Shown here: positions 1-64,000 of the stretch, one piece after another | Layout of the letters: each line of letters starts with the position of its first letter | Numbering within the stretch: position 1 is the first letter of the stretch | DNA from: Amycolatopsis sp. FBCC-B4732 | GTDB lineage: Bacteria > Actinomycetota > Actinomycetes > Mycobacteriales > Pseudonocardiaceae | NCBI RefSeq assembly: GCF_023008405.1 | Contig: NZ_CP095376.1 | Location: forward strand, 8,226,501-8,290,500 | Direction of reading: 5' to 3' | Length of the DNA: 64,000 nt | The notes under the pieces: model-generated | The model's input: the letters and a program-made list of their open reading frames with translations, nothing else | Told to the model about the DNA's origin: nothing | Database searches by the model: none | Made by a program: the position numbers and the translations under genes

Positions 1-960
1 GCCGCCGTCGGGTGGGCGATGGAGTTCTTCCCGTGGCTGCGGGAGCCGCTCGACTGGCTCACGGGCGATCAGATCGCCCTGGAGAACATGGTCGGAACCT
101 GGGAGAACGTCGGCAAGGAGCTCGAGAAGATCAGCGCCGACCTCCAGGACACCGTCAAGAAGGACAGCGCCGCCTGGGAAGGCGCCTCGGCGGATGCTTA
201 TCGCGCCTTCGCCGAAGACCGGGCGGCGACGTACGCCGGCGTGGCGACCGGGGCCAACGCGATCTCGAAGCTGGTCGATATCTGCAAAACGATCTTGAGC
301 GTCGTGCGCTCGGTCGTGCGTGACCTGATTTCCGAATGCGTCGGGAAGCTCATCAGCATCGCTTGCCGCTATCCCGGTCCGGCCCTGCCGGCGGGCATGG
401 CCACCGAGGGCACCGCGGAAGCCGTCAAGACCGGCAGCAAGTGCATGGAGTGGATCAAGAAGCTGCTGAAGGCCTTCAAGAAGGCGCAGGAGCTGTTCCA
501 CCGCATCGGTGACATCTTCCGCCGGGTCAAAGGCGCGCTGAAGCGTGGCGCGGAAAGTTTGCCCGGTCCGCTGAAGAAGGTCGGCGGCCTGATCAAGAAC
601 GAACCGCGCGACACCCGGACGTTCCTCGACAAGGTTCGCGAGGAACGCCCTGACCGGAAGAACTGGAAGGACATCGTCTCGTCGGACAAGTCGATCGGCG
701 AGAACCTCAAGGACGTCGGCAAGGAGTTCCGGGACGACGCCCGGAAGGAGTTCGGCGAGAAGTTCGGGGAGAACTTCCGCAAGGACTTGTGGGACGACGC
801 CAAGAAGGAGTGGGGCAAGGAGTCCCGGAAGAAGAGGGCCGAAGGGATCGACGACTGGACGAGCGGAGACGACGACGAGTCGACGGAGAAACAGACGACC
901 GTCCAGCCGCCGGTGTTCGAGCAGCCGGGTTCGCAGCGGATTTCGGGTTCGATCGAGTGA
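1..960 (+). CDS. WXG100-like type VII secretion target protein, 5'-partial
   Basis: The frame is open to base 1 with no start codon; it reads A-A-V-G-W-A before the first Met at 19, so the N-terminus lies outside the window. In Met-19 numbering there is a W-E-G motif at residues 53-55 followed by an alpha-helical YRAF stretch, the turn signature of WXG100/ESX proteins. A hydrophobic helical region spans about residues 85-130. The C-terminal third is strongly charged (Lys/Glu/Asp) and ends in an acidic tail. No toxin motif is recognisable. Its stop overlaps the GTG of the next gene, so the two are co-translated. Substrate status of an ESX system is inferred from the motif; the function of the C-terminal region is unknown. 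Confidence 0.7.
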   Translation, partial: AAVGWAMEFFPWLREPLDWLTGDQIALENMVGTWENVGKELEKISADLQDTVKKDSAAWEGASADAYRAFAEDRAATYAGVATGANAISKLVDICKTILSVVRSVVRDLISECVGKLISIACRYPGPALPAGMATEGTAEAVKTGSKCMEWIKKLLKAFKKAQELFHRIGDIFRRVKGALKRGAESLPGPLKKVGGLIKNEPRDTRTFLDKVREERPDRKNWKDIVSSDKSIGENLKDVGKEFRDDARKEFGEKFGENFRKDLWDDAKKEWGKESRKKRAEGIDDWTSGDDDESTEKQTTVQPPVFEQPGSQRISGSIE

Positions 961-2084
961 CCGCGCCGGACAACGACCGTTTCGTCGTGTCGCGGACAGC
1001 CGGACGGCACTGGGCCCAGGCCGGGGTGCTCCTCGTCATCGGTGCCGGGATCGTCTGGCTGGGCTTGTCGGCGTCCCAGCAAGGCCCGCGCGTGGCCGGC
1101 TGCGTCTTCGGCGGGGGTTTTCTGCTGCTGGGTCTGATTCTGGTCGTGCGCTCGCTGCCCGAACCCGTGGTCAACGAACTGGTTTTCGACGCCTCGGGGA
1201 TCTCGCGCATCGTCGGTGGAGTCGTCTGGGCGGCGCGCTGGGACGAACTGGCAGCCGTCGCCGTTCCGGCCGAGCCGGGGCGTGAACACTCCTTTCGGGT
1301 CGTCCTCGAGCCGGCCGATGCCCGGTTCGCGGAGCGCCATCGTGGACTCACCCCGGTGGGCGGGGGTCAGTGGCTGGTATCCGGGATCACGCTGTCGGCC
1401 GGTGAAGCCGGCCGCGTCCGCGAGATCGCCGGGCTGTTCGTCGGCGTCGCCGAACGGCCGGTCGCCCCGGTGGTGCCCGAGCCATCGCCTCCGCCGGCCC
1501 GGGTGGACCGGTTCGTCCCCACGTCGGCGACCGTGCCCGAGCTGGACCACGTGAGCATCCACGTCAACGGCTGGGACCGCCGGAAGGTGTGGCTCTTCGA
1601 CTTCGCCATGGCCATGCTCGGCATCGGGGCGTATGTGGCAGTCGAGTTCGGGCCGTCCGGCTTCCTGCACACCGTCTGCCGGATTCTGCTGGGCGCGGTC
1701 ATCGTGCTCGTCGGCGTCGTCCACGCCTTCGAGTTCAACAGCCGCAAGCGCGAGCTCCGAGCCGATCTGCGGCTCTCCAACGTGGGCTTCCGGTGGAAGA
1801 CGTTCTACCGGAAGTTCGAGCTGAGCTGGCGCGAAGTCGCCGAACTGCGGCTGCGCACGGACGGCACCCTCGAGTTCCGGCCGGCTGACCTCGACTTTCC
1901 CTTGCGCCACGGCGACGCCGAAAAGTTCGCCCTGAGCGATGGCTGGTATCGCCTGCCACGTCCCTTGAGCTCTGCGGCAACGCGGAAGTTCACCGCGCAC
2001 GCGCCCGCACTGCTGCCCCGCGAAGTCGTACTGACCGTCGACGGAGGGGCGCCGCCGACGCCGATCACTCGGGGGGCTACGTGA
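957..2084 (+). CDS. hypothetical membrane protein, four TM segments
   Basis: The GTG start at 957 overlaps the upstream stop by four bases (GTGA), which fixes the start; an upstream extension would run through the previous gene. The 375-residue protein has two TM helices near residues 21-39 and 46-64, a soluble middle domain of about 140 residues ending in a Pro-rich linker (about 170-183), two more TM helices near 211-230 and 237-258, and a C-terminal soluble domain of about 115 residues. The TM-pair / soluble / TM-pair / soluble layout looks like an internal duplication resembling bacterial PH-like membrane proteins, but I do not recognise the family. Coupling to the WXG100-like gene suggests a partner role at the membrane, which is inference. 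Confidence 0.6.
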   Translation: MTAPDNDRFVVSRTAGRHWAQAGVLLVIGAGIVWLGLSASQQGPRVAGCVFGGGFLLLGLILVVRSLPEPVVNELVFDASGISRIVGGVVWAARWDELAAVAVPAEPGREHSFRVVLEPADARFAERHRGLTPVGGGQWLVSGITLSAGEAGRVREIAGLFVGVAERPVAPVVPEPSPPPARVDRFVPTSATVPELDHVSIHVNGWDRRKVWLFDFAMAMLGIGAYVAVEFGPSGFLHTVCRILLGAVIVLVGVVHAFEFNSRKRELRADLRLSNVGFRWKTFYRKFELSWREVAELRLRTDGTLEFRPADLDFPLRHGDAEKFALSDGWYRLPRPLSSAATRKFTAHAPALLPREVVLTVDGGAPPTPITRGAT

Positions 2085-2197
2085 TCGGCGCCGGCGACCC
2101 GATGCCCTGTCCGGCTCGCGCCGGTCGGGGCAACGTCACCACCACGTCGAGCGTGATGACGCACCTGGAGAGCGGGACCGGTCCGTGAAGTGACGGC

Positions 2198-2217
2198 CGG
2201 GGGACGGACATCCCCCG
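2198..2217 (+). terminator. candidate hairpin downstream of the first operon
   Basis: A 7-bp perfect stem (CGGGGGA / TCCCCCG) encloses a 6-base loop, 114 bases after the stop at 2084. There is no T-run. A second 7-bp hairpin (arms 2303-2309 and 2316-2322) lies 25 bases before the ribokinase start and could be a leader structure. The rest of the 263-base gap shows nothing else I can name, apart from an A/T-rich patch around 2268-2285 that could hold a promoter. Confidence 0.35.
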
Positions 2218-2347
2218 ATCGAGTGACGGGCATCCGCTGCTCGCATGATTGTCGCACTCAGCCCCGGATAAGTTACAAAAACCTTCACTTTCCTCTTGCC
2301 CGCCGGTCCTGACCTGGACCGGACCGGGTTTCTGGCACAGTTCGGGG

Positions 2348-3217
2348 ATGAACTCCGACGTGCTCGTTGTGGGATCCGCCAACGCCGACCTCGTCGTCTC
2401 AGTGGATCGGCGGCCGGGTGGTGGGGAGACCGTGCTGGGCGGGGACACCGTGCTTTCGCCGGGTGGCAAGGGCGCCAACACCGCGGTCGCGGCCGGCCGG
2501 CTCGGGGCGGACGTCGCGCTGCTCGGTGCCGTCGGCGACGACACCTACGGCCGGTTGCTGCTCGACTCGCTGCGCGCCGCCGGTGTCGACACCGGGCTCG
2601 TGCGCACCAGCGACCGACCCACCGGGATCGCCTACATCACCGTCACCCCGGACGGCGAGAACTCGATCCTCGTCTCCCCCGGCGCCAACTCGAGCCTCGA
2701 ACCCGGTGACGTCGACGCCGTCTTCGACGGGGTGGAGGTCGTGGTCCTCTCGCTCGAGGTGCCGCTGCCGACCGTCGAGCACGCCGTCGCCCGCGCCGCC
2801 GAACACGGTGTCAAGGTGCTGCTGAACCTCTCGCCCGCGGCGAAACTCTCGCCCGCGACGCTGGCCAAGCTCGACGTCCTGCTGGTCAACGAGCACGAAG
2901 CCGCGTGGCTGACCGGGCCGGGCGCCGGCTTCACCCAGCTGCTCGGCCTCGGACCGCGGGCCGCCGTCGTCACGCTCGGGGCGGCCGGAGCGGTTGTCGT
3001 CGAGGCCGGCGGGGTCACCGAAGTCGCGTCGCCGGCGGTCGAGGCCGTCGACACCACCGGCGCCGGGGACGCCTTCGCGGGCGCGCTCGCCGCGTCCCTC
3101 GCCGACGGCGCCGACCTGGTCACCGCGGCCCGGCGCGCGGTGCGGGTCGCCGCGTTCAGCGTGACGCGGCCCGGTGCGCAGCCGTCCTACCCGACTGGCG
3201 CGGACCTGGCGGAATGA
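2348..3217 (+). CDS. rbsK: ribokinase (PfkB-family carbohydrate kinase)
   Basis: The 289-residue protein begins with the beta-strand/glycine pattern of ribokinases (VVGSANADLVV) and has the substrate-binding G-G-K-G-A-N signature near residues 39-44. The catalytic anion-hole motif T-G-A-G-D-A-F has its base Asp at about residue 241, inside the second PfkB signature. It would phosphorylate ribose or a related sugar with ATP in the cytosol. The ATG at 2348 matches family length; in-frame codons back to 2249 would add about 33 unconserved residues. It is a single gene with no ribose transporter nearby. Substrate specificity is inferred from similarity, and another PfkB sugar or nucleoside kinase role is possible. 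Confidence 0.85.
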   Translation: MNSDVLVVGSANADLVVSVDRRPGGGETVLGGDTVLSPGGKGANTAVAAGRLGADVALLGAVGDDTYGRLLLDSLRAAGVDTGLVRTSDRPTGIAYITVTPDGENSILVSPGANSSLEPGDVDAVFDGVEVVVLSLEVPLPTVEHAVARAAEHGVKVLLNLSPAAKLSPATLAKLDVLLVNEHEAAWLTGPGAGFTQLLGLGPRAAVVTLGAAGAVVVEAGGVTEVASPAVEAVDTTGAGDAFAGALAASLADGADLVTAARRAVRVAAFSVTRPGAQPSYPTGADLAE

Positions 3218-3245
3218 TCGCGCCGCCGCGCGTGTTGCCCGTCAC

Positions 3246-3983
3246 ATGGGCGACTCTTTCGCTTCGGCCTGGTGGCGCGGCTACGCCGCTCAGCTGAGGG
3301 CGATCGCCGAGGCCAGACGGCCCGACCACCTCGCGATCATGCCGCTCGAGGAGACCCTCAAAGCGCTCGGCAAGCAGACCGAGCTCGACGAAGGCGTCTA
3401 CGACGTGCCGCTGGCGGGCGTGGTCGGCACGGTCGCCCGCGCCGGGGACTTCGACCGCGAGTTCCGGCCGCGCAACCGGGCCCTGCGCGACCGCTGGGAG
3501 CACCTGACGCGGACGTCGGCGGACCTGCCGCCGGTGCGGCTCGTGCGGCTGTCCGACATGTTCTTCGTCGAGGACGGTCACCACCGCGTGGCCATCGCCC
3601 GCGCCCGCGGCGCCCGGGCCATCCGCGCGCGGGTCCGCTGGATCAGCACGGTCGCCTGCGCGCTGCGCTGCCTGACGCTCGCCGACCTGCCGTCGAAGAC
3701 CGCCGAGCGGATGTTCCTCGAGCGCGTGCCGCTGCCCGACGACGTCCGCCTCGGGCTGTGGCTCGACGACCCGGCCGACTGGTTCCGGCTCGCCGACTCG
3801 GCCGAGGCCTGGGGATTCCGCCGTATGCTGGCCGGACGGCCGGTCCACAGCCGCGGCGAACTGGCCGAAGCCTGGTGGCGCGAGGAGGTCGGGCCGGTGC
3901 TCGAACAGGTCAAGCAACGCGGTTTGTGCCCGCCACCACGAGATATCCAGACGTATCTGAGCTATGGTCTAGACCATGTCTGA
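3246..3983 (+). CDS. ParB/Srx-like domain protein upstream of ptsI
   Basis: A 245-residue cytosolic protein. The centre (about residues 100-120) carries V-E-D-G-H-H-R-V-A-I-A-R, the core of the ParB N-terminal/sulfiredoxin-like fold in which an acidic-glycine loop precedes a basic helix. There is no ParB helix-turn-helix or dimerisation domain, so this is not a chromosome partitioning ParB. The start at ATG 3246 was chosen because the conserved W-W-R-G-Y segment follows at once. Its last eight bases overlap ptsI, and the DasR-like operator lies in its final codons. A nucleotide-binding or nuclease activity is only what the fold suggests. Confidence 0.6.
   Translation: MGDSFASAWWRGYAAQLRAIAEARRPDHLAIMPLEETLKALGKQTELDEGVYDVPLAGVVGTVARAGDFDREFRPRNRALRDRWEHLTRTSADLPPVRLVRLSDMFFVEDGHHRVAIARARGARAIRARVRWISTVACALRCLTLADLPSKTAERMFLERVPLPDDVRLGLWLDDPADWFRLADSAEAWGFRRMLAGRPVHSRGELAEAWWREEVGPVLEQVKQRGLCPPPRDIQTYLSYGLDHV
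3964..3977. promoter_or_regulatory. DasR-type operator (dre) on the ptsI start codon
   Basis: A perfect 14-bp palindrome (ATGGTCTAGACCAT) holds the 12-bp core TGGTCTAGACCA at 3965-3976. This is the centre of the known DasR-responsive element of streptomycetes (consensus close to ACTGGTCTAGACCAGT), and ptsI is a known DasR target there. The site covers the last codons of the ParB-like gene and the A and T of the ptsI ATG. Repression by a GntR/HutC-type regulator sensing GlcN-6-P or GlcNAc-6-P is inferred from that parallel. Confidence 0.75.
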
Positions 3984-5604
3984 CTCTCTGTCCGGGGTCG
4001 CCGTCAGCCCCGGCCGTGCCAGTGGTCCCGTCGTCCGCGTCGCGGAGCCGCTCGGCGAGCCCGCCGCCACCCCGGCCCCGGCCGATCCGGCCGCCGAAGC
4101 CGCCCGGATCGCCCCCGCCGCCGCGATCGTCGCCGGCCGCCTGGAGAAACAGGCCGAGACCGCGACCGGCGAAGCGGCGACGATCCTGATCACGACCGCC
4201 GCGATGGCCGCCGACCCGGCGCTCGCCTCACAGGCGGAACAGCTGGTCAAGACGCAGAGCCTGCCCGCCGCGCGCGCCGTCTACCAGGCCGCCGAGGGCT
4301 TCGCCGAAGCGCTCGCCGCGGCCGGCGGGTACATGGCCGAGCGCGTCCGCGACGTCCGCGACGTGCGTGACCGCCTGATCGCCGAGCTGCTCGGCATCGC
4401 GCCCCCCGGCGTGCCCGAGCTGACGTCGCCGACCGTGCTGGTCGCCCGCGACCTCGCCCCGGCCGACACCGCGGGCCTCGACCCGGCGAAGGTCCTCGCC
4501 CTGGTCACCGAAGAGGGCGGCCCGACCAGCCACACCGCGATCCTGGCGCGCGCGCTCGGCATCCCGGCCGTCGTCGCGGTGCGCGGGCTGCTGGCGCTGG
4601 ACGCGCAAGCGCTTGCGGTCGACGGCGACACCGGCGTCGTCGAGGTCGCGGACCCGTCGGCGCCGGTCGTCACGGCGGCGGTGGCCCAGCTCGCCGACTG
4701 GAACGGCACGGGCGCGACGGCCGACGGCCACCGCGTGAAGGTCTACGGCAACGTCGGCTCCCCGGCCGACGCCCAGGCCGCGGCGGACGCGGGCGCCGAG
4801 GGCGTCGGCCTGTTCCGCACCGAGTTCTGTTACCTGGACGCCTCCGACGAGCCGTCGGTCGCCGACCAGCGCGCGGCGTACACGGCGGTGCTCACGCCGT
4901 TCCGCGGCAAGCCGGTCATCGTCCGCACGCTGGACGCGGGTGCCGACAAGCCGCTGGCCTTCCTCTCCCCGGAGGTGGAGCCCAACCCGGCGCTCGGCGT
5001 CCGCGGGCTGCGCGTGGCGTTCGACCGCCCCGAGGTGCTCGACCGCCAGCTCGAAGCGATCGCGGGCGCGGCCGAGGACTCGGGCGCCGAGGTCTCGGTG
5101 ATGGCCCCGATGGTCGCGACGGTCGAGGAAGCGGCCTTGTTCGCCGACCGCGTCCGCGCGGCGGGCATCCCCCGGGCGGGCGTGATGATCGAGATCCCGG
5201 CAGCCGCGCTGAGCGCCCGCGAGATCCTCGAAGCGGTCGACTTCGTCTCGGTCGGCACGAACGACCTGGCCCAGTACACGTTCGCGGCGGACCGCCAGCT
5301 CGGCGCGGTCGCGAAGCTCAACGACCCCTGGCAGCCGGCCCTCCTGCGCCTGCTGAAGCTGATCGGCGACGCGGCGAAGGCCACGGGCAAGCCGGCGGGT
5401 GTCTGCGGCGAGGCGGCGGCGGACCCGCGCCTGGCCCTGGTCCTGGCCGGGCTGGGCCTGACCAGCTTGTCGATGAACGCGCCGGCGGTCCGCACGGTCG
5501 GCGCCAGCCTGGCCGCCACGACGCTCGCGGAGTGCGAAGGCCTGGCCGAGGCGGCGCTGGCGACCTCGGACCCGGCGGCGGCGCGCGCGGCCGCTCGCCC
5601 CTGA
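3976..5604 (+). CDS. ptsI: phosphoenolpyruvate-protein phosphotransferase (PTS enzyme I)
   Basis: The 542-residue protein transfers phosphate from PEP to HPr, the first step of the sugar phosphotransferase system. The phospho-accepting His lies at residue 186 in G-G-P-T-S-H-T-A-I-L. The PEP-binding barrel follows with G-L-F-R-T-E-F near residue 280 and S-V-G-T-N-D-L-A-Q-Y near 425. Length is close to actinobacterial EI proteins, slightly shorter than the 570-residue enteric enzyme. The ATG at 3976 sits inside the DasR-type operator and overlaps the preceding gene, so it may be leaderless or driven from within that gene. No ptsH or crr is adjacent. Function is secure; regulation is inferred. 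Confidence 0.93.
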   Translation: MSDSLSGVAVSPGRASGPVVRVAEPLGEPAATPAPADPAAEAARIAPAAAIVAGRLEKQAETATGEAATILITTAAMAADPALASQAEQLVKTQSLPAARAVYQAAEGFAEALAAAGGYMAERVRDVRDVRDRLIAELLGIAPPGVPELTSPTVLVARDLAPADTAGLDPAKVLALVTEEGGPTSHTAILARALGIPAVVAVRGLLALDAQALAVDGDTGVVEVADPSAPVVTAAVAQLADWNGTGATADGHRVKVYGNVGSPADAQAAADAGAEGVGLFRTEFCYLDASDEPSVADQRAAYTAVLTPFRGKPVIVRTLDAGADKPLAFLSPEVEPNPALGVRGLRVAFDRPEVLDRQLEAIAGAAEDSGAEVSVMAPMVATVEEAALFADRVRAAGIPRAGVMIEIPAAALSAREILEAVDFVSVGTNDLAQYTFAADRQLGAVAKLNDPWQPALLRLLKLIGDAAKATGKPAGVCGEAAADPRLALVLAGLGLTSLSMNAPAVRTVGASLAATTLAECEGLAEAALATSDPAAARAAARP

Positions 5605-5700
5605 TCGACGGGGAGCGGGCGGCCGAGGTTGGGCGCCGCCCCCCGACTTTCAGTCTATCGGTCATCACCGACCGTTCCGACCTGTGCGAACCTGGCCGCA

Positions 5701-5740
5701 CGGGGTTGTCCACATTGTTCGAGGGGTGTGGACAACCCCG
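5701..5740. promoter_or_regulatory. inverted pair of perfect DnaA boxes
   Basis: Two 14-bp arms, 5701-5714 and 5727-5740, are exact reverse complements separated by 12 bases. Each contains the 9-mer TTGTCCACA (5706-5714) or its complement TGTGGACAA (5727-5735), the consensus DnaA box of high-GC actinobacteria. It lies in the 231-base gap after ptsI, about 95 bases before the exporter start. It could form a hairpin and act as a terminator, but no T-run follows and exact DnaA boxes in both arms argue for a binding site. The rest of the gap holds nothing I recognise. Confidence 0.55.
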
Positions 5741-5835
5741 GCCTCACGAAAAACATCCCCGGGGTCTGTCGATCCCGGTCCTTCCCGCTCGACGAACTGG
5801 TGCAAGCACCCCAGCCGAGTCGGGAGGACCCTCAC

Positions 5836-7224
5836 ATGACCGCCACCATCTCCGCTCCGGTTGCCGAAGTCAGGGCCGGGCGGCGGGCGTGGGTCGGGCT
5901 GGCCGTGCTGGCCCTGCCCGCTCTGCTCGTTTCGCTCGACGTCTTCGTCCTGGTCCTCGCGCTGCCGAAGCTCGCCGTCAGTCTGCACGCCGATGGGACC
6001 GAACAGCTCTGGATCATGGACACCTACGGCTTCATGGTCGCCGGGTTCATGGTCACCATGGGGACGCTCGGGGACCGGATCGGCCGGCGGAAACTCCTGC
6101 TGATCGGGGCCGCCGCCTTCGGGGTTGCCTCCGTCGTCGCCGCCTTCTCCACCAGCGCCGCCATGCTCATCGTCGCGCGGGGGGCGCTCGGGATCGCCGG
6201 GGCGACGCTCGCTCCCTCCACCCTCTCGCTGATCGGGGCCATGTTCGAGAACCCGCGACAGCGGGCCGAAGCGATCGGGATCTGGGCCGGGTGCTTCACC
6301 GTCGGGGCGATCATCGGGCCGGTCGTCGGCGGGTTCATGCTCGAGCACTTCTGGTGGGGCTCGGTCTTCCTGCTCGGCGTCCCCGCGATGGTCCTCCTGC
6401 TGGTCATCGGCCCGAAGCTGCTGCCCGAGTACCGCGACGAAACCGCCGGGCGGCTCGATCTGCCCAGTGTCGGGCTTTCGCTCGCCGCCATCCTGCCCGC
6501 CGTCTACGGCGTCAAGGAGCTCGCTCGCGACGGCGTCCACCCCGGGCCCGTGCTCGCCCTGCTGATCGGCGGACTCGTCGGGTACGTCTTCGTGAAGCGG
6601 CAGCGGACGCTCGCCGAGCCGCTGATCGACTTCAGCCTCTTCGCCGCGAAGGCGTTCCGGACCGCGCTCGGCGGGATGCTGCTGTTCAGCATGCTCGGCG
6701 GGACCACGATGCTGTTCGTCGCGCAGTTCTTCCAGGTCGCGCAGCAGCTCTCGCCGGTCGGGGCCGCGCTCGGGCTGCTGCCGGGGATGGCCGCCTCGAC
6801 CGTCAGCTTCCTCGCCGCTCCCGTGCTCGTTCGCCGCGTCGAGCCGCGGGTGCTGATCGCCGGTGGGGTCGCGCTCGCCGCGGCCGGGATGGCGATCCTC
6901 GCGTTCGTCGAGCCGGCCGGTGGACCCGCGTGGCCCGCGCTCGGGTTCGCCGTGACGTCGCTGGGGGTCGGGCCGATGGTCGCGCTGGGGACCGATCTCG
7001 TCGTCGGGTCGGTGCCGGCGCGCAAGGCCGGGGCCGCCTCCGCGCTCGCGCAGACCGTCAACGAGTTCGGGTACTCGCTCGGGCTCGCGACCGTCGGGAC
7101 GCTGGGCAGCGCCGTCGTCCGGGCGTACGGGTTCGCCAGCGGGCTGCACGTCGTCGCCGGGCTCGCCGCCGTCGCGTTCGCCGTGCTCGTGCGGTTCGTC
7201 CTGAAGAACCTGCGGACCGCCTGA
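5836..7224 (+). CDS. MFS multidrug exporter, DHA2 (14-TM) family
   Basis: The 462-residue membrane protein has the proton-antiporter signature of drug exporters: the Asp-containing TM1 (LLVSLDVFVLVLALP), the loop 2-3 motif G-D-R-I-G-R-R-K near residue 80, and about 14 hydrophobic segments, as in QacA/LfrA-type DHA2 transporters. The ATG at 5836 follows a good GGGAGGA ribosome site eight bases upstream. It is monocistronic, bounded by the DnaA-box palindrome upstream and a strong terminator downstream, with no adjacent TetR or MarR regulator. Export of hydrophobic cations or drugs is inferred; the substrate is unknown. Confidence 0.85.
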   Translation: MTATISAPVAEVRAGRRAWVGLAVLALPALLVSLDVFVLVLALPKLAVSLHADGTEQLWIMDTYGFMVAGFMVTMGTLGDRIGRRKLLLIGAAAFGVASVVAAFSTSAAMLIVARGALGIAGATLAPSTLSLIGAMFENPRQRAEAIGIWAGCFTVGAIIGPVVGGFMLEHFWWGSVFLLGVPAMVLLLVIGPKLLPEYRDETAGRLDLPSVGLSLAAILPAVYGVKELARDGVHPGPVLALLIGGLVGYVFVKRQRTLAEPLIDFSLFAAKAFRTALGGMLLFSMLGGTTMLFVAQFFQVAQQLSPVGAALGLLPGMAASTVSFLAAPVLVRRVEPRVLIAGGVALAAAGMAILAFVEPAGGPAWPALGFAVTSLGVGPMVALGTDLVVGSVPARKAGAASALAQTVNEFGYSLGLATVGTLGSAVVRAYGFASGLHVVAGLAAVAFAVLVRFVLKNLRTA

Positions 7225-7235
7225 GCCGAACACGA

Positions 7236-7270
7236 AGGCCTCCCCGCCCGATGCCTGGGCGGGGAGGCCT
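7236..7270. terminator. bidirectional terminator between convergent genes
   Basis: A perfect 14-bp GC-rich stem (arms 7236-7249 and 7257-7270) with a 7-base loop lies between the convergent exporter and DUF1707 genes. The right arm is followed by CCTTG. Confidence 0.85.
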
Positions 7271-7299
7271 CCTTGACGCCGGGGGCAGAGGGACCCCGG

Positions 7300-7956
7300 C
7301 TAGCCGAAGAGCCCGCGCCGCGGGTGGCGGATGACCAGCGAACCGCCGTGGACGCGGCCGCTCAGCACGTAGCGCGGATTGCCCATCCGGCCGTTGCTGC
7401 GCGTCTTGTCCTCCATCGCGCCGAACTTGACGTCGCTGATCGCGTTGAGGTCGACCGCGGCGTGCTCCGGGATGATGATCTCGACCGAACCCCACTTGGC
7501 GTCCAGCTCGATGTGCACCACCGGCGACTGCACCTGGGCCTCGGTGAAGTCCAGCTTCGTCGACCCGTACTTGTTGCGGACGACCAGCTCGGGCGGCACC
7601 ACCCACGGCCCGCCGCGGTGCAGCGAGGAGTACTTGGCGTTGAGCTCGAACCGGCGGCCCGGCGCGTAGCCCACCGGCGGCGGCGCGTACGCCGGAGCGG
7701 CGGTGACGGCCGCGTTCGGGTGGTACAGCCCGGCGAGGTCGGCCAGCACGGCGTTCAGCTCGCCGCGCGTCCTCGACGCCAGCGCGCGGTCGGTCCGCTC
7801 GGTGAACTCGTCGAGGTCGATCATGCCGCGGCCGATCGCCTTCTGGAGCACGCCGACGACGTGTTCGCGCTCGTCGTCGGACACCCGGAGGTCGCGCTCG
7901 CTCAACGGCTTGGTTTCGGTGGCCCGGTCGGCCGCCGCGTTCTCTTCCTCGCCCAT
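7300..7956 (-). CDS. DUF1707 SHOCT-like domain protein
   Basis: The 218-residue protein has an N-terminal DUF1707 domain at about residues 20-72, recognisable from L-R-V-S-D-D-E-R-E, the alternating helix E-F-T-E-R-T and the end L-A-D-L. A Pro/Ala linker leads to a C-terminal beta-rich domain (about 105-215) of repeated short strands with an invariant-looking W-G-S-V-E-I-I-I-P, resembling the C-terminal domain of LiaF/DUF4097-type proteins. Many relatives have TM helices between the domains; this one does not. The ATG at 7956 follows the DUF1707 register. A role in envelope stress sensing is suggested by the LiaF-like domain but not shown. Confidence 0.75.
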   Translation of the reverse strand: MGEEENAAADRATETKPLSERDLRVSDDEREHVVGVLQKAIGRGMIDLDEFTERTDRALASRTRGELNAVLADLAGLYHPNAAVTAAPAYAPPPVGYAPGRRFELNAKYSSLHRGGPWVVPPELVVRNKYGSTKLDFTEAQVQSPVVHIELDAKWGSVEIIIPEHAAVDLNAISDVKFGAMEDKTRSNGRMGNPRYVLSGRVHGGSLVIRHPRRGLFG

Positions 7957-8004
7957 GGTCACGATGGTAGAACCGGATCCCACCAGGCAGATCGGGGGAA
8001 AACC

Positions 8005-9090
8005 CTGAACGGACCCGTAGTTCGCGGTGCCGCTCTCGGGGCGGCGCTGGTCCTGCTGTCCGGGTGCACCGGCGAAACCACCCCGCCGCCACCGCCGCCG
8101 CCGGCCACGACGACCGCGCCGCCCCCGGCGACGGCGTCGCTGCCGGAAGGCCTCACCGGCGTCCGGGCGACCGGCGGGATCGGGGTCACGGCGTTGCTCC
8201 CCACCACCGGCCCGACCCTGTTCGACGCCGACCGCGGCGCCGGCGCCACGCCGCCCGGCTACCCCGGTGGTGACACCGGCCTGAGCGTCGTCCGGGTCGG
8301 GACGGGCGCCGTCCTGACGACCTTCCCGCCCGACACCCACAGCATCGAGCCGTTCGAAATCCTCGCCTACACCGGCCCGTCGACCCCGCCGCGCTCGCTC
8401 GGCCGCGCCTGGTCGGTCGCGCCGGACGTCGCCGGCCAGGGCGTCTGGCTGATCCGGCAGGACGCGCCCGACAACTGCCGGCTGCAGCACGTGCCCCTCG
8501 CCGGCGGTGAGCCCGACCGCGGCCAGCCCGCCAGCTGCCGCACCCGGGTCCGCGCCGAAACCGCGCACGGCCTGCTGATCACCATCAACTCCGGCGCCGC
8601 CGAGTCGACCGACGCGCTGATCGACCCGGCCACCGGCCGCACGGTCGAGCAGGCCCCACGCATCCTCGCCGTCGCCGGCGACCGGATGCTGCTCGACGGC
8701 CTCACCGACCTCACCCTCGTCGACCTGCGCGACCGCGGCCGCAAGCGGCTCAGCCGTCCGTCGATCGGCGGCCAGCCGACCGTGGTCGCATCGCGCGACG
8801 GCGCCTGGATCGCGGCCGACTTCGCCAACGCCGCCTACCGCGGCACCAGCACCCAGCTCCGGGACGTCTGGCTGCTCCGCCCGGACACGCTGACCTGGGA
8901 ACACGCTCCCGGCATGCCGTACGTGACCGAGCACCTCAAGCGCAACGGCGGCCTCGACTGGACCGCGAACGACGACCTCGTGCTCGCCGACGGCGTCATC
9001 GGGGCCTGGCACCCCGGCGAGCCGCGGTGGCGCCTCGGCTCGGCCACCCTGCCGGCCGGCGACTGGTCGGGCCTCGCCGTCCTCCCGTGA
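8005..9090 (+). CDS. putative lipoprotein with a probable CTG start
   Basis: The frame encodes a typical lipoprotein signal: a short n-region with Arg, the hydrophobic stretch G-A-A-L-G-A-A-L-V-L and the lipobox L-L-S-G-C, with the lipidated Cys about 21 residues in. There is no ATG, GTG or TTG in frame near the signal; CTG at 8005 lies six bases after a GGGGGA ribosome site and gives a normal-length signal. A Pro/Thr linker (about 27-45) leads to about 310 residues that look like a beta-propeller-type extracytoplasmic domain with repeated strands and D-G / W-x-A-x-D turns. No enzyme motif is recognised. The upstream DUF1707 gene is divergent, 48 bases away. Confidence 0.65.
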   Translation: MNGPVVRGAALGAALVLLSGCTGETTPPPPPPPATTTAPPPATASLPEGLTGVRATGGIGVTALLPTTGPTLFDADRGAGATPPGYPGGDTGLSVVRVGTGAVLTTFPPDTHSIEPFEILAYTGPSTPPRSLGRAWSVAPDVAGQGVWLIRQDAPDNCRLQHVPLAGGEPDRGQPASCRTRVRAETAHGLLITINSGAAESTDALIDPATGRTVEQAPRILAVAGDRMLLDGLTDLTLVDLRDRGRKRLSRPSIGGQPTVVASRDGAWIAADFANAAYRGTSTQLRDVWLLRPDTLTWEHAPGMPYVTEHLKRNGGLDWTANDDLVLADGVIGAWHPGEPRWRLGSATLPAGDWSGLAVLP

Positions 9091-9093
9091 GGG

Positions 9094-9750
9094 TCACTCC
9101 CCGTCGAGGCCGTGCTCGATCGCGTAGCGGGCCAGCTCGACGCGGTTGTGCAGCTGCAGCTTCCGCAGCGTCGACTGGACGTGGTTCTCCACCGTGCGGT
9201 GCGACAGCACCAGCCGCTCGGCGATCTGCCGCGCGGTCAGCCCCTTCGCGACCAGCCGCAGGACGTCGGTTTCGCGCTCGGTCAGCCGGGGCGGCTCGGC
9301 GCCGCCGGCCGGCGCGTCCGCCATCCGCCGGTACTCGCCGAGCACCAGCCCGGCCAGTCCCGCGGTGAACACCGGGTCGCCCGCCGCGGTCCGGTGCACG
9401 GCGTCCACCAGCTCCGCCGACGACGCCGACTTGACCAGGTAGCCGGACGCGCCGGCCTTCACCGCCTCCAGGACGTCCTTGTGCTCCCCGCTCGCCGACA
9501 GCACCAGCACCTTCGTCGACGGCAGCGCCGCGGTGATCTCCCGGGTGGCGTCCACGCCCGAGGTGGTGCCCAGGTTGAGGTCCATCAGCACGACGTCCGG
9601 CAGGACGGTCCGCGCGATGCGCAGCGCCGCGTCGGCGTCCGGCGCGGTCGCCTTCACGTCGAAGCCGTGCTCGGTCAGGTCGCGGGCCACCCCGTCGCGC
9701 CAGATCGGGTGGTCGTCGACCACCATGACCGAAATCCGCGCCTCGCTCAT
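9094..9750 (-). CDS. NarL/LuxR-family response regulator (MacR-like)
   Basis: The 218-residue protein has an N-terminal receiver domain (acidic D-D-H near residue 12, phospho-acceptor Asp57 in V-V-L-M-D-L-N, Lys near 107) and a C-terminal LuxR helix-turn-helix at about 150-210 (L-T-E-R-E-T-D-V-L-R ... T-V-E-N-H-V). It would bind DNA when phosphorylated by the kinase encoded just upstream, whose stop overlaps this ATG (ATGA). The pair resembles the MacRS system of streptomycetes. Targets are not visible here. Confidence 0.88.
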   Translation of the reverse strand: MSEARISVMVVDDHPIWRDGVARDLTEHGFDVKATAPDADAALRIARTVLPDVVLMDLNLGTTSGVDATREITAALPSTKVLVLSASGEHKDVLEAVKAGASGYLVKSASSAELVDAVHRTAAGDPVFTAGLAGLVLGEYRRMADAPAGGAEPPRLTERETDVLRLVAKGLTARQIAERLVLSHRTVENHVQSTLRKLQLHNRVELARYAIEHGLDGE

Positions 9751-10883
9751 TGCGCACCCCTCGTGCTCGGCACCCTGACCTCCCACTCCGTGCCCCGGCC
9801 GGGCCCGGTGTCGAGGGTCGCGCTCCCCCCGAGATCGCGGACCCGCCCCCGGATGGATTCCACCACGCCGAGGTGCCCGTCCGCTGCCGCTCGCTCGAGA
9901 ACGCCGTCCGGAATGCCCGGTCCGTCGTCGCGGACGCTCACCACGACTTCGCCGCCCAGGTCCTCCAGCAGCACCCACGCGTGCGCGCCCGGCCCGGCGT
10001 GCTTCTCGACGTTCGCCAGCGCTTCGCGGGTGACGGCGGCGAGCTCTTCGGTGACGTGGGCCGGCAGTTCGACGTCGTCGGCCGGGGTCGAGACCTGCAC
10101 CGACGACGTCGCGAGCAGCTGCAGGGCCGCGCGCAGGCTCAGCGTTCCGCTGTCGTTCGGCGTCAGCGGCTCGGTCGTCACCAGCGACCGCAGCGCGATC
10201 TCCTGCTCGCCGGCCAGCCGCGCGAGCTCCGCCGCTTCGCCGCCGACCTCGTTGCCGCGCTTGCGGACCCGGGCGAGCACCTGCAGCACGCTGTCGTGGA
10301 TCGAGCGGGCCAGCCGCTCCCGCTCGGCCGTCGCCGCTTCCTTGCGCAGCGCCTGCTCCAGCCGCGCCGCGGACCGGCGGCCCATTGTCGCGGCCATCCC
10401 GACCAGCAGACCGGCGGCGGCGAGCAGGACGCCGTCACGGGCGACGTCGAGGTCGAACTTCTCCCGCGCCAGCCCGGTCGCGACGCCGACGACCAGCCCG
10501 GCCAGCACGCCACCGCTCGCACCGAAGCGCGCGCCGGCGGCGACCGGGGGCACGGCCGCCCAGACCGTGGTGATGAGCGGGACGTTCAGCGCGAACTGCG
10601 CGTCGCTGAGCACCCACGGCGAGGTCAGCAGCAACGCCGTCGTGAACGCCAGGTCGACGACGACCAGCGCCGGCGGCCGCGTCCGCTCGCGCAGGTAGAG
10701 GAAGCTGGTGACGACCGACCAGGCAGCCATCGCGCCGACGATCGCCCACGCCAGCCATTCGCGCTGGTAGTGACCGCTTTGGACGATCACGGTGCCGCAG
10801 GCGAACGCCCAGGTGAGCCAGCGGAACGCGAGCACGCCCCGCCACATCGGCGTGATCGGGTCCGGTGACCGCCGGGTGGTCAC
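9747..10883 (-). CDS. sensor histidine kinase (MacS-like, HisKA_3)
   Basis: The GTG at 10883 overlaps the stop of the transporter gene (GTGA). The 378-residue membrane kinase has about six TM helices in residues 15-165, a short linker, the dimerisation/phospho-acceptor motif R-S-I-H-D with His196, and a HATPase domain with an N-box-like E-A-L-A-N-V-E-K-H-A near 280 and D-D-G-P-G-I-P. There is no large extracytoplasmic sensor domain, so it probably senses within the membrane or through a partner; the co-transcribed AI-2E-type transporter is a candidate partner by position only. Confidence 0.85.
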   Translation of the reverse strand: MTTRRSPDPITPMWRGVLAFRWLTWAFACGTVIVQSGHYQREWLAWAIVGAMAAWSVVTSFLYLRERTRPPALVVVDLAFTTALLLTSPWVLSDAQFALNVPLITTVWAAVPPVAAGARFGASGGVLAGLVVGVATGLAREKFDLDVARDGVLLAAAGLLVGMAATMGRRSAARLEQALRKEAATAERERLARSIHDSVLQVLARVRKRGNEVGGEAAELARLAGEQEIALRSLVTTEPLTPNDSGTLSLRAALQLLATSSVQVSTPADDVELPAHVTEELAAVTREALANVEKHAGPGAHAWVLLEDLGGEVVVSVRDDGPGIPDGVLERAAADGHLGVVESIRGRVRDLGGSATLDTGPGRGTEWEVRVPSTRGAQ

Positions 10884-12121
10884 GGCTTGTCGTCGCGCTT
10901 CGGCGGCTCCGCCGTCGAAGCGTCGGCTTCCTCCTCGGCGACCGTCGCGATTTCGGCCTTCGGGCCCCCGGGTTCGGCGTCGTTCGGCTGCGCGGCCTGG
11001 TCCTTGAGGACGTCCACCTCGGCCGGGTCGGGGTTGGTCTCGTGCAGCAGCGACCGGACGCCGGCGTTGAGCACCGCCAGCAGCGGCACGGCGAGCAGCG
11101 CACCCGCGATCCCGCCCGCGACCAGTCCGGCGGTGATGGCCAGGACGACGGCGAGCGGGTGCAGCTTCACCGCCCGCCCGAGCAGCAGCGGCTGCAGGAT
11201 GTGGCTCTCCAGCTGCATCACGCCGATCACGATGGCCAGCACGATCACCGCGCCGATGAAGCCGTTCGTCACCAGCGCGATCAGCACCGCGACGCCGCCG
11301 GTGATGACCGCGCCGATGATCGGGATGAACGCGCCGATGAACACCAGCGTCGCCAGCGGGATCACCAGCGGGACACCCATGATCCACAGGCCGACGCCGA
11401 TGCCGACCGCGTCGACCACGGCCACCGCGGCCGTCGCGCGCACGTAGCTGACGAGCGACGCGAACCCGCGGCGCCCGGCGACGTCGACGCGGTTGCGGAC
11501 CGGGCGGGGCACCGCGCGGACGAGGAACGTCCAGATGCCGTCGCCGCCGCTGAGGAAGAAGATCGTGATGAACAGCGTCAGCAGGAAGCCGGTGAGGATC
11601 TCGCCGACCGTGCTCGCCGTCGTCAACGCGGTCGTCGTGATGGACGCCTGGTTGTTCTGGATGAACCCGATCGCCTGGTTGATGAAGTCCTGGATCTGCT
11701 CCTGGCGCAGGTGCGGCGGCCCGTTGAGCAGCCACTCCTTGATCTGGTTGAGGCTGTCGTTCAGCTGTTTCTGCAGCTGCGGCAGGCCGGAGGAGAACTG
11801 CGTGATGACGAACGTCAGCAGCCCGCCCAGCACCGCCAGCCCGGCGATCAGCACGATCGCCGTCGCCAGCCCGCGCGGGAACTTCACCGCCACCAGCTTC
11901 TGCACCGCCGGCGCCAGCAGCGCGGACAGCAGCAGGGCGATGGACAGCGGGATGATCACGACCGAGAGGTAGCCGATCACCCACACCACGGCGTACAGCG
12001 CGGCGACCACCACGATGAACCGCCACGCCAACGCCGCGCTGATGCGCAGGCCCCGGGGGATCAGCCCGGTGATGTCCTCGTGCTCCGGCAGGAACGGGTC
12101 TTCGCGTCGCGCGTGGCTCAC
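10880..12121 (-). CDS. AI-2E family transporter (UPF0118)
   Basis: The 413-residue integral membrane protein has the family's arrangement: two or three N-terminal TM helices, a long central amphipathic region (about 80-170, with I-Q-D-F-I-N-Q), then five TM helices, with the conserved P-L-x-I-P-L-A-T / G-A-F-I-P-I-I-G segment in the middle. The C-terminal tail of about 60 residues is charged and hydrophilic. GTG at 12121 was preferred because residues further upstream are unlike the family. It is the first gene of the operon with the two-component pair. The substrate is unknown; AI-2 export is a family label rather than a prediction here. Confidence 0.82.
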   Translation of the reverse strand: MSHARREDPFLPEHEDITGLIPRGLRISAALAWRFIVVVAALYAVVWVIGYLSVVIIPLSIALLLSALLAPAVQKLVAVKFPRGLATAIVLIAGLAVLGGLLTFVITQFSSGLPQLQKQLNDSLNQIKEWLLNGPPHLRQEQIQDFINQAIGFIQNNQASITTTALTTASTVGEILTGFLLTLFITIFFLSGGDGIWTFLVRAVPRPVRNRVDVAGRRGFASLVSYVRATAAVAVVDAVGIGVGLWIMGVPLVIPLATLVFIGAFIPIIGAVITGGVAVLIALVTNGFIGAVIVLAIVIGVMQLESHILQPLLLGRAVKLHPLAVVLAITAGLVAGGIAGALLAVPLLAVLNAGVRSLLHETNPDPAEVDVLKDQAAQPNDAEPGGPKAEIATVAEEEADASTAEPPKRDDKP

Positions 12122-12353
12122 CGGCTCACCGTACTGGCAACACCGTCCGATTCGGCCGCTTTCCCGCAGCCGAGTCCGACACGCGCACGGGCCAGCCGTG
12201 ATCACCCGCCGTGAAAGCCGATCGCACGCTGTGTTCTTCACACGATGGGGGCATCAAGTCGTGTCGAGGGTGCGGGCGGCGTCGCGGATTTGGTTAGGTC
12301 GCTCCCGTAACGGCAGATCGCCGGACACCCACCGAACTCTTGGAGACGCACCA

Positions 12354-13268
12354 GTGGCCGACCACGCGACGAACGAGGGGCAGGGCGCCAAGCGCGCCGG
12401 CCGCTTCGTGTCGCGTGCGCTGCTGGTGCTCGGCGGGGCCGTGGCCGGCACCGCCGCCGCCTGGCTCGTCTCGGGTGCGGCCGCTTCCGCGGACACCGTC
12501 GACGTGGCCCCCGCCCCGATCGCCGCGGCCGCCACCGGCAGCATCGGCGACGTGAACAGCGGCGCCTCGGAAGCGGCGACCCACGTCTCCGCGTCGAGCT
12601 GCCAGCAGGACGCCACGTCGTGGAGCGAGCCGTGCGCCCGCACCCTCGGCCACGAGGTCTCCGAGCGCGTCAGCGACTCGGTCTCGGACCTCGCCGACGA
12701 CGCCGTCGTGAGCCCGGCCCACCGCGCCCTCGGCGCGGTCGAGCACATCGTCCGCAAGCCGCAGGACACCCGCGAGGTCCTCGAGCAGACCTTCACCCCC
12801 GAGCCGGCGCACGACGTGCTGCAGCTGCTCGCCCCGGCCGCCGGCGGCGACCTGATCCCGCTCCCGGGGCACGCCCCGGTCGAGCCGGAGCCGGTCACCA
12901 CGGGCCTCGGCCAGACCACGGACACGGTCGCCGCCTCGACCGTCCAGCTCCCCGCCGCGTTGCGAGCTCCGCTCGCGATGCCGACGGGTTTCCAGCACGA
13001 AGACGGCACCGGTGCCGCGGGCGAGTCCCGCGATTCGCACCGTGACCTGCCGTCGCCGCTGGCCCCGGTGCAGCTTCCGGTCGCACCGTCCGTCCCCACC
13101 GCCCCGGGTGGCAGCACTGCCCCCGGTGGTCACCTCGACGGCCTCAACTTCGGCGTCCCCTTCTGGACGACCGAAGCCGTCGACTCCGCCGTCGCGGCCA
13201 TGAGCCGCGCCGGCCTGCGCACCGCGATGCGCACCCCGGGCGAGCAGCCCGGTGTCACTCCTGACTGA
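12354..13268 (+). CDS. secreted protein of unknown function
   Basis: The 304-residue protein starts at GTG 12354 behind a GGAG site. A basic n-region and hydrophobic segment (about residues 21-42) lead to a signal peptidase site A-S-A-D around residue 46. The mature part has one Cys pair (S-S-C-Q-Q-D and E-P-C-A-R near 86 and 97), a helical region with I-V-R-K-P-Q-D-T-R-E-V-L-E-Q, then a Pro/Ala-rich low-complexity stretch, with no TM or sorting signal at the end. It lies 208 bases before the repeat protein and in the same direction, so the two may act together at the surface. I do not recognise the family. Confidence 0.65.
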   Translation: MADHATNEGQGAKRAGRFVSRALLVLGGAVAGTAAAWLVSGAAASADTVDVAPAPIAAAATGSIGDVNSGASEAATHVSASSCQQDATSWSEPCARTLGHEVSERVSDSVSDLADDAVVSPAHRALGAVEHIVRKPQDTREVLEQTFTPEPAHDVLQLLAPAAGGDLIPLPGHAPVEPEPVTTGLGQTTDTVAASTVQLPAALRAPLAMPTGFQHEDGTGAAGESRDSHRDLPSPLAPVQLPVAPSVPTAPGGSTAPGGHLDGLNFGVPFWTTEAVDSAVAAMSRAGLRTAMRTPGEQPGVTPD

Positions 13269-13476
13269 ACACCTCCTGCACGGGTAGCTGACGCGCCCAA
13301 GTCCGTCCTCAGCTGACGGCGTCCGCGTCCGCGAACCACCCGTGATCCGGCGGTGCGCTTTTTCGCGCCCGCAAGAAGTTCCTTCCCCCTCGGGTGCGGC
13401 TCGGACTCCATTTCGAATTCGACGAGCGCACCCCCACAAGCCCGCAAGGGAACCCGAAATAAAGGAGAAAAACCCC

Positions 13477-16400
13477 ATGCAGACGTGGGCAAAGCGCGGA
13501 CTCCAGACCGCACTTGTCACGGGTGGGTTGCTGATGCTGGGTACCGGCATCGCCTCGGCCGACGAGAACGTCAACCCGGACGCCCCGGCGTCCCCGCTCG
13601 ACCTCAACGTGACGGTCCCCATCCAGGAGGCCAACAACGCGGTCGGGACCCCCTTCGGCCAGCTGGACCTGCCCGCCGGGCAGACGGAGCTGAGCGCCAA
13701 GCCGGTCACCAACGCGGCGAACGAAGCGGCGAAGCAGCTCGACGAAGCGAGCCCGATCAGCCAGAGCACCCTCGGCGGTGTCACCAAGGCCGACGGTGCG
13801 GGCGCCTTCACCCCGAGCCACAACAACCTCAAGGGCAACAAGGTCACGGGCGACGTCGTCGTCCCGATCCAGATCGTGGACAACGCGGTCGGCGTGCTCG
13901 GCGACGCGACCGTGCAGGGTGGCGACCACACCCAGACCTGGGACCACAGCCAGGACATCGCGACGACCGGCAAGGACTCGAGCCTCGCGGGCAACGCGGT
14001 CGCCCTCGACTGGGCGCTCCCCGTCCAGATCGCCGGCAACGGCGGCGGCGTCGCCGGCGGCACCGGCCGCGTGACCGGTGGGTCGGCCAACCAGAGCGCC
14101 ACCGAGACCGGGGACGTCGACACCAACGGCGACGGCTCCTCCCTCTCCGGCAACATCGTGGCCGGCCAGTTCGCCACCCCGGTGCAGGTGACCGGCAACG
14201 CCGCGTCGTACCTGCTCGGCAACGGCCAGAGCCACGGCTACTCGGCCGACACGGTCGCCACCTCCGGCGGCTCGCTGTTCAGCTCGGGCGACCAGGCCAG
14301 CGGTTCCGGCAACGTGGTCGGCGCGCCGATCGCCCTGCCGGTCAAGTTCAACTGCAACTCGGGCGCCGTGTGGGGCTCGCTGTCGAACTCCGACGGCTGC
14401 AACACCTCCGCCGACGCCACGGCCGGGGACACGCGCGAGGGCAGCCTCGGCATCCCGACCTACCTCGAGACGAGCGGCAACGACTCGTTCCTGTCCGGCA
14501 ACGGCGGGGCGGCCTCGCTCTCCCCGATCGCGAACGTCGCGGGTGTCGCGGGCTCGTGGATCGGCAACGCCTCGGCGGGCATCCCCGAGACCGGCAGCTC
14601 CTCCAGCACGGTCGACTCGGGCGGCTTCGTCAAGACCGCCGGTGACAACGCGAGCGGCTCGGGCAACGTCCTGAACCCGTCGGTCGCGCTGCCGGTCGAG
14701 GCCTTCGGCATCGGTGGCACCTACATCGGCCAGGCCAACGCCGCGCACGACAACACCACCGACGCCAACGCGGGCAACGGCAGCTACACCCGGGGCAACG
14801 ACTCCGTGCTGGGTGGCAACATCGTCAACACCCAGGCCGCGGGCGCGCCCGAGGTCTTCGGCATCGGCGGCAGCCACATCGGCAACGCGTCCGGCACGGC
14901 GACCGAGGACAAGACGGTCACCGCCGGGGCGTACGACGGCACGCAGGGCAACGACTCGTCCGGCTCGGGCAACGTCGTCCAGGTGCCGGTCGGCCTCCCC
15001 GCCGAGGTCTTCGGCGTCGGCGGCTCCTTCATCGGCCAGGGCTCCGGCTCGGCCGAGGAGACCAAGGTCGTCTCCGGTGGCGGCGGTGGCTCCACCCACG
15101 ACGACAACGGCTTCCTGAGCTCCAACCTGGGCACCGTGCCGGCTTCGCTGCCGGTCCAGGTCGCCAACATCGGCGGCGCGTTCGTCGGCCAGGGCCACGG
15201 CAAGGGCTCGACCGACACGACGTCCAACGCGGGCGGCGACGTCACGGCGAACGGCCCCGCGGGCGCCGGCGCCGGCAACATCATCGAGGCCCCGGTCTCG
15301 CTCCCGGTGCTGGCCGCCGGCAGCGGTGCCGCCCTCGCGGGCATCGGCACCGGTGAGAACGACAACATCACCGACTCCTCGGCGGGCGGCGACGCCCTCA
15401 CCGACGGGCAGGACGGCGCGCTCACCGGCAACATCGTCAAGGCGCCGATCGCCGGTGTGGCGCAGGTCTTCAGCGACGGCGTCGCGGGTGCCGCGCTGGG
15501 CCACGGCCTGGGCACCAACGACACCACGTCGGTGGCCGGCGGCGACGCCACCACCAACGGTGACGGTGGCTCGGTGGCCGGCAACATCGTCGGCGCGGAC
15601 GCGCTGCCGGTGGCGCAGGTCTTCGGGGACGCGGTCAGCGCCGCGGGTGTCGCGAGCGGCACCGGCGTCAGCATGACCTCGGTCGAGAACGCGGGCGACG
15701 ACACCACCTCCGGTGTCGAAGGCGCGATCTCGGGCAACATCCTCGACCTGCCGGTGACCGCGATCGCGCAGCTGTTCGGCGACGCGGTGACCGTGGGCGG
15801 CGTCGCGCACGCCGTCGGCGACAACACGCTGACCACGGAGAACGGCGGCGAGCCGACCACCGAGGGTGACGGGTCCAGCCTGTCGGGGTACAACTTCTAC
15901 CACGACATCGTGGCGCCGGTGCAGATCTTCGGGGTGCCCCTGGAGCTGCTCGGCGTGGCCACCGCCGACGCGACCGACATGACGAGCATCGACGGGGAAG
16001 CCACGGACGCGGCCGACGCGATCGCGAACCCGGTCGAGGGTTCGGAGCTGGGTGCGGGCGAGCTGCCCTCGCTGACCTCGCTCGCCAGCGGCCTGCCGAC
16101 GGCCGGGCTGCCCACCGCGGGCCTGCCCGCGCTGCCGACGGCCGTCCCGGCGCAGCGCGCCGACGTGCCGGTGAGCTCCCCGATGGCCGGGCTGCCCCAC
16201 CTGCCCACCGCGGGTGGCCTGCCGGGTCTGAACGGGCTCTCGGGCCTGGGCGGTTCCCTGGCCGGCGGCGCCCAGCGCGCCGACCTGCCGACCGGTGGCC
16301 TGCCGGTGCACATCCCGGTCCTGAGCGGCGGCCTGCTGCCGTCGCTCCCGGCGCTGGGTGGCACCGAGCGTGCCGACCTGCCGACCCGTGGCCTGCCCGT

Positions 16401-16665
16401 CGCGGTGCCGGCCCTGCCGGCCCTCGGTGGCGTCCCGGCCCTGCCGGTCGCGCTGCCGGTGACCCCGGCCACCCCGGCGCTGCCGGTCGCGCTGCCCGCG
16501 ACCCCGGCGCTGCCGACCGCGCTGCCCGCCGCCCCGGCCCTGCCGGTGAACGCGAAGCTGCCGGTGCTCGACAGCGCGGCCCCGGCCGCGCAGGTCCCGG
16601 CCATGTCGGGCCTCGACTCGACCGGCTTCCTCGCGAAGCTGCTGGGTCTGGTCAAGCGCAAGTAG
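13477..16665 (+). CDS. giant secreted chaplin-like repeat protein
   Basis: The 1062-residue protein starts at ATG 13477 after AAAGGAG. It has a signal peptide cleaved near A-S-A-D (residue 28). About 14 imperfect units of about 50 residues follow, each with a core like S-G-N-(I/V)-V-x5-(L)-P-V-x-V-x-G-x8-G. The core parallels the chaplin domain (S-G-N, central P-V, then Gly/Asn). One unit keeps the chaplin-type Cys pair (F-N-C-N ... D-G-C-N at 14350-14403). The last about 210 residues are a Leu/Pro/Ala-rich rod with three R-A-D-(L/V)-P repeats, ending in L-L-G-L-V-K-R-K. No LPxTG motif is present. Surface assembly by amyloid-like beta stacking is inferred from the chaplin resemblance. Confidence 0.75.
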   Translation: MQTWAKRGLQTALVTGGLLMLGTGIASADENVNPDAPASPLDLNVTVPIQEANNAVGTPFGQLDLPAGQTELSAKPVTNAANEAAKQLDEASPISQSTLGGVTKADGAGAFTPSHNNLKGNKVTGDVVVPIQIVDNAVGVLGDATVQGGDHTQTWDHSQDIATTGKDSSLAGNAVALDWALPVQIAGNGGGVAGGTGRVTGGSANQSATETGDVDTNGDGSSLSGNIVAGQFATPVQVTGNAASYLLGNGQSHGYSADTVATSGGSLFSSGDQASGSGNVVGAPIALPVKFNCNSGAVWGSLSNSDGCNTSADATAGDTREGSLGIPTYLETSGNDSFLSGNGGAASLSPIANVAGVAGSWIGNASAGIPETGSSSSTVDSGGFVKTAGDNASGSGNVLNPSVALPVEAFGIGGTYIGQANAAHDNTTDANAGNGSYTRGNDSVLGGNIVNTQAAGAPEVFGIGGSHIGNASGTATEDKTVTAGAYDGTQGNDSSGSGNVVQVPVGLPAEVFGVGGSFIGQGSGSAEETKVVSGGGGGSTHDDNGFLSSNLGTVPASLPVQVANIGGAFVGQGHGKGSTDTTSNAGGDVTANGPAGAGAGNIIEAPVSLPVLAAGSGAALAGIGTGENDNITDSSAGGDALTDGQDGALTGNIVKAPIAGVAQVFSDGVAGAALGHGLGTNDTTSVAGGDATTNGDGGSVAGNIVGADALPVAQVFGDAVSAAGVASGTGVSMTSVENAGDDTTSGVEGAISGNILDLPVTAIAQLFGDAVTVGGVAHAVGDNTLTTENGGEPTTEGDGSSLSGYNFYHDIVAPVQIFGVPLELLGVATADATDMTSIDGEATDAADAIANPVEGSELGAGELPSLTSLASGLPTAGLPTAGLPALPTAVPAQRADVPVSSPMAGLPHLPTAGGLPGLNGLSGLGGSLAGGAQRADLPTGGLPVHIPVLSGGLLPSLPALGGTERADLPTRGLPVAVPALPALGGVPALPVALPVTPATPALPVALPATPALPTALPAAPALPVNAKLPVLDSAAPAAQVPAMSGLDSTGFLAKLLGLVKRK
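13828..15975 (+). repeat. tandem chaplin-like coding repeats, about 14 units of about 150 bp
   Basis: Units begin at G-N cores such as L-K-G-N, L-A-G-N, L-S-G-N, G-S-G-N and V-A-G-N and are spaced about 45-57 codons apart. Between cores lies an Asp/Thr/Gly-rich connector with T-x-G-x-D/N. Units 6 to 9 are the most alike (F-G-I-G-G-x-x-I-G in three of them) and units 11 to 13 form a second subgroup (Q-V-F-x-D-x-V), which points to successive local duplications. Confidence 0.75.
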
Positions 16666-16674
16666 TCCGGTACT

Positions 16675-16705
16675 GCCGGGCGGGTTCAGCCAGAGCCCGC
16701 CCGGC
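16675..16705 (+). terminator. terminator after the repeat protein
   Basis: A perfect 10-bp stem (GCCGGGCGGG at 16675-16684 with its complement at 16696-16705) and 11-base loop lies 10 bases after the stop codon. No T-run follows, as is usual for actinomycetes. Confidence 0.75.
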
Positions 16706-16820
16706 CGCTGACCCCGCTGTCACGGGTTGGCGTTCCACCGCGCCGCGAGGGTGACCTCGCACGGAACGCCCCCGGCCCGCGATCGCGGTACTCGAAAAGG
16801 CTCTCCTTCCCTGGAGAGGA

Positions 16821-16855
16821 CGAACCCCAGGAGCCGACCCGGCCCCTGGGGTTCG
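16821..16855 (-). terminator. terminator after the dioxygenase gene
   Basis: An 11-bp perfect stem (arms 16821-16831 and 16845-16855) with a 13-base loop lies 17 bases beyond the stop of the leftward dioxygenase gene. Confidence 0.75.
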
Positions 16856-16871
16856 TTCGTGTCCGGGGAAG

Positions 16872-17642
16872 TCAGGAGAACTGCAGGGAGCGCTTCGCCA
16901 GGCCGTGCCAGAAGCCGTCGATCACGGTGCGGCCGGAGCCCTCGTCCGTGCTGGCGCCGAGGGAGACGAACAGCGGCGCGAAGTGCTCGATCCGCGGGTG
17001 CGCGAGCGTCGCCGCCGGTGCCTTGTGCCGGAAGTCGAGCAGCGTGTCGACGTCGCCGCTGCGCAGGACCTCGTCGCCCCAGTGGTCGAACTCGGCCGAC
17101 CACGCCGGCGGGGTGCCGTCGGTGGCGCGGGCCATCCCGCTGAGGTTGTGGGTGAAGAAGCCGCTGCCGACGATCAGCACGCCTTCGTCGCGCAGCGGCG
17201 CGAGCTTGCGGCCCAGGTCGAACAGCTCCTGGGGGTCGAGCGACGGCATCGAGACCTGCAGCACCGGGATGTCGGCGTCCGGGTACATCTCGACGAGCGG
17301 GACGTAGGCGCCGTGGTCGAGGCCCCGCTCCGGCGCGTCGTGCACCGGTGTGTCGGTGGAGCGAAGCAGCTTGCGCACCTTCGCGGCCAGCTCCGGTGCG
17401 CCGGGAGCCGCGTATTCCACCTGGTAGTAGCGCTCGGGGAAGCCCCAGAAGTCGTACACGAGCGGCACGGTCGTCGTCGCGCCGAGGGTCAGCGGCGCTT
17501 CCTCCCAGTGCGCCGACACGACGAGGATCGCGCGGGGCTTCGGCAGGTCGGCGGACCAGCCGGCGAGCTGGCGGGTCCAGGTGGCGTCGTCGGCGAGCGG
17601 CGGGGCGCCGTGGCTGAGGTAGAGGACCGGGGTGCGGGTCAT
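16872..17642 (-). CDS. DODA-type extradiol aromatic ring-opening dioxygenase
   Basis: The 256-residue protein matches the class III (LigB/YgiD) extradiol dioxygenase family at its full length. Conserved residues visible include S-H-G-A-P-P with His11, V-S-A-H-W with His45, L-D-H-G-A-Y with His110 and the catalytic-loop-like F-F-T-H-N-L with His165; these supply metal ligands and acid/base. It would cleave a catechol-like substrate (DOPA-type) using non-haem iron or zinc. The ATG at 17642 follows GGAG at a suitable distance; an in-frame start nine codons upstream lacks a site. A MarR-like gene lies just upstream on the same strand. The physiological substrate is unknown. Confidence 0.85.
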   Translation of the reverse strand: MTRTPVLYLSHGAPPLADDATWTRQLAGWSADLPKPRAILVVSAHWEEAPLTLGATTTVPLVYDFWGFPERYYQVEYAAPGAPELAAKVRKLLRSTDTPVHDAPERGLDHGAYVPLVEMYPDADIPVLQVSMPSLDPQELFDLGRKLAPLRDEGVLIVGSGFFTHNLSGMARATDGTPPAWSAEFDHWGDEVLRSGDVDTLLDFRHKAPAATLAHPRIEHFAPLFVSLGASTDEGSGRTVIDGFWHGLAKRSLQFS

Positions 17643-17657
17643 CGAGCGCTCCAGTGA

Positions 17658-17669
17658 TTGAAAGTTCAA
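17658..17669. promoter_or_regulatory. candidate operator upstream of the dioxygenase gene
   Basis: The inverted repeat TTGAA-AG-TTCAA lies 16 bases before the dioxygenase start, in the 67-base gap after the MarR-like gene. Such TTGAA/TTCAA repeats are typical MarR-family half sites. The assignment rests on shape and position only. Confidence 0.4.
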
Positions 17670-17709
17670 CTACTAGAGTACTGGACGCCGGGAGGGCCCG
17701 GGATATTCC

Positions 17710-18102
17710 TCAGGCCGCTTCGAGGTTGGCCGCGCACCGCTCCAGCGTGCGGATCGTCGTCCGGTAGTCGTCGTCGCTCACGCCACCGGTCGCGGCCGCG
17801 CGGAAGGCCTTCACCTGCTCCTCGACGCGGGCGTGCGCGCCACGGCCGGCTTCGGTGAGCTCACCGGTTTCGGCGACCCAGCCGCGGGCGCGCAGGTCGG
17901 CGACCTTCGGGGCCATCGAGCCCTCGGCGGCGACGAACGGCGCCATGGCCGCGTCGACCTCCTCCGGCGTGCGGGCGCCGAGGGCGATCGTGTTGAGTAC
18001 CTGCCAGTGCCGCCGGGTCAGCGATTCCGCTTCGAGGACCCGGGCCATGGAGGATTCGAGGAGCTCGTGGAGGTGGCGCAGCCACCAGCCGAGGGGTTTC
18101 AT
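17710..18102 (-). CDS. MarR-like winged-helix regulator
   Basis: The 130-residue protein has a helical N-terminus with W-W-L-R-H-L-H, a recognition region T-R-R-H-W-Q-V-L-N-T-I-A, a middle helix and then the wing-like V-A-D-L-R-A-R-G-W-V ... G-E-L-T-E-A-G-R-G of MarR proteins, at typical MarR length. The ATG at 18102 is used because longer frames extend through the divergent promoter. It diverges from a second MarR gene across a perfect palindrome, and may control itself and the downstream dioxygenase. The ligand is unknown. Confidence 0.72.
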   Translation of the reverse strand: MKPLGWWLRHLHELLESSMARVLEAESLTRRHWQVLNTIALGARTPEEVDAAMAPFVAAEGSMAPKVADLRARGWVAETGELTEAGRGAHARVEEQVKAFRAAATGGVSDDDYRTTIRTLERCAANLEAA

Positions 18103-18126
18103 GAGGACTCCGATATGTCGGTGAAC

Positions 18127-18152
18127 AACTGCATGTAAAAGTACATGCAGTT
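18127..18152. promoter_or_regulatory. perfect palindromic operator between two MarR genes
   Basis: Two 11-bp arms (AACTGCATGTA at 18127-18137 and its exact complement at 18142-18152) are separated by AAAG. The element is centred in the 66-base gap between the divergent MarR starts at 18102 and 18169 and would cover both promoters. The core GCATGTA/TACATGC is a plausible winged-helix site. Confidence 0.75.
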
Positions 18153-18168
18153 CGGAGGTGGAGCAACC

Positions 18169-18621
18169 ATGACGGACGCGGTGGCCGACGTCGAGCGCGC
18201 GATGATCGCGATCCGCCGCGGCCAGCAGCGGCGGGCCCTGAGCCGGATCGGCAAGGCCAGGGGCCGCGGCGCGCACGACCCGGTGCACGAACTGCTCGAC
18301 GTCGTCGAGGAGCTCGGCGACCGCGGCGAGCCCAGCACGGTGACGGCCTTGAGCGCGGCGATGGGCGTCGACCAGCCCCGCGCGAGCCGCCTGGTGGCGC
18401 GCGCGGTCGAGCAAGGGCTGCTTCGCCGCGAAGCCGATCAGCGCGACGGAAGGCGCGCGGTACTCGTGCCGACCGAAGCCGGCCAGGCGCACCTCGACGA
18501 GCTGCACGCCTTCCGGCGCTCGGTGTTCGCCGAGGTCATGGCGGACTGGCCGGACGAGGACCGCGACACCTTCGGCCGCCTGCTCACCGCGTTCGTCCGC
18601 GGGTACGGCGCCCTCGGCTAG
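18169..18621 (+). CDS. MarR-family transcriptional regulator
   Basis: A 150-residue MarR protein. The winged-helix core is visible: the helix S-T-V-T-A-L-S-A-A-M-G-V, recognition helix Q-P-R-A-S-R-L-V-A-R-A-V, and wing D-Q-R-D-G-R-R-A-V-L-V-P-T-E-A-G. The ATG at 18169 follows GGAGGTGG. It probably represses itself and the divergent gene through the operator at 18127-18152. Its stop overlaps the dnaB stop (CTAG), so the two genes converge with no terminator between them. Confidence 0.85.
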   Translation: MTDAVADVERAMIAIRRGQQRRALSRIGKARGRGAHDPVHELLDVVEELGDRGEPSTVTALSAAMGVDQPRASRLVARAVEQGLLRREADQRDGRRAVLVPTEAGQAHLDELHAFRRSVFAEVMADWPDEDRDTFGRLLTAFVRGYGALG

Positions 18622-20045
18622 TCGTGCGAGAGGTCGACGAAACGGCTGTAGTGCAGCTGGTGCGCGACGGTGATCGTCGCGGTCGGGCCGGCACGGTGCT
18701 TGGCGATGATCAGGTCCGCCTCACCGGCACGCGGGTCGTCGCGCTCCCAGGCGTCCGGGCGGTTGACCAGGATGACGAGGTCGGCGTCCTGCTCCAGTGA
18801 GCCGGACTCACGCAGGTCGGACAGCATCGGGCGCTTGTCCGTGCGCTGTTCGGGACCACGGTTCAGCTGGCTGATCGCGATCACCGGGACCTCGATCTCC
18901 TTCGCCAGCAGCTTCATCTGCCGCGAGAACTCCGAGACTTCCTGCTGCCGCGACTCGACGCGCTTGCCGGACGTCATCAGCTGGAGGTAGTCGAGGACGA
19001 CGAGCTTCAGGTCGTTGCGCTGCTTCAGCCGCCGCGCCTTCGCCCGGATCTCCATCATCGTCATGTTCGGCGAGTCGTCGACGAACAACGGTGCTTCGGA
19101 CACCTCGCTCATCCGGCGGGCCAGCCGCGTCCAGTCGTCGTCGGACATCTTGCCACCGCGCATGTCGGAGAGGCGGATCTTCGCCTCGGCCGAGAGCATG
19201 CGCATGACGATCTCGGTCCGGCTCATTTCCAGCGAGAAAATGACGCTGGTCAGCCCGTGCTTGATGGACGCCGACCGGACGAAGTCCAGACCCAGTGTCG
19301 ACTTGCCGACACCGGGGCGGGCGGCGACGATGATCATCTGGCCCGGGTGCAGGCCGTTGGTCAGCTCGTCGAAGTCGGTGAAGCCGGTCGGGATGCCCTG
19401 GGACTGGCCGCCGCGCGAGGCGATCGCGTCGATCTCGTCCATCGTCGGCTGCAGCAGCTCTTCCAGCGCGACGTAGTCCTCGCTGGTCCGGCGCTCGGTG
19501 ACGTCGTAGATCGCGGCCTGCGCGCGGTCGACCACCTCGTCGATGTTCGCGCCGTCGGCCGCGGCCGCGCCGTAGCCGTACTGCACGATCCGGGTGCCCG
19601 CCTCGACCAGCCGGCGCAGCACGGCCTTCTCCGAGACGATCTCCGCGTAGTACCCGGCGTTCGCCGCCGTCGGCACCGTCGCGATCAGCGTGTGCAGGTA
19701 GGGCGCGCCGCCGACGCGGCCCAGTTCGCCGCGCCGCTCCAGCTCCGCCGACACCGTGATCGGGTCGGCCGGCTCGCCGCGGCCGTAGAGGTCGAGGATG
19801 CAGTCGTAGATCGCCTGGTGCGCGGGCCGGTAGAAGTCGTCGGGGCCGAGGGCCTCGATGACGTCGGCGACCGCGTCCTTGGACAGCAGCATGCCGCCGA
19901 GCACGGACTGCTCGGCCGCCATGTCCTGCGGCGGCTGGCGGTCGAACCCGCCGCCGCCACCCCCGCCACCGCCGTCGGGCGGTGGCTCGCTCGGGCCCGG
20001 GTCGGACTCCGCGTACATCGGACTGCGGTCGTCGGTCAGCGCCAC
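18618..20045 (-). CDS. dnaB: replicative DNA helicase DnaB
   Basis: The 475-residue protein is the hexameric 5'-3' helicase that unwinds the replication fork. The N-terminal primase-interacting domain runs about residues 35-180, with a Gly-rich insertion before it at 25-33. The RecA-like ATPase domain has Walker A A-R-P-G-V-G-K-S-T at 242-250, V-V-L-D-Y-L-Q near 345 and the G-S-L-E-Q-D-A-D motif near 420. No intein interrupts the motifs. GTG 20045 was preferred over GTG 20057 because the latter is part of the GGAGG ribosome site. A perfect SOS box and a DnaA-box array lie upstream. An ESX cassette separates it from rplI, its usual neighbour. Confidence 0.96.
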   Translation of the reverse strand: MALTDDRSPMYAESDPGPSEPPPDGGGGGGGGGFDRQPPQDMAAEQSVLGGMLLSKDAVADVIEALGPDDFYRPAHQAIYDCILDLYGRGEPADPITVSAELERRGELGRVGGAPYLHTLIATVPTAANAGYYAEIVSEKAVLRRLVEAGTRIVQYGYGAAAADGANIDEVVDRAQAAIYDVTERRTSEDYVALEELLQPTMDEIDAIASRGGQSQGIPTGFTDFDELTNGLHPGQMIIVAARPGVGKSTLGLDFVRSASIKHGLTSVIFSLEMSRTEIVMRMLSAEAKIRLSDMRGGKMSDDDWTRLARRMSEVSEAPLFVDDSPNMTMMEIRAKARRLKQRNDLKLVVLDYLQLMTSGKRVESRQQEVSEFSRQMKLLAKEIEVPVIAISQLNRGPEQRTDKRPMLSDLRESGSLEQDADLVILVNRPDAWERDDPRAGEADLIIAKHRAGPTATITVAHQLHYSRFVDLSHD

Positions 20046-20069
20046 CGCCCCGGACACCTCCTCATCGTG

Positions 20070-20091
20070 TCGAACACCCGTTCGATTATGC
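20070..20091 (-). promoter_or_regulatory. LexA-type SOS box with -10 element at the dnaB promoter
   Basis: Bases 20070-20085 read TCGAAC-ACCC-GTTCGA, an exact match to the established mycobacterial/actinobacterial LexA consensus TCGAAC(N4)GTTCGA. Directly upstream on the minus strand lies CATAAT (20086-20091), a good -10 element, so LexA would cover the transcription start. A matching -35 is not obvious. The box is 24 bases before the chosen dnaB start. Confidence 0.75.
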
Positions 20092-20280
20092 CGGATCTTC
20101 GCTCTCGAAGCACGCGGCTCGTGCCGTGCTTCCCCGTCACCCGGACCTCGTCACCGGAGATGATCGACGACAACGTCGACCGGCGGCCGCAGACACGCGG
20201 AGCGCCACGGTGAGTACAGGCCCGAGGCGGGACGCTAGATCCCCCACACGGCCGATGGCAATTCCGGGTGGGGAGCCTTC

Positions 20281-20504
20281 TGTGGACAACCTGGGGATGA
20301 ATGGGGGTAACCAATCACAGGTGGCGTGAGAGCTGTGGACAAGTTGGGGACAAGCGTGATCGGTCTCCCGAAACCCCCAGGTCAAGCCATGTGAACAAGC
20401 TGTGGAGAACTTGCGGAAAACTCGTTCGGCGTGTCGCGTGAAGTCCGTCCTTCGGCGTGTCGTGGACCAGTCCGGGCCCATTGACCCCCAGGGCCTGTGG
20501 ATGA
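20281..20504 (-). promoter_or_regulatory. array of DnaA boxes upstream of dnaB
   Basis: Same-orientation 9-mers related to TGTGGACAA (complement of the DnaA box TTGTCCACA) occur at 20281 and 20334 (exact), at 20345, 20390, 20401 and 20496 (8 of 9, the last counted against TGTGGATAA), and at 20292 and 20412 (7 of 9). They form groups with an exact 11-base start-to-start step: 20281/20292, 20334/20345 and 20390/20401/20412. The array occupies most of the 508-base gap between the EspG-like gene and dnaB. That gap has no open frame I would call a gene, and between 20092 and 20280 I see nothing else. Confidence 0.65.
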
Positions 20505-20553
20505 ATATCACGCAGGGTAGAGCGGCCACCCGGTGGACTGAACGGCGCGGGCA

Positions 20554-21342
20554 TCAGGCCGCGGTGAGCCGGCCCTGTGCGCTGCGTAACCGGTCAGCGA
20601 GAACGCGCTGGTCGGCCGGGGTGAAGGCGATCCGGTTCTCCCCGCGCCCCGGAACCTCTTCGGTCAGCCACCGGCCTTCCGACGTATCGATGTAGTTCAC
20701 CGGCCGTTCGATCCGGTGCCGCGCGCCACTCCGGTTGCGGGCCGCGACGTAGAGGCTGCCGCTGCCCATCCGGCGCAACGCGAGGATCCGGCGGAGCTCG
20801 TCGGCCTCCTGCGAACCTTCGGCCGGGCGGTCGTTGCGCAGCACCGCGAACCCGTCGTCGTCGCGGCGGGCGGTTCCTTCGATCTGGCTCTTCGGCACGG
20901 TCAGCGGAGCACCGCGACCGGGCGCCAGCTTCGGGATCTGGCCGAGGAAGTCGTCGAGGAGTTCGCCGGGGCGCGAAGAGCCGAGCACGACGACGTCCAT
21001 TTCCTCGTGCTTGGCCAGCACGAACGCCTCGCCGCCGGCGCTGCCGCCGAGCAGCCGGTAGCTGACCGGCTTGCCCTGGAAGCCGCCGTCGACCCAGCCG
21101 TAGTACTCCAGCTGCGGCCGGGCGATCGCCTCGACCGTCGCGACGAACCCGGGGTGCATGCCGCGCGGGCCGAACAGCCCGGCCTTGGCGAGTTCGGCGT
21201 TGACGCGCTCGTCTTCCTCGCGCTGGGCCTCGTCGCTGTACCAGGTCGGCGTCTCCGCGAGCACCGTGTGCGGCTCGCCGCCCCGGCGCCGGATGAGGTT
21301 GAGCAGGGTGCCGGTCGTGATGGTGACTTGCCTGTCCAGCAC
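20554..21342 (-). CDS. ESX secretion-associated protein, EspG family
   Basis: A 262-residue cytosolic protein with the N-terminal pattern of actinobacterial EspG proteins (strand V-T-I-T-T-G-T-L-L-N-L-I-R-R-R-G-G followed by H-T-V-L-A-E-T-P-T-W). EspG chaperones bind PE/PPE substrate pairs and deliver them to the type VII secretion machine. GTG 21342 follows a GGGGGAAG site; longer frames run into the preceding gene. It is the last gene of the ESX cassette, after a PPE-like gene that could encode its client. No EccC ATPase or EccB/D/E membrane component lies in the window, so the machine must be elsewhere. Confidence 0.8.
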   Translation of the reverse strand: MLDRQVTITTGTLLNLIRRRGGEPHTVLAETPTWYSDEAQREEDERVNAELAKAGLFGPRGMHPGFVATVEAIARPQLEYYGWVDGGFQGKPVSYRLLGGSAGGEAFVLAKHEEMDVVVLGSSRPGELLDDFLGQIPKLAPGRGAPLTVPKSQIEGTARRDDDGFAVLRNDRPAEGSQEADELRRILALRRMGSGSLYVAARNRSGARHRIERPVNYIDTSEGRWLTEEVPGRGENRIAFTPADQRVLADRLRSAQGRLTAA

Positions 21343-21430
21343 CGCTCTTCCCCCAGTCGAAAACAGTTCTCGAACCCGCTGAAAAGCCGGGCGCGCCCAT
21401 CTTGGCACGCGCCCGGTGGCCCCGCGTGCG

Positions 21431-22777
21431 CTACTCGCCGATGACCGGCGGCGCGGTGAGCTCGTCGGTGCCGAAGATGTCGTTCGGGTCGTCGCCGAGG
21501 AGGTACTTCGACGTGCGTTCCTCGTCGCCACCGCCCTGGCCCTTGGCGCCGTGCCCCATGCCGCCCATCCCGGTGGCACCGGCCCGGCCGGCCCCCGCGC
21601 CGCCCGCGCCCATGGCACCACCGGCGGCGCCGGCGCCCATGCCGCCCCGGCCCGCGCCCGCCCCACCGGGCACGGCCGCGCCGGTCGAGCCGCCCGGCCC
21701 GAAGCCCCCGCCGCCCGGGCCGAAGCCCGCCGACGGGTCACCGATCCCGCCCGAGCCGCCGGGGCCGAAGCCCCCGCCGCCGGGGGTCGAGAAGTCGCCC
21801 GCGCCACCCGAACCACCGGGACCGAACCCGCCGGCCCCGGGGATCTTCGGCGGCGTGAAGCCGGACGCGTGGGTGCCGTCGAAGTTCGGCGGGGTGAACC
21901 TGTCGGCCCCGGGGATCTGCGACGGGTCGTAGTTCCCGCCGGGGATCTGCGGCGGGTCGAACTTCGGCGTCTTACCGGGGTCGAAGCCCGGCACCTTCGA
22001 CGGGTCGAAGCTGCCGCCGGGCGGCGTGGTCGGCTGGCCGCCGAAGGACGGCACACCCCCCGCACCCGGCATGTTCACGCCGGGCATCGAGCCACCGCCG
22101 CCGCTGCCGCCGCCGGTCCCGTCGCCGGTGCCGTTCCCGTTGCCACCCGGCTTCTTCTTGCCGTCCTTGCCGCCGTCGACGTTCACGTTCTCCTGCTGGC
22201 CCTTGAGCGCGGAGTACGTCGGCAGCTTCTGGCCGTTGTCGTTGCTCGCCTTGTAGTAGGTGTTGAAGGCGTCGACGTTGGCCTGGCCCTTGGCGTTGTA
22301 GTCGCGGATCGCCCGGTCGGTGTCGGTCGTCCACGGCGTCACCGCGTTGAGCAGGTTGTTCTTCGGCGGGTCCTTCGGGACCTCCTGGACCTGCGTGTGC
22401 ACGGTGGTGAAGGCGTTGTGCTGCTCGCCGAGGTACTTGTCGGACTCGGTCAGCTTGGTGCCGGAGTCCTCCATCCACACCCGCAGCGGGTGCGCGCCGG
22501 CGTTCTGCGCCGCGTCGGAGCCGCCGCCCGTCCAGGCCGCGTCCATGTCCTTGGCCAGGCCGTCGATCGTGCTGAGCCGCTCGGCGTAGGCACCCTTGAG
22601 CCGGCTCGCCGCCGACTGCCCGTTCGCGATCGAACCCGCGCCGGGACCGGTGGTGATCTTCTCCCAGATGTCGTAGCAGTCGATCTTCCGGTCGCCCTGC
22701 GCCGAGGTGTGGTCGTCGGAGTGCGTGGTGGCCATGTTGTAGGCGGCGAAGCCGCCCAGCAGCACCAGTTCCAGCAT
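21431..22777 (-). CDS. PPE/WXG100-like ESX protein with Gly/Pro-rich C-terminus
   Basis: A 448-residue protein. The N-terminal half (about 1-190) is alpha-helical with a long antiparallel-helix pattern, including A-W-T-G-G-G-S-D-A-A, a W-x-G-like turn near residue 83, typical of PPE/WXG100 proteins. The C-terminal half is low-complexity Gly/Pro with repeated P-G and G-G-F-G-P-G-G-S-G-G units and ends in an acidic tail. The ATG at 22777 follows GGGAGG. It is separated by one base from the DUF3558 gene upstream and precedes the EspG-like gene, consistent with a secreted substrate and its chaperone. Secretion is inferred, not seen. Confidence 0.75.
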   Translation of the reverse strand: MLELVLLGGFAAYNMATTHSDDHTSAQGDRKIDCYDIWEKITTGPGAGSIANGQSAASRLKGAYAERLSTIDGLAKDMDAAWTGGGSDAAQNAGAHPLRVWMEDSGTKLTESDKYLGEQHNAFTTVHTQVQEVPKDPPKNNLLNAVTPWTTDTDRAIRDYNAKGQANVDAFNTYYKASNDNGQKLPTYSALKGQQENVNVDGGKDGKKKPGGNGNGTGDGTGGGSGGGGSMPGVNMPGAGGVPSFGGQPTTPPGGSFDPSKVPGFDPGKTPKFDPPQIPGGNYDPSQIPGADRFTPPNFDGTHASGFTPPKIPGAGGFGPGGSGGAGDFSTPGGGGFGPGGSGGIGDPSAGFGPGGGGFGPGGSTGAAVPGGAGAGRGGMGAGAAGGAMGAGGAGAGRAGATGMGGMGHGAKGQGGGDEERTSKYLLGDDPNDIFGTDELTAPPVIGE

Positions 22778-22778
22778 C

Positions 22779-23375
22779 TCAGCCTCCCAGGGTGTGGATC
22801 ATCGCTTCGCCGAACTTCTGCGCGACCGAGCACGGGTCCGAAGCGCCGGCGCCGTTGTCGTACTGCACCAGGATGTTGACCGCGAGCTCGTCGGTCACCG
22901 CGACGAACAGGCCGCACTTGCCGCTCTTGCGGTCGTCGACCGCGGCGGCGTAGACGGCCGGGTAGCCGGCGGCCTGGGTTTCGCCCCAGTAGGCGTCGTT
23001 GGCCTTGGTGTCGTAGACGTCCTGGAGCCCGTTCTTGTTCGCCGTCACCGTGGTCACGTCGATCTGGTTGCCCGGGTCGGCGGCTTCGGTGAACGTGCAG
23101 CTCGGGCCGTTGCCCGTGGTCCGCGGCTCGCCTTCGCCGAGGCCTAGCTCGGAGCGCGTCGACGCGGACTGCGTCGCGCAGGCGTCCGAGGTGATCGACC
23201 CGGTGTTGAGCGGGCTCGGCACCCGCGGCGCGGTGTCGGCGACCGAGCGGGTCTCGCTGCTGGATTCGGCGGTCGACGGCGCCGCGTTGGCGGTGCCCCT
23301 GGTCTTCCCGCCGCACCCGGCGACGGCGAGCACGGCACAGGCCAGTGCCGGGACGGCGAGCAGTCGTCGGTTCAC
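22779..23375 (-). CDS. DUF3558 lipoprotein
   Basis: The 198-residue protein has a lipoprotein signal with lipobox A-V-A-G-C-G-G about 20 residues in, then a Ser/Thr/Ala linker and a DUF3558 domain with paired Cys (D-A-C-A-T, S-C-T-F, K-C-G-L-F, D-P-C-S-V). DUF3558 lipoproteins are frequent companions of ESX loci in Pseudonocardiaceae. The GTG at 23375 overlaps the stop of the small ESX-like gene (GTGA), so they are translationally coupled. It should sit on the outer face of the membrane; its role is unknown. Confidence 0.82.
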   Translation of the reverse strand: MNRRLLAVPALACAVLAVAGCGGKTRGTANAAPSTAESSSETRSVADTAPRVPSPLNTGSITSDACATQSASTRSELGLGEGEPRTTGNGPSCTFTEAADPGNQIDVTTVTANKNGLQDVYDTKANDAYWGETQAAGYPAVYAAAVDDRKSGKCGLFVAVTDELAVNILVQYDNGAGASDPCSVAQKFGEAMIHTLGG

Positions 23376-23725
23376 GTGGCCTGGTTCCCCGTCTTCGCCA
23401 TGTCGGCCTGGGTGTCCGACTCCTTGGTGGTGATCTTCTGCTTCGCCGCGGTCAGCGCGTCGATGTAGTTCGTGACGTATTCCTGCATCTTGCGGTTCTG
23501 CTCGAGGAAGGCCTGGCCGGACGGGTTCGCGAGCTTCTCCCAGTCCTCGCTGGCGAACTCCTTGCCGGGCGCCTTCACGTTCGCCATCAGGTTGGCGTCG
23601 TTGTAGTCGCGCTTCAGATCGGCCCGAAGATCCTGCCACTTCTTGATGACGGCGTCGATCTTGTCGGCGTCGAACGTGAAGCCACCGCCACCGGCCGGTG
23701 CTGACATGTTGACTTCATTGGCCAT
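23372..23725 (-). CDS. small ESX-type helical protein
   Basis: A 117-residue protein that begins the ESX cassette. After a short Gly-rich start it is almost entirely alpha-helical with two long helices separated around N-P-S-G near residue 68, the size and hairpin shape of WXG100 family proteins. A strict W-x-G is absent; the turn contains W-E-K-L-A-N-P-S-G. It precedes the lipoprotein, PPE-like and EspG-like genes on the same strand. Being a small ESX partner or substrate is inferred from size, fold pattern and context. Confidence 0.7.
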   Translation of the reverse strand: MANEVNMSAPAGGGGFTFDADKIDAVIKKWQDLRADLKRDYNDANLMANVKAPGKEFASEDWEKLANPSGQAFLEQNRKMQEYVTNYIDALTAAKQKITTKESDTQADMAKTGNQAT

Positions 23726-23802
23726 CCGGATCCATCCCCTTCGCGTCCCCGCCCATTCTCCTCCGACGCCGCCCGTGTGTCCGGGGTTCCCCCGAAACGC
23801 GT

Positions 23803-23837
23803 GAAGGCGGGCCGCCCACCAGGGACGACCCGCCTTC
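23803..23837 (-). terminator. terminator of the rpsF-ssb-rpsR-rplI operon
   Basis: A perfect 9-bp stem (GAAGGCGGG / CCCGCCTTC) with a 17-base loop lies 14 bases past the rplI stop, separating the ribosomal operon from the ESX cassette. Confidence 0.7.
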
Positions 23838-23851
23838 CACGAGGTACTGCC

Positions 23852-24313
23852 TTACTGCGCGACGGCCTTGACCTCGAGCCGCACGTCGACCTTCACGTCC
23901 GGGTGGAGCCGGGCGCCGACCGAGTGCTTGCCCACGGTCTTGATGTGGTCGCGGAGCTCGATGACCCGCTTGTCGAGCAGGGGGCCACCGGCCGCCTTGA
24001 TCGCGTCGACGATCTCGCCGGCGGTGATCGAACCGAAGAGCTTCTTCGAGCCCTCGGCCGCCTTGCCGGTGAGCTGGATGGCGCCGAGGCCCTCCAGCGT
24101 CGCCTTGATCTCCTTGGCGTGGTCGAGGTCGCGGATGCGACGGCTCTCCTGCGCGCGCTGGATGGTGCGCACGTTCTTCTCCGCGCCCTTGGAGGCCACG
24201 ATCGCGTAGCCCCGCGGGAGCAGGTAGTTGCGCGCGTAACCGTCCTTGACCTCGACGATGTCGCCGGGGCCGCCGAGGTTGGCCACGTCCGTGGTGAGGA
24301 TGATCTTCGCCAT
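23852..24313 (-). CDS. rplI: 50S ribosomal protein bL9
   Basis: The 153-residue protein matches full-length L9: the N-terminal domain M-A-K-I-I-L-T-x-D-V-x-N-L-G with the R-N-Y-L-L-P-R-G-Y signature near residue 30, a long linking helix, and the C-terminal domain with L-F-G-S-I-T near residue 90. L9 binds 23S rRNA near the L1 stalk. It is the last gene of the rpsF operon, 14 bases after rpsR. Confidence 0.97.
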   Translation of the reverse strand: MAKIILTTDVANLGGPGDIVEVKDGYARNYLLPRGYAIVASKGAEKNVRTIQRAQESRRIRDLDHAKEIKATLEGLGAIQLTGKAAEGSKKLFGSITAGEIVDAIKAAGGPLLDKRVIELRDHIKTVGKHSVGARLHPDVKVDVRLEVKAVAQ

Positions 24314-24327
24314 TTCAGTGCCCTCCC

Positions 24328-24576
24328 TTAGCGCGCGGTCGAGGTGTAGGGGAGCAGCGCCATTTCGCGGGAGTTCTTGACCGCGATGGCGATGTCACGC
24401 TGGTGCTGGCTGCAGTTGCCGGTGACGCGACGGGCACGGATCTTGCCGCGGTCGGAGATGTACTTCCGCAGCAGGTTGGTGTCCTTGTAGTCGATCAGTT
24501 CCGGGCGGCCCTTCTTCTCGGCCTTGCAGAACACGCAGACCTTCTTCTTGGGCTTGCGGATGGGTGGCTTGGCCAC
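24328..24576 (-). CDS. rpsR: 30S ribosomal protein bS18 (zinc-type)
   Basis: The 82-residue protein has the S18 core [18 protein letters not shown]. It keeps Cys residues in K-V-C-V-F-C and T-G-N-C, the zinc-ribbon (C+) form, so a second zinc-free S18 paralogue may exist elsewhere, as in mycobacteria. S18 pairs with S6 on the platform of the small subunit; rpsF is in the same operon. Confidence 0.96.
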
Positions 24577-24619
24577 TGTCTACTCCTGGTAATTCAAATC
24601 TTTGTGGATGTGTACGAGA

Positions 24620-25138
24620 TCAGAAGGGGGGCTCGTCCGAGAAGCCGCCGCCGCCACCGCCGCCGGCCGGCGGGGCGGAACCCCACGGGTCGTCGGCCGG
24701 CGCGCCGCCGCCACCGCCACGGTTGCCGCCGCCACCGCCGCCGCCGCCGAAGTCACCACCGCCGCCGCCACCGCGGCTGACCTTGTTGACCTTGGCCGTG
24801 GCGTAGCGCAGCGAGGGGCCGATTTCGTCGACCTCGAGCTCGACGACGGTGCGCTTCTCGCCTTCCTTCGTCTCGAACGACCGCTGCTTGAGGCGGCCCT
24901 GCACGACGACGCGGGCGCCGCGGGTCAGGGACTCGGCGACGTTCTCCGCCGCCTGCCGCCAGATGTTGCAGCGCAGGAACAGCGCCTCGCCGTCCTTCCA
25001 CTCACCCGACTGCTTGTCGAGCGTGCGGGGCGTGGACGCGACGGTGAAGTTCGCGACCGCCGCACCGGACGGGGTGAAGCGCAGTTCCGGGTCGGACGTC
25101 AGGTTGCCGATCACCGTGATGACGGTGTCTCCAGCCAT
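24620..25138 (-). CDS. ssb: single-stranded DNA-binding protein
   Basis: The 172-residue protein has the OB-fold at about 1-115 ([11 protein letters not shown], a conserved R-C-N-I-W-R near 56, [11 protein letters not shown]) followed by a Gly-rich disordered tail ending in the acidic-hydrophobic tip D-E-P-P-F that binds partner proteins such as the helicase and repair factors. The ATG at 25138 directly precedes the OB-fold. It lies between rpsF and rpsR, its conserved position in actinobacteria. Confidence 0.96.
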
Positions 25139-25155
25139 CGGGGTTCCCCTCGGGC

Positions 25156-25482
25156 TCAGGCCTTGGCGGCAGCGGGCTTGGCCGCGGCGCGCTTGACCTC
25201 GCGGCGCATGACCTTGGTGCGGAGCACGGTCTCCTGCAGCGACAGCTGGCGGTCCAGCTCCTTCACCGCGTCCGAGGACGAGTTCAGGTCGAGCAGGGCG
25301 TAGATGCCCTCCGCGTGCTTCTTGATCTCGTACGAGAGGCGACGGCGGCCCCAGACGTCGACCTTCTCGACGCTTCCGCCCGAAGTGCGGATCACGTTGA
25401 GGAACGTGTCGAGGGTCGGGGCGACCGTACGCTCGTCGAGCGTGGGGTCCAGGATGACCATTACCTCGTAATGGCGTGACAC
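25156..25482 (-). CDS. rpsF: 30S ribosomal protein bS6
   Basis: The 108-residue protein contains the S6 signatures Y-E-V-M-V-I-L-D-P and [10 protein letters not shown], with an Ala/Lys tail. GTG at 25482 is preferred over GTG at 25488 because AGGAGG then lies nine bases away rather than three. It heads the rpsF-ssb-rpsR-rplI operon. Confidence 0.95.
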
Positions 25483-25511
25483 AACCACTCACCTCCTATG
25501 GGCTCGCGGCC

Positions 25512-25557
25512 ACGGACTGTCCGTAGCAGGAGGGTTTGTCCAGGTAAGGCTACCTGG
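25512..25557 (-). promoter_or_regulatory. hairpins in the rpsF leader
   Basis: Two small structures lie between the rpsF start and the end of the gene upstream: a 13-bp palindrome ACGGAC-T-GTCCGT (25512-25524) and a hairpin with 7-bp arms CCAGGTA/TACCTGG (25540-25557). The second could end transcription of the surface-protein gene stopping at 25585; either could belong to the rpsF leader, where some bacteria place an S6:S18-binding RNA. I cannot decide between these. Confidence 0.35.
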
Positions 25558-25584
25558 GGGTACCGGCAGGACCGGACGGCGGGG

Positions 25585-26496
25585 TCAGCTCGCGCGGCGC
25601 AGGACCCAGGTCCGCACCAGCCCGGCGGTCACCCCGGCCAGCACGATCACCGCGAGCAGCATCGGCAGCTGCACGTCGTTCGAAGCCCCGTTCGAGGCGA
25701 GCGACTGCGCGTTGCCGGCGTCCCGGATGTCGGCGCCCTGCCCGCTCTGGTCACCGGCCCCGGCCTGCGGCGCGGACGCGTCACCCGGAAGGGTGCCGTT
25801 CGCGGGGTACCGGACGCCCGGGGCGACGGCCGTGCCGGCGGTCGCGGTGGGGATGCCGCTGTAGTCGCGCATCGGCGCGCTGCCACCCGTGCCCCCGGCG
25901 GTGCCGGGGTTCAGGTTGGAGAGGTTGCCGGACGTCCCGCCGGGGGCGGTCCCGGTGCCACCCTGCGGCGTACCGGTGCCACCGGCGCCGGGCGTGCTCG
26001 GCGGGGCGTAGTTGGTGGCGACGGTGGTCAGCCCGCAGCTCTTCGCGACGTTCGCCGAGACCGCGCTGAGCACCTCGGCCTTGGTGCCGTCCAGCACGCC
26101 GAGACCGTTGGAGCCCTTCAGTGCGGTGGCGACGGCGCTGCCGATCGCGGAGCCCGCGATCGTGCCGCCGGCGGAGTTCGGCACCTGGCCGACCGCGAGC
26201 GCGCCCTTGCCCGCGATGGTGTCGGCGATGGTGTTCGGCCACACCGAGAGGGCGGTCCAGAGGTGGGAGTTGACGTAGTCCTGCGCGCCCTTGCGGACGA
26301 GTTCCTTCACCGACGTGCCCTGCACGGCGACCGTGTCGCCCATGCTGCCGTTCACCGCCCCCGAGCAGGTGCCGGCCAGCGTCGTGGCGGCCGAGGCGGT
26401 GCCCGAGGAGAGGAACGCTCCCCCGGTCACGAAAGCGGCGACGGCGGTGACGGTCAGTGCGCGGCGGGTCGTCTGCCAGGTGGGGATCTTCCGCAC
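25585..26496 (-). CDS. surface protein of a three-member paralogous family (copy 1)
   Basis: A 303-residue exported protein. The signal peptide ends at A-S-A (about residue 36). The mature domain starts with a Cys (G-T-C-S-G-A) and has a second in K-S-C-G-L, with T-V-A-V-Q-G between. A Gly/Thr/Pro linker follows, then P-M-R-D-Y-S-G-I-P-T-A-T-A-G, and finally a C-terminal TM helix L-P-M-L-L-A-V-I-V-L-A-G-V-T-A-G-L-V-R-T-W ending in basic residues. GTG 26496 gives GGAGG at proper spacing; GTG 26502 is too close. The next two genes leftward-to-rightward (26590 and 27624) share this architecture. No LPxTG motif; anchoring is by the C-terminal helix. Confidence 0.7.
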   Translation of the reverse strand: MRKIPTWQTTRRALTVTAVAAFVTGGAFLSSGTASAATTLAGTCSGAVNGSMGDTVAVQGTSVKELVRKGAQDYVNSHLWTALSVWPNTIADTIAGKGALAVGQVPNSAGGTIAGSAIGSAVATALKGSNGLGVLDGTKAEVLSAVSANVAKSCGLTTVATNYAPPSTPGAGGTGTPQGGTGTAPGGTSGNLSNLNPGTAGGTGGSAPMRDYSGIPTATAGTAVAPGVRYPANGTLPGDASAPQAGAGDQSGQGADIRDAGNAQSLASNGASNDVQLPMLLAVIVLAGVTAGLVRTWVLRRAS

Positions 26497-26589
26497 GAGC
26501 ACTGTCCTCCAGAGGGAATTACGGGGGCGTCGTTCCAGGCAACACCAGGATCAACGAAGGAGATACGCGAAAGATACTCGGCAGTCGGG

Positions 26590-27498
26590 TCAATTCGCAG
26601 CGGCCATTCGGCGGAGCACCCAAGTGCGGACGAGGCCCGCGCTGACTCCGGAGAGTGTCAGGACCGCGATCAGCAGCGGCAGATTCGACCCGTTCGTGAA
26701 ACCGTCCGATGCGGACGGTAGTGCTTCGGCGCGGCCTGCCGTCTGGACGCCAGCACTGCCGTCGGCCGCGGCGGCGTCGGGGCCGGTGAGGCCGTACTGC
26801 GGGGCGTAACCCGGGATCTGGCTGCCGTACCGGATCGCCGGGGACGGGGTGAACAGGCCGGCCGTCGCGAACGGGATGCCGCTGTAGTCGCGCATCGGGG
26901 CGTAGCCCGTGCCGATGCTGAACGGGAAGCCGCCGAACGCCGGGCTCGCGCCGCCGCCGGAGAAGCCGGGGAGCAGCGGGCTGTTCGCCTCGGGGATGCC
27001 GCCGGAGCCCTGCGGGGTGCCACCCTGCTGGTTGCCGCCGGTCCCGCCGGAGGGCGGTTGCTGCGGGTTGCCGCCGGTGCCGGGCTGCGGGGACGACTGC
27101 TTGCCGCCACCGTTGATCGTGTTGAGGCCGCTCGTGCCGGCGGAGTTGAGCCCGTCCGCGGCCTGGTTGAGCGCGCTCGCGGCCGGTGCGCCGACCACCG
27201 GTACCGGCGAGACCACGGTGTTCACCACGTTGACGGTGACCTTGCAGACCGTATTGAGCAGGCCACCCACGACGCTCGTGAGGACGGTGGTCGCCTGGCC
27301 GACGATACCCAGGTCGATGGTGGGAATGCCGAGGAGCGAGCCCTGGATGTGGTCGCCGGGCTTGGCGGTCACTGTGCTGCCGCACGGAACCGTCTTCGTG
27401 TCGGCCGAGGCTGTGCCGGGCAGGCCGAGCACGGCCGAACCCGCGAGCACGAACGCCGTCGCACCGACCGCCGTTGCCCTCCGTGTCCGCTCCTGCAT
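26590..27498 (-). CDS. surface protein of a three-member paralogous family (copy 2)
   Basis: A 302-residue paralogue of the 25585 gene. Signal peptide cleaved near T-A-S-A-D (residue 32), Cys in V-P-C-G-S and a second in T-V-C-K-V, a domain with G-D-H-I-Q-G and V-V-G-A-P-A, then a Gly/Gln/Pro linker. The shared motif reads A-P-M-R-D-Y-S-G-I-P-F-A-T-A-G, and the C-terminal TM helix ends V-R-T-W-V-L-R-R-M. The ribosome site of the ATG at 27498 is weak. It is tandem with its relatives, with gaps of about 90 and 125 bases, so each may have its own promoter. Function unknown. Confidence 0.7.
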   Translation of the reverse strand: MQERTRRATAVGATAFVLAGSAVLGLPGTASADTKTVPCGSTVTAKPGDHIQGSLLGIPTIDLGIVGQATTVLTSVVGGLLNTVCKVTVNVVNTVVSPVPVVGAPAASALNQAADGLNSAGTSGLNTINGGGKQSSPQPGTGGNPQQPPSGGTGGNQQGGTPQGSGGIPEANSPLLPGFSGGGASPAFGGFPFSIGTGYAPMRDYSGIPFATAGLFTPSPAIRYGSQIPGYAPQYGLTGPDAAAADGSAGVQTAGRAEALPSASDGFTNGSNLPLLIAVLTLSGVSAGLVRTWVLRRMAAAN

Positions 27499-27623
27499 GC
27501 GCGCCGCCCCTGGTGTCGTGGCCTCTTTCCCAGGACAACGACGTTAGGGCAGCCGGGTAACGCCCGCGCGCTCAGAAATGTCTGGCATTCGAGTGGTAGC
27601 GGGCGTGACCCTGCGTCAAGGGG

Positions 27624-28424
27624 TCAGGCGGGACTGCGGCGGATCCACGCCCGGACGAGGGCCGCGGCCACGATCGCGAGGGCCAGGACCGCCAGCAGCA
27701 TCGGCAGTTTCGCCGGCGACGTGATGGCGGGCAGCGCCTCCGCGGTGCCGGACTTCTCGGCGTCGACCGTCGGGACCTGCTGGCCCGGGATGATCTGCGC
27801 GACCACCGGGGCCTGCACCAGGCTGCCCGGCAGCAGCGCGGCGTTGGTGAAGATGCCCGAGATCGCGTCGCCCGGCAGGCCCGCGTTGCCCGGTCCCGTG
27901 GTCACCGGGCCGGTGCTGTCGCCCGGCGGGTTCTGCCCCGGCGGCACCGGCGGCCGCGGCGGTACCGGCGACGGCGGCGTGGGCTGGGGCGGGTTCGGGG
28001 CCGGCGGGAGGGGCAGCGGGGGCAGGTCCGCGCCCTGCACGACGCCGCCGACCGTGTTGACGACGCCCTGCGCGGCCGGGCAGACGGCCTTGGCCGCCGC
28101 GTCGCCGACCACCGGGACCTCGCCGATGCCGAGCGCCTTCACGGTGTCGCCCACCGGGAGGGTGAGCAGCGGGGCCGTGCCGTTCGTGTTCCGCGCGCTC
28201 GAGTCGAGGCCGATCGTCAGCTGGTTCGGCGAGTTCAGCGGGGCGCCGGCGTCGAGCACGAGGCCCGTCTTGGCGTCGCGGGCCTGGCCGTTCTGCAGCG
28301 TGGCGGCGCAGTCGCCGCCGAGGGTCGGGCTGGTGTCCGCGCTCGCGATGCCCGGCATCGCCAACGTGGCGGACGCGGCGAAGGTGAATCCCAGTGCGGT
28401 GATCCGGGTGAGCTGCTTCCCCAT
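27624..28424 (-). CDS. surface protein of a three-member paralogous family (copy 3)
   Basis: A 266-residue, more divergent member. Signal peptide ends near I-A-S-A-D (residue 29); Cys in G-G-D-C-A-A and K-A-V-C-P-A; a long Pro-rich linker (about 145-175); and a degenerate form of the shared motif, D-A-I-S-G-I-F-T-N-A-A-L-L-P-G. The C-terminal helix L-P-M-L-L-A-V-L-A-L-A-I-V-A-A-A-L-V-R-A-W ends in I-R-R-S. The ATG at 28424 has GGAGGG upstream; an in-frame start 16 codons earlier is not supported. Divergent from endonuclease IV. Confidence 0.7.
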   Translation of the reverse strand: MGKQLTRITALGFTFAASATLAMPGIASADTSPTLGGDCAATLQNGQARDAKTGLVLDAGAPLNSPNQLTIGLDSSARNTNGTAPLLTLPVGDTVKALGIGEVPVVGDAAAKAVCPAAQGVVNTVGGVVQGADLPPLPLPPAPNPPQPTPPSPVPPRPPVPPGQNPPGDSTGPVTTGPGNAGLPGDAISGIFTNAALLPGSLVQAPVVAQIIPGQQVPTVDAEKSGTAEALPAITSPAKLPMLLAVLALAIVAAALVRAWIRRSPA

Positions 28425-28538
28425 CGATGCCCTCCGGCAGTCGGACCAATCTGGATCACGGAACGCGCTCACGGTACTCCACGAGCGTCACCAACCGGTC
28501 CCGCAGGGGAAAAGAGCGCCCGGAGTAGCGTGCTCGGC

Positions 28539-29312
28539 ATGCTGATTGGCGCCCATGTCCGTGACGACGACCCGTTGACCGCGGTCGCCGAGCGCAAAGC
28601 CGACGTCGTCCAGTTCTTCCTCTCGGACCCGCAGGGCTGGAAGGCCCCGAAGCCCCACCCCCACGGCGAGGCCATCGCGGCCGACCCCGTCGAGGTGTTC
28701 ATCCACTCGCCGTACCTCATCAACGTGGCTTCGCTGAACAACCGGATCCGGATCCCCTCCCGCAAGAACGTCACGCAGCACGCGGACGGTGCGGCGGCCA
28801 TCGGCGCCAAGGGCCTGATCGTGCACGGCGGGCACGTCGGCGCGAACGACGACGCCGAGGCCGGCCTCGACAACTGGCGCAAGCTCTTCGAGCGCGAGCA
28901 GGAGAAGGGCGGCTTCAAGGTCCCGATCCTGATCGAGAACACCGCGGGCGGCGAGAACGCGATGACCCGCGACCTCGACGTCATCGCCCGGCTGTGGGAC
29001 AAGGTCGGCGAGTTCGGCGCCGGGTTCTGCCTGGACACCTGCCACGCGTTCGCCGCGGGCTGGGACCTCGCGACCGCCGTCGAAAAGGTCAAGGCCATCA
29101 CCGGCCGGATCGACCTGGTGCACCTCAACAACTCCCGCGACGAGTTCGGCTCGACCCGCGACCGGCACGCCAACGTCGTCGAGGGCGAAGGCACGATCGA
29201 CCCCGAGGTGCTGGCCGAGGTGGCCCGCGCCGCGGGCGCGCCGGTCGTCGTCGAGACCCCGGCCGACGGTCAGGCCGCCGACATCGCCTACCTGCGGGAA
29301 AAGCTCGGCTAG
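28539..29312 (+). CDS. nfo: endonuclease IV (AP endonuclease)
   Basis: The 257-residue TIM-barrel enzyme incises abasic sites in base excision repair. Metal-binding motifs are present: I-V-H-G-G-H near 90, I-E-N-T-A-G-G near 136, L-D-T-C-H-A-F-A-A-G near 170 and R-H-A-N-V-V-E-G-E-G near 213. It starts M-L-I-G-A-H-V like the mycobacterial enzyme, so ATG 28539 was chosen over an in-frame GTG three codons upstream. Its stop overlaps that of the convergent glycosyltransferase gene by three bases. Confidence 0.93.
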   Translation: MLIGAHVRDDDPLTAVAERKADVVQFFLSDPQGWKAPKPHPHGEAIAADPVEVFIHSPYLINVASLNNRIRIPSRKNVTQHADGAAAIGAKGLIVHGGHVGANDDAEAGLDNWRKLFEREQEKGGFKVPILIENTAGGENAMTRDLDVIARLWDKVGEFGAGFCLDTCHAFAAGWDLATAVEKVKAITGRIDLVHLNNSRDEFGSTRDRHANVVEGEGTIDPEVLAEVARAAGAPVVVETPADGQAADIAYLREKLG

Positions 29313-30859
29313 CCGGCCACGGCCTTCCGGCGGCGCTTGGTGGCGTTCGGGACGATCACGTCCCGGGCGCCGTCGAGGAAGCCGCCGGCCGGGTCGTCGT
29401 CGCCCGCCAGCCGGACCAGGTCCGTCGACGGGCGGTAGATCTCCCGCACGACCAGCACGCACAGCCCCACGACGGCCAGGTCGCGGACCACGACCGTGCC
29501 GAGGAACCAGCCTTCGGGCAGGCCCTTGTGGTCGACGCCGAGGTAGTAGAACATCCGCGGCACCCAGACCAGCGCGTCGATCAGCATCCAGCTCAGCAGC
29601 AGCCGCCAGCGCGGGATGGCCAGCACCGCCAGCGGCACCAGCCACAGCGAGTACTGCGGGCTCCACACCTTGTTCGTCAGCAGGAACGCGGCCACGACCA
29701 GGAACGCGAGCTGGCCGACGCGCGGCCGTCGCGGTGCGGCGAGCGCGAGGTACGCGATCCCCGCGCAGCAGGCCAGGAACAGCACGGCCACGGTGAGGTT
29801 CAGATACGTCGGCGTCTGGTTCTTCTGCAGCACGCCGTCGAACCCGGCCCAGCCCGTCGTGTACGAGAGGACGTTGTACAGCGAGTCCGGGTCCATCGGC
29901 CGCAGGGTGTTCATCCGGAAGAACTCCCACCAGCCGCGGGTGGCGGTGAGGATGAACGGCGCGTTCACCACCAGCCACGTCACGACGGTGGCGCCCGCGG
30001 TCTTCCAGAACGGCGTCAGCTTCCCCGCGCGCAGGCACAGCACGAACAGCACGCCGAGCAGGAACAGCGGGTAGAGCTTCGCCGTCGCGCCGAGGCCGAG
30101 CAGGAGCCCGGCGAGCAGCGGCCGTTTGCGTGCCCAGGCCAGCAGTCCGGTCGCGGTGAACGCGGTCGCGATCGCGTCGAAGTTCGTGAAGGCGTGCACC
30201 AGCACCAGCGGTGAGATCGCCACCAGCACCATGTCCCACGGCCGGCGTTTCATCGTTCGGCCGGTCGCCCAGACCGTGACGAGCCAGGCGAGCGCGAGGA
30301 ACAGCGCCGTGAGGTCGAAGTAGATGGCCACCGGCAGCCCGCCGGGCAGCCAGCCGGCCTCGGCGACGTGGTACCAGCCCGCCGCGAGCTTCGCGTTCGC
30401 CCACTGGAAGAGGCCGGTGAACACCGGGTACTCCATGTACCGGGTGCCGTTCTCCGCCGTCTGGGAGTTCTCCTTCCACGACGTGTAGTACGGGAAGGTG
30501 CCCGGCCGGTCGAGCCGCTCGGAGCTGTAGAGCGGCACGATGTCGGAGTAGCACATCGCGACGAACGGGCGGCCCGCGCGCCAGTCGAGCTGGGTGGCGC
30601 CGCTGGAGTCCTGGTACTGCTGGATGCAGGAGCCCTTGCCGAACCAGCAGAGCATCAGCGCGAGCGTGGCCAGCAGCAGCCCGACGCGCTGGGGCGACCA
30701 GAACCAGTGCCTGCCGACCGCCGCGTGCTCACCGAGCGGGCCGCCGACGGGTCTGGTGACCGCCGCCGCGAGTGGCTCGTTCCAGCTCGGGACGACCCGG
30801 TCGGCCCGGGTCAGCGTCACGGGGCCGGGGTCCGGCTCGCGCGTGGTCTCCTCTGGCAC
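29309..30859 (-). CDS. GT87 (DUF2029) family membrane glycosyltransferase
   Basis: A 516-residue GT-C-type protein with about ten TM helices and a large first extracytoplasmic loop (about 75-165) holding Y-S-D-I-V-P-L-Y and Y-P-V-F-T-G-L-F-Q. The reentrant G-A-T-A-K-L-Y-P-L-F-L-L motif near 255 is typical of polyprenyl-phosphomannose-dependent mannosyltransferases. Its position near the class A PBPs and rpsF matches M. tuberculosis Rv0051. It probably adds a sugar to a cell-wall glycan or lipid from a lipid-linked donor; the acceptor is unknown. Confidence 0.82.
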   Translation of the reverse strand: MPEETTREPDPGPVTLTRADRVVPSWNEPLAAAVTRPVGGPLGEHAAVGRHWFWSPQRVGLLLATLALMLCWFGKGSCIQQYQDSSGATQLDWRAGRPFVAMCYSDIVPLYSSERLDRPGTFPYYTSWKENSQTAENGTRYMEYPVFTGLFQWANAKLAAGWYHVAEAGWLPGGLPVAIYFDLTALFLALAWLVTVWATGRTMKRRPWDMVLVAISPLVLVHAFTNFDAIATAFTATGLLAWARKRPLLAGLLLGLGATAKLYPLFLLGVLFVLCLRAGKLTPFWKTAGATVVTWLVVNAPFILTATRGWWEFFRMNTLRPMDPDSLYNVLSYTTGWAGFDGVLQKNQTPTYLNLTVAVLFLACCAGIAYLALAAPRRPRVGQLAFLVVAAFLLTNKVWSPQYSLWLVPLAVLAIPRWRLLLSWMLIDALVWVPRMFYYLGVDHKGLPEGWFLGTVVVRDLAVVGLCVLVVREIYRPSTDLVRLAGDDDPAGGFLDGARDVIVPNATKRRRKAVAG

Positions 30860-30907
30860 GAGGCGGATCGTATCGGTGATCGCCGAGCGCGGCGGTGAAG
30901 CCGGTGA

Positions 30908-31966
30908 TCATGCCGGATTCGCGTAGTACGAGGCCAGGACCTCGGCGGCCGCGCCGCGGGTCACGAGCTCCTCGCCGGAGGTGTCTTCGACGACCTCGAT
31001 CCGCTGCCAGTGCGGCAGTGGCAGCAGCTCCTCGAGCCGGGCGGAAACGGCTTCCCGGTGCACGTCCGGTTCGTCCCGCACCGCGCGGCCGGCCAGCACG
31101 ATCCGCTCCAGGTCGAGCACCTGGACGAGGTCGGCGAGCCCGATGCCGAGGTAGCCGGCGGCGGCCCGCGTGTCCGGCGCCCGCTTGGCCATGATCTCGA
31201 CGCAGCCGCGCCGCCCGCAGGCGCAGACCGGCCCGTCGTAGGCGATCGTGGTGTGCCCGAACTCACCCGCGTTGGTCCGCGGGCCGCGGTAGAGCCGCCC
31301 GTCGATCAGCAGGCCGACGCCGATGCCGGTGCCGACGAGCACCACCGCGGTCGCCGTCGGCTCGCCGTGCGGCCAGAGCCGGGCGAACGCGGCCGCGTTG
31401 GTGTTCTTGTCGAGCGACACCGGCAGCCCGGTGCGCTTCTCCAGCAGGTCGCGCAGGGGGACGTCGTGCCAGCCCGGCATGTTCGTCGCGTCGCGGACCA
31501 GGCCGGCGAGGTGGTCCAGCGGGCCGACCGCGCCCAGGCACAGGCCGAGCACGTCGAAGCCGTCGGCGAGCTCGAGCGCGGCGGTGCCCATGGCCTCGAC
31601 CGCCTGCTCGGGCGTGAACCCGGGCGGCAGCGGGCCGCCCGCCGTCTCCTCGACCTCGCCGATGAGGTTGGTGCGCAGCACGCGGAACTCGTCGCGGTCG
31701 AGCCGCGCGCCGAGCGCGTGCCGGGCGCCGGGCCGGACGGTCAGCAGCGTGCGCGGCTTGCCGACCCCGGCCGACGGCTGGCGCTGCTCGTCCAGCAAGC
31801 CGGCGTCGAGGAGTTCGGGCACGATCTTGGAGACGGCCTGCTGGGTGAGCCCGGTGCGTTCGGCGAGCTCGACGCGGCTGAGGCCACCGGCGCGCAGGAT
31901 GTGCGTGAGCAGCAGGGCGCGGTTGTGCTCCCGCACGCCGCGCAGGTTGACCCCGGTGTCCGCCAT
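30908..31966 (-). CDS. ROK-family transcriptional regulator
   Basis: A 352-residue repressor with an N-terminal winged helix (L-S-R-V-E-L-A-E-R-T-G-L-T-Q-Q-A-V-S-K-I near 30-50) and a C-terminal ROK sugar-kinase-like domain with the zinc site C-A-C-G-R-R-G-C-V-E near 245. The ATP-motif glycines are partly present (G-T-G-I-G-V-G). It likely senses a sugar or sugar phosphate. ATG 31966 was preferred to a TTG nine codons upstream that lies toward the operator. It diverges from an oxidoreductase gene across a 23-bp palindrome and probably controls both. Confidence 0.85.
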   Translation of the reverse strand: MADTGVNLRGVREHNRALLLTHILRAGGLSRVELAERTGLTQQAVSKIVPELLDAGLLDEQRQPSAGVGKPRTLLTVRPGARHALGARLDRDEFRVLRTNLIGEVEETAGGPLPPGFTPEQAVEAMGTAALELADGFDVLGLCLGAVGPLDHLAGLVRDATNMPGWHDVPLRDLLEKRTGLPVSLDKNTNAAAFARLWPHGEPTATAVVLVGTGIGVGLLIDGRLYRGPRTNAGEFGHTTIAYDGPVCACGRRGCVEIMAKRAPDTRAAAGYLGIGLADLVQVLDLERIVLAGRAVRDEPDVHREAVSARLEELLPLPHWQRIEVVEDTSGEELVTRGAAAEVLASYYANPA

Positions 31967-31992
31967 GGACAGGATCTTCGCACGCCTGGCCA

Positions 31993-32015
31993 ATTACGCA
32001 ACAGTGTTGTTTAAT
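31993..32015. promoter_or_regulatory. 23-bp symmetric operator for the ROK regulator
   Basis: Centred on base 32004 are nested arms: CAACA-G-TGTTG (31999-32009) flanked at equal distance by ATTA (31993-31996) and TAAT (32012-32015). The layout matches the general shape of NagC/XylR-type ROK operators. It lies between the ROK start and the oxidoreductase start and would cover both promoters. Confidence 0.7.
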
Positions 32016-32022
32016 GGCGGAC

Positions 32023-33066
32023 ATGAGTGACTTGCGCGTGGGTGTTCTCGGCTACGGCATCGGCGGACGCGTCTTCCACGCCCCGCTGGTGGCGGCGACG
32101 CCCGGCCTCACCCCCGCGGTGATCACGACGTCGTCCAACGCCGCGCAGGCGCGCACCGACCACCCCGGCGCGGAGGTCGTGCCGGACGCCGACGCGTTCT
32201 TCGCGCTCGCGGACGAACTCGACCTCGTCGTGGTCAGCACGCCCAACCGCACGCACGTGCCGCTCGCGCTGCGGGCGATCGAGGCCGGCCTGCCGGTGGT
32301 CGTCGACAAGCCCTTCGCACCCACCGCGGCCGAGGCCGAGCGGGTCGTCGCCGCGGCGAAGGCGGCGGGCGTCGGCCTGACCGTGTTCCAGAACCGGCGG
32401 CTCGACTCCGACTTCCTCACCGTCCGGAAGGTCCTCGAGTCCGGCAAGCTCGGCGAGGTCTTCCGCTTCGAGTCCCGCTACGACCGCTGGGTGCCCAAGC
32501 CCAAGGACAACTGGCGTGAGTTCGGCGACCCGGCCGAGGCCGGCGGCCTGCTCTACGACCTCGGCGCGCACATCGTCGACCAGGCGCTGCAGCTGTTCGG
32601 CCCGGTCACGCGCGTCTACGCCGAGGTCGACCGCCGCCGCGCCGGCGTCCAGGTCGACGACGACGTCTTCGTCGCGCTGCACCACGCGAACGGCGTCCGC
32701 TCGCACCTGTGGGCGAGCGCGCTCGCGGGCACGCTGAACCCGCGCTTCCGGGTGCTCGGCGACCAGGCGACCTTCACCAAGTACGGCCTCGACGTGCAGG
32801 AACCGCAGATCAAGGCGGGCATGCGGCCGGGCGACGACGCGTGGGGCGTCGAGCCGGCGTCGGACGCGGGCAAGATCGGCGTCGGCAACGACACCAAGAC
32901 CGTCCCCACCGAGACCGGCCGCTACGAGTCGTTCTACGCGCAGGTGCGCGACGCGCTGCGCGGCGAAGGCGAGTTCCCGGTCGACCCCGAGTCGTCGGTC
33001 GCGGCCCTGCGCGTGATCGAAGCCGCGCACCGCTCCGGCGTCGAAGGCGCAGTGGTCGCCCTCTGA
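32023..33066 (+). CDS. Gfo/Idh/MocA-family oxidoreductase
   Basis: The 347-residue NAD(P)-dependent sugar dehydrogenase has the Rossmann motif V-G-V-L-G-Y-G-I-G-G-R-V-F-H-A-P at 6-21, the catalytic-lysine signature V-V-V-D-K-P-F-A-P near 95 and G-G-L-L-Y-D-L-G-A-H-I-V-D near 180. This is the family of inositol and glucose-fructose-type oxidoreductases. An ATG at 32014 would lie inside the operator; ATG 32023 was preferred. Divergent control by the ROK regulator suggests catabolism of a sugar or polyol. Substrate unknown. Confidence 0.85.
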   Translation: MSDLRVGVLGYGIGGRVFHAPLVAATPGLTPAVITTSSNAAQARTDHPGAEVVPDADAFFALADELDLVVVSTPNRTHVPLALRAIEAGLPVVVDKPFAPTAAEAERVVAAAKAAGVGLTVFQNRRLDSDFLTVRKVLESGKLGEVFRFESRYDRWVPKPKDNWREFGDPAEAGGLLYDLGAHIVDQALQLFGPVTRVYAEVDRRRAGVQVDDDVFVALHHANGVRSHLWASALAGTLNPRFRVLGDQATFTKYGLDVQEPQIKAGMRPGDDAWGVEPASDAGKIGVGNDTKTVPTETGRYESFYAQVRDALRGEGEFPVDPESSVAALRVIEAAHRSGVEGAVVAL

Positions 33067-33068
33067 CC

Positions 33069-33108
33069 GGCCGTGACCTCGGTGACCCCCAGCTCCGAGG
33101 TCACGGCC
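33069..33108. terminator. bidirectional terminator overlapping a PBP stop codon
   Basis: A perfect 14-bp stem (arms 33069-33082 and 33095-33108) with a 12-base loop follows the oxidoreductase gene. Its right arm contains the TGA stop (33101-33103) of the leftward penicillin-binding protein, so it serves both convergent genes. Confidence 0.85.
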
Positions 33109-35434
33109 TCCTTCGGCCGCGCTGCTGGTCCTGCAGTTCCTGCAGCCGCTGCTGGAATTCGCGGATCCGGTCGAGCTGGTCGTTCTGCTGCCGGTTGCCG
33201 CCGTCGCCGAACTGGACCGAGTCCCGCTGATCGCGCTGTTGTTGTTGCTGCGGCGGCGGTTGCTGGACCTGCACCCGGTCCTGCGGCGAGCTGATCGCGG
33301 CGACGCGGTCGAAGCGCTCCCCCGGCCGGCCGCTCAGGTAGAGCTGCATGAACCGGTCCCAGATCGGGCCGGCGAGCGTCGAGCCGAACAGCGGGGCGCC
33401 ACCCGGGCCGCGGAGGGCCTTGTCGCCGTCGCCGCCCACCCAGACCGCGGCCGACACCGAAGGCGTGTAGCCCACCATCCACGTCTGGGAGTTCGCGTTG
33501 GCCGCCGACGCGGGTTCGTCGTTCTGCGGCGTGTGCTGCTGCGTCCCCGTCTTGCCCGCGCATTCGTGACCGGTCGGGCAGGTCAGCCGGGAGAACTGGA
33601 TCACCGGCGCCAGTGCCGCCGTCACGTTCCCGGCGATCTGCGCGCTCTTCTGCCGGTCGTTGTCGGCGAACGCGTCGGCCGAGCGGAGCTTCGCCTCGTA
33701 CGCGGTTTCGCCGTTCGCGTTGGTCACCTTCTGCACGAAGTGCCGGTCGCGCTGGACGCCGCCCGCGGCGAAGGTCGCGTACGCCGAGGCCATGTCGGAC
33801 GGCGTCACCTGCGTGCCGCCCCCGCCGATGGAGATGTTGTTGTCGCCGGTGAACAGCTCGCTGCGGCCGCCGTTGTCCTTCGTCCGGATACCCGCCTCCC
33901 GCGCCGCTTCCGCCACGCCGGCCGGCTTCGTCACGTTGAGGACCATGTCGTAGAACACGGTGTTCGTGGACCGCTGCATCGCCTCGGAGACGGTGCACTC
34001 CTGCGAGCAGCTGCTGCTGTCGCCGGCGTTGCGGATCGGGAGGTCGACGCCGGGGAACGTGCGCGGGGACGTGCCGTCGAACCGCGCGTCGAGGCCGCGG
34101 CCGAGCTTGAGGAACGCCGCCAGGTCGAACGGTTTCATCGACGACCCGGGGTTGTGCGCCTCGTCGGCCCAGTCGCGCCCGGCCAGGTCCTCGCCGTTCG
34201 GGCCCTTCACGATCGCCTCGCCGCCGTGGTAGGCGAGCACGCCGCCGGTCTTCGGGTCGACGGCGACCAGCGCGTTGAGGATCCGGTCGTCGGTCTGGCC
34301 GTCCATCCCTTCGGCGACCGCCTTTTCGGCGGCCTGCTGCGCCTGCGGGTCGATCGTGGTGAACACCTGGAACCCGCCCGAGTAGTACTGCTTCTCGTCG
34401 ATGCCCTGCGCGGCCAGTTCGGCCTTGACCTGCTTCTTGATGAACGGGTTCAGCGCGCCGGCCTGCCTGCTCTCGCGCAGCGGGATCGGCGTCGGGAACT
34501 TCGCCGCGGCGCGCTGGGCCGGCGTCAGGTAGCCGTTCTTGAGCATCCGGTCCAGCGCCGTCGTCCACCGGTTCGTCGCGACGGCCGTGTTTTCCGACCG
34601 GCCCGGCTGCTGGATCAACCCGGCGAGCAGCGCGGCCTGCGAGTAGTCGAGCTGGCCCGCGTCCTTGCCGAAGTACGCATGCGCGGCGGCCTGGATCCCG
34701 TACGAACCGCGGCCGAAGTAGATGATGTTGAGGTAGGCGGTGATGATGTCCGCCTTGTCGTAGGTCTGGTTCATCTTGAACGACTTCGCGAGCTCGGCCC
34801 ACTTGCGGGTCAGCGTCGGGTCGTCGTCACCGGAAGCGTTCTTGATGTACTGCTGGGAAATCGTCGAGCCGCCGCCGGAACCGCCGGTGACCTGGTTGTA
34901 CGCCGCGCGCAGGATGCCGCCGACGTCGAAGCCGGAGTTCGTCTCGAAGGACGCGTCTTCGGTGGCGATCACGGCTTTCTTGACGACGTCCGGGATCTGG
35001 TTCGCCGCCAGGATCTGCCGGTTGCCGCCGGTGGGCACGTCCTTGCCCATCTCGGTGCCGTCGCTGAACAGGTAAGTGACGGCCTGGCCCTGCGCCTGCG
35101 CGATCGTCTCCGGCGAGGGGACGTCGACGGCGGCGTAGGTGATCGCGAAGGCGATCCCGGGGACGGAGAAGAACAGCCCCGCGGCCACGTACCCGATCCG
35201 CCGGACCCGCCGCCACCGCCGTCGTCGCAGGTCCTGGGCGGTGAGGGGCCGCGGCCGCCGCGGCGGCTCGCCCACGCGCTGCCGGATGATCGGCACGGTC
35301 GGCGGCTCGTCCGGCTCGGTGCCGTTGTGCGTGTGGTGGGTGATCAGCTCGGGCTCGCTGCCCAGCAGCCCGGCGCGGGGCGCGGGCCGCCGGGCGCGAC
35401 GGCGACGGGGGTCGGGCTGCCGGTCGTGGTTCAC
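33101..35434 (-). CDS. class A penicillin-binding protein (PBP1A-type), copy 1
   Basis: The 777-residue bifunctional peptidoglycan synthase has a basic cytosolic N-terminus, one TM helix (about 79-101), a GT51 glycosyltransferase domain with catalytic Glu159 in T-E-D-A-S-F, and a transpeptidase domain with S431-x-x-K434, S489-T-N491 and K628-T-G630. The tail (about 680-777) is Gln/Arg-rich, unlike the Thr/Pro tails of the two neighbouring copies. GTG 35434 follows GGAGG seven bases upstream; a longer frame adds 16 unconserved residues. It is the third of three tandem class A PBPs, with only 78 bases after copy 2, so they may be co-transcribed. Confidence 0.9.
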   Translation of the reverse strand: MNHDRQPDPRRRRARRPAPRAGLLGSEPELITHHTHNGTEPDEPPTVPIIRQRVGEPPRRPRPLTAQDLRRRRWRRVRRIGYVAAGLFFSVPGIAFAITYAAVDVPSPETIAQAQGQAVTYLFSDGTEMGKDVPTGGNRQILAANQIPDVVKKAVIATEDASFETNSGFDVGGILRAAYNQVTGGSGGGSTISQQYIKNASGDDDPTLTRKWAELAKSFKMNQTYDKADIITAYLNIIYFGRGSYGIQAAAHAYFGKDAGQLDYSQAALLAGLIQQPGRSENTAVATNRWTTALDRMLKNGYLTPAQRAAAKFPTPIPLRESRQAGALNPFIKKQVKAELAAQGIDEKQYYSGGFQVFTTIDPQAQQAAEKAVAEGMDGQTDDRILNALVAVDPKTGGVLAYHGGEAIVKGPNGEDLAGRDWADEAHNPGSSMKPFDLAAFLKLGRGLDARFDGTSPRTFPGVDLPIRNAGDSSSCSQECTVSEAMQRSTNTVFYDMVLNVTKPAGVAEAAREAGIRTKDNGGRSELFTGDNNISIGGGGTQVTPSDMASAYATFAAGGVQRDRHFVQKVTNANGETAYEAKLRSADAFADNDRQKSAQIAGNVTAALAPVIQFSRLTCPTGHECAGKTGTQQHTPQNDEPASAANANSQTWMVGYTPSVSAAVWVGGDGDKALRGPGGAPLFGSTLAGPIWDRFMQLYLSGRPGERFDRVAAISSPQDRVQVQQPPPQQQQQRDQRDSVQFGDGGNRQQNDQLDRIREFQQRLQELQDQQRGRRRP

Positions 35435-35512
35435 GGGCCGTCCTCCACGGTGGGCTGCGGACGCAGTCCTCTCGGGAGGCACACGTACCGCCGCCCACCG
35501 TGGTTCAGCCGG

Positions 35513-37933
35513 CTACTCCCCCGGGTCCGGCGTACCGGTCGGAGTCTCCTTCGGGGTCGTCGACGGCTTCGTGTGCTTCGGCGGGGTCGACGGCTTCGAC
35601 TCCTCGCCGGTCGGGGTGCCGCCGGTCTGGTCGCCGTTGTCCCCCTCGTTCCCGTTCTCGCCGGTCGGGGCCGATTCCGTCGTCGTCGCCACGTCGGACG
35701 ACGGCGGCGGTGCGACCTCGCCCCCGATGCGGTCGACCTTGTCGAAGCGCTCGCCCGGCTTGCCCGTCAGGTACAGCGACAGGAACTTCTGCCACATCGG
35801 ACCGGCGATCGTGGAGCCGTAGATCGGCGAGTTGTTCTTGCCGTGCAGCGGCTTGTTGCCGTCACCGCCGACCCAGGCCGCCACCGAGACCGACGGCGTG
35901 TACCCGACCATCCACGTCTGCGAGTTCGCGTTCGCCGCCCACGCCGGCTCGCCCGCGACCTTCGTGTGCTGCTGCGTCCCCGTCTTGCCGGCGCACTCGT
36001 GACCGTTGGGGCACTTCAGCTTCGAGAAGCCGATCACCGGCTTCAGCGCTTCGGTGACGTTGCCCGCGATCTGCCGGCTCTTGTCCGAGTCGCTGTCGAA
36101 CACGGCCTTGGCGTCGGCCGTGGCTTCCCACGCGACTTCGTTCTGCGTGTTGGTCACCTTCAGCACGAAGTGCCGTTCGCGCTGCTGGCCGTTGGCCGCG
36201 AAGGTCGCGTACGCCGCGGCCATGTCCAGCGGCGTGATCTGGGTTTCACCACCGCCGAGGGAGATGTTGTTGTCCTTGGTGGAGATGATCGACTGGCCGC
36301 CGTCCTCCTTGACCTTGACGCCGGCCTCCTTCGCGGCTTCCTTGACCGGGCCCTGCTTGGTGTCGTGCAGGACCATGTCGTAGAACACGGTGTTCGCCGA
36401 GCGCTCCATCGCTTCGGCGACGGTGCACTGCTGCGAGCAGCTGCTGCCGGGGCCGGCGTTGCGCACGACACGGCCGTCGAACACGCGGTTGTTGGAGCCG
36501 TCGTACGTCGTGTCGAGGCCCTTGCCCATCTTGAGCAGCGCGGTGAGGTCGAACGGCTTCATCGACGAGCCCGGGTTCTGCGGGGTGGCCGCCCAGTCGC
36601 GCCCGGCCTGGTCCTGCCCGTTGACCTGCACGATCGGCTTGCCGCCGTAGTAGGCGAGCACGCCGCCGGTCTTGGGGTCGACGGCGACGAGCGCGTTGAG
36701 CAGGTTGTCGTCGACCTGGTTCTTCATCGCGTCGGTGGCGGCCTGTTCGGCGGCTTGCTGCGCCTTCGGGTCGATCGTCGTCTGGACCACGTAGCCGCCG
36801 GCGTAGTAGCGGTCTTCGGAGATGTCGTGCGCGGCCAGCTCTTCCTTCACCTGCTGCACGACGAACGCGGGCGGCGCGCCGGCCTGCTGCTTGCTGTCCT
36901 CCAGCGGGATCGGCGTCGGGAACTGCGCCGCCGCGCGGTCGGCCGCGGAGATGTAGTTGTTCTTCACCATCCGGTCCAGCGCGGTGTTCCAGCGGTCCTG
37001 CGCGACCTTGGGGTTCTCCGACCGGCCCGGCTGCTGGATCAGGCCGGCCAGCAGCGCGGCTTCCGAGAAGCTGAGGTCCTTGGCTTCCTTGTGGAAGAAG
37101 GCCTGCGACGCCGCGCCCACCCCGTACGCCCCGCGCCCGAAGTAGATGATGTTCAGGTACGCGGTGATGATGTCCTTCTTCTCGTACGTCTGGTTCATCT
37201 TGAAGGACTTGGCCAGCTCGGTCCACTTGCGCGTCAACGTCGGGGCGTCGTTGTCGGTGGCCTTCTTGATGTACTGCTGCGAAATCGTCGAACCACCGCC
37301 GGTCCCGCCGGTGGCCTGGTTGTAGACCGCGCGCAGCAGGCCGCCGACGTCGAAGCCCGAGTTGGTCTCGAAGGAGTCGTCCTCGGTCGCGATCGCCGCG
37401 TGCTTCATGACGTCGGGGATCTGCTCGGGCGTCAGCAGCACCCGGTTGCCACCGCGCGGCACGTCCTTGCCCATCGGCGAACCGTCGGCGAAGAGGTAGG
37501 TCACCGCCTGGCTCTGGTTCTGCGCGACCTCGGTCGGCGAGGGCACGTCGACCAGGAAGTACGTGATGACGAACGCGATCGCGGGCAGCACGAAGAACAA
37601 CCCGAAGAACCCGTAGGCGACCCGCCGGATGATCTTCCAGCGGCGCTTCTTGCGCTGTTCCGGGGTGAGGACCGGCTTGCCGTCTTCGGGCTGCTCGACG
37701 TCGTCGTAGCCGCCCGGCTCCTCGTACGCGTGGTGCGTCATCAGCTCAGGCCCGCCGCTCATCGGCGGTGGCTCGGGCCGGTACCCCCGCGGCTGCTGCG
37801 GCGGTTGCTGCTGCCAGGGCTGCTGCGGCCGGCGCGGCGGCTGCCCGTTCGGGCCCTGCGGTCCGGACGGCCCACGACGGCGCGGATCAGGACCCTGGCC
37901 CGGCGGCCAGGAGCGGGATCGATCGTCGGGCAC
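35513..37933 (-). CDS. class A penicillin-binding protein (PBP1A-type), copy 2
   Basis: An 806-residue paralogue with a Pro/Gln-rich cytosolic tail (about 100 residues, ending M-T-H-H-A-Y and K-K-R-R-W), one TM helix, GT51 domain (T-E-D-D-S-F-E-T-N-S-G-F-D), transpeptidase motifs S-S-M-K, R-S-A-N and A-G-K-T-G, and a Thr/Pro/Glu-rich extracellular tail. GTG 37933 has GGAGG eight bases before it. The preceding gene is separated by a strong terminator, so copy 2 must have its own promoter in the 100 bases upstream. Confidence 0.9.
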   Translation of the reverse strand: MPDDRSRSWPPGQGPDPRRRGPSGPQGPNGQPPRRPQQPWQQQPPQQPRGYRPEPPPMSGGPELMTHHAYEEPGGYDDVEQPEDGKPVLTPEQRKKRRWKIIRRVAYGFFGLFFVLPAIAFVITYFLVDVPSPTEVAQNQSQAVTYLFADGSPMGKDVPRGGNRVLLTPEQIPDVMKHAAIATEDDSFETNSGFDVGGLLRAVYNQATGGTGGGSTISQQYIKKATDNDAPTLTRKWTELAKSFKMNQTYEKKDIITAYLNIIYFGRGAYGVGAASQAFFHKEAKDLSFSEAALLAGLIQQPGRSENPKVAQDRWNTALDRMVKNNYISAADRAAAQFPTPIPLEDSKQQAGAPPAFVVQQVKEELAAHDISEDRYYAGGYVVQTTIDPKAQQAAEQAATDAMKNQVDDNLLNALVAVDPKTGGVLAYYGGKPIVQVNGQDQAGRDWAATPQNPGSSMKPFDLTALLKMGKGLDTTYDGSNNRVFDGRVVRNAGPGSSCSQQCTVAEAMERSANTVFYDMVLHDTKQGPVKEAAKEAGVKVKEDGGQSIISTKDNNISLGGGETQITPLDMAAAYATFAANGQQRERHFVLKVTNTQNEVAWEATADAKAVFDSDSDKSRQIAGNVTEALKPVIGFSKLKCPNGHECAGKTGTQQHTKVAGEPAWAANANSQTWMVGYTPSVSVAAWVGGDGNKPLHGKNNSPIYGSTIAGPMWQKFLSLYLTGKPGERFDKVDRIGGEVAPPPSSDVATTTESAPTGENGNEGDNGDQTGGTPTGEESKPSTPPKHTKPSTTPKETPTGTPDPGE

Positions 37934-38032
37934 GGGGCAGTCCTCCAGGTTCGCGGGCAGCGACAACCGCCACCCCTTTAGGAATGGACGCGCAGCACCC
38001 CGCCGGGTTGCCGGTGATCACCCCGAAAACGA

Positions 38033-38068
38033 CTCAGGGCCCTCCGCGCGAACGCGAAGGGCCCTGAG
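38033..38068 (-). terminator. terminator between PBP copies 3 and 2
   Basis: A perfect 11-bp stem (arms 38033-38043 and 38058-38068), with further CGCG/CGCG pairing in the 14-base loop, lies four bases after the stop of PBP copy 3. It separates the long PBP from the next two. Confidence 0.8.
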
Positions 38069-38071
38069 GGG

Positions 38072-40804
38072 CTATCCCGGGCCGGCGCCCGGTGGAGCAG
38101 CGACTCCGCCACCACCACCCTGGTTGTTGCCCAGCGGGAACGTCGGCGTTTCGCCGGGTCCGGGCCGGGTCGGCCGGGTCCGCGACGTCGGCGTTTCCGT
38201 GTCAGTGTTCGTCGGCTCGGTGCTCGACGGGGTCTCCGTGGTGCTCGGCGGCGTCGTCGTGGTCGGCGTCTCCGGCGGCTTCGTCGGCGTCGTGGTCACG
38301 TCGTTGACGTCCTTGCCGATCGGCGCGACCTTGTCGAACTTCTCCGCCGGTTTGCCCTTGAGGTAGAGGTTCATGAAGTTCTGCCACGTCGGACCGGCGA
38401 TGGTCGCACCGAAGATCGGCTTGTTCTTCGGGTCGTGCAGCGGCTTGTTGCCGTCGCCGCCGACCCAGACCGCGGCCGACACCGACGGGGTGTAGCCGAC
38501 CATCCAGGTCTGCGCGTTGCGGTCCTTGTACGCCGCCGGGTCGTCGTCCTTGGCGGTGTACTGCTGCGTACCGGTCTTGCCGGCGCACTCGTGGCCGGTC
38601 GGGCACTTCAGCTTCGAGTGGTCGATGACCGGGACCAGCGCCTCGGTGAGGTTGCCGGCGATCTGCTGGCTCTTGGCCGCGTCGTCGGAAAACGCCGGGT
38701 TGGTCTTGATGTTGTTCTCGTCGAACTCGACTTCGTCCTGCTTGTTCGTGAGCTTCGAGACGAAGTGCTGCTCGTGGTAGGTGCCGCCGTTGGCGAACGA
38801 CGCGTACGCCGCCGCCATGTCCTCCGGCGTCACGGCCGTGCCACCACCGCCGAGCGAGATGTTGTTGTCGTCGGTGTAGAGGACGCTCTTGCCGTCCGGC
38901 GCGACCTTGACCCCGGCTTCCTTCGCCGCTTCCGCGACCCGCGACGGCTTCGTCACGTTCAGGACCATGTCGTAGAACACGGTGTTCGCCGAGATCTCCA
39001 TCGCCTTCGCGACGGTGCAGTCCTTGCCGCAGCTCGCGCTGTCACCCGCGTTCCGGACCGTGCGGCCGCCGAGCACCCGGTTGTTCGAGCCGTCGAACGT
39101 CTCGCCGAGGCCCTTGCCCATCTTGAGGAACGCCGCGAGGTCGAACGCCTTCATCGACGAACCCGGGTTCCGCGCCTGGTTCGCCCGGTCCTGGCCGATC
39201 TGGTCCTTGCCGTTCGCGTCCTTCACCAGCTCCGGCCCGCCGTAGTAGGCGATCACGCCGCCGTTCTTCGGGTTGACCGCGACCAGCGCGTTGAGCAGGT
39301 TCTCGTCGGTCTGGCCCTTCATGCCCTCCTGGGAGGCCTGCTCCGCCGCGGCCTGCGCCGCCGGGTCGATCGTGGTGTAGATCTTCGCTCCGGTCGAGAA
39401 CAGCCGGTTCTCGTCGTAACCCTTCGCCGCCAGCTCGTCCTTGATCCGCTGCTGGAGCTGGTAGGTCATCTTCCCGGAGTTTTCCTCCTTGTTCGCGTTC
39501 TTCGCGATCGGCGTCGGGAACTGGGCGGCGGTGCGCTCGTCCGCCCGCAGCCACTTGTTGGCGACCATCTGGTCCATCACGTACGTCCAGCGCTGCAGCG
39601 CGTACTTCTGGTTCTCCGAGCGGCCGGGGCCCTGGATCAGGCCGGCCAGCAACGAGGCTTCGGACGCGTTGAGGTCCTTCGCGTCCTTGTTGAAGTACGC
39701 CTTCGCGGCCGCCTGGATGCCGTTCGCGCCGCGGCCGAAGTAGACGATGTTCAGGTAGGAAGTGATGATCTCTTCCTTGGACTGCTGGTTGTTCATCTTG
39801 AACGACTTCGCCAGCTCGGTCCACTTGCGGGTCAGCGTCGGGGCGTCGTTCTGCGTGGCCTGCTTGATGTACTGCTGGGAGATGGTCGAACCACCGCCCT
39901 GGCCACCGGACACCTGGTTCCAGACCGCGCGCAGGATGCCGGTGACGTCGAAGCCCGAGTTGGTCTCGAACGTCGCGTCCTCCGCCGAGTACACGGCGTG
40001 CTTGACGACGTCGGGGACCTCGCCCGGCTTGAGCAGCTGGCGGTCGCCACCCGGCGGGAGCTCGCGGCCCATCACCTGGTTGCCGGCGTCGTAGTAGGTG
40101 ATCGGCTGGTTCTGCAGCGACTTGATGCTCTCCGGCGTCGGCACGTCGACCAGGAAGTACGTGATGACGAACGCGATCGCGGGGACCACGAAGAACAGGC
40201 CGACGAAGGCGTACGCCACCCGCCGGACGATCTTCCAGCGGCGCTTCTTCTTCTGCGCCGGCGTCAGGATCCGCTTGCCCTTTTCGTCGAGCTCGTCCTG
40301 GGGCTCGACGTCGTCGGCGAACTCGTTGAACGCGGCGTCCTCGTAGCCGTCGTCGTACGGGTCGCGCCCGAAGTCGTCGGTGCCGTTGTGCGCGTGGTGG
40401 GTGATGAGGTCCGGCTCACGGCCCGGGGGCGGCACCGGCCGGCCGCCGCGCGGCTGGCGGAAACCCTCCGGCGGCGACGCAGGCGGGCCCTGCTGGGGAC
40501 GCTGCCCGGTCGGCGGGACGGCCCGCCGCGGCGGCATGCCCTGCTGCCCGCGGGGACGCTGCGGCCGCCGGGGCGGCTCTTCACCCGGCCACTGCGGGCC
40601 GCCTTCGTCGCCGGACGGCCACTCGGGCGCGCCACCGCCGCCACGCGGGTTGCCGCGGGGCGGGGTGTTGCGCTGGGGTCGGCGGGGGGCTTCTTCGCCG
40701 GGCCACGCCGGTCCGGGGTCTTCCCCCGGCCACTGGCCGGACTGGGCACGGCGAGGTGCATCTGGCTCCTGGCCGGGCCAGGAGCGGTTGCGGTCGTCGT
40801 TCAC
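38072..40804 (-). CDS. class A penicillin-binding protein (PBP1A-type), copy 3, long cytosolic tail
   Basis: A 910-residue paralogue whose N-terminal cytosolic tail is about 190 residues long, Pro/Gly/Arg-rich with repeated W-P-G-(E/Q)-E and R-R-P-Q-R units, then acidic, ending K-K-K-R-R-W at the single TM helix. GT51 (S-A-E-D-A-T-F-E-T-N-S-G-F-D) and transpeptidase motifs (S-S-M-K, I-S-A-N, A-G-K-T-G) are intact. The C-terminus is Thr/Pro/Ser-rich. GTG 40804 follows GGGAGG. It follows the DUF5318 gene as ponA1 follows Rv0049 in M. tuberculosis, so it is the likeliest positional orthologue of ponA1. The long tail suggests a cytosolic regulator or scaffold contact. Confidence 0.9.
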   Translation of the reverse strand: MNDDRNRSWPGQEPDAPRRAQSGQWPGEDPGPAWPGEEAPRRPQRNTPPRGNPRGGGGAPEWPSGDEGGPQWPGEEPPRRPQRPRGQQGMPPRRAVPPTGQRPQQGPPASPPEGFRQPRGGRPVPPPGREPDLITHHAHNGTDDFGRDPYDDGYEDAAFNEFADDVEPQDELDEKGKRILTPAQKKKRRWKIVRRVAYAFVGLFFVVPAIAFVITYFLVDVPTPESIKSLQNQPITYYDAGNQVMGRELPPGGDRQLLKPGEVPDVVKHAVYSAEDATFETNSGFDVTGILRAVWNQVSGGQGGGSTISQQYIKQATQNDAPTLTRKWTELAKSFKMNNQQSKEEIITSYLNIVYFGRGANGIQAAAKAYFNKDAKDLNASEASLLAGLIQGPGRSENQKYALQRWTYVMDQMVANKWLRADERTAAQFPTPIAKNANKEENSGKMTYQLQQRIKDELAAKGYDENRLFSTGAKIYTTIDPAAQAAAEQASQEGMKGQTDENLLNALVAVNPKNGGVIAYYGGPELVKDANGKDQIGQDRANQARNPGSSMKAFDLAAFLKMGKGLGETFDGSNNRVLGGRTVRNAGDSASCGKDCTVAKAMEISANTVFYDMVLNVTKPSRVAEAAKEAGVKVAPDGKSVLYTDDNNISLGGGGTAVTPEDMAAAYASFANGGTYHEQHFVSKLTNKQDEVEFDENNIKTNPAFSDDAAKSQQIAGNLTEALVPVIDHSKLKCPTGHECAGKTGTQQYTAKDDDPAAYKDRNAQTWMVGYTPSVSAAVWVGGDGNKPLHDPKNKPIFGATIAGPTWQNFMNLYLKGKPAEKFDKVAPIGKDVNDVTTTPTKPPETPTTTTPPSTTETPSSTEPTNTDTETPTSRTRPTRPGPGETPTFPLGNNQGGGGGVAAPPGAGPG

Positions 40805-40871
40805 GAATGGGCCTCCCAGACCGGCGCCCGGTAGCGCGCCGTTCTGCGCTCTTCAGCGGTTGTGTTCCAGC

Positions 40872-41270
40872 TCACCGGCCCGCGGTCCTCCGTGGACCGT
40901 CGGCCGGCTCCCCCGTACCGAGGACGTACGACCGGACCAGGTGGTTCCAGTGGCACGCCCGGCACACTTCGACGTCGTACACGGTGAACTCGGCGAACAT
41001 GCCGGCCATCCTGGCCAGCTCTTCGGGTGTCCTCGCCGAACCCGCGACGTGCTTGAGTTCGTCACCGTAGACCCAGGACACCAGGGTCAGCGGTTCCTGG
41101 CGGCAGATCGGGCAGGGCTGGTCACCGGCCCGGCCGTGGAACTTCGCCGCCCGCAGCAGGTACGGGCTCGCGTCGCAGGCTTCGTAGCCGCCGACGCGCC
41201 CGGAGCGGACTTCGGCGAGCAGCGCACGGCGCTGCAACGCGTAGTCCACGACCTGCCGCTGGTTAATCAC
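40872..41270 (-). CDS. DUF5318 protein with two CxxC pairs
   Basis: A 132-residue protein orthologous by position and sequence pattern to M. tuberculosis Rv0049, upstream of the class A PBP. It has two Cys pairs, Q-P-C-P-I-C-R near 52 and E-V-C-R-A-C-H near 104, that could bind zinc, and a helical N-terminus Q-R-Q-V-V-D-Y-A-L-Q-R-R-A. GTG 41270 starts just before this conserved helix. No TM segment. Role unknown; the conserved linkage to ponA suggests a link to wall synthesis. Confidence 0.75.
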   Translation of the reverse strand: MINQRQVVDYALQRRALLAEVRSGRVGGYEACDASPYLLRAAKFHGRAGDQPCPICRQEPLTLVSWVYGDELKHVAGSARTPEELARMAGMFAEFTVYDVEVCRACHWNHLVRSYVLGTGEPADGPRRTAGR

Positions 41271-41421
41271 CAGGACAGAGTACGGGCTCTTCCTGTGTGG
41301 TCCACGCCCCCTAGCGCGACCAAGTGCCCGACCGGGGCGGACACGCCGGACGTTCGATAACTCTCCGGTGAATTTCGCCCGCACTGAGTAGACGGTCGAG
41401 GTTAGCTTCGCCACTTCGATG

Positions 41422-41438
41422 TATCGGCGCGATATAGT
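41422..41438. promoter_or_regulatory. candidate PadR operator over a -10 element
   Basis: The inverted repeat TATCG-GCG-CGATA (41422-41434) runs into TATAGT (41433-41438), a -10-like hexamer reading toward padR. PadR proteins commonly bind such short A/T-ended repeats and autoregulate. The 246-base gap between DUF5318 and padR otherwise shows nothing clear. Confidence 0.45.
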
Positions 41439-41516
41439 GGCTGAGTAGGTTGGATCGAGGCGACCCGTTCGGAGCAACGTCCGTCGCCCCGGTTTGTTCC
41501 CGGAAGGGGGTGCGGT

Positions 41517-42062
41517 GTGCTGGAGTTCGCGATCCTGGGTCTTCTGCACGAAGCGCCCATGCACGGGTACGTGCTGCGCAAGCGGCTGCACGAGACGCTC
41601 GGCACGCTCCGGACGTTCTCGTACGGCTCGCTGTACCCGACCCTGCGGAAGCTGCTGCGGGCCGGGTACCTGGTCGAAGAGCTGGACGAGGCCGACGACC
41701 GGGCGTGGTCGCGGCGCGGACGGCGGGTCTACAAGCTCACCGCGGAGGGCAAGGAGCGCTTCGGTGAGCTGCTCGGCGACGCCGGGCCGCAGACCTGGGA
41801 CGACGAAGGCTTCGGTGTTCACCTGGCCTTCTTCTCGCGCACCCCGGCCGACGTGCGGATGCGGATCCTCGAGGGCCGCCGCCGCCGGGTCGAGGAGCGC
41901 CGCGAGGGATTGCGGGCGGCGCTGTCGCGGGCCGAGGAGAAGATCGATCGCTACACCCGCGAGCTGCACCGGCTCGGGCTGGAGACCAGCGAGCGGGAGG
42001 TGCGCTGGCTCAACGAGCTGATCGCGCACGAACAAGCCGAGCGGCAGGGTCCGGAAACCTGA
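41517..42062 (+). CDS. PadR-family regulator upstream of ino1
   Basis: The 181-residue protein has the PadR winged helix at the N-terminus (L-E-F-A-I-L-G-L-L ... M-H-G-Y-x-L-R-K-R-L ... G-S-L-Y-P-T-L-R-K-L) and a C-terminal helical dimerisation arm. It corresponds to M. tuberculosis Rv0047c, always next to ino1. The GTG at 41517 is followed at once by the conserved strand. A ribosome site GGAAGGGGG lies 6-14 bases upstream. Autoregulation through the upstream repeat is likely; control of ino1 is inferred from linkage. Confidence 0.88.
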   Translation: MLEFAILGLLHEAPMHGYVLRKRLHETLGTLRTFSYGSLYPTLRKLLRAGYLVEELDEADDRAWSRRGRRVYKLTAEGKERFGELLGDAGPQTWDDEGFGVHLAFFSRTPADVRMRILEGRRRRVEERREGLRAALSRAEEKIDRYTRELHRLGLETSEREVRWLNELIAHEQAERQGPET

Positions 42063-42134
42063 GCCGCCCGGCGCGGGCCGCAGCGTCGCGGCACCTGACC
42101 TACTGAACAGACACGGATTGAAGGAGAAACCCCC

Positions 42135-43223
42135 ATGGGCGAGAACCGCCGCGTACGGGTGGCCATCGTGGGCGTCGGCAACTGCGCGGCGTCGCTGGTC
42201 CAGGGAGTCCAGTACTACCGCGACGCGGACCCGGCCACCCGCGTCCCCGGTCTGATGCACGTCGACTTCGGCGGGTACCACGTCCGCGACATCGAGTTCG
42301 TCGCCGCGTTCGACGTGGACGCCAAGAAGGTCAGCCGCGACCTGTCCGAGGCGATCTTCGCCTCGGAGAACAACACCATCAAGATCGCCGACGTGCCGCC
42401 GCTCGGCGTCACCGTCCAGCGCGGCCACACCCACGACGGGCTCGGCCGCTTCTACCGCGAGACGATCGAGGAGTCCGACGAGACCCCGGTCGACATCGTC
42501 GCCGCGCTGCGCGAGGCCGAGGCCGACGTGCTCGTGTCGTACCTGCCCGTCGGCTCCGAGGTGGCGGACAAGTTCTACGCCCAGGCCGCGATCGACGCCG
42601 GCGTGGCGTTCGTCAACGCGCTGCCGGTGTTCATCGCCTCCGACCCCGAGTGGGCGAAGAAGTTCGAAGACGCCGGCGTCCCGATCGTCGGCGACGACAT
42701 CAAGTCCCAGGTCGGCGCCACCATCACGCACCGCGTGCTGGCGAAGCTGTTCGAGGACCGCGGCGTCCAGCTCGACCGGACGATGCAGCTCAACGTGGGC
42801 GGAAACATGGACTTCCTGAACATGAAGGAGCTCGAGCGGCTCGAGTCGAAGAAGATCTCGAAGACCCAGGCCGTCACCTCGCAGGTCGACCGCGACCTCG
42901 GCAAGGGCAACGTCCACATCGGACCGTCGGACTACGTGCAGTGGCTCGACGACCGCAAGTGGGCCTACGTCCGGCTCGAGGGCCGCGCCTTCGGCGACGT
43001 GCCGCTGAACCTGGAGTACAAGCTCGAGGTGTGGGACTCGCCGAACTCGGCGGGCATCATCATCGACGCGGTCCGCGCGGCGAAGATCGCGAAGGACCGC
43101 GGCATCGGCGGCCCGATCCTGTCCGCCTCCTCCTACTTCATGAAGTCGCCGCCGGAGCAGTACGACGACTCGACCGCGCGCGACGCCGTCGAGAAGTTCA
43201 TCCGCGGCGAGATCGAGCGGTAA
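42135..43223 (+). CDS. ino1: inositol-3-phosphate synthase
   Basis: The 362-residue enzyme converts glucose 6-phosphate to 1D-myo-inositol 3-phosphate with NAD, the first step toward phosphatidylinositol, mannosides and mycothiol. The Rossmann motif V-G-V-G-N-C-A-A-S lies at 12-20, and the catalytic region holds [10 protein letters not shown] near 190 and [10 protein letters not shown] near 215. The length is the actinobacterial short type. A strong AAGGAG precedes the ATG, and a strong terminator follows. It lies 72 bases after padR. Confidence 0.96.
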
Positions 43224-43235
43224 AACAGACCTGCT

Positions 43236-43272
43236 CCAAGAAGGCCGTCACCGCTGGTGACGGCTTTCTTGG
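43236..43272 (+). terminator. terminator after ino1
   Basis: A 17-base-pair stem with one G-T pair (arms 43236-43252 and 43256-43272) and a 3-base loop lies 13 bases after the ino1 stop. Confidence 0.88.
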
Positions 43273-43316
43273 CGTGGTGCACTAAACCGGTGGGGCGGGG
43301 TGCGCGTTGGCGGGGT

Positions 43317-43847
43317 GTGAGTGCGAGCGTGGGCGAAAGCGTGCCGGGGGACCTGGGCGCGCCGACCTTCCACGACCTGTTCCGGGAGTACTTCGGCCAG
43401 ATGACCCGGCTGGCGCACTTGCTCGGCGCGGACGACGGCGAGAACGTCGCCCAAGAGGCCTTCGTCAAGCTCCACCAGCGCTGGGACTCGCTCAGCGACC
43501 ACACCCGGGTGGCCGGCTACCTGCGCACGACCGTGGTGAACATGTCTCGGTCGCGCACGCGCCACCTGCGCGTGGTCCGGCGCACCCCGCAGGACCGGCC
43601 GCCGGACGAGCTGTCGGCCGAGGTCCGGGCGGTCGCCAACTGGGAGCACCAGCAGCTGCGCGCGGTGCTGGAAAAGCTCTCGAGGCGACAGCGCGAGGTC
43701 CTCGTGCTGAGGTATTGGCTGGACCTGAGCACGGCGGCCATCGCGGAGACGCTCGGCATCTCGCCCGGCACCGTGAAGGCGACCACCCACCACGCGATGG
43801 AGAACCTGCGCAAGCACTTGGGGGACGACCTGGGAGGTGAGCGATGA
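43317..43847 (+). CDS. SigE-family (ECF-type) RNA polymerase sigma factor
   Basis: The 176-residue protein has sigma region 2 (F-H-D-L-F-R-E-Y-F-G ... A-Q-E-A-F-V-K-L-H-Q-R-W) and region 4 (L-S-R-R-Q-R-E-V-L-V-L-R-Y-W-L-D-L-S-T-A-A-I-A-E-T-L-G-I) with the S-P-G-T-V-K recognition helix. This is the actinobacterial SigE-type ECF group. GTG 43317 begins just upstream of region 2; a GTG at 43329 is possible. Its stop overlaps the ATG of a membrane protein that probably holds or tethers it. Confidence 0.85.
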   Translation: MSASVGESVPGDLGAPTFHDLFREYFGQMTRLAHLLGADDGENVAQEAFVKLHQRWDSLSDHTRVAGYLRTTVVNMSRSRTRHLRVVRRTPQDRPPDELSAEVRAVANWEHQQLRAVLEKLSRRQREVLVLRYWLDLSTAAIAETLGISPGTVKATTHHAMENLRKHLGDDLGGER

Positions 43848-44566
43848 CCGACCTCGAACGCAAGCTGGCCGACGCACTGCGGGACCAGGCCGCGGAGGTC
43901 GCGCCCAACCTCGACGCGGCCTGGGCGGAGCAGCAGCGCAGGCAGCGCCGGCCGCACCGCCGCCGCCGGGCCGCCGTGTGGATCGCGCCGCTGGCCGCCG
44001 TCCTGGTGGTGCTGACCAGCGTCTCGATCGTCACCCAGGTCACCACGGCCCAGTCGCCGCCGCCGGAGCCGGCGACGCGCCCGGGGCAGGACCTGGTGCT
44101 CGCCACCCCCGAGATCACGCCGGCGAACCTGAGCGGCGGCGGCGAGCCGGTCGCCCTCACCGACTTCGCGGGCCAGACGGAAGCCTGGACCTCCTTCGCG
44201 CTCAACCCCCAGGACCCCGCGGGCCGGCCGCTGCTCTGCGTCTCGGCGTTCGTCAAGGGGCTGACCCACGGCGGCGGCGCGCAGTACGGCATCGAGTCGC
44301 CGTCGTGCGTCCCGCTGGCGGACGGCGTCGTGCGGGCCGGGTACGTCGGCAAGCCCGGTGGCCCGCTGCCGGCCGGCAAGGCGGTCTACCTCGCCGACCC
44401 GTCGGTGCGGGTGCTGCGCCTCTACGACGGGGCCGGCGACCTGAGCTCGGCCAAGGAGGTCGGCACGCTGGGGCGCGACCGCGTCTACCTCGCCGACGTC
44501 AAGCCGGGGTCACCGCCGGTGCGCTACGACGTCAACCCAAGCCCAGCGCACCCGGCAAGCCGGTGA
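43844..44566 (+). CDS. membrane protein coupled to the SigE-family sigma factor
   Basis: A 240-residue protein with a cytosolic N-terminus of about 40 residues (E-R-K-L-A-D-A-L-R-D-Q-A-A-E-V, then an Arg-rich stretch), one TM helix near 44-66, a Pro-rich linker and an extracytoplasmic domain of about 150 residues with two Cys (L-L-C-V-S and S-C-V-P). Overlap with the sigma gene (ATGA) and topology suggest an anti-sigma-like role, but no zinc-type anti-sigma motif is present. The last 35 bases overlap the convergent HAD phosphatase gene. Confidence 0.65.
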   Translation: MTDLERKLADALRDQAAEVAPNLDAAWAEQQRRQRRPHRRRRAAVWIAPLAAVLVVLTSVSIVTQVTTAQSPPPEPATRPGQDLVLATPEITPANLSGGGEPVALTDFAGQTEAWTSFALNPQDPAGRPLLCVSAFVKGLTHGGGAQYGIESPSCVPLADGVVRAGYVGKPGGPLPAGKAVYLADPSVRVLRLYDGAGDLSSAKEVGTLGRDRVYLADVKPGSPPVRYDVNPSPAHPASR

Positions 44567-45170
44567 TTTCCGCCACCACCGCCGTCGCCTGCGCGAGCAC
44601 CTCGGGATCCGGCGGGAAGTGCGGGTTCGGCACCGCGTACACGGCCATCTTCGCCGCCAGCGCGGACCGGAGCCCGTTCGTCGTGTCCTCCACGGCGGCG
44701 CAGTCCTCCGGGGCCACGCCCAGCAGCTCGGCCGCCCGCAGGTAGACGTCCGGTGCCGGTTTCCCGGCGCCGACCTGCTCGGACGACACCGCCGCGCCGA
44801 CCGGGAGGCCGGTCACGTCGAGGAAGCCCTTGATCAGGATCACCGGCGACGAGCTCGCGATCGCCACCGGCCAGCGCGCCGACACCTGCCGCACGACGTC
44901 CACGGCACCCGGGATCAGCGGCGGTTCCGCGGCGTACCGGGCGGCCATCCGCTTGACGACGATCGTCGCGATCTCGGCCGGGGTCGTCCGCGCGCCGAGC
45001 TCTTCCACCAGGTAGCGGGCCCATTCCGGGGTGCTCATCCCCTGCTGCGCCCGGGTCGCCTCCTCGCGCCAGGTGCCCCCGTGCTCGGCGACGACCGCGC
45101 GCCGCACCTCGTCCCAGATCCGCTCGGAATCCACCAGCACGCCGTCGAGGTCGAAGATCACCGCGTCCAT
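44532..45170 (-). CDS. HAD-family phosphatase (beta-phosphoglucomutase-like)
   Basis: A 212-residue cytosolic phosphatase with all four HAD motifs: nucleophile in D-L-D-G-V-L-V-D-S at 7-15, Ser/Thr in I-A-S-S-S-P near 104, Lys in A-G-K-P-A-P-D near 137 and E-D-T-T-N-G near 163. The cap domain is the alpha-helical type of sugar-phosphate phosphatases and mutases. The stop region overlaps the sigma-linked gene in convergent orientation. Substrate not predictable. Confidence 0.87.
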   Translation of the reverse strand: MDAVIFDLDGVLVDSERIWDEVRRAVVAEHGGTWREEATRAQQGMSTPEWARYLVEELGARTTPAEIATIVVKRMAARYAAEPPLIPGAVDVVRQVSARWPVAIASSSPVILIKGFLDVTGLPVGAAVSSEQVGAGKPAPDVYLRAAELLGVAPEDCAAVEDTTNGLRSALAAKMAVYAVPNPHFPPDPEVLAQATAVVAEITGLPGALGLG

Positions 45171-45198
45171 GCCCCGAGCCTAGCTTGTGAGAGGAGTT

Positions 45199-45238
45199 AC
45201 TTAGCCACCCTTACTAATTTTTGTTAGCCTGGCTAAGT
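45199..45238. promoter_or_regulatory. MarR operator abutting the start codon
   Basis: The palindrome TTAGCC-T-GGCTAA (45224-45236) ends one base before the GTG at 45237. A further TTAGCC half site lies at 45201-45206, so that ACTTAGCCA (45199-45207) and TGGCTAAGT (45230-45238) form perfect 9-bp arms 22 bases apart. The A/T-rich spacer (TTACTAATTTTTGTTAG) is a plausible core promoter. With no ribosome site between operator and GTG, a leaderless transcript is likely. Confidence 0.65.
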
Positions 45239-45695
45239 GACTTCCCCGATCGCCGACCTCGCCCACCGGCTGCGGCCGCTGGTCTTCCGGCTGTACCACC
45301 AGGTGCGCCGCCAGACCCCGCAGCTGTCGCTGACCCTCACCCAGGGATCGGTGCTGAGCGAGCTGGTCAACGGCGGTCCGCGGCGGATGAGCGCGCTGGC
45401 CGAGTTCGAGCAGGTCAAGCTGCCGTCGATGACCGACGTCGTCGGCCGGCTCGAACGGCTCGGCCTGGCGGTCCGCCGCCCGGACCCCGCCGACGGCCGC
45501 GCGGTGCTCGTGGACGTCACCGACGAGGGTCGCCGCTTCTACGCCGAGACGGTGGCCGCCCGGGAGGAGTTCCTCCGCGAGCGGCTCATCGCCATGGACG
45601 ACACCGACCGCGCCGCGATCGAAGCCGCCCTGCCGGCTCTCGCCAAATTGCTCGTCGACACCAAGAAGGAGGAACTGATCAGCGATGAGCGCTGA
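45237..45695 (+). CDS. MarR-family regulator of the adjacent MFS gene
   Basis: A 152-residue MarR protein: helix L-T-L-T-Q-G-S-V-L-S-E-L, recognition helix L-P-S-M-T-D-V-V-G-R-L-E-R-L-G, wing R-R-P-D-P-A-D-G-R-A-V-L-V-D-V-T. GTG 45237 follows the operator directly, with no ribosome site, implying a leaderless message. The 3' end overlaps the MFS gene by 11 bases. Repression of the exporter and release by a drug-like ligand is the expected arrangement. Confidence 0.87.
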   Translation: MTSPIADLAHRLRPLVFRLYHQVRRQTPQLSLTLTQGSVLSELVNGGPRRMSALAEFEQVKLPSMTDVVGRLERLGLAVRRPDPADGRAVLVDVTDEGRRFYAETVAAREEFLRERLIAMDDTDRAAIEAALPALAKLLVDTKKEELISDER

Positions 45696-46902
45696 ACACC
45701 ACTCGAGCCTGCTGGACGCGGTCAAGGGTCAGCCCAAGCAGGTGTGGATCACCGCGTTCGCCGCGGTCATCGCCTTCATGGGGATCGGCCTGGTCGACCC
45801 GATCCTGCTGTCCATCGCCAAGGGCCTGGACGCGACGCCGTCGCAGGTCACCCTGCTCTTCTCGTCCTACCTCGGCGTCCAGGTCATCGCGATGCTGGTG
45901 ACCGGCGCGGCGAGCGCGAAGTTCGGGCCCAAGCGCACGGTGCTGGTCGGGCTGACGCTGATCGTCGCGGCCACCGCCCTGTGCGCGGCCGCCGGGTCGA
46001 TCGAGCAGCTCGTCGGACTGCGCGCGGTCTGGGGCCTCGGCAACGCGTTCTTCATCGCGACGGCGCTTTCGGTGATCGTCGGCGCCGCGACCGGTGGCCA
46101 GTCCGGCGCTATCCTGCTCTACGAAGCCGCGTTGGGTGTCGGCCTGTCGGTCGGCCCGCTGCTGGGCGCGCTGCTCGGCAGCATCTCGTGGCGCGGCCCG
46201 TTCGTCGGCACCGCGATCCTGATGGCCGGCGCGCTCGTGCTGTGCGCGGTGTTCCTGAAGAGCGACAAGCACGAGAAGCGTGACCCGATCAAGCTGCTCG
46301 ACCCGCTTCGCGCGCTGAAGCACACCGGTCTGCTGCGCACCTCCGTCGCCTCGGCGCTCTACACCGCCGCCTTCTTCGCGGTGCTGGCCTGGTCGCCGTT
46401 CGTCCTCGGCTGGAGCGCCATCGCCGTCGGGCTGATCTTCTGCGGCTGGGGCCTGTGCGTCGCGGTCGCGGGGGTCGCGCTGGCCCCGCGGCTGGCCGCC
46501 AAGCTCGGCGAACGGCACGCCGCCGCGGCCGCCGTCTTCGGCTACGCCGTGCTGATGCTGGTGCTCGCCGTGCCGAGCAAGCCGGTCCTGGTCGTCGGGA
46601 TCATCGTCTCCGGGCTGGTCTCCGGCCTGCTGAACACGCTGTTCACCGGCACCGCGATGTCGATCAGCGACGCGCCGCGCCCGGTCGCGAGCGCGGGCTA
46701 CAACTTCTGCCGCTGGCTGGGCGGCGCGGTGGCCGCGACGCTGGTCGGGCACGTCGCCGAGTGGTTCGGTTCGCCGCAGGCACCGTTCGTCGTGTCGGCC
46801 ATCCTGTGCGTCGCCGCCGGTGTCCTGCTCTCGCTGCGGGAGAAGAAGGCGGACCCGCACACCGTGCCGGCGGAAGCGGTGCTCGTCGGCGAGGAGTTCT
46901 GA
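45685..46902 (+). CDS. MFS transporter, 12-TM drug-exporter type
   Basis: A 405-residue transporter with about 12 TM helices in two halves of six. TM1 carries M-G-I-G-L-V-D-P-I-L; the loop after TM2 has the motif S-A-K-F-G-P-K-R-T; the TM5 region holds G-V-G-L-S-V-G-P-L-L-G, the motif C of antiporters. Co-transcription with the MarR gene predicts ligand-induced efflux. Substrate unknown. Confidence 0.85.
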   Translation: MSAEHHSSLLDAVKGQPKQVWITAFAAVIAFMGIGLVDPILLSIAKGLDATPSQVTLLFSSYLGVQVIAMLVTGAASAKFGPKRTVLVGLTLIVAATALCAAAGSIEQLVGLRAVWGLGNAFFIATALSVIVGAATGGQSGAILLYEAALGVGLSVGPLLGALLGSISWRGPFVGTAILMAGALVLCAVFLKSDKHEKRDPIKLLDPLRALKHTGLLRTSVASALYTAAFFAVLAWSPFVLGWSAIAVGLIFCGWGLCVAVAGVALAPRLAAKLGERHAAAAAVFGYAVLMLVLAVPSKPVLVVGIIVSGLVSGLLNTLFTGTAMSISDAPRPVASAGYNFCRWLGGAVAATLVGHVAEWFGSPQAPFVVSAILCVAAGVLLSLREKKADPHTVPAEAVLVGEEF

Positions 46903-46921
46903 CCCGCCGTTCGGGCCAGTC

Positions 46922-46943
46922 GTACACCCGCCGTTCACCTGAA
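46922..46943 (+). promoter_or_regulatory. PHO-box-like direct repeat upstream of phoX
   Basis: Two 11-base direct units, GTACACCCGCC (46922-46932) and GTTCACCTGAA (46933-46943), match the PhoP direct-repeat unit GTTCACC known from Streptomyces PHO boxes (one mismatch in the first). They lie about 70 bases upstream of a PhoX phosphatase gene. PhoP-dependent induction under phosphate limitation is inferred. Confidence 0.6.
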
Positions 46944-47010
46944 TGTCTGGAATGGCTGGTTTGGGAGGCTTACGGTCGGTTCGTTCCCGAACTCCCACCA
47001 TGGAGGCCTC

Positions 47011-49068
47011 GTGCCCGACCGTCTGCTTCCGCTCCTGCCCGTCCACCCGGGCGGCCGTTCCCCGATCACCTGCGAATACCGCTGCGGCAACGCCTGTGCC
47101 CACCCCGAGCCGAACGAGTCCGGGAACGAGTACTTCGGCGACGTCGTGAAGGACATCTCCCGCCGCGGGGCCTTCAAGGCCGGCGCCGTGATGGCCGCCG
47201 CCGCGGGCGGGTTCGCGGCGCTTTCGGGGACCGCGGCCGCCGCGCCCGCGCGAAAGCCGCCACGTCCGGTGCCCGGCACCGACTTCGACCCGGTCCCGCC
47301 GAACAAGCTCGACGCGGTCGTCGTCCCGGACGGCTACGCCCAGCGCGTCGTCATCCGCTGGGGCGACCCGGTGGTGCCGGGCGCCCCGGCGTTCGACTTC
47401 ACCCGGCAGACGGCGGCCGCGCAGGCCCAGCAGTTCGGCTACAACAACGACTTCGTCGGCCTGCTCCCGCAGGACCCGCTGGGCCTGACCAACCTGCTCG
47501 TCGTGAACCACGAGTACACCGCCGAGGTGCACCTGTTCCCGGCCGACCAGTACGACCCGGCGAACCCGACCGAGGAGCAGGTGAAGATCGCCTGGGCGGC
47601 GCACGGCCTGTCGGTGCTGCTGACCCGCCGTGACCCCGTCCACGGCGGCCTCGAGGTCGTGCCGAGCCGGTACGCCCGCCGCATCACGCTCGACACGATC
47701 TTCGAGGTGCGTGGCCCGGCCGCCGGCTCGAAGTACCTGAAGACGTCGGCCGACCCGAGCGGGCGCAGGGTCCGCGGCACGCAGAACAACTGCTCCGGCG
47801 GCGTGACGCCCTGGGGCACAGTGCTTTCCGGCGAAGAGAACATCCACCAGTACTTCGCCAACTCGGAGAAGGTCACCGACCCGGTCGAAGCCGCGCGGCT
47901 GAAGCGGTACGCCATCGGCACCGGCGCGAGCACCCGCAAGTGGGAGCGGTTCGACAAGCGCTGGGACGTCGCGCAGGGGCCGAACGAGCCGAACCGGTTC
48001 GGCTGGGTCGTCGAGATCGACCCGAACGACCCGACGTCGACACCCATCAAGCACACCGCGCTCGGGCGCCTCAAGCACGAGGGCGCCAACATCAAGATCA
48101 CCGCCGACGGCCGCGTCGCCGCGTACACCGGGGACGACGAGCGCTTCGAGTACATCTACAAGTTCGTCTCGAAGGGCAAGTACAAGCCGGGCAAGAGCGC
48201 GCACGCGCGGCGGCACAACTCGGCGTTGCTCGACGAGGGCACTCTGTACGTCGCCCGGTTCACCGGCGACAGCCCGCTTCCGGAGATCGACGGCACCGGC
48301 AAGCTCCCGGCCGACGGCGAGTTCGACGGCGCCGGCGAATGGCTCCCGCTGGCGAGCGGGAACAAGTCCTTTGTGGACGGATTCACCGCCGAAGAGGTCT
48401 ACGTCTTCACCCGGCAGGCGGCCGACAAGGTCGCGGCCACGAAGATGGACCGCCCGGAAGACATCGAGCCGAACCCGGTCAACGGCCGGATCTACGCGGC
48501 GCTGACCAACAACTCCGACCGCGGCGCGGCGGGCAAGGCCGGCGTCGACGAGGTGAACCCCCGCGTGGCCAACAAGAACGGCCAGATCCTGGAGTGGGAA
48601 GAGCACCGCGGTGACGCGGCCTCGACGAGGTTCTCCTGGCGGCTGCTGCTCGTCTGCGGCGACCCGGCCGCGGCCGACACCTATTACGGCGGCTTCGACA
48701 AGACCAAGGTCAGCCCGATCTCCTGCCCGGACAACGTGACCTTCGACCGCCACGGCAACCTGTGGATCTCCACCGACGGCAACGCGCTCGGCGCGAACGA
48801 CGGCCTGTTCTCGGTGCCGGTCACCGGGCCGGAGCGCGGGCACGTCAAGCAGTTCCTGTCGGTGCCGCCGGGCGCCGAGACGTGCGGCCCGAACGTCACC
48901 GACCACGTGGTGCTCGTCGCGGTCCAGCACCCCGGCGAGAACGCGGCGAGCTCGGCGAACCCGACGTCGCACTGGCCGGACGGCGGCACGGCGCAGCCGC
49001 GGCCGTCGCTCGTCTCGGTGTGGAAGAAGGGCCGCTTCGGACTGCCGGGCCGCATCGGCGAGCGCTGA
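47011..49068 (+). CDS. phoX: PhoX-type alkaline phosphatase (DUF839), Tat-exported
   Basis: The 685-residue protein has the characteristic PhoX N-terminus with Cys-rich C-E-Y-R-C-G-N-A-C, then a Tat signal I-S-R-R-G-A-F-K at 49-56 and an A-rich h-region. The mature six-bladed propeller holds iron/calcium-site regions such as N-N-C-S-G-G-V-T-P-W-G-T, S-G-E-E-N near 275 and P-E-D-I-E-P-N near 490. It releases phosphate from organic esters outside the cell. GTG 47011 has GGAGG a few bases upstream. Preceded by a PHO-box-like repeat. Confidence 0.9.
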   Translation: MPDRLLPLLPVHPGGRSPITCEYRCGNACAHPEPNESGNEYFGDVVKDISRRGAFKAGAVMAAAAGGFAALSGTAAAAPARKPPRPVPGTDFDPVPPNKLDAVVVPDGYAQRVVIRWGDPVVPGAPAFDFTRQTAAAQAQQFGYNNDFVGLLPQDPLGLTNLLVVNHEYTAEVHLFPADQYDPANPTEEQVKIAWAAHGLSVLLTRRDPVHGGLEVVPSRYARRITLDTIFEVRGPAAGSKYLKTSADPSGRRVRGTQNNCSGGVTPWGTVLSGEENIHQYFANSEKVTDPVEAARLKRYAIGTGASTRKWERFDKRWDVAQGPNEPNRFGWVVEIDPNDPTSTPIKHTALGRLKHEGANIKITADGRVAAYTGDDERFEYIYKFVSKGKYKPGKSAHARRHNSALLDEGTLYVARFTGDSPLPEIDGTGKLPADGEFDGAGEWLPLASGNKSFVDGFTAEEVYVFTRQAADKVAATKMDRPEDIEPNPVNGRIYAALTNNSDRGAAGKAGVDEVNPRVANKNGQILEWEEHRGDAASTRFSWRLLLVCGDPAAADTYYGGFDKTKVSPISCPDNVTFDRHGNLWISTDGNALGANDGLFSVPVTGPERGHVKQFLSVPPGAETCGPNVTDHVVLVAVQHPGENAASSANPTSHWPDGGTAQPRPSLVSVWKKGRFGLPGRIGER

Positions 49069-49140
49069 CGGGCCCAGGTTCACTCTGAAGTGGACGGTTC
49101 TCGGCCGGTGGGGGCCGGTGGCACGCGCCATAGTCGAGGC

Positions 49141-50736
49141 ATGGTCCGTTCGGCGCGCGTGGTGGCAGTGGCGGTGGTGGCGCTCTCCGGGACGGTCGCA
49201 CCCGCGGCCGCCGCGGAGCCGCCGCCGTCGTGCGGCGGGGTGGCCGCCAACCCGAGCGTCGAGGAGACCGCGCGCAACGGCGCCCCCGACGGGTACGTGT
49301 TCACCCCAGCCGCTCCGGTCCCGCCCGGGACGCCGGCCGCGAAGGCGCCGAAGCTGCTGACCGACCAGGCGTACGCCGTCGACGGGCAGCGCTCGGCGCT
49401 CGTCCAGACCCCGGACGGCAAGCCCAGCACCGCCGTCCAGACCGAGAAGTTCGTCCCCGGCGGCGTCTACACGCTGAGCGTCTGGACCGCTTCGCACGCG
49501 CCGGGCAACGGCGCGGCCACCGGCCTGCGGTTCTTCGACGCGACCGGCGCGCAGGTGCAGGAGAGCAAGCTCGCCGTCGACCACTACGCGGGCGACGGCC
49601 GGCTGGCCCGGCAGGACTTCCCGGCCGCGACCGCGCCGGCGAAGGCCACCGCGGTCAAGTTCTTCACCACCACCAGCCTGGAGCGGCTGCGCTGGGACTG
49701 CGTCGACCTCAAGCTGGCCGCGTACTCGGTGAAGAAGGAAGTGCAGAACCCGGCGACCGGCGCGTGGGGCTCGTTCGCGACGGTCACCGCGGGCGAAACC
49801 GCGCACTACCGGATCACCGTGACGAACGACGGCACCGAGGACCTGACCGGGATCGCGGTGCAGGACCCGTGGTGCCCGGCACCGGTCGAGCCGTTCACGC
49901 TGGCCGCGGGCGCGAACAAGCAGCTGACCTGCGACCACCCGGACCTCACGGTGGCCGACAACGGGCACGTCAACACGGCGAAGGTGACCGGCGTGCACCA
50001 CCCGGGCGGCACGCTCGGCGACAAGACCGCGTCGGCGACGATCACCGTCCTGCCGCCGCCGGCGATCGCGAAGATCGGCGACTTCGTCTGGGCCGACCGC
50101 AACCGCGACGGCCTCCAGGACCCGGACGAACCCGGCGTCGCCGGCGTGAAGGTGACGCTGAAGGACGGCGCGGGCGGCACGGTCGGCACCGCGACCACGG
50201 ACGCCGCCGGGAAGTACGGCTTCGAGAAGCTGAAGGACGGCACCTACCAGGTCTGCTTCACCATCCCGGCCGACCACCTCGCGACCCGCCAGGACGCCGG
50301 CGCCGACGATCGCGATTCGGACGCGGACGCCGGCGGCTGCACCGCGCCGCGCACGGTCGGCGGCCCGTCCCACGAGGACTTCGGCGCCGACCTCGGGCTG
50401 GTCACCCCGGCGAACCGGATCGGCGACTTCGCCTGGACCGACACCGACGGCAACGGCCTCCAGGACCCGGGCGAGCCCGGTCTTGCCGGCGTCAAGGCGG
50501 TGCTGAGCAACGGAGTCAGCGTCGTCACCGGCCCGGACGGCGCGTACGCCTTCACCGGTCTCGAAGACGGCAGCTACCAGGTCTGCTTCACGGCGGAGGG
50601 GCACAAGCCGACGAAGAAGGACGCCGGCGACGACGCGAAGGACTCCGACGCGGACCCGGCGACGGGCTGCGCGGACCCCCGGACGCTCGGTCCCGGCGCG
50701 CGCGACGACCACACGGTCGACGTCGGCTTCGCCTAG
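49141..50736 (+). CDS. secreted SdrD B-like / DUF11-like surface protein
   Basis: A 531-residue protein with a signal peptide cleaved near A-A-A-A-E (residue 25). An N-terminal carbohydrate-module-like jelly roll (about 30-200) precedes a DUF11-type domain (about 200-300, ending in T-A-S-A-T-I-T-V-L-P-P-P) and two SdrD B-like (CNA-B type) repeats beginning I-G-D-F-V-W-A-D-R-N-R-D-G-L-Q-D and I-G-D-F-A-W-T-D-T-D-G-N-G-L-Q-D, each with a calcium-binding Asp pattern. No LPxTG anchor or C-terminal TM, so it is probably released or wall-associated. ATG 49141 directly begins the signal. Confidence 0.8.
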   Translation: MVRSARVVAVAVVALSGTVAPAAAAEPPPSCGGVAANPSVEETARNGAPDGYVFTPAAPVPPGTPAAKAPKLLTDQAYAVDGQRSALVQTPDGKPSTAVQTEKFVPGGVYTLSVWTASHAPGNGAATGLRFFDATGAQVQESKLAVDHYAGDGRLARQDFPAATAPAKATAVKFFTTTSLERLRWDCVDLKLAAYSVKKEVQNPATGAWGSFATVTAGETAHYRITVTNDGTEDLTGIAVQDPWCPAPVEPFTLAAGANKQLTCDHPDLTVADNGHVNTAKVTGVHHPGGTLGDKTASATITVLPPPAIAKIGDFVWADRNRDGLQDPDEPGVAGVKVTLKDGAGGTVGTATTDAAGKYGFEKLKDGTYQVCFTIPADHLATRQDAGADDRDSDADAGGCTAPRTVGGPSHEDFGADLGLVTPANRIGDFAWTDTDGNGLQDPGEPGLAGVKAVLSNGVSVVTGPDGAYAFTGLEDGSYQVCFTAEGHKPTKKDAGDDAKDSDADPATGCADPRTLGPGARDDHTVDVGFA

Positions 50737-50749
50737 TTACGGTGGGGGT

Positions 50750-51427
50750 ATGACGGACTTGCCTCTCGCCCTCGTGACCGGCGCCTCCCGCGGGATCGGC
50801 GCGGCGGTCGCGCACCAGCTCGCGCCGACGCACCGCCTGCTGCTCGGCGGCCGCGACGCCGAAGCGCTGTCCGCGCTGGCGAAGGAGCTCCCGGGCGCGA
50901 AGCCGTGGCCGGTGGAGCTGACGAACCCGGCGTCGCTCGCCGAAGCGGTCGCGGGCATCGAGTCCCTGGACGTCCTGGTCCACTCGGCGGGCGTCGCGCG
51001 CATCGCCCGGATCGAGGACACCACCGCGGACGTGTGGCGGGACAACTTCGAGGTCAACACCCTCGCCGTGGTCGAGCTGACCCGCCTGCTGCTCCCCGCC
51101 CTGCGCGCGGCCCGCGGCCACGTCGTGGTGATCAACTCCGGCGCGGGCCTCAACGCCCGCCCGGGCTGGTCCCCGTACGCGGCGAGCAAGTTCGCGGTCC
51201 GCGCCTTCGCCGACGCCCTGCGCGAAGAGGAGAAGGACATCCGCGTGACGTCGGTGTACCCGGGCCGCACGGACACCGAGATGCAGCAGGAGATCTTCAA
51301 GGGCGAAGGCCGCGACTACGACACCACGCACCTGCTGCGCGCGGACTCGGTGGCGACCGCGGTGGTGACAGCGGTGTCAGCCACCCCGGACGCCCACCAG
51401 ACGGACATCACCCTCCGCCCCCGCTAG
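50750..51427 (+). CDS. short-chain dehydrogenase/reductase
   Basis: A 225-residue classical SDR: cofactor motif T-G-A-S-R-G-I-G at 10-17, N-S-G-A-G near 125, and catalytic Y-A-A-S-K near 141-145. No signal or TM. It follows the SdrD gene by 13 bases in the same direction but shares no obvious function with it. The substrate cannot be inferred. Confidence 0.88.
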   Translation: MTDLPLALVTGASRGIGAAVAHQLAPTHRLLLGGRDAEALSALAKELPGAKPWPVELTNPASLAEAVAGIESLDVLVHSAGVARIARIEDTTADVWRDNFEVNTLAVVELTRLLLPALRAARGHVVVINSGAGLNARPGWSPYAASKFAVRAFADALREEEKDIRVTSVYPGRTDTEMQQEIFKGEGRDYDTTHLLRADSVATAVVTAVSATPDAHQTDITLRPR

Positions 51428-51435
51428 CCCCCCAA

Positions 51436-51460
51436 CGCCACTTTCCCTATGAAAGTGGCG
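51436..51460. terminator. bidirectional terminator
   Basis: A perfect 10-bp stem (CGCCACTTTC / GAAAGTGGCG) with a 5-base loop lies between the convergent SDR and amidohydrolase genes. Confidence 0.85.
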
Positions 51461-51469
51461 CTTCGGGAC

Positions 51470-52777
51470 TCAAGCGCGGAGGCGGGTGGCGGTCTCGGCC
51501 ACGCCGGCCTGGACCTTCGCCCGGTCCACCTTCACCGACTCGCCGTCGGCCACGACCTGCTCGCCCGCGACCCACACGTCGCGGACCCGCCGCGAGCCGG
51601 CCGCCCACACCAGGTTCGACAGCAGCTGCACGTCCGGCACGTCCAGGCCGCACGCGAACGCCGGGTCGTCCAGGTCGATGTGCACCAGGTCGGCCCAGCG
51701 GCCCGGCTCGAGCGCCCCGATGTCGTCGCGGCCCAGTGCCGAAGCTCCGCCGCGGGTCGCCAGCAGGAAGACGTCGGCCGCGGTCAGCACCGTCGAGTCG
51801 CCCGTCGCCAAGCGGGCGAACATGGCCGTGAGCTGCAGTTCTTCCCACAGGTCGAGGTCGTCGTTCGACGCCGGGCCGTCGGTGCCGAGGCCGACCGCGA
51901 CGCCCGCCGCGCGCAGGTCCTTGATCCGCGCGATGCCCGAGGCCAGCTTCGCGTTCGAACCCGGGCAGTGCGCCATGCCTACGCCGTGCGCCGCGAACAG
52001 CGCGATGTCGTCGTCCGACAGGTGGATCGCGTGCGCCGCCAGCACCCGGCCGTCGAGCATGCCCAGTTCCTTCAGCAGCGCGGGCACCGAACCGTGCGAG
52101 GCGCGGACCGCGGTGTCCTCCGCCGCCGCCTCGGCGACGTGGATCTGGATCAGCGCGCCCCGCGAAGCAGCCGATTCGGCCGTCGCGCGCAGGGCTTCCG
52201 CCGACAGCATGTACGCCGAGTGCGGGCCGTAGCCCAGCTCGACGCGGTCGCCGTGGCCGAAGCGCAGGCCGTCGGTGTCGATCCAGCGCTCGATGCCGGC
52301 CAGCTGGGCCCGCCAGTCCAGGCCCGGCAGCTCCATCACCGGCGGCGCCACCAGCACGCGGGCACCGGTGGTGAGCACCGCGTCGACCAGCTGCTCGCCT
52401 TCGAAGTACATCTCGGCGCTCGTCGTGACGCCGTGGCGCAGCATTTCGACCGAGCCGAGCAGCATGCCGGTGCGGATGTCCTCCGGCCGCAGCTTCGCTT
52501 CGGCGGGCCAGATGATCTCGTTGAGCCAGGGCAGCAGCGGCAGGTCGCCGCCCATCCCGCGCAGCAGCGTCATCGGGCTGTGCGCGTGCGTGTTGACCAG
52601 GCCGGGCAGCAGGATGCCGGTCAGGGTGGTGACCGGTGCGGCGGACTCGGGGGCGGTGGCCGCCGGTCCGCAGTGGGAAATGCGCCCATCGGCGTCCACA
52701 TCGACGACCGCGTCACGCAGGAGCGAACAGGACGCGTCGGCGGGGAGAACGACAGGGGCGTGGAAACGGCGTTGCAT
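51470..52777 (-). CDS. metal-dependent amidohydrolase (SAH/MTA deaminase-like)
   Basis: A 435-residue TIM-barrel deaminase. Metal ligands are visible: N-T-H-A-H-S near 63, I-H-V-A-E near 205, A-A-H-A-I-H near 245 and the catalytic Asp in G-T-D-G-P-A-S-N near 311. The pattern L-L-R-G-M-G-G-D-L-P-L-L-P-W-L matches the S-adenosylhomocysteine / methylthioadenosine / guanine deaminase branch. It would deaminate a purine nucleoside or related base. It ends 24 bases from the response regulator stop region of the next operon on the same strand. Exact substrate uncertain. Confidence 0.82.
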   Translation of the reverse strand: MQRRFHAPVVLPADASCSLLRDAVVDVDADGRISHCGPAATAPESAAPVTTLTGILLPGLVNTHAHSPMTLLRGMGGDLPLLPWLNEIIWPAEAKLRPEDIRTGMLLGSVEMLRHGVTTSAEMYFEGEQLVDAVLTTGARVLVAPPVMELPGLDWRAQLAGIERWIDTDGLRFGHGDRVELGYGPHSAYMLSAEALRATAESAASRGALIQIHVAEAAAEDTAVRASHGSVPALLKELGMLDGRVLAAHAIHLSDDDIALFAAHGVGMAHCPGSNAKLASGIARIKDLRAAGVAVGLGTDGPASNDDLDLWEELQLTAMFARLATGDSTVLTAADVFLLATRGGASALGRDDIGALEPGRWADLVHIDLDDPAFACGLDVPDVQLLSNLVWAAGSRRVRDVWVAGEQVVADGESVKVDRAKVQAGVAETATRLRA

Positions 52778-52800
52778 CTCTGGATACTACGCACCCTCGA

Positions 52801-53454
52801 TTACGAGACGACTCCACTCCGCCACGCCCAGGCCGCGATCTCGACGCGGTTGCGCGCGCCGATCTTGCCCTGCACCGACGCCAGGTGCGTCTTCACCGTG
52901 GACAGGGACAGGAACAGCTCCGACCCGATCTCGGTGTTCGTCAGCCCGCGCGCGGCCGCCTTGACGACGTCCATCTCCCGCGCGGTCAGCGGCTCCGACG
53001 GCGGGGCGGCCTGCGCCTTCACCGCGCCGCCGCCGTCGAAGTGCTTGAGCAGCCGGATGGTGATCTGCGGGGACACCAGCGCGTCGCCGCGGTCGGCCGC
53101 GCGGACCGCCTCGATCAGCAGCGCCGGGCCGGCGTCCTTGAGCAGGAAGCCGTGCGCGCCGTTGCGCAGCGCCGTGTGGACGTACTCGTCGAGGTCGAAC
53201 GTGGTGACCACGACGACCTTCAAGGGATCGTGCACGTCCGGCCCCGCCAGCTGGCGCGTGACCTCCAGGCCGTCGAGGCCCGGCATGCGGATGTCGAGCA
53301 GGCAGACGTCCGGGCGCAGCTCGCGGGCCTTCGACACCGCCGAGACGCCGTCCGCGACGTCGGCGACGACCTCGATGTCGTCCTGCGCGTCCAGGATCAT
53401 GCGGAACCCCATCCGCACCATTTCCTGGTCGTCGGCGATCAGTACCCGGATCAC
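52801..53454 (-). CDS. NarL/LuxR-family response regulator
   Basis: A 217-residue regulator: receiver with D-D-Q near 8-10, phospho-acceptor Asp54 in C-L-L-D-I-R-M-P-G and Lys near 103; LuxR helix-turn-helix at about 150-210 with L-T-A-R-E-M-D-V-V-K and T-V-K-T-H. GTG 53454 overlaps the kinase stop (GTGA). It likely controls the divergent ABC transporter. Confidence 0.9.
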   Translation of the reverse strand: MIRVLIADDQEMVRMGFRMILDAQDDIEVVADVADGVSAVSKARELRPDVCLLDIRMPGLDGLEVTRQLAGPDVHDPLKVVVVTTFDLDEYVHTALRNGAHGFLLKDAGPALLIEAVRAADRGDALVSPQITIRLLKHFDGGGAVKAQAAPPSEPLTAREMDVVKAAARGLTNTEIGSELFLSLSTVKTHLASVQGKIGARNRVEIAAWAWRSGVVS

Positions 53455-55238
53455 TCGTCCCCTTCCCCGGCGGCCAGCGGCAGCCACGCTTCGACCCGCC
53501 AGCCACCGTCCGGGCCACGCCCGGCCGACAGCCGTCCTTTGAGCAACGCGACGCGTTCGCGCATCCCGACCAGACCGTAGCCGCCCGATCCGCCGGCCGG
53601 CCGGTGCGTCGGTTCGCGTCCGTCGTCCGTCACCCGCAGGTGCAGTTCGGGGCCCTGGACCTCGGCCACGACGAACGCCTCGGTCGCGCCGGACGCGTGC
53701 TTGCCGACGTTCGTCAGCGACTCCTGCACCAGCCGCAGCGCCGAGCGGCCGACCTCGTGGGGCAGGTCCGGCGGCAGGTCGAGGTGCATCGACGTCGGCA
53801 CGCCGTGGTTGGCGCCCTCGACCAGCTTCCGCAGGTCGGCGCCCAGATCGGTGGTCGCCTGCTCGCTGAACTCGCTCGACCCGGCCGGCGCGTCCCCGCG
53901 CATCGAGCGGACCAGCCGCCGCATCGCCGCGAGCGCCTCGACCCCGGCGTTCTCGATCCGGGCCATCGCCTCGACGGCGACCTCCGGCTTCTGCGCGGCC
54001 ATCATCCGCGCGGCCTGTGCCTGGACGACGATGCCGGTGACGTGGTGGGCGACGACGTCGTGCAGCTCGCGGGCCAGCGCCATCCGCTCGGCCGTCTGCG
54101 CGTCCGCCACCGCCGACTTGACGACCGTGGTGCGCTCGGAGTCCCGCGAGCGCAGCATCAGGCCGGTGGCGATCGAGATGCCGAGCAGCAGCGCGGCGGC
54201 GAAGGCGAGCACGGACAGCGTCTGCGGGTCGGTCTGCAGGCCCGACGGCTTGTCCGAGTTGAGGATCGCGGCGAGCGCGACGACGCCGGAGAGGATCGAC
54301 ACCCGCGGCCACGACGCGTTGAGGCCGCGGGCGCGAGTCACGTTCACCACCACGCCCATCGCGGCGATGACCTGCACGAACGGCACGCCACCCGGCATCG
54401 GGTAGTCGTAGCGCAGGTGCAGGAACGGCGTCACGACCGCCGACAGCAGCAGGATCCCGGCGACGCCGAGGAGCGCGTCCGCGGGCCGCCGCGGCGAGAG
54501 CACCGCGATGGCGGCCGCGACGAGCGAGCAGAACAGGATCGGGAAGCCGCGGGCGTTGCTCGAATACGTGTAGCCGAACTCGAACAGCAGCGCGAAGCCG
54601 AGCAGGCCCATCAGCGGCCACTGCCCCATCGCGAGCTCGTTCACCCGGCGCAGCCGGCGCACCCGCGGATCGGCCTGCGGGCCGCGGTCCCGGGTCGCGA
54701 TGGCCGGCACGACCGGCCCGATGAGCAGCAGCAGGCCGAACACCAGGCCCTGGGTCGCCGTACCGCCGTCGATCTCGTTGACCCCGCCGTATCGCCCGAA
54801 CAGGGCGATCAGGCCCCCGACGACCAGAAAGCTCACGACACAGAGGGCCACGCCGGCGCGCGCCCGCCGGGTGACGTAGTAGACCATCAGCACCCCGGCC
54901 ACGACCTCGGTGATGGTGATCTTCGGCAGCACGCTGGAGTACGGCGGGATGTGGAACGCGTGGATGAAGAGGGTGGAGAACACCAGCACCCCGCCACCGG
55001 CCACGCCGGCGACGGCCGCGCGCTTCTGGGCCCACACCGCGCACGCCGTGATCGCGAAGATGCCGGGCAGCAGCCCGAAGTCGACGAAGCGCGGGCCGTT
55101 GTCGTCGAGCGCGGCCTGCGTCGTGAAGACGACGTCGAAGAGCAGGGCGGCGAAGAGGACGGCCGTGGGCACGCCGATGCGCCGCACCAGGGCGGCGGCG
55201 CGGGTGTACAGCGTTTTCGGCGGGGGCGCGGCGGTCAC
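53451..55238 (-). CDS. sensor histidine kinase (HisKA_3), about ten TM segments
   Basis: A 595-residue kinase. Residues 20-365 form about ten to twelve TM helices in two blocks with short loops, as in intramembrane-sensing kinases. The HisKA_3 motif L-A-R-E-L-H-D-V-V-A-H-H has His393; the HATPase has E-S-L-T-N-V-G-K-H-A near 510 and G-Y-G-L-V-G-M-R-E-R near 560. GTG 55238 has no ribosome site and lies inside the palindrome GTCAC-AAC-GTGAC (55234-55246), suggesting a leaderless or autoregulated message. It is divergent from the ABC transporter genes and co-transcribed with the response regulator. Confidence 0.85.
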   Translation of the reverse strand: MTAAPPPKTLYTRAAALVRRIGVPTAVLFAALLFDVVFTTQAALDDNGPRFVDFGLLPGIFAITACAVWAQKRAAVAGVAGGGVLVFSTLFIHAFHIPPYSSVLPKITITEVVAGVLMVYYVTRRARAGVALCVVSFLVVGGLIALFGRYGGVNEIDGGTATQGLVFGLLLLIGPVVPAIATRDRGPQADPRVRRLRRVNELAMGQWPLMGLLGFALLFEFGYTYSSNARGFPILFCSLVAAAIAVLSPRRPADALLGVAGILLLSAVVTPFLHLRYDYPMPGGVPFVQVIAAMGVVVNVTRARGLNASWPRVSILSGVVALAAILNSDKPSGLQTDPQTLSVLAFAAALLLGISIATGLMLRSRDSERTTVVKSAVADAQTAERMALARELHDVVAHHVTGIVVQAQAARMMAAQKPEVAVEAMARIENAGVEALAAMRRLVRSMRGDAPAGSSEFSEQATTDLGADLRKLVEGANHGVPTSMHLDLPPDLPHEVGRSALRLVQESLTNVGKHASGATEAFVVAEVQGPELHLRVTDDGREPTHRPAGGSGGYGLVGMRERVALLKGRLSAGRGPDGGWRVEAWLPLAAGEGDE

Positions 55239-55296
55239 AACGTGACGTTAGAGGATCCGCCCCGGTTCGCACCTTGGCCGAGTGGCTCGCCCTCCC

Positions 55297-55312
55297 TCGG
55301 CCGATCGGCCGA
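55297..55312. promoter_or_regulatory. 16-bp perfect palindrome between the two-component and ABC operons
   Basis: TCGGCCGATCGGCCGA is self-complementary and sits 100 bases before the ABC ATPase start and 59 bases before the kinase start. It is a candidate site for the LuxR-type regulator. GC palindromes occur by chance in such DNA, so confidence is limited. Confidence 0.4.
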
Positions 55313-55411
55313 TGCGGGGCGGGGCGTGACTGGCCGTCTGCCCGAAGTGGACACCCCCCGATCTCCGCGAAGCTCATCGGCACCAAGATCCGAACCGACA
55401 GGGAGAACCTC

Positions 55412-56113
55412 GTGGACCCGAACACTCCACAGTGGACCGGTGGCCCGGTGCTGTCCGGCCGTGGGCTCGTGAAGCGCTACGGCGCGCAGTACGCCCTGGC
55501 CGGCATCGACATCGACATCCAGCCGCGGGACGCCGTCGCCATCGTCGGCCCGTCCGGCTCGGGCAAGACGTCGCTGCTGCACGTGCTGGCCGGCATCCTC
55601 CGGGCCGACGACGGGCAGATCTTCCTGGCCGGGCAGCGGATCGACCACCTCGGCGAGAAGAAGCGCAGCGAGCTGCGCCGCACCGAGTTCGGCTTCGTCT
55701 TCCAGTCGGGGATGCTGGTCGCAGAGCTCTCGGCCGAAGAGAACGTCGCCCTGCCGTCGCTGCTGGCCGGGCTCGGCCGCAAGGAGGCCATCGACGCCGG
55801 CCGCCTGTGGCTTTCGCGGCTCGGGCTGGCCGGCAAGGAGAAGCGCCGCCCCGGCGAGCTGTCCGGTGGCGAGGCCCAGCGCGTCGCGATCGCGCGGGCG
55901 CTGACGCACCGGCCGAAGGTGATCTTCGCCGACGAGCCGACCGGCGCGCTCGACACGCGCACCGGCCGCGAGACGATGGACGCCCTGCTCGGCGCCGCCC
56001 ACGAGACGGGCGCCGCGGTGATCGTCGTGACGCACGACCGCGAGCTGGCCGAGTCGATGCCGAAGACCGTCGCCATCCGCGACGGCCTGATCGCGACGAG
56101 GCAGGCGGCGTGA
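55412..56113 (+). CDS. ABC transporter ATP-binding protein (LolD/MacB type)
   Basis: A 233-residue ATPase: Walker A G-P-S-G-S-G-K-T near 46-53, signature L-S-G-G-E-A-Q-R near 150, Walker B V-I-F-A-D-E-P-T-G-A-L-D near 170, H-loop T-H-D. This is the lipoprotein/macrolide-peptide export subfamily. GTG 55412 follows GGGAG. Its stop overlaps the permease start (GTGA). Confidence 0.92.
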   Translation: MDPNTPQWTGGPVLSGRGLVKRYGAQYALAGIDIDIQPRDAVAIVGPSGSGKTSLLHVLAGILRADDGQIFLAGQRIDHLGEKKRSELRRTEFGFVFQSGMLVAELSAEENVALPSLLAGLGRKEAIDAGRLWLSRLGLAGKEKRRPGELSGGEAQRVAIARALTHRPKVIFADEPTGALDTRTGRETMDALLGAAHETGAAVIVVTHDRELAESMPKTVAIRDGLIATRQAA

Positions 56114-58362
56114 ACTCGCTCCAGATCGCCCTGCGGGTGCTGAAGGTCGACCGGCGGACCCGGACGTCGGCGATCCTCACCGCGATCGGGGTGGCCGTCG
56201 CGACCGGGCTGGTGCTGCTGCTGGCGACGCTGCCGTTCGCTACGCAGAACCGCGAGCAACGCGCCCTCTGGCAGGGCGAACACTTCTACAGCGGCCTCGC
56301 CGGGGACGCCCCGGCCAAGCTCCTCTTCAGCTCGTCGAAGGACTACTTCGACGGCAACCAGATCATCCGGGTCGACGTCGCGGTGGCGCCCGGCGCGACC
56401 GCCGCGGGCGTCCAGCTGCCGCCGGGCGTGCCCCAGCTGCCGGGACCGGGCGAGACCGTCGTGTCGCCGGCGCTCGGCCGGCTGCTGCAGGGGCACCCGG
56501 CCGACCAGCTCGGCGACCGGTTCGGCAAGCCCGTCGGTGCGCTCGGGGAGGACGGCCTCCGCTTCCCGGAGCAGCTCGTCGCGCTCGTCGGGCACACGCC
56601 GGACGCGATGCCGGTGCGCGCCGACCCCATCCCGGGCTTCCCCGGCGGGAAGGCGAGCGCGGATCCCCTCCTCATGCTGCTGTCCTGGGTCGGGATCATC
56701 GTGCTGCTGGTGCCGAGCCTGGTGCTGGTCGCGTCCTCGGCGCGGCTGACCGCGGCCCGGCGCGAACGGCGGCTCGCCGCGATCCGGCTGGCCGGCGCGA
56801 CCCCGGGGCAGGTCACGAACATGGTGGCCGCCGAGACGACGTTGTCCGCGGGTATCGGCGCGGTGCTCGGCCTGCTGATCAGCCCGGCGCTGCACGGCCT
56901 CGCGTCGTTCGTGCCGTGGGGCGGCGGCACCTGGCTCGCCTCCGACTTCGCGCTGCCGGTCGGCCTGACGGTGTTCATCGTCCTGGCCATCCCGGTGCTC
57001 GTGGTGCTGGCCGGCATCCTCGGCCTGCGCCGCGTGCTGAAGAACCCGCTGTTCGCGACCGGTGGCCACGCGAAGAAGCCGTTGCACTGGTGGCGGCTGC
57101 TGGCGCTGCCCGCGGCCGGGCTGTTCTTCCTCGTCGCGGTGACGACGGCGAAGGACTACGGCGGCATCACGTTCGTCATGGCGGGGCTGTTCCTGCTGGT
57201 CGGCTCGGCCGCGATCGTCGGGCCGTGGGTGACGTCGGCGGTCGGCGGCACGTTCGTCCGGATCTGGCGGCGGCCGTCTTCGCTGCTCGCCGGCCGTCGC
57301 CTGCGTGACGACCCGAAGGGCGCCTACCGCTCCTCCGCCGGGATCGTGCTCGCAGTGTTCGCCGGGTCGATGGCGCTGACGCTGCTGCCGACGTTCGAGT
57401 CGATGGCCGGGGGCGGGCGGTCGTTCGCGGACTCCACGCTCTACGTCGACACCGACGGGCAGCACGCGAGCAAGCTCGTCGAGCAGGCCAACGCGTCCCT
57501 GGCGAAGTACGGGCAGCCGGACAAGGCCGTCGCGGTCGGCGAGATCTACCTGGTCCAGGGCGAAGGGAACAACCGCACCGGCCACCGCGCACTGGTGATG
57601 AGCTGCGCGGACGCCGTCAAGCTGACCCGGTTCGGGCTCACCGCGGACAACTGCACGGGCGGGCCGGCCGTCTTCGGCGACTCGGCGCTCGACCTGGCGC
57701 GGTTCAAGGTCACCGACACCTGGGAAGGGCAGGCGTCGCCGGTCAAGTCGGGGACGCGGGCGGAAGCCGTCCACCTCCCGGACCCGGACCTGGCGAGCAC
57801 GTCGATCATCGACCCGGCCGCGCTGCCCGACGGCTTCACGCCGAAGTACGTGACCGTGGTCGCGCCGACCACCGACGCGAACCGCGAGATCGTCCGGACG
57901 GCGCTGGCCGGACCGGCCGCCGGCGAGGAGATCGGCAGCCGGGACCAGTACCTGGTCAACCAGCAGACCGAGCTCGGCGACCTGCGCCGGGTCACGGTGA
58001 TCGGGCTGCTCGCCGCCGGTGTCCTGGCCGGGTGCAGCGCCGCGGTCGCGACCGCGGGCTCGGTGATGGACCGCCGCCGCACCTTCGGGGCGCTGATGGC
58101 GGCCGGCACGCCGGTCCGGGTGCTGGCGCGGGCGCTGCGGATGGAGGCCGCGCTGCCGGCGCTGGTCGCCACCATCGGCGCGGGAATCGTCGGGGTGCTC
58201 GTCGGTGTTGGTCTCTTCAGCATGGTCGACGAGCGGGGCATCGTGCTCAGCCCGTGGCTGCTGGCGCCGGTCGTGCTCGGGATGGGCGTGGCCCTGCTCG
58301 GCGCGTCGGTCTGCACCCCCGCGCTGAAGCGGGTCCAGGCCGAACCGCTGGCCGACGAATAG
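56110..58362 (+). CDS. FtsX-like ABC transporter permease
   Basis: A 750-residue permease with an N-terminal TM helix (about 23-45), an extracytoplasmic domain (about 50-190), TM helices near 200, 250 and 290 forming one FtsX domain, a central TM block near 330-380, a second extracytoplasmic domain (about 430-615) and three C-terminal TM helices. Two FtsX domains in one chain are typical of peptide-antibiotic and lipid-handling transporters of actinobacteria. Control by the divergent two-component system suggests a response to a membrane-active compound, which is inference. Confidence 0.85.
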   Translation: MNSLQIALRVLKVDRRTRTSAILTAIGVAVATGLVLLLATLPFATQNREQRALWQGEHFYSGLAGDAPAKLLFSSSKDYFDGNQIIRVDVAVAPGATAAGVQLPPGVPQLPGPGETVVSPALGRLLQGHPADQLGDRFGKPVGALGEDGLRFPEQLVALVGHTPDAMPVRADPIPGFPGGKASADPLLMLLSWVGIIVLLVPSLVLVASSARLTAARRERRLAAIRLAGATPGQVTNMVAAETTLSAGIGAVLGLLISPALHGLASFVPWGGGTWLASDFALPVGLTVFIVLAIPVLVVLAGILGLRRVLKNPLFATGGHAKKPLHWWRLLALPAAGLFFLVAVTTAKDYGGITFVMAGLFLLVGSAAIVGPWVTSAVGGTFVRIWRRPSSLLAGRRLRDDPKGAYRSSAGIVLAVFAGSMALTLLPTFESMAGGGRSFADSTLYVDTDGQHASKLVEQANASLAKYGQPDKAVAVGEIYLVQGEGNNRTGHRALVMSCADAVKLTRFGLTADNCTGGPAVFGDSALDLARFKVTDTWEGQASPVKSGTRAEAVHLPDPDLASTSIIDPAALPDGFTPKYVTVVAPTTDANREIVRTALAGPAAGEEIGSRDQYLVNQQTELGDLRRVTVIGLLAAGVLAGCSAAVATAGSVMDRRRTFGALMAAGTPVRVLARALRMEAALPALVATIGAGIVGVLVGVGLFSMVDERGIVLSPWLLAPVVLGMGVALLGASVCTPALKRVQAEPLADE

Positions 58363-58369
58363 GGAGGAC

Positions 58370-58399
58370 GTTCGCCCCTCTGTCGGGGGAGGGGCGAAC
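58370..58399. terminator. bidirectional terminator after the ABC operon
   Basis: A perfect 11-bp stem (arms 58370-58380 and 58389-58399) with an 8-base loop lies between the convergent permease and trmB genes. Confidence 0.82.
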
Positions 58400-58401
58400 T
58401 C

Positions 58402-59097
58402 CTACCGCTTTTCGAAGATGAGGTCGTGCGAGACGCGGCCTTCGACTTCCGCGCGCTGCTCGAACTTCGTCACCGGCCGCCACTCCGGCCGCGGCGCCCA
58501 GCCGTCGTACCGGTTCTTCAACAGCGGCTCCGCGGAGCAGACCTCGAGCATCTGCTCGGCGTAGTTCTCCCAGTCGGTCGCCATGTGGAAGGTGCCGCCG
58601 GGCGCGAGCCGCGACGCCACGAGCGCGGCGAACGACGGCGACACGATCCGCCGCTTGTGGTGCTTCTTCTTCGGCCACGGGTCCGGGAAGAACAGCCGGA
58701 CGCCGTGCAGCGTGCCCGGCTCCACGTGCTCGGTCAGCAGGACGACGGCGTCGCCGTGCAGCAGCCGCAGGTTCTCGACGCCCAGCTTTTCGGCGCGCAG
58801 CATCAGCTGGCCGAGGCCCGGGTCGTAGACCTCGGCCGCGACGTAGTTCAGCTCCGGCGCCGCGGCGGCCAGCTGCGACGTCGTCTCGCCCATGCCGGAG
58901 CCGATCTCCAGCAGCACCGGCGCTTCGCGGCCGAACCACTCGGTGAAGTCCAGCGTCCCGGCGGGCAGCTCACCGACCGTGCGGCCGAGGTCCGGCCACA
59001 GTTCGTCCCACGCGCGTTGCTGCCCGACGGTCATCCGGCCGCCGCGCTTCACGTAGCTGACGACGCTGCGAAGCCGGGGTTGGTGCTCGTTTTCCAC
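58402..59097 (-). CDS. trmB: tRNA (guanine-N7-)-methyltransferase
   Basis: The 231-residue enzyme methylates G46 of tRNA using S-adenosylmethionine. It has the SAM motif L-E-I-G-S-G-M-G-E near 66, the TrmB signature F-F-P-D-P-W-P-K-K-K-H-H-K-R-R near 137 and the active-site T-D-W near 180. GTG 59097 gives normal family length; the frame stays open far upstream but without conserved sequence. Monocistronic and convergent with the ABC operon. Confidence 0.92.
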   Translation of the reverse strand: MENEHQPRLRSVVSYVKRGGRMTVGQQRAWDELWPDLGRTVGELPAGTLDFTEWFGREAPVLLEIGSGMGETTSQLAAAAPELNYVAAEVYDPGLGQLMLRAEKLGVENLRLLHGDAVVLLTEHVEPGTLHGVRLFFPDPWPKKKHHKRRIVSPSFAALVASRLAPGGTFHMATDWENYAEQMLEVCSAEPLLKNRYDGWAPRPEWRPVTKFEQRAEVEGRVSHDLIFEKR

Positions 59098-59159
59098 CCA
59101 CGGAATGTAGCCGGGCGCGCAGCGCCTCCGTTGAGGGCGGTGGCGGGGGCATGGATGGA

Positions 59160-59735
59160 TTAACGAACCGCTTCGAGCTCCCCGAGCCGAGACCGCAGGC
59201 CGGCCAGCCCGGCGATCGCGAGCGGGTCCGGCGTCCGGCCGCTGTGCGCCGGCAGGACGTCGATCCAGCCCGGGTGCCGGTCGGTGTTCATGACCGTCGT
59301 GGGAATCGCGTGACCCGATTTCCCGCGCTCGGACGGGATGAACTCCCAGTACCCGGATTCGCCGTCCGCGGCCCACGGGACGAATTCCCAGCCCGGGCGC
59401 CTGCCGAGCAGCTGCGCGATCCGGTCCTCGACGCGGAAACCCTGTTCCCGCGAGTCGAGGGTCCCGTCCGCCACCGCCCGCAGCCACCAGGGCGCGGGGA
59501 TCGGGCCCGCCATCCCGGCCGAAGCGCGGAACAGGGCCAGGACGCGGTCTTCGGGCGCGCGGTGCACCCAGGCCCGGCGGAGTTCCGCGGGCGTGGCCGC
59601 CGTCATGGCGGCGCGCGGGAGTTCGATCGCCCGCGACCATTCGAGGTCCAGCATGGGTTCGAGCTGAGGAGCGTCGTCTTCGACGCGAGCTCGAGGAATC
59701 GTGCTGCCCAATTCTTGACCGGTGTCCACCGTCAA
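59160..59735 (-). CDS. hypothetical protein with TTG start and full-length ribosome site
   Basis: A 191-residue protein I do not recognise. No signal peptide, TM helix or catalytic motif is evident; it contains several Trp (L-E-W-S-R, P-W-W-L-R, W-E-F-V-P-W, Y-W-E-F) and a Gly/Leu helix at the end. TTG 59735 was chosen because GGAGGTGATC, complementary to a long stretch of the 16S tail, lies just upstream. The mid-section W-E-F-V-P-W-A-A-D-G-E-S-G-Y-W-E-F could form a beta sandwich. A relationship to SseB-like or ESX accessory proteins is possible but unproven. Confidence 0.6.
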   Translation of the reverse strand: MTVDTGQELGSTIPRARVEDDAPQLEPMLDLEWSRAIELPRAAMTAATPAELRRAWVHRAPEDRVLALFRASAGMAGPIPAPWWLRAVADGTLDSREQGFRVEDRIAQLLGRRPGWEFVPWAADGESGYWEFIPSERGKSGHAIPTTVMNTDRHPGWIDVLPAHSGRTPDPLAIAGLAGLRSRLGELEAVR

Positions 59736-59889
59736 GGATCACCTCCAGGGGAGCTCAGACGGGTCCGGCACGCTCTCTCTTACGAATATTGCCTGGTCAT
59801 AGCAGTATGTCCGGTGGCTGTGAGAGAAGCCACAGGTGTTTCATCTTCTTTTAACAAAGGTTTTTGCGGTATTGAGACGACGGTCACGC
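59736..59889 (-). other. A/T-rich leader between the ABC permease and the hypothetical gene
   Basis: This gap is visibly richer in A/T than its surroundings (runs such as TTTTAACAAAGGTTTTT around 59850-59870 and TACGAATATT near 59781). It has a 6-bp hairpin GTGGCT/AGCCAC (59814-59833). It probably holds the promoter and untranslated leader of the 59160 gene; no gene is visible. Confidence 0.45.
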
Positions 59890-60645
59890 TCAGGCGTCGC
59901 GCCGGGACGTGACAAGCACGCCGGCCACGAACAGGGCAACGGTGATCGCCGCGAAGTAACCGAGATAGCCCCACGGGCCGAGCGGCGCGTCCGGCAGCTG
60001 CAGCGGCCCCGCGGCGAACCCGCCCGCCCCGACGAACTCGTCGGCCGCGTGGAACGGCATCCACTGGTAGATGTGCCGCCCGGCGCCCGGGATGAGGATC
60101 ACCAGGCCTTCGAGCACCTGGGTCCAGACGAGCACCACCGTCAGCCCGAAGGCGACGCTGCGCAGCAGGAGCGCGACACCGACGCCGGCCACCGCGGTGA
60201 ACAGGAACGTCAGGCCCTGGCCGAGCACCGAGCGCCAGTCCGCGCCCGAGTGCAGCGCGAGGTCGGCGTCCGGCTGCACCAGCGACGCGAGCCCCCACGA
60301 GCCGAAGCCGACGACCAGCCCGAGCACCGCGCCGACCGCGGCGAGGACCGCCAGCTTCGCCAGCAGCGCGGGCACCCGGCTCGGCACCGCCTGGAAGGTC
60401 AGCCGCATGGTGCCCCAGTTGAACTCCGACGCCGTCGCGAGGATCGCGAGCACGAGCAGCACGGTCCGGCCGTTGCCGCTCGCGAGCTGGGTGTTGCCCA
60501 CGGTCGCCGGGATCTCCGGGCCGGCCAGCGCGAAGAACAACGCGGTGAAGCCGAGCGGCGCGACGAACGCGATCGCCAGGCACCACCAGGGCGCGCGGGT
60601 GCTGAAGAGCTTGATGCGCTCGGCGCGAAGGAGGTTGGTGATCAT
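59890..60645 (-). CDS. ABC-2 type permease (exporter pair 1)
   Basis: A 251-residue membrane protein with six TM helices and the start E-R-I-K-L-F-S-T-R-A-P-W-W shared with the permease of the second pair (E-R-I-K-L-F-S-T-R-S-P-W-W). A central R-L-T-F-Q-A-V-P-S-R motif precedes TM3. ATG 60645 overlaps the ATPase gene stop. Substrate unknown; such pairs export lipids, peptides or antibiotics. Confidence 0.82.
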   Translation of the reverse strand: MITNLLRAERIKLFSTRAPWWCLAIAFVAPLGFTALFFALAGPEIPATVGNTQLASGNGRTVLLVLAILATASEFNWGTMRLTFQAVPSRVPALLAKLAVLAAVGAVLGLVVGFGSWGLASLVQPDADLALHSGADWRSVLGQGLTFLFTAVAGVGVALLLRSVAFGLTVVLVWTQVLEGLVILIPGAGRHIYQWMPFHAADEFVGAGGFAAGPLQLPDAPLGPWGYLGYFAAITVALFVAGVLVTSRRDA

Positions 60646-61556
60646 CGGGTCGCCTCCGAAGCCGGCCCCGCGAACTCGACGGATTCGCGGGTGAGGTCGA
60701 GGTAGGCCTGCTCGAGCGAGCCGGTGATCGGGCTCAGCTCGTGCAGCGTCGCGCCCGCGTCGAAGGCGAGCTGCCCGATCCGGTCACTGTCCATTCCGGA
60801 CACCAGGAAGGCGCCGTCGGCTTCGCTGAACTCGGCCTGCCCGGTCAGCGCGGCCCGCAGCTCGTCGGCGTGCCGGGTGCGCACCCGGACGCCGTGTTCA
60901 CTCGTCCGCGCGACGAAGTCGTCCATCGTGCCCTGGTAGATGAGCCGGCCGCGGCCGATCACCACGAGGTCCTGCGCGGTCTGCGCCATCTCGGGCAGCA
61001 GGTGGCTGGAGACGAACACGGTCCGGCCCTCGGCGGCCAGCGCGTGCAGCAGCTGCCGGATCCAGGCCATGCCCTCGGGGTCGAGGCCGTTCACCGGCTC
61101 GTCGAACAGCAGCACGCGGGGGTCGCCCAGCATCGCGGCGGCGATCCCCAGCCGCTGCTGCATGCCGAGGGAGTACTGCAGGACGCGGGTCTTGCCGACG
61201 CTCGTCAGCCCGACCAGGGCGAGCACCTCGTCGACGCGCTTGTCGGGGATGCCGTTGGTGGCGGCCAGCCAGCGCAGGTGGTCGCGCCCGCTGCGGCCGG
61301 GGTGGCGCCAGGTGGCGTCCAGCATCGCGCCGACCGTCCGAAGTGGATCCCGCAGCTTCCGGTACGGCGTGCCGTCGACGAGCACCGTGCCCGCGTCGGG
61401 CGTGTCGAGGCCGAGAACCAGCCGCATGGTCGTGGACTTGCCGGCGCCGTTCGGGCCGAGGAACCCGGTGACCCGCCCCGACCGCGCGGTGAACGTCAGC
61501 TCGTCGACCGCGGTCGTGGCGCCGTACCGCTTGGTCAGCGCGTTCGCTTCGATCAT
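60642..61556 (-). CDS. ABC transporter ATP-binding protein, BcrA/DrrA type (pair 1)
   Basis: A 304-residue ATPase: Walker A G-P-N-G-A-G-K-S-T near 34-42, signature-loop Y-S-L-G-M-Q-Q-R-L near 130 (the BcrA form of LSGGQ), Walker B V-L-L-F-D-E-P near 151 and a C-terminal regulatory domain ending with G-S-L-E-Q-A-Y. It is near-identical in plan to the ATPase of pair 2, so the pair arose by duplication. Confidence 0.9.
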   Translation of the reverse strand: MIEANALTKRYGATTAVDELTFTARSGRVTGFLGPNGAGKSTTMRLVLGLDTPDAGTVLVDGTPYRKLRDPLRTVGAMLDATWRHPGRSGRDHLRWLAATNGIPDKRVDEVLALVGLTSVGKTRVLQYSLGMQQRLGIAAAMLGDPRVLLFDEPVNGLDPEGMAWIRQLLHALAAEGRTVFVSSHLLPEMAQTAQDLVVIGRGRLIYQGTMDDFVARTSEHGVRVRTRHADELRAALTGQAEFSEADGAFLVSGMDSDRIGQLAFDAGATLHELSPITGSLEQAYLDLTRESVEFAGPASEATR

Positions 61557-61593
61557 GCGCTCCCCCGTCCCGTCACCCCGGGAGCCTACTGCG

Positions 61594-61642
61594 AAACGGG
61601 AATCCGGGTCGCCCCCCGACAGCGCGACCCGGATTCCCGTTT
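61594..61642 (-). terminator. strong terminator between the two exporter pairs
   Basis: A perfect 18-bp stem (arms 61594-61611 and 61625-61642) with a 13-base loop lies 15 bases after the stop of the second permease. The exporter pairs are therefore separate transcription units. Confidence 0.92.
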
Positions 61643-61656
61643 TCCCCTGTTACCCC

Positions 61657-62406
61657 TCAGGCGTCCCGCTTCTTCGCCACCCCGAGTGCGACGAGCAGGA
61701 ACACGATCGCGATGCCGGCGAAGTACGCCAGCGCCCAGCCGGGGCTCAGCGGCGAGTCCGACGGCGACGGGCCGTCGACGACCGCGGAGCCGCGCAGGAA
61801 CTTGTTCGCCACGTTGAACGGCATCCACTCGTGGATGTGGGCGCCGATCTTCGGGATCAGCCGGATCAGGTCTTCCACGGCCAGGTTGTAGATGAGCAGC
61901 AGCGCGATGGCGCCGGCGCTGTGCCGGATCAGGACCCCGATGGCGACGGCGAGCACCGCGCTGATGGCGAACACCGGGCCGAGGCCCGCGACGTTCAGCC
62001 AATCCTGCGTGGAGTGCAGGCCGATGCCGTCGTTCGGCCGCATGAGCATGCCGAGGCCGAGGGCGCCGAACGCGGCGATCTCGCCGATCACCAGCGCGAC
62101 CAGCGCGACGACGACGGCCTTGGCGATCAGCGCCGGCGAGCGGTGCGGCACCGCCTGGAACGTGGTGCGGATGGTGTTGAAGCGGTATTCGGTGGTCACC
62201 GCGAGCGCGGCGAGCACCATGACGACGGCGATGCCGAACTGCGTGCCGCCGAACTGGAGGGCGGACAGCGTCACCGGCGAGTCGGCCGGCGTCGCACCGG
62301 AGATGATGGCGGCGAAGCCGATGCCCAGTGCGAGGGCGATGAGGGCGCACCACCACGGCGAGCGGGTGGAGAACAGCTTGATGCGTTCTACCGCGAGCAG
62401 GTTCAT
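61657..62406 (-). CDS. ABC-2 type permease (exporter pair 2)
   Basis: A 249-residue paralogue of the 59890 permease with the same first motif (E-R-I-K-L-F-S-T-R-S-P-W-W), six TM helices, T-T-F-Q-A-V-P-H-R and a short C-terminal K-K-R-D-A, like the R-R-D-A end of the first. ATG 62406 has GGGGAA upstream. It follows its ATPase by 17 bases. Confidence 0.85.
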   Translation of the reverse strand: MNLLAVERIKLFSTRSPWWCALIALALGIGFAAIISGATPADSPVTLSALQFGGTQFGIAVVMVLAALAVTTEYRFNTIRTTFQAVPHRSPALIAKAVVVALVALVIGEIAAFGALGLGMLMRPNDGIGLHSTQDWLNVAGLGPVFAISAVLAVAIGVLIRHSAGAIALLLIYNLAVEDLIRLIPKIGAHIHEWMPFNVANKFLRGSAVVDGPSPSDSPLSPGWALAYFAGIAIVFLLVALGVAKKRDA

Positions 62407-62423
62407 GATCTTGGTTTCCCCGT

Positions 62424-63362
62424 TTACTTGGCGGACTCGAGCACGTGCTGCGCCTCGGCGTCGAGCCCGGTGTGGTACTCGACGGAGTCGCCCGTGATCT
62501 GCATGAAGGCCTGCTCGAGCGAGCCGGTCTGCGGGCTCAGCTCGTGCAGCACGATGCCGTTGGCGGCGGCGATCTCGCCGATCTTGTCGCTGTCCATCCC
62601 GGACACCACGAGCGCGGCGTCGTCCCCGGTGACGCCGGCGCTGGCGCGCTGCAGGGCGGTGCGGAGCTCGGCCAGCTGCGGCGAGCGGACCTTGACCGTG
62701 TTCTCCGCCGCGCGGGAGACGAAGTCCTGGGTCGACGACTGCGAAATCAGCTGCCCCCGGCCGATCACCACGAGGTTGCTCGCGGTCAGCGCCATCTCCG
62801 AAAGCAGGTGGCTGGACACGAACACGGTGCGGCCTTCCTCGGCCAGCCGGTGCATGAACTTCCGGATCCAGAGGATGCCCTCCGGGTCCAGGCCGTTCAC
62901 CGGCTCGTCGAACAGCAGCACCTCGGGGTCGCCCAGCAGGGCGGCCGCGATGCCGAGCCGCTGCGACATCCCGAGCGAGAACCCGCCGGCGCGCTTGCCC
63001 GCGACGCTGGTCAGGCCGACGGTGTCGAGCACCTCGTCGACGCGGGTGCTCGGGATGCGGTTGGACTTCGCCATCCACTGCAAGTGGGCGCGAGCCGAGC
63101 GGTTCGGGTGCACCCACTTCGCGTCGAGCAGCGCGCCGACGGTGCGCAGCGGCTCCTTGAGGTCGTGGTACTTCTTGCCCCCGATGGTGACCTGGCCACC
63201 GGTCGGGTTGTCCAGGCCCAGGATCATGCGCATGGTGGTGGACTTGCCAGCCCCGTTCGGGCCGAGGAAGCCGGTGACCTGACCCGCGGCCACGGAGAAC
63301 GACAGGTTGTTCACCGCCAGTGTCTTTCCGTACCGCTTGGTGAGGCCGGTTGCCTCGATCAT
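62424..63362 (-). CDS. ABC transporter ATP-binding protein, BcrA/DrrA type (pair 2)
   Basis: A 312-residue ATPase, paralogue of the 60642 gene: Walker A G-P-N-G-A-G-K-S-T, F-S-L-G-M-S-Q-R-L, Walker B V-L-L-F-D-E-P, C-terminal G-S-L-E-Q-A-F. It diverges from the TetR gene at 63560; the 197-base intergenic region should carry both promoters. Confidence 0.9.
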   Translation of the reverse strand: MIEATGLTKRYGKTLAVNNLSFSVAAGQVTGFLGPNGAGKSTTMRMILGLDNPTGGQVTIGGKKYHDLKEPLRTVGALLDAKWVHPNRSARAHLQWMAKSNRIPSTRVDEVLDTVGLTSVAGKRAGGFSLGMSQRLGIAAALLGDPEVLLFDEPVNGLDPEGILWIRKFMHRLAEEGRTVFVSSHLLSEMALTASNLVVIGRGQLISQSSTQDFVSRAAENTVKVRSPQLAELRTALQRASAGVTGDDAALVVSGMDSDKIGEIAAANGIVLHELSPQTGSLEQAFMQITGDSVEYHTGLDAEAQHVLESAK

Positions 63363-63532
63363 GACTGCTCCTCTTCCGCCCCTCGCTTACGACGCGTTCA
63401 TCGTCGCGGGTCGGAGGCCGTTCGCGCGTCACCCTGTAGACCGAACCGGCCCCCCTACCTGAGTAGTACCTTGCTGGCTCTTCGGCCGATGCGCGATCCG
63501 TGATGACCCTGAGCCGACCCTGATTCGCGGGT

Positions 63533-63556
63533 ATTAATGAACTGTGGTTCAATAAT
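63533..63556. promoter_or_regulatory. near-perfect palindrome before the TetR gene
   Basis: Ten-base arms ATTAATGAAC (63533-63542) and GTTCAATAAT (63547-63556) match at nine of ten positions around TGTG. The site ends three bases before the TetR GTG and is unusually A/T-rich for this DNA. It fits a TetR autoregulatory operator and suggests a leaderless message. It is 170 bases from the ATPase start, so control of the exporter pair is uncertain. Confidence 0.6.
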
Positions 63557-63559
63557 GGG

Positions 63560-64000
63560 GTGGCCCGGCCGAGGAGCATCACCGACGAACGGCTGCTGGG
63601 TGCGGCGGAGACCGTGATCGGCCGCTGCGGCCCCGGTTTCACGCTGGCCCAGGTGGCGGCGGAGGCGGGCGTCTCGGTCGGCACGGTCGCGCAGCGGTTC
63701 GGCTCGAAGAGCGGCCTGCTGCAGGCGATGAGCCGGCGGGCCACGCGGCGGGCGGTCGAGCAGATGCGGGAGTGCGCCGAGCGGGCGGACGACCCGGTCG
63801 CCGGCCTGCGCGCCGCGGCGGTGTCGGTCTACGCGGTGCTCGGTGACGCCGAAGAAGCGGCGAACCACCTGGGCCAGCTCGGCGTGGACATCGGCGACCC
63901 GGTGCTGCGGTCGCTGCTGGGCGAGCACTTCACGGCGGTCGAGGACGAACTGCGGCGGCTGGTGCGGGCGGCGGCTCCGTCGCTGCCGCACGCACCGAGC
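63560..64000 (+). CDS. TetR-family regulator, 3'-partial
   Basis: From GTG 63560 the frame stays open to the end of the window (147 codons), so the C-terminus is missing. The N-terminal helix-turn-helix is clear: S-I-T-D-E-R-L-L-G-A-A, then F-T-L-A-Q-V-A-A-E-A-G-V-S-V-G-T-V-A-Q-R-F-G-S-K-S-G-L with the recognition helix inside. The following helices start the ligand domain. An upstream palindrome directly precedes the start. It is divergent from ABC exporter pair 2 and may regulate it. Confidence 0.85.
   Translation, partial: MARPRSITDERLLGAAETVIGRCGPGFTLAQVAAEAGVSVGTVAQRFGSKSGLLQAMSRRATRRAVEQMRECAERADDPVAGLRAAAVSVYAVLGDAEEAANHLGQLGVDIGDPVLRSLLGEHFTAVEDELRRLVRAAAPSLPHAPS

Follow-up and report, generated by a model that had tools for sequence, protein, structure and literature searches.

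In the 64,000-nucleotide stretch of Amycolatopsis DNA analysed here (referred to as the window), the promoter of dnaB, the gene for the replicative DNA helicase, carries a perfect LexA (SOS) box, which is selectively conserved among relatives and has near-copies before the lexA and recA genes of the same genome. This 16-mer very probably functions as a LexA operator, through which dnaB would be partly repressed as long as the DNA is undamaged. Across the class, many dnaB promoters carry the LexA box, a motif of the PafBC type or both, a pattern that suggests that dnaB belongs to the DNA-damage response over much of the class, wired to LexA, to PafBC or to both regulators. The conserved trait would then be the damage control of dnaB, with LexA being the way in which this family achieves it. 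In the usual description of the SOS response, genes for repair, mutagenesis and division arrest are induced and the replisome is treated as constant.

The box, TCGAACACCCGTTCGA, is a palindrome of 12 fixed bases around an N4 spacer at positions 20070-20085 (no strand) and is the sole exact match within the window. Matches with at most two mismatches number 12 in the window against 3.83 expected, a count reached in 0 of 100 shuffles. The sequence-only reading had described an exact TCGAAC(N4)GTTCGA palindrome beside a CATAAT -10 element, upstream of a replicative helicase gene, and all three elements are confirmed. CATAAT is located on the minus strand (20090-20085), with its final T being the outermost base of the box, so that the two have one base in common. 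The gene downstream is dnaB (18618-20045, minus strand), encoding 475 amino acids without an intein; its product matches TIGR00665 with 528 bits (cut-off 385.25) as well as PF00772 and PF03796. Its start codon is a GTG at 20045, with the end of the box 24 nt upstream, and is preceded at a distance of 11 nt by the likely ribosome-binding site GAGGAGG (20063-20057, minus strand), where the alignment of related promoters also has a GGAGG-type stretch. An alternative upstream GTG at 20057 overlaps this likely ribosome-binding site and is therefore less likely to be the start. Read along the minus strand, the order of elements is CCGG-CATAAT-CGAACGGGTGTTCGA-CACGATGAGGAGGTGTCCGGGGCG-GTG. A promoter scan of 19900-20700 returned no -35/-10 pair and no -35 element for dnaB, and CATAAT is taken as the putative -10 because it is conserved among Amycolatopsis, with CATA[A/C]T found at the same place in all 16 named loci of this genus. 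The further claim that the box lies at the start of dnaB transcription holds for its position in the promoter, given the conserved -10, whereas the start itself, with no promoter pair in the scan, is a putative one at about 20078, at the box. Elsewhere in the window, TCGAAGCCCCGTTCGA at 25680-25695 has one mismatch to the LexA box and lies about 190 bp upstream of an rpsF-like gene (named by eye, with ssb behind it); this box-like word falls inside the coding frame of the preceding gene and is probably a chance occurrence.

The host genome consists of one contig of 10.19 Mb, in which the exact LexA box is found 10 times and its reversed word, used as the control, 0 times; with at most one mismatch the counts are 101 and 13. 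At the genome rate, any given stretch of 60 bases would, by our own arithmetic, contain an exact site with a chance of about 6e-5. Upstream of the host lexA gene (match of 258 bits) there are three boxes with one mismatch each, while recA (572.7 bits) is preceded by one box with one mismatch and by a PafBC-type site, TGTCGGTC-N8-TAGCGT. Furthermore, two exact boxes are found at the start of genes of the ImuA' type, ImuA' being an accessory factor of DnaE2. Judged by the known LexA targets and the S. venezuelae LexA consensus, the sites at lexA, recA and the ImuA'-type genes look like a LexA operator set. The ImuA'-type (mutasome accessory) gene itself appears to be duplicated in the host (loci L005 and L010), with an exact LexA box at each start. 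Another exact box (locus L011) lies near a PcrA helicase gene, which is not claimed as a target, as the box is beyond the 3' end of the gene. The host also encodes a second LexA-like protein (locus L126, 3967800-3968411 of the host genome), which scores 202.5 bits, above the TIGR00498 cut-off; no box with at most two mismatches was found at this locus.

Conservation was followed at 80 named dnaB loci, the top-ranking ones among 584 relatives and hence a set biased toward near kin; 79 were used, one being excluded because its contig begins inside dnaB (L066). The dnaB starts were extrapolated from the DnaB match and the region from -300 to +90 was scanned, with the scans of the named loci ending earlier (LexA box to +60; PafBC motif from -250 to +40). 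A box with at most one mismatch is present at 40 of the 79 named loci, 26 of them exact, against 2 of 79 for the reversed word. The nearest named relatives are other Amycolatopsis with a DnaB identity of 97%, and the box is kept in 16 of 16 of them, as well as in both Prauserella loci, in the single Saccharomonospora, Thermocrispum and Tamaricihabitans loci and in 9 of 11 Pseudonocardia. At the six named mycobacterial loci, four have a box with at most one mismatch and the other two have one with two mismatches, and all six also show the PafBC-type motif. No box with at most one mismatch was found in Nocardia (0/11), Saccharopolyspora (0/3), Saccharothrix (0/3), Rhodococcus/Rhodococcoides (0/4) or Tsukamurella (0/2).

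The window was aligned with 18 of the 40 box-bearing named loci (Amycolatopsis and near genera; n = 19). Four Amycolatopsis loci (L036-L038 and L088), which have their box farther upstream by about 90 bp, were left out of this alignment. As the rows were picked for having the box, the alignment contrasts the box with its surroundings and does not give a retention rate. The mean share of the commonest base is 0.99 at the 12 fixed positions and 0.76 in the N4 spacer, compared to 0.62 in the 60 bases upstream and 0.72 in the 24 bases downstream. In all 16 named Amycolatopsis the box starts at the final base of CATA[A/C]T, and in both Prauserella, in Tamaricihabitans and at two further loci (L049 and L051) it starts at the final base of TANNNT; in Saccharomonospora and Thermocrispum (L042 and L043) the box is not at the last base of such an element. 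In all nine box-bearing Pseudonocardia, TANNNT instead follows directly after the box. If these elements are the -10, the operator would lie on opposite sides of it in Amycolatopsis and in Pseudonocardia, two genera of one family, and at either side a bound box would block RNA polymerase.

The consensus of the RecA-NDp/PafBC promoter motif is TGTCRGTG-N8-TANNNT, and PafBC scoring was performed with this consensus. Relatives without a LexA box often show the motif at dnaB among the named loci, and a score of at least 11 of 12 was reached on the other strand at 0 of 79. PafBC is the activator of the LexA-independent mycobacterial damage response and recognises a -26 motif jointly with RNA polymerase (PMC8223512, PMC11804915).

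To avoid the bias of the named loci toward near kin, both signals were then counted in 203 actinobacterial genomes from 42 families, made up of 117 genomes from an order sample and 86 from a class sample. The order sample comprised 130 genomes, the remaining 13 having no N-terminal match among the matches listed (G013 was added later); 98 genomes of the class sample were searched, 7 of which were already in and 5 of which were left out owing to contig ends or the lack of an N-terminal match, leaving 86 new ones. The thresholds (at most one mismatch; 11 of 12; relaxed TGTC-N12-TA) were set after the first data had been seen, and the 203 genomes in which the relaxed PafBC core was counted are also those in which it had come to notice. 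A LexA box with at most one mismatch lies at dnaB in 48 genomes from 13 of the 42 families (reversed-word control 1) and is missing in the other 155. The exact box is found in 29 genomes (control 0), and a box with up to two mismatches in 68 (control 8). The window's own family has the box in 15 of 20 genomes and lacks it in 5; in another family (group f28) it is present in 7 of 7 genomes. The sequence-only reading had named loss of the palindrome in close relatives as the comparative part of what would refute it; this part did not refute it, as the palindrome is retained with at most one mismatch in 16/16 Amycolatopsis, 40/79 named loci and 48/203 genomes.

The PafBC-type motif scores at least 11 of 12 at dnaB in 64 of the 203 genomes (5 on the other strand) and 12 of 12 in 30 (control 0). 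Its core TGTCR-N11-TA occurs on the gene's strand in 102 genomes, compared to 3 on the other strand and 6 for the reversed word, with a sharply peaked spacing for which the next best value gives 15; the relaxed core TGTC-N12-TA occurs in 107 genomes in sense, 8 in antisense and 11 reversed. Using the box with at most one mismatch and the relaxed core, the 203 genomes split into 32 with LexA only, 91 with the PafBC core only, 16 with both and 64 with neither, and 29 of the 42 families have at least one signal. At the strict thresholds, either signal is present in 97 of 203 genomes (control 6) and in 22 of 42 families. In four named loci from Actinomycetospora and uncultured Pseudonocardiales (L063, L067, L072 and L074) the LexA and PafBC signals have bases in common, with the -10 of the PafBC site, TAGAAC, forming the left half of a TAGAACnnnnGTTCG[A/T] box; TAGAACnnnnGTTCGA is an example of such a site, in which the -10 makes up half of the LexA box. 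A variant, TGTCRGACC-N7-TA, was also observed in 20 of the 203 dnaB upstream regions (0 antisense, 0 reversed; for example L172, L174, L175, L160 and L161), where it occupies the place of TGTCRGTG-N8-TA in others; within one genus (f14 g38), the 22-mers of L160 and L167 differ only by AC for TG. The PafBC site may thus have two accepted forms, of which this variant would be one.

Both signals occur together in 16 genomes compared to about 25 expected (Fisher p 0.003 over the 203 genomes, a statistic that ignores relatedness). The 79 named loci were also placed on a DnaB protein tree, which was built by a quick method and leaves 23 of its 73 inner branches open. This tree demands a minimum of 9 changes for the LexA label and of 10 for the PafBC label. 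An independent-pairs test on supported branches (7 pairs) gave no support for the loss of one signal going with the gain of the other, PafBC differing in 0 or 1 of the 7 pairs. A one-for-one exchange of regulators is therefore not supported as a process, and 'swap' can serve as a description only.

In the proposed mechanism, a LexA dimer at the box would cover the edge of the -10 and the putative transcription start and thereby exclude RNA polymerase. RecA filaments on single-stranded DNA would trigger LexA self-cleavage, upon which dnaB transcription would go up, and the extra DnaB hexamers would serve reloading at stalled or restarted forks. We infer each of these steps, namely LexA binding, partial repression, damage induction and the use in replication restart; repression would be partial rather than full because the gene is presumably essential. 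The palindrome could also be a weak and leaky operator, occupied by LexA with little effect, which shaves the basal level of dnaB, brings no useful response to damage and is kept through its overlap with promoter bases. Such a reading would be in line with the need of all growing cells for dnaB expression, with the base that box and -10 have in common and with the 64 of 203 genomes that manage without either signal, but the half-sites are nearly invariant where the surroundings drift, and many of the genomes without a box have the PafBC-type core instead (91/203). Furthermore, the box is found on both sides of the -10, and overlap with promoter bases is thus not the reason for its retention, which makes a leaky operator without a damage response unlikely. 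A chance palindrome without any regulator is rejected as extremely improbable: exact sites do occur about once per Mb in the host genome, but not with this promoter position, a conservation across genera and control counts near zero.

A different weighting of the two regulators would hold that damage control of dnaB runs mainly through PafBC, with LexA boxes as occasional accessories, and that the host dnaB could answer to PafBC through a site outside the searched motif. The frequency of the TGTCR-N11-TA core at dnaB and its sharply fixed spacing argue for this, as does the host's own gene content: it encodes a PafC-type protein with an HTH_PafC domain (PF19187) adjacent to a second WYL/WCX protein, with tatC after the pair and an HxlR-type regulator gene just before it, and its genome has 65 RecA-NDp-like (PafBC-type) sites compared to 2 for the control. 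However, the core TGTC-N12-TA is found at dnaB in 0 of 20 genomes of the window's family, the host included, and the best motif score at the host dnaB is 8 of 12, below the other-strand control of 9. Neither motif score nor core search thus yields a PafBC site of the searched type in the window's dnaB promoter, and primary control through PafBC is an improbable reading of this locus. The preferred reading remains that of a LexA operator partly repressing dnaB in the host.

Damage control of dnaB is not a wholly new idea. For M. tuberculosis, one study gives a putative SOS box upstream of dnaB, its SOS boxes coming from earlier annotation or from FIMO, and reports that mitomycin C leads to dnaB overexpression when recA is deleted and PafBC depleted, an effect that depends in part on PafBC (PMC8151990). 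Such an overexpression, independent of RecA and partly dependent on PafBC, indicates that LexA cleavage of the classic kind does not fully account for the mycobacterial response. The expectation of the sequence-only reading that dnaB is not a standard LexA target therefore needs qualification, as a box and a mitomycin C response are already in print, but the breadth, the conservation and the two-regulator pattern seem new. The Amycolatopsis locus resembles that of M. tuberculosis in having an SOS box upstream of dnaB, with the damage response reported for the latter; it differs in that the box is perfect, overlaps the -10 and is not accompanied by a PafBC motif, and in that the gene was traced across 42 families. 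Mycobacterial recA has one LexA-controlled and one LexA-independent (PafBC) promoter (PMC5656591, PMC8223512) and provides a precedent for one gene with two damage inputs, repressor release and an activator; the host recA likewise shows both signals. The present case differs in that it concerns the replicative helicase gene, at which 16 of 203 genomes combine the two signals and more genomes have a single one (32 LexA, 91 PafBC core).

In Streptomyces venezuelae, the LexA motif is tCGAAC-N4-GNNCGa, the same as in the host, and the targets given in the ChIP-seq paper include recA, lexA, dnaE2, ruvCA and probably uvrA; dnaB is not named in its main text (PMC9380542). An initial motif search described in the same source suggested that S. 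venezuelae has not conserved the PafBC motif of M. smegmatis. In contrast, a group taken as Streptomyces (f29 g59; L262, L264-L268 and L318, with genomes of 7-10 Mb) has TGTCAGYG-N8-TARRAN at dnaB in 7 of 7 genomes and a LexA box there in 0 of 7. The main texts of PMC8607333, PMC2248561 and PMC4181829 do not name dnaB, and for Leptospira the available parts of PMC3789691 list no SOS box at dnaB and no increase by UV (0.61). The silence of the S. venezuelae text on dnaB, the box-free f29 g59 group and the Leptospira result weigh against the LexA reading, as do the 155 genomes without a box, the 64 with neither signal and the box-free members of the window's own family, among them all three named Saccharopolyspora. 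No earlier report of the two-regulator pattern at dnaB was found in the open-access papers searched. What appears to be new, as far as the searchable papers go, is that predicted signals of two unrelated damage regulators alternate or combine at the replicative helicase gene across a bacterial class.

Should the gene for the fork helicase itself be freed from LexA, or activated by PafBC, upon damage, the supply of helicase would be a candidate for the step that limits the restart of replication, in a class that includes many antibiotic producers. The dnaB gene would furthermore offer a natural promoter series in which the damage regulator varies while the gene stays constant.

The dnaB promoter region may also receive an input from the initiator DnaA. 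Five nonamers resembling the DnaA box (TTGTCCACA) lie at 20281-20409 on the minus strand, about 200 bp upstream of the LexA box. They all point the same way as dnaB and precede its start by 0.24-0.36 kb. Two are exact (20281-20289 and 20334-20342) and three have one mismatch (20345-20353, 20390-20398 and 20401-20409). The word is not in excess over the whole window, with 8 found, 5.26 expected and 15 of 100 shuffles reaching 8; what stands out is only the clustering, with 5 of the 8 falling within 129 bases, and the recurrence in relatives. At the 79 named loci, the mean density of DnaA-box words (one mismatch or none) upstream of dnaB is 3.08 per 500 bases, compared to 0.35 for the reversed word and 0.16 in a stretch further upstream, which is probably coding and of a different make-up. 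Three or more such words are present at 48 of the 79 loci, and the clusters are similarly spaced among Amycolatopsis. The dnaA gene itself is about 75 kb from the dnaB locus. That damage control of dnaB is general and old in Actinomycetes, present in most families, with PafBC and LexA sites repeatedly lost and gained at the same promoter and DnaA boxes just upstream, is a tentative proposal to which we give slightly less than even weight. If true, dnaB transcription would integrate initiation (DnaA) with fork damage (LexA/PafBC), and helicase supply would be a regulated step of restart, which to our knowledge is unlike the E. coli picture. DnaA is reported to bind M. tuberculosis DNA upstream of dnaB in vitro; the same source describes a follow-up by ChIP-seq in M. 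smegmatis and cites such binding for Caulobacter (PMC7738170). The host cluster and its counterparts in relatives fit this system, the difference being that here the boxes are predicted ones in Pseudonocardiaceae that lie upstream of a putative LexA operator. At 5706-5735 of the window, two further exact copies of TTGTCCACA form an inverted pair separated by 12 bp, upstream of what looks by eye like an MFS transporter gene.
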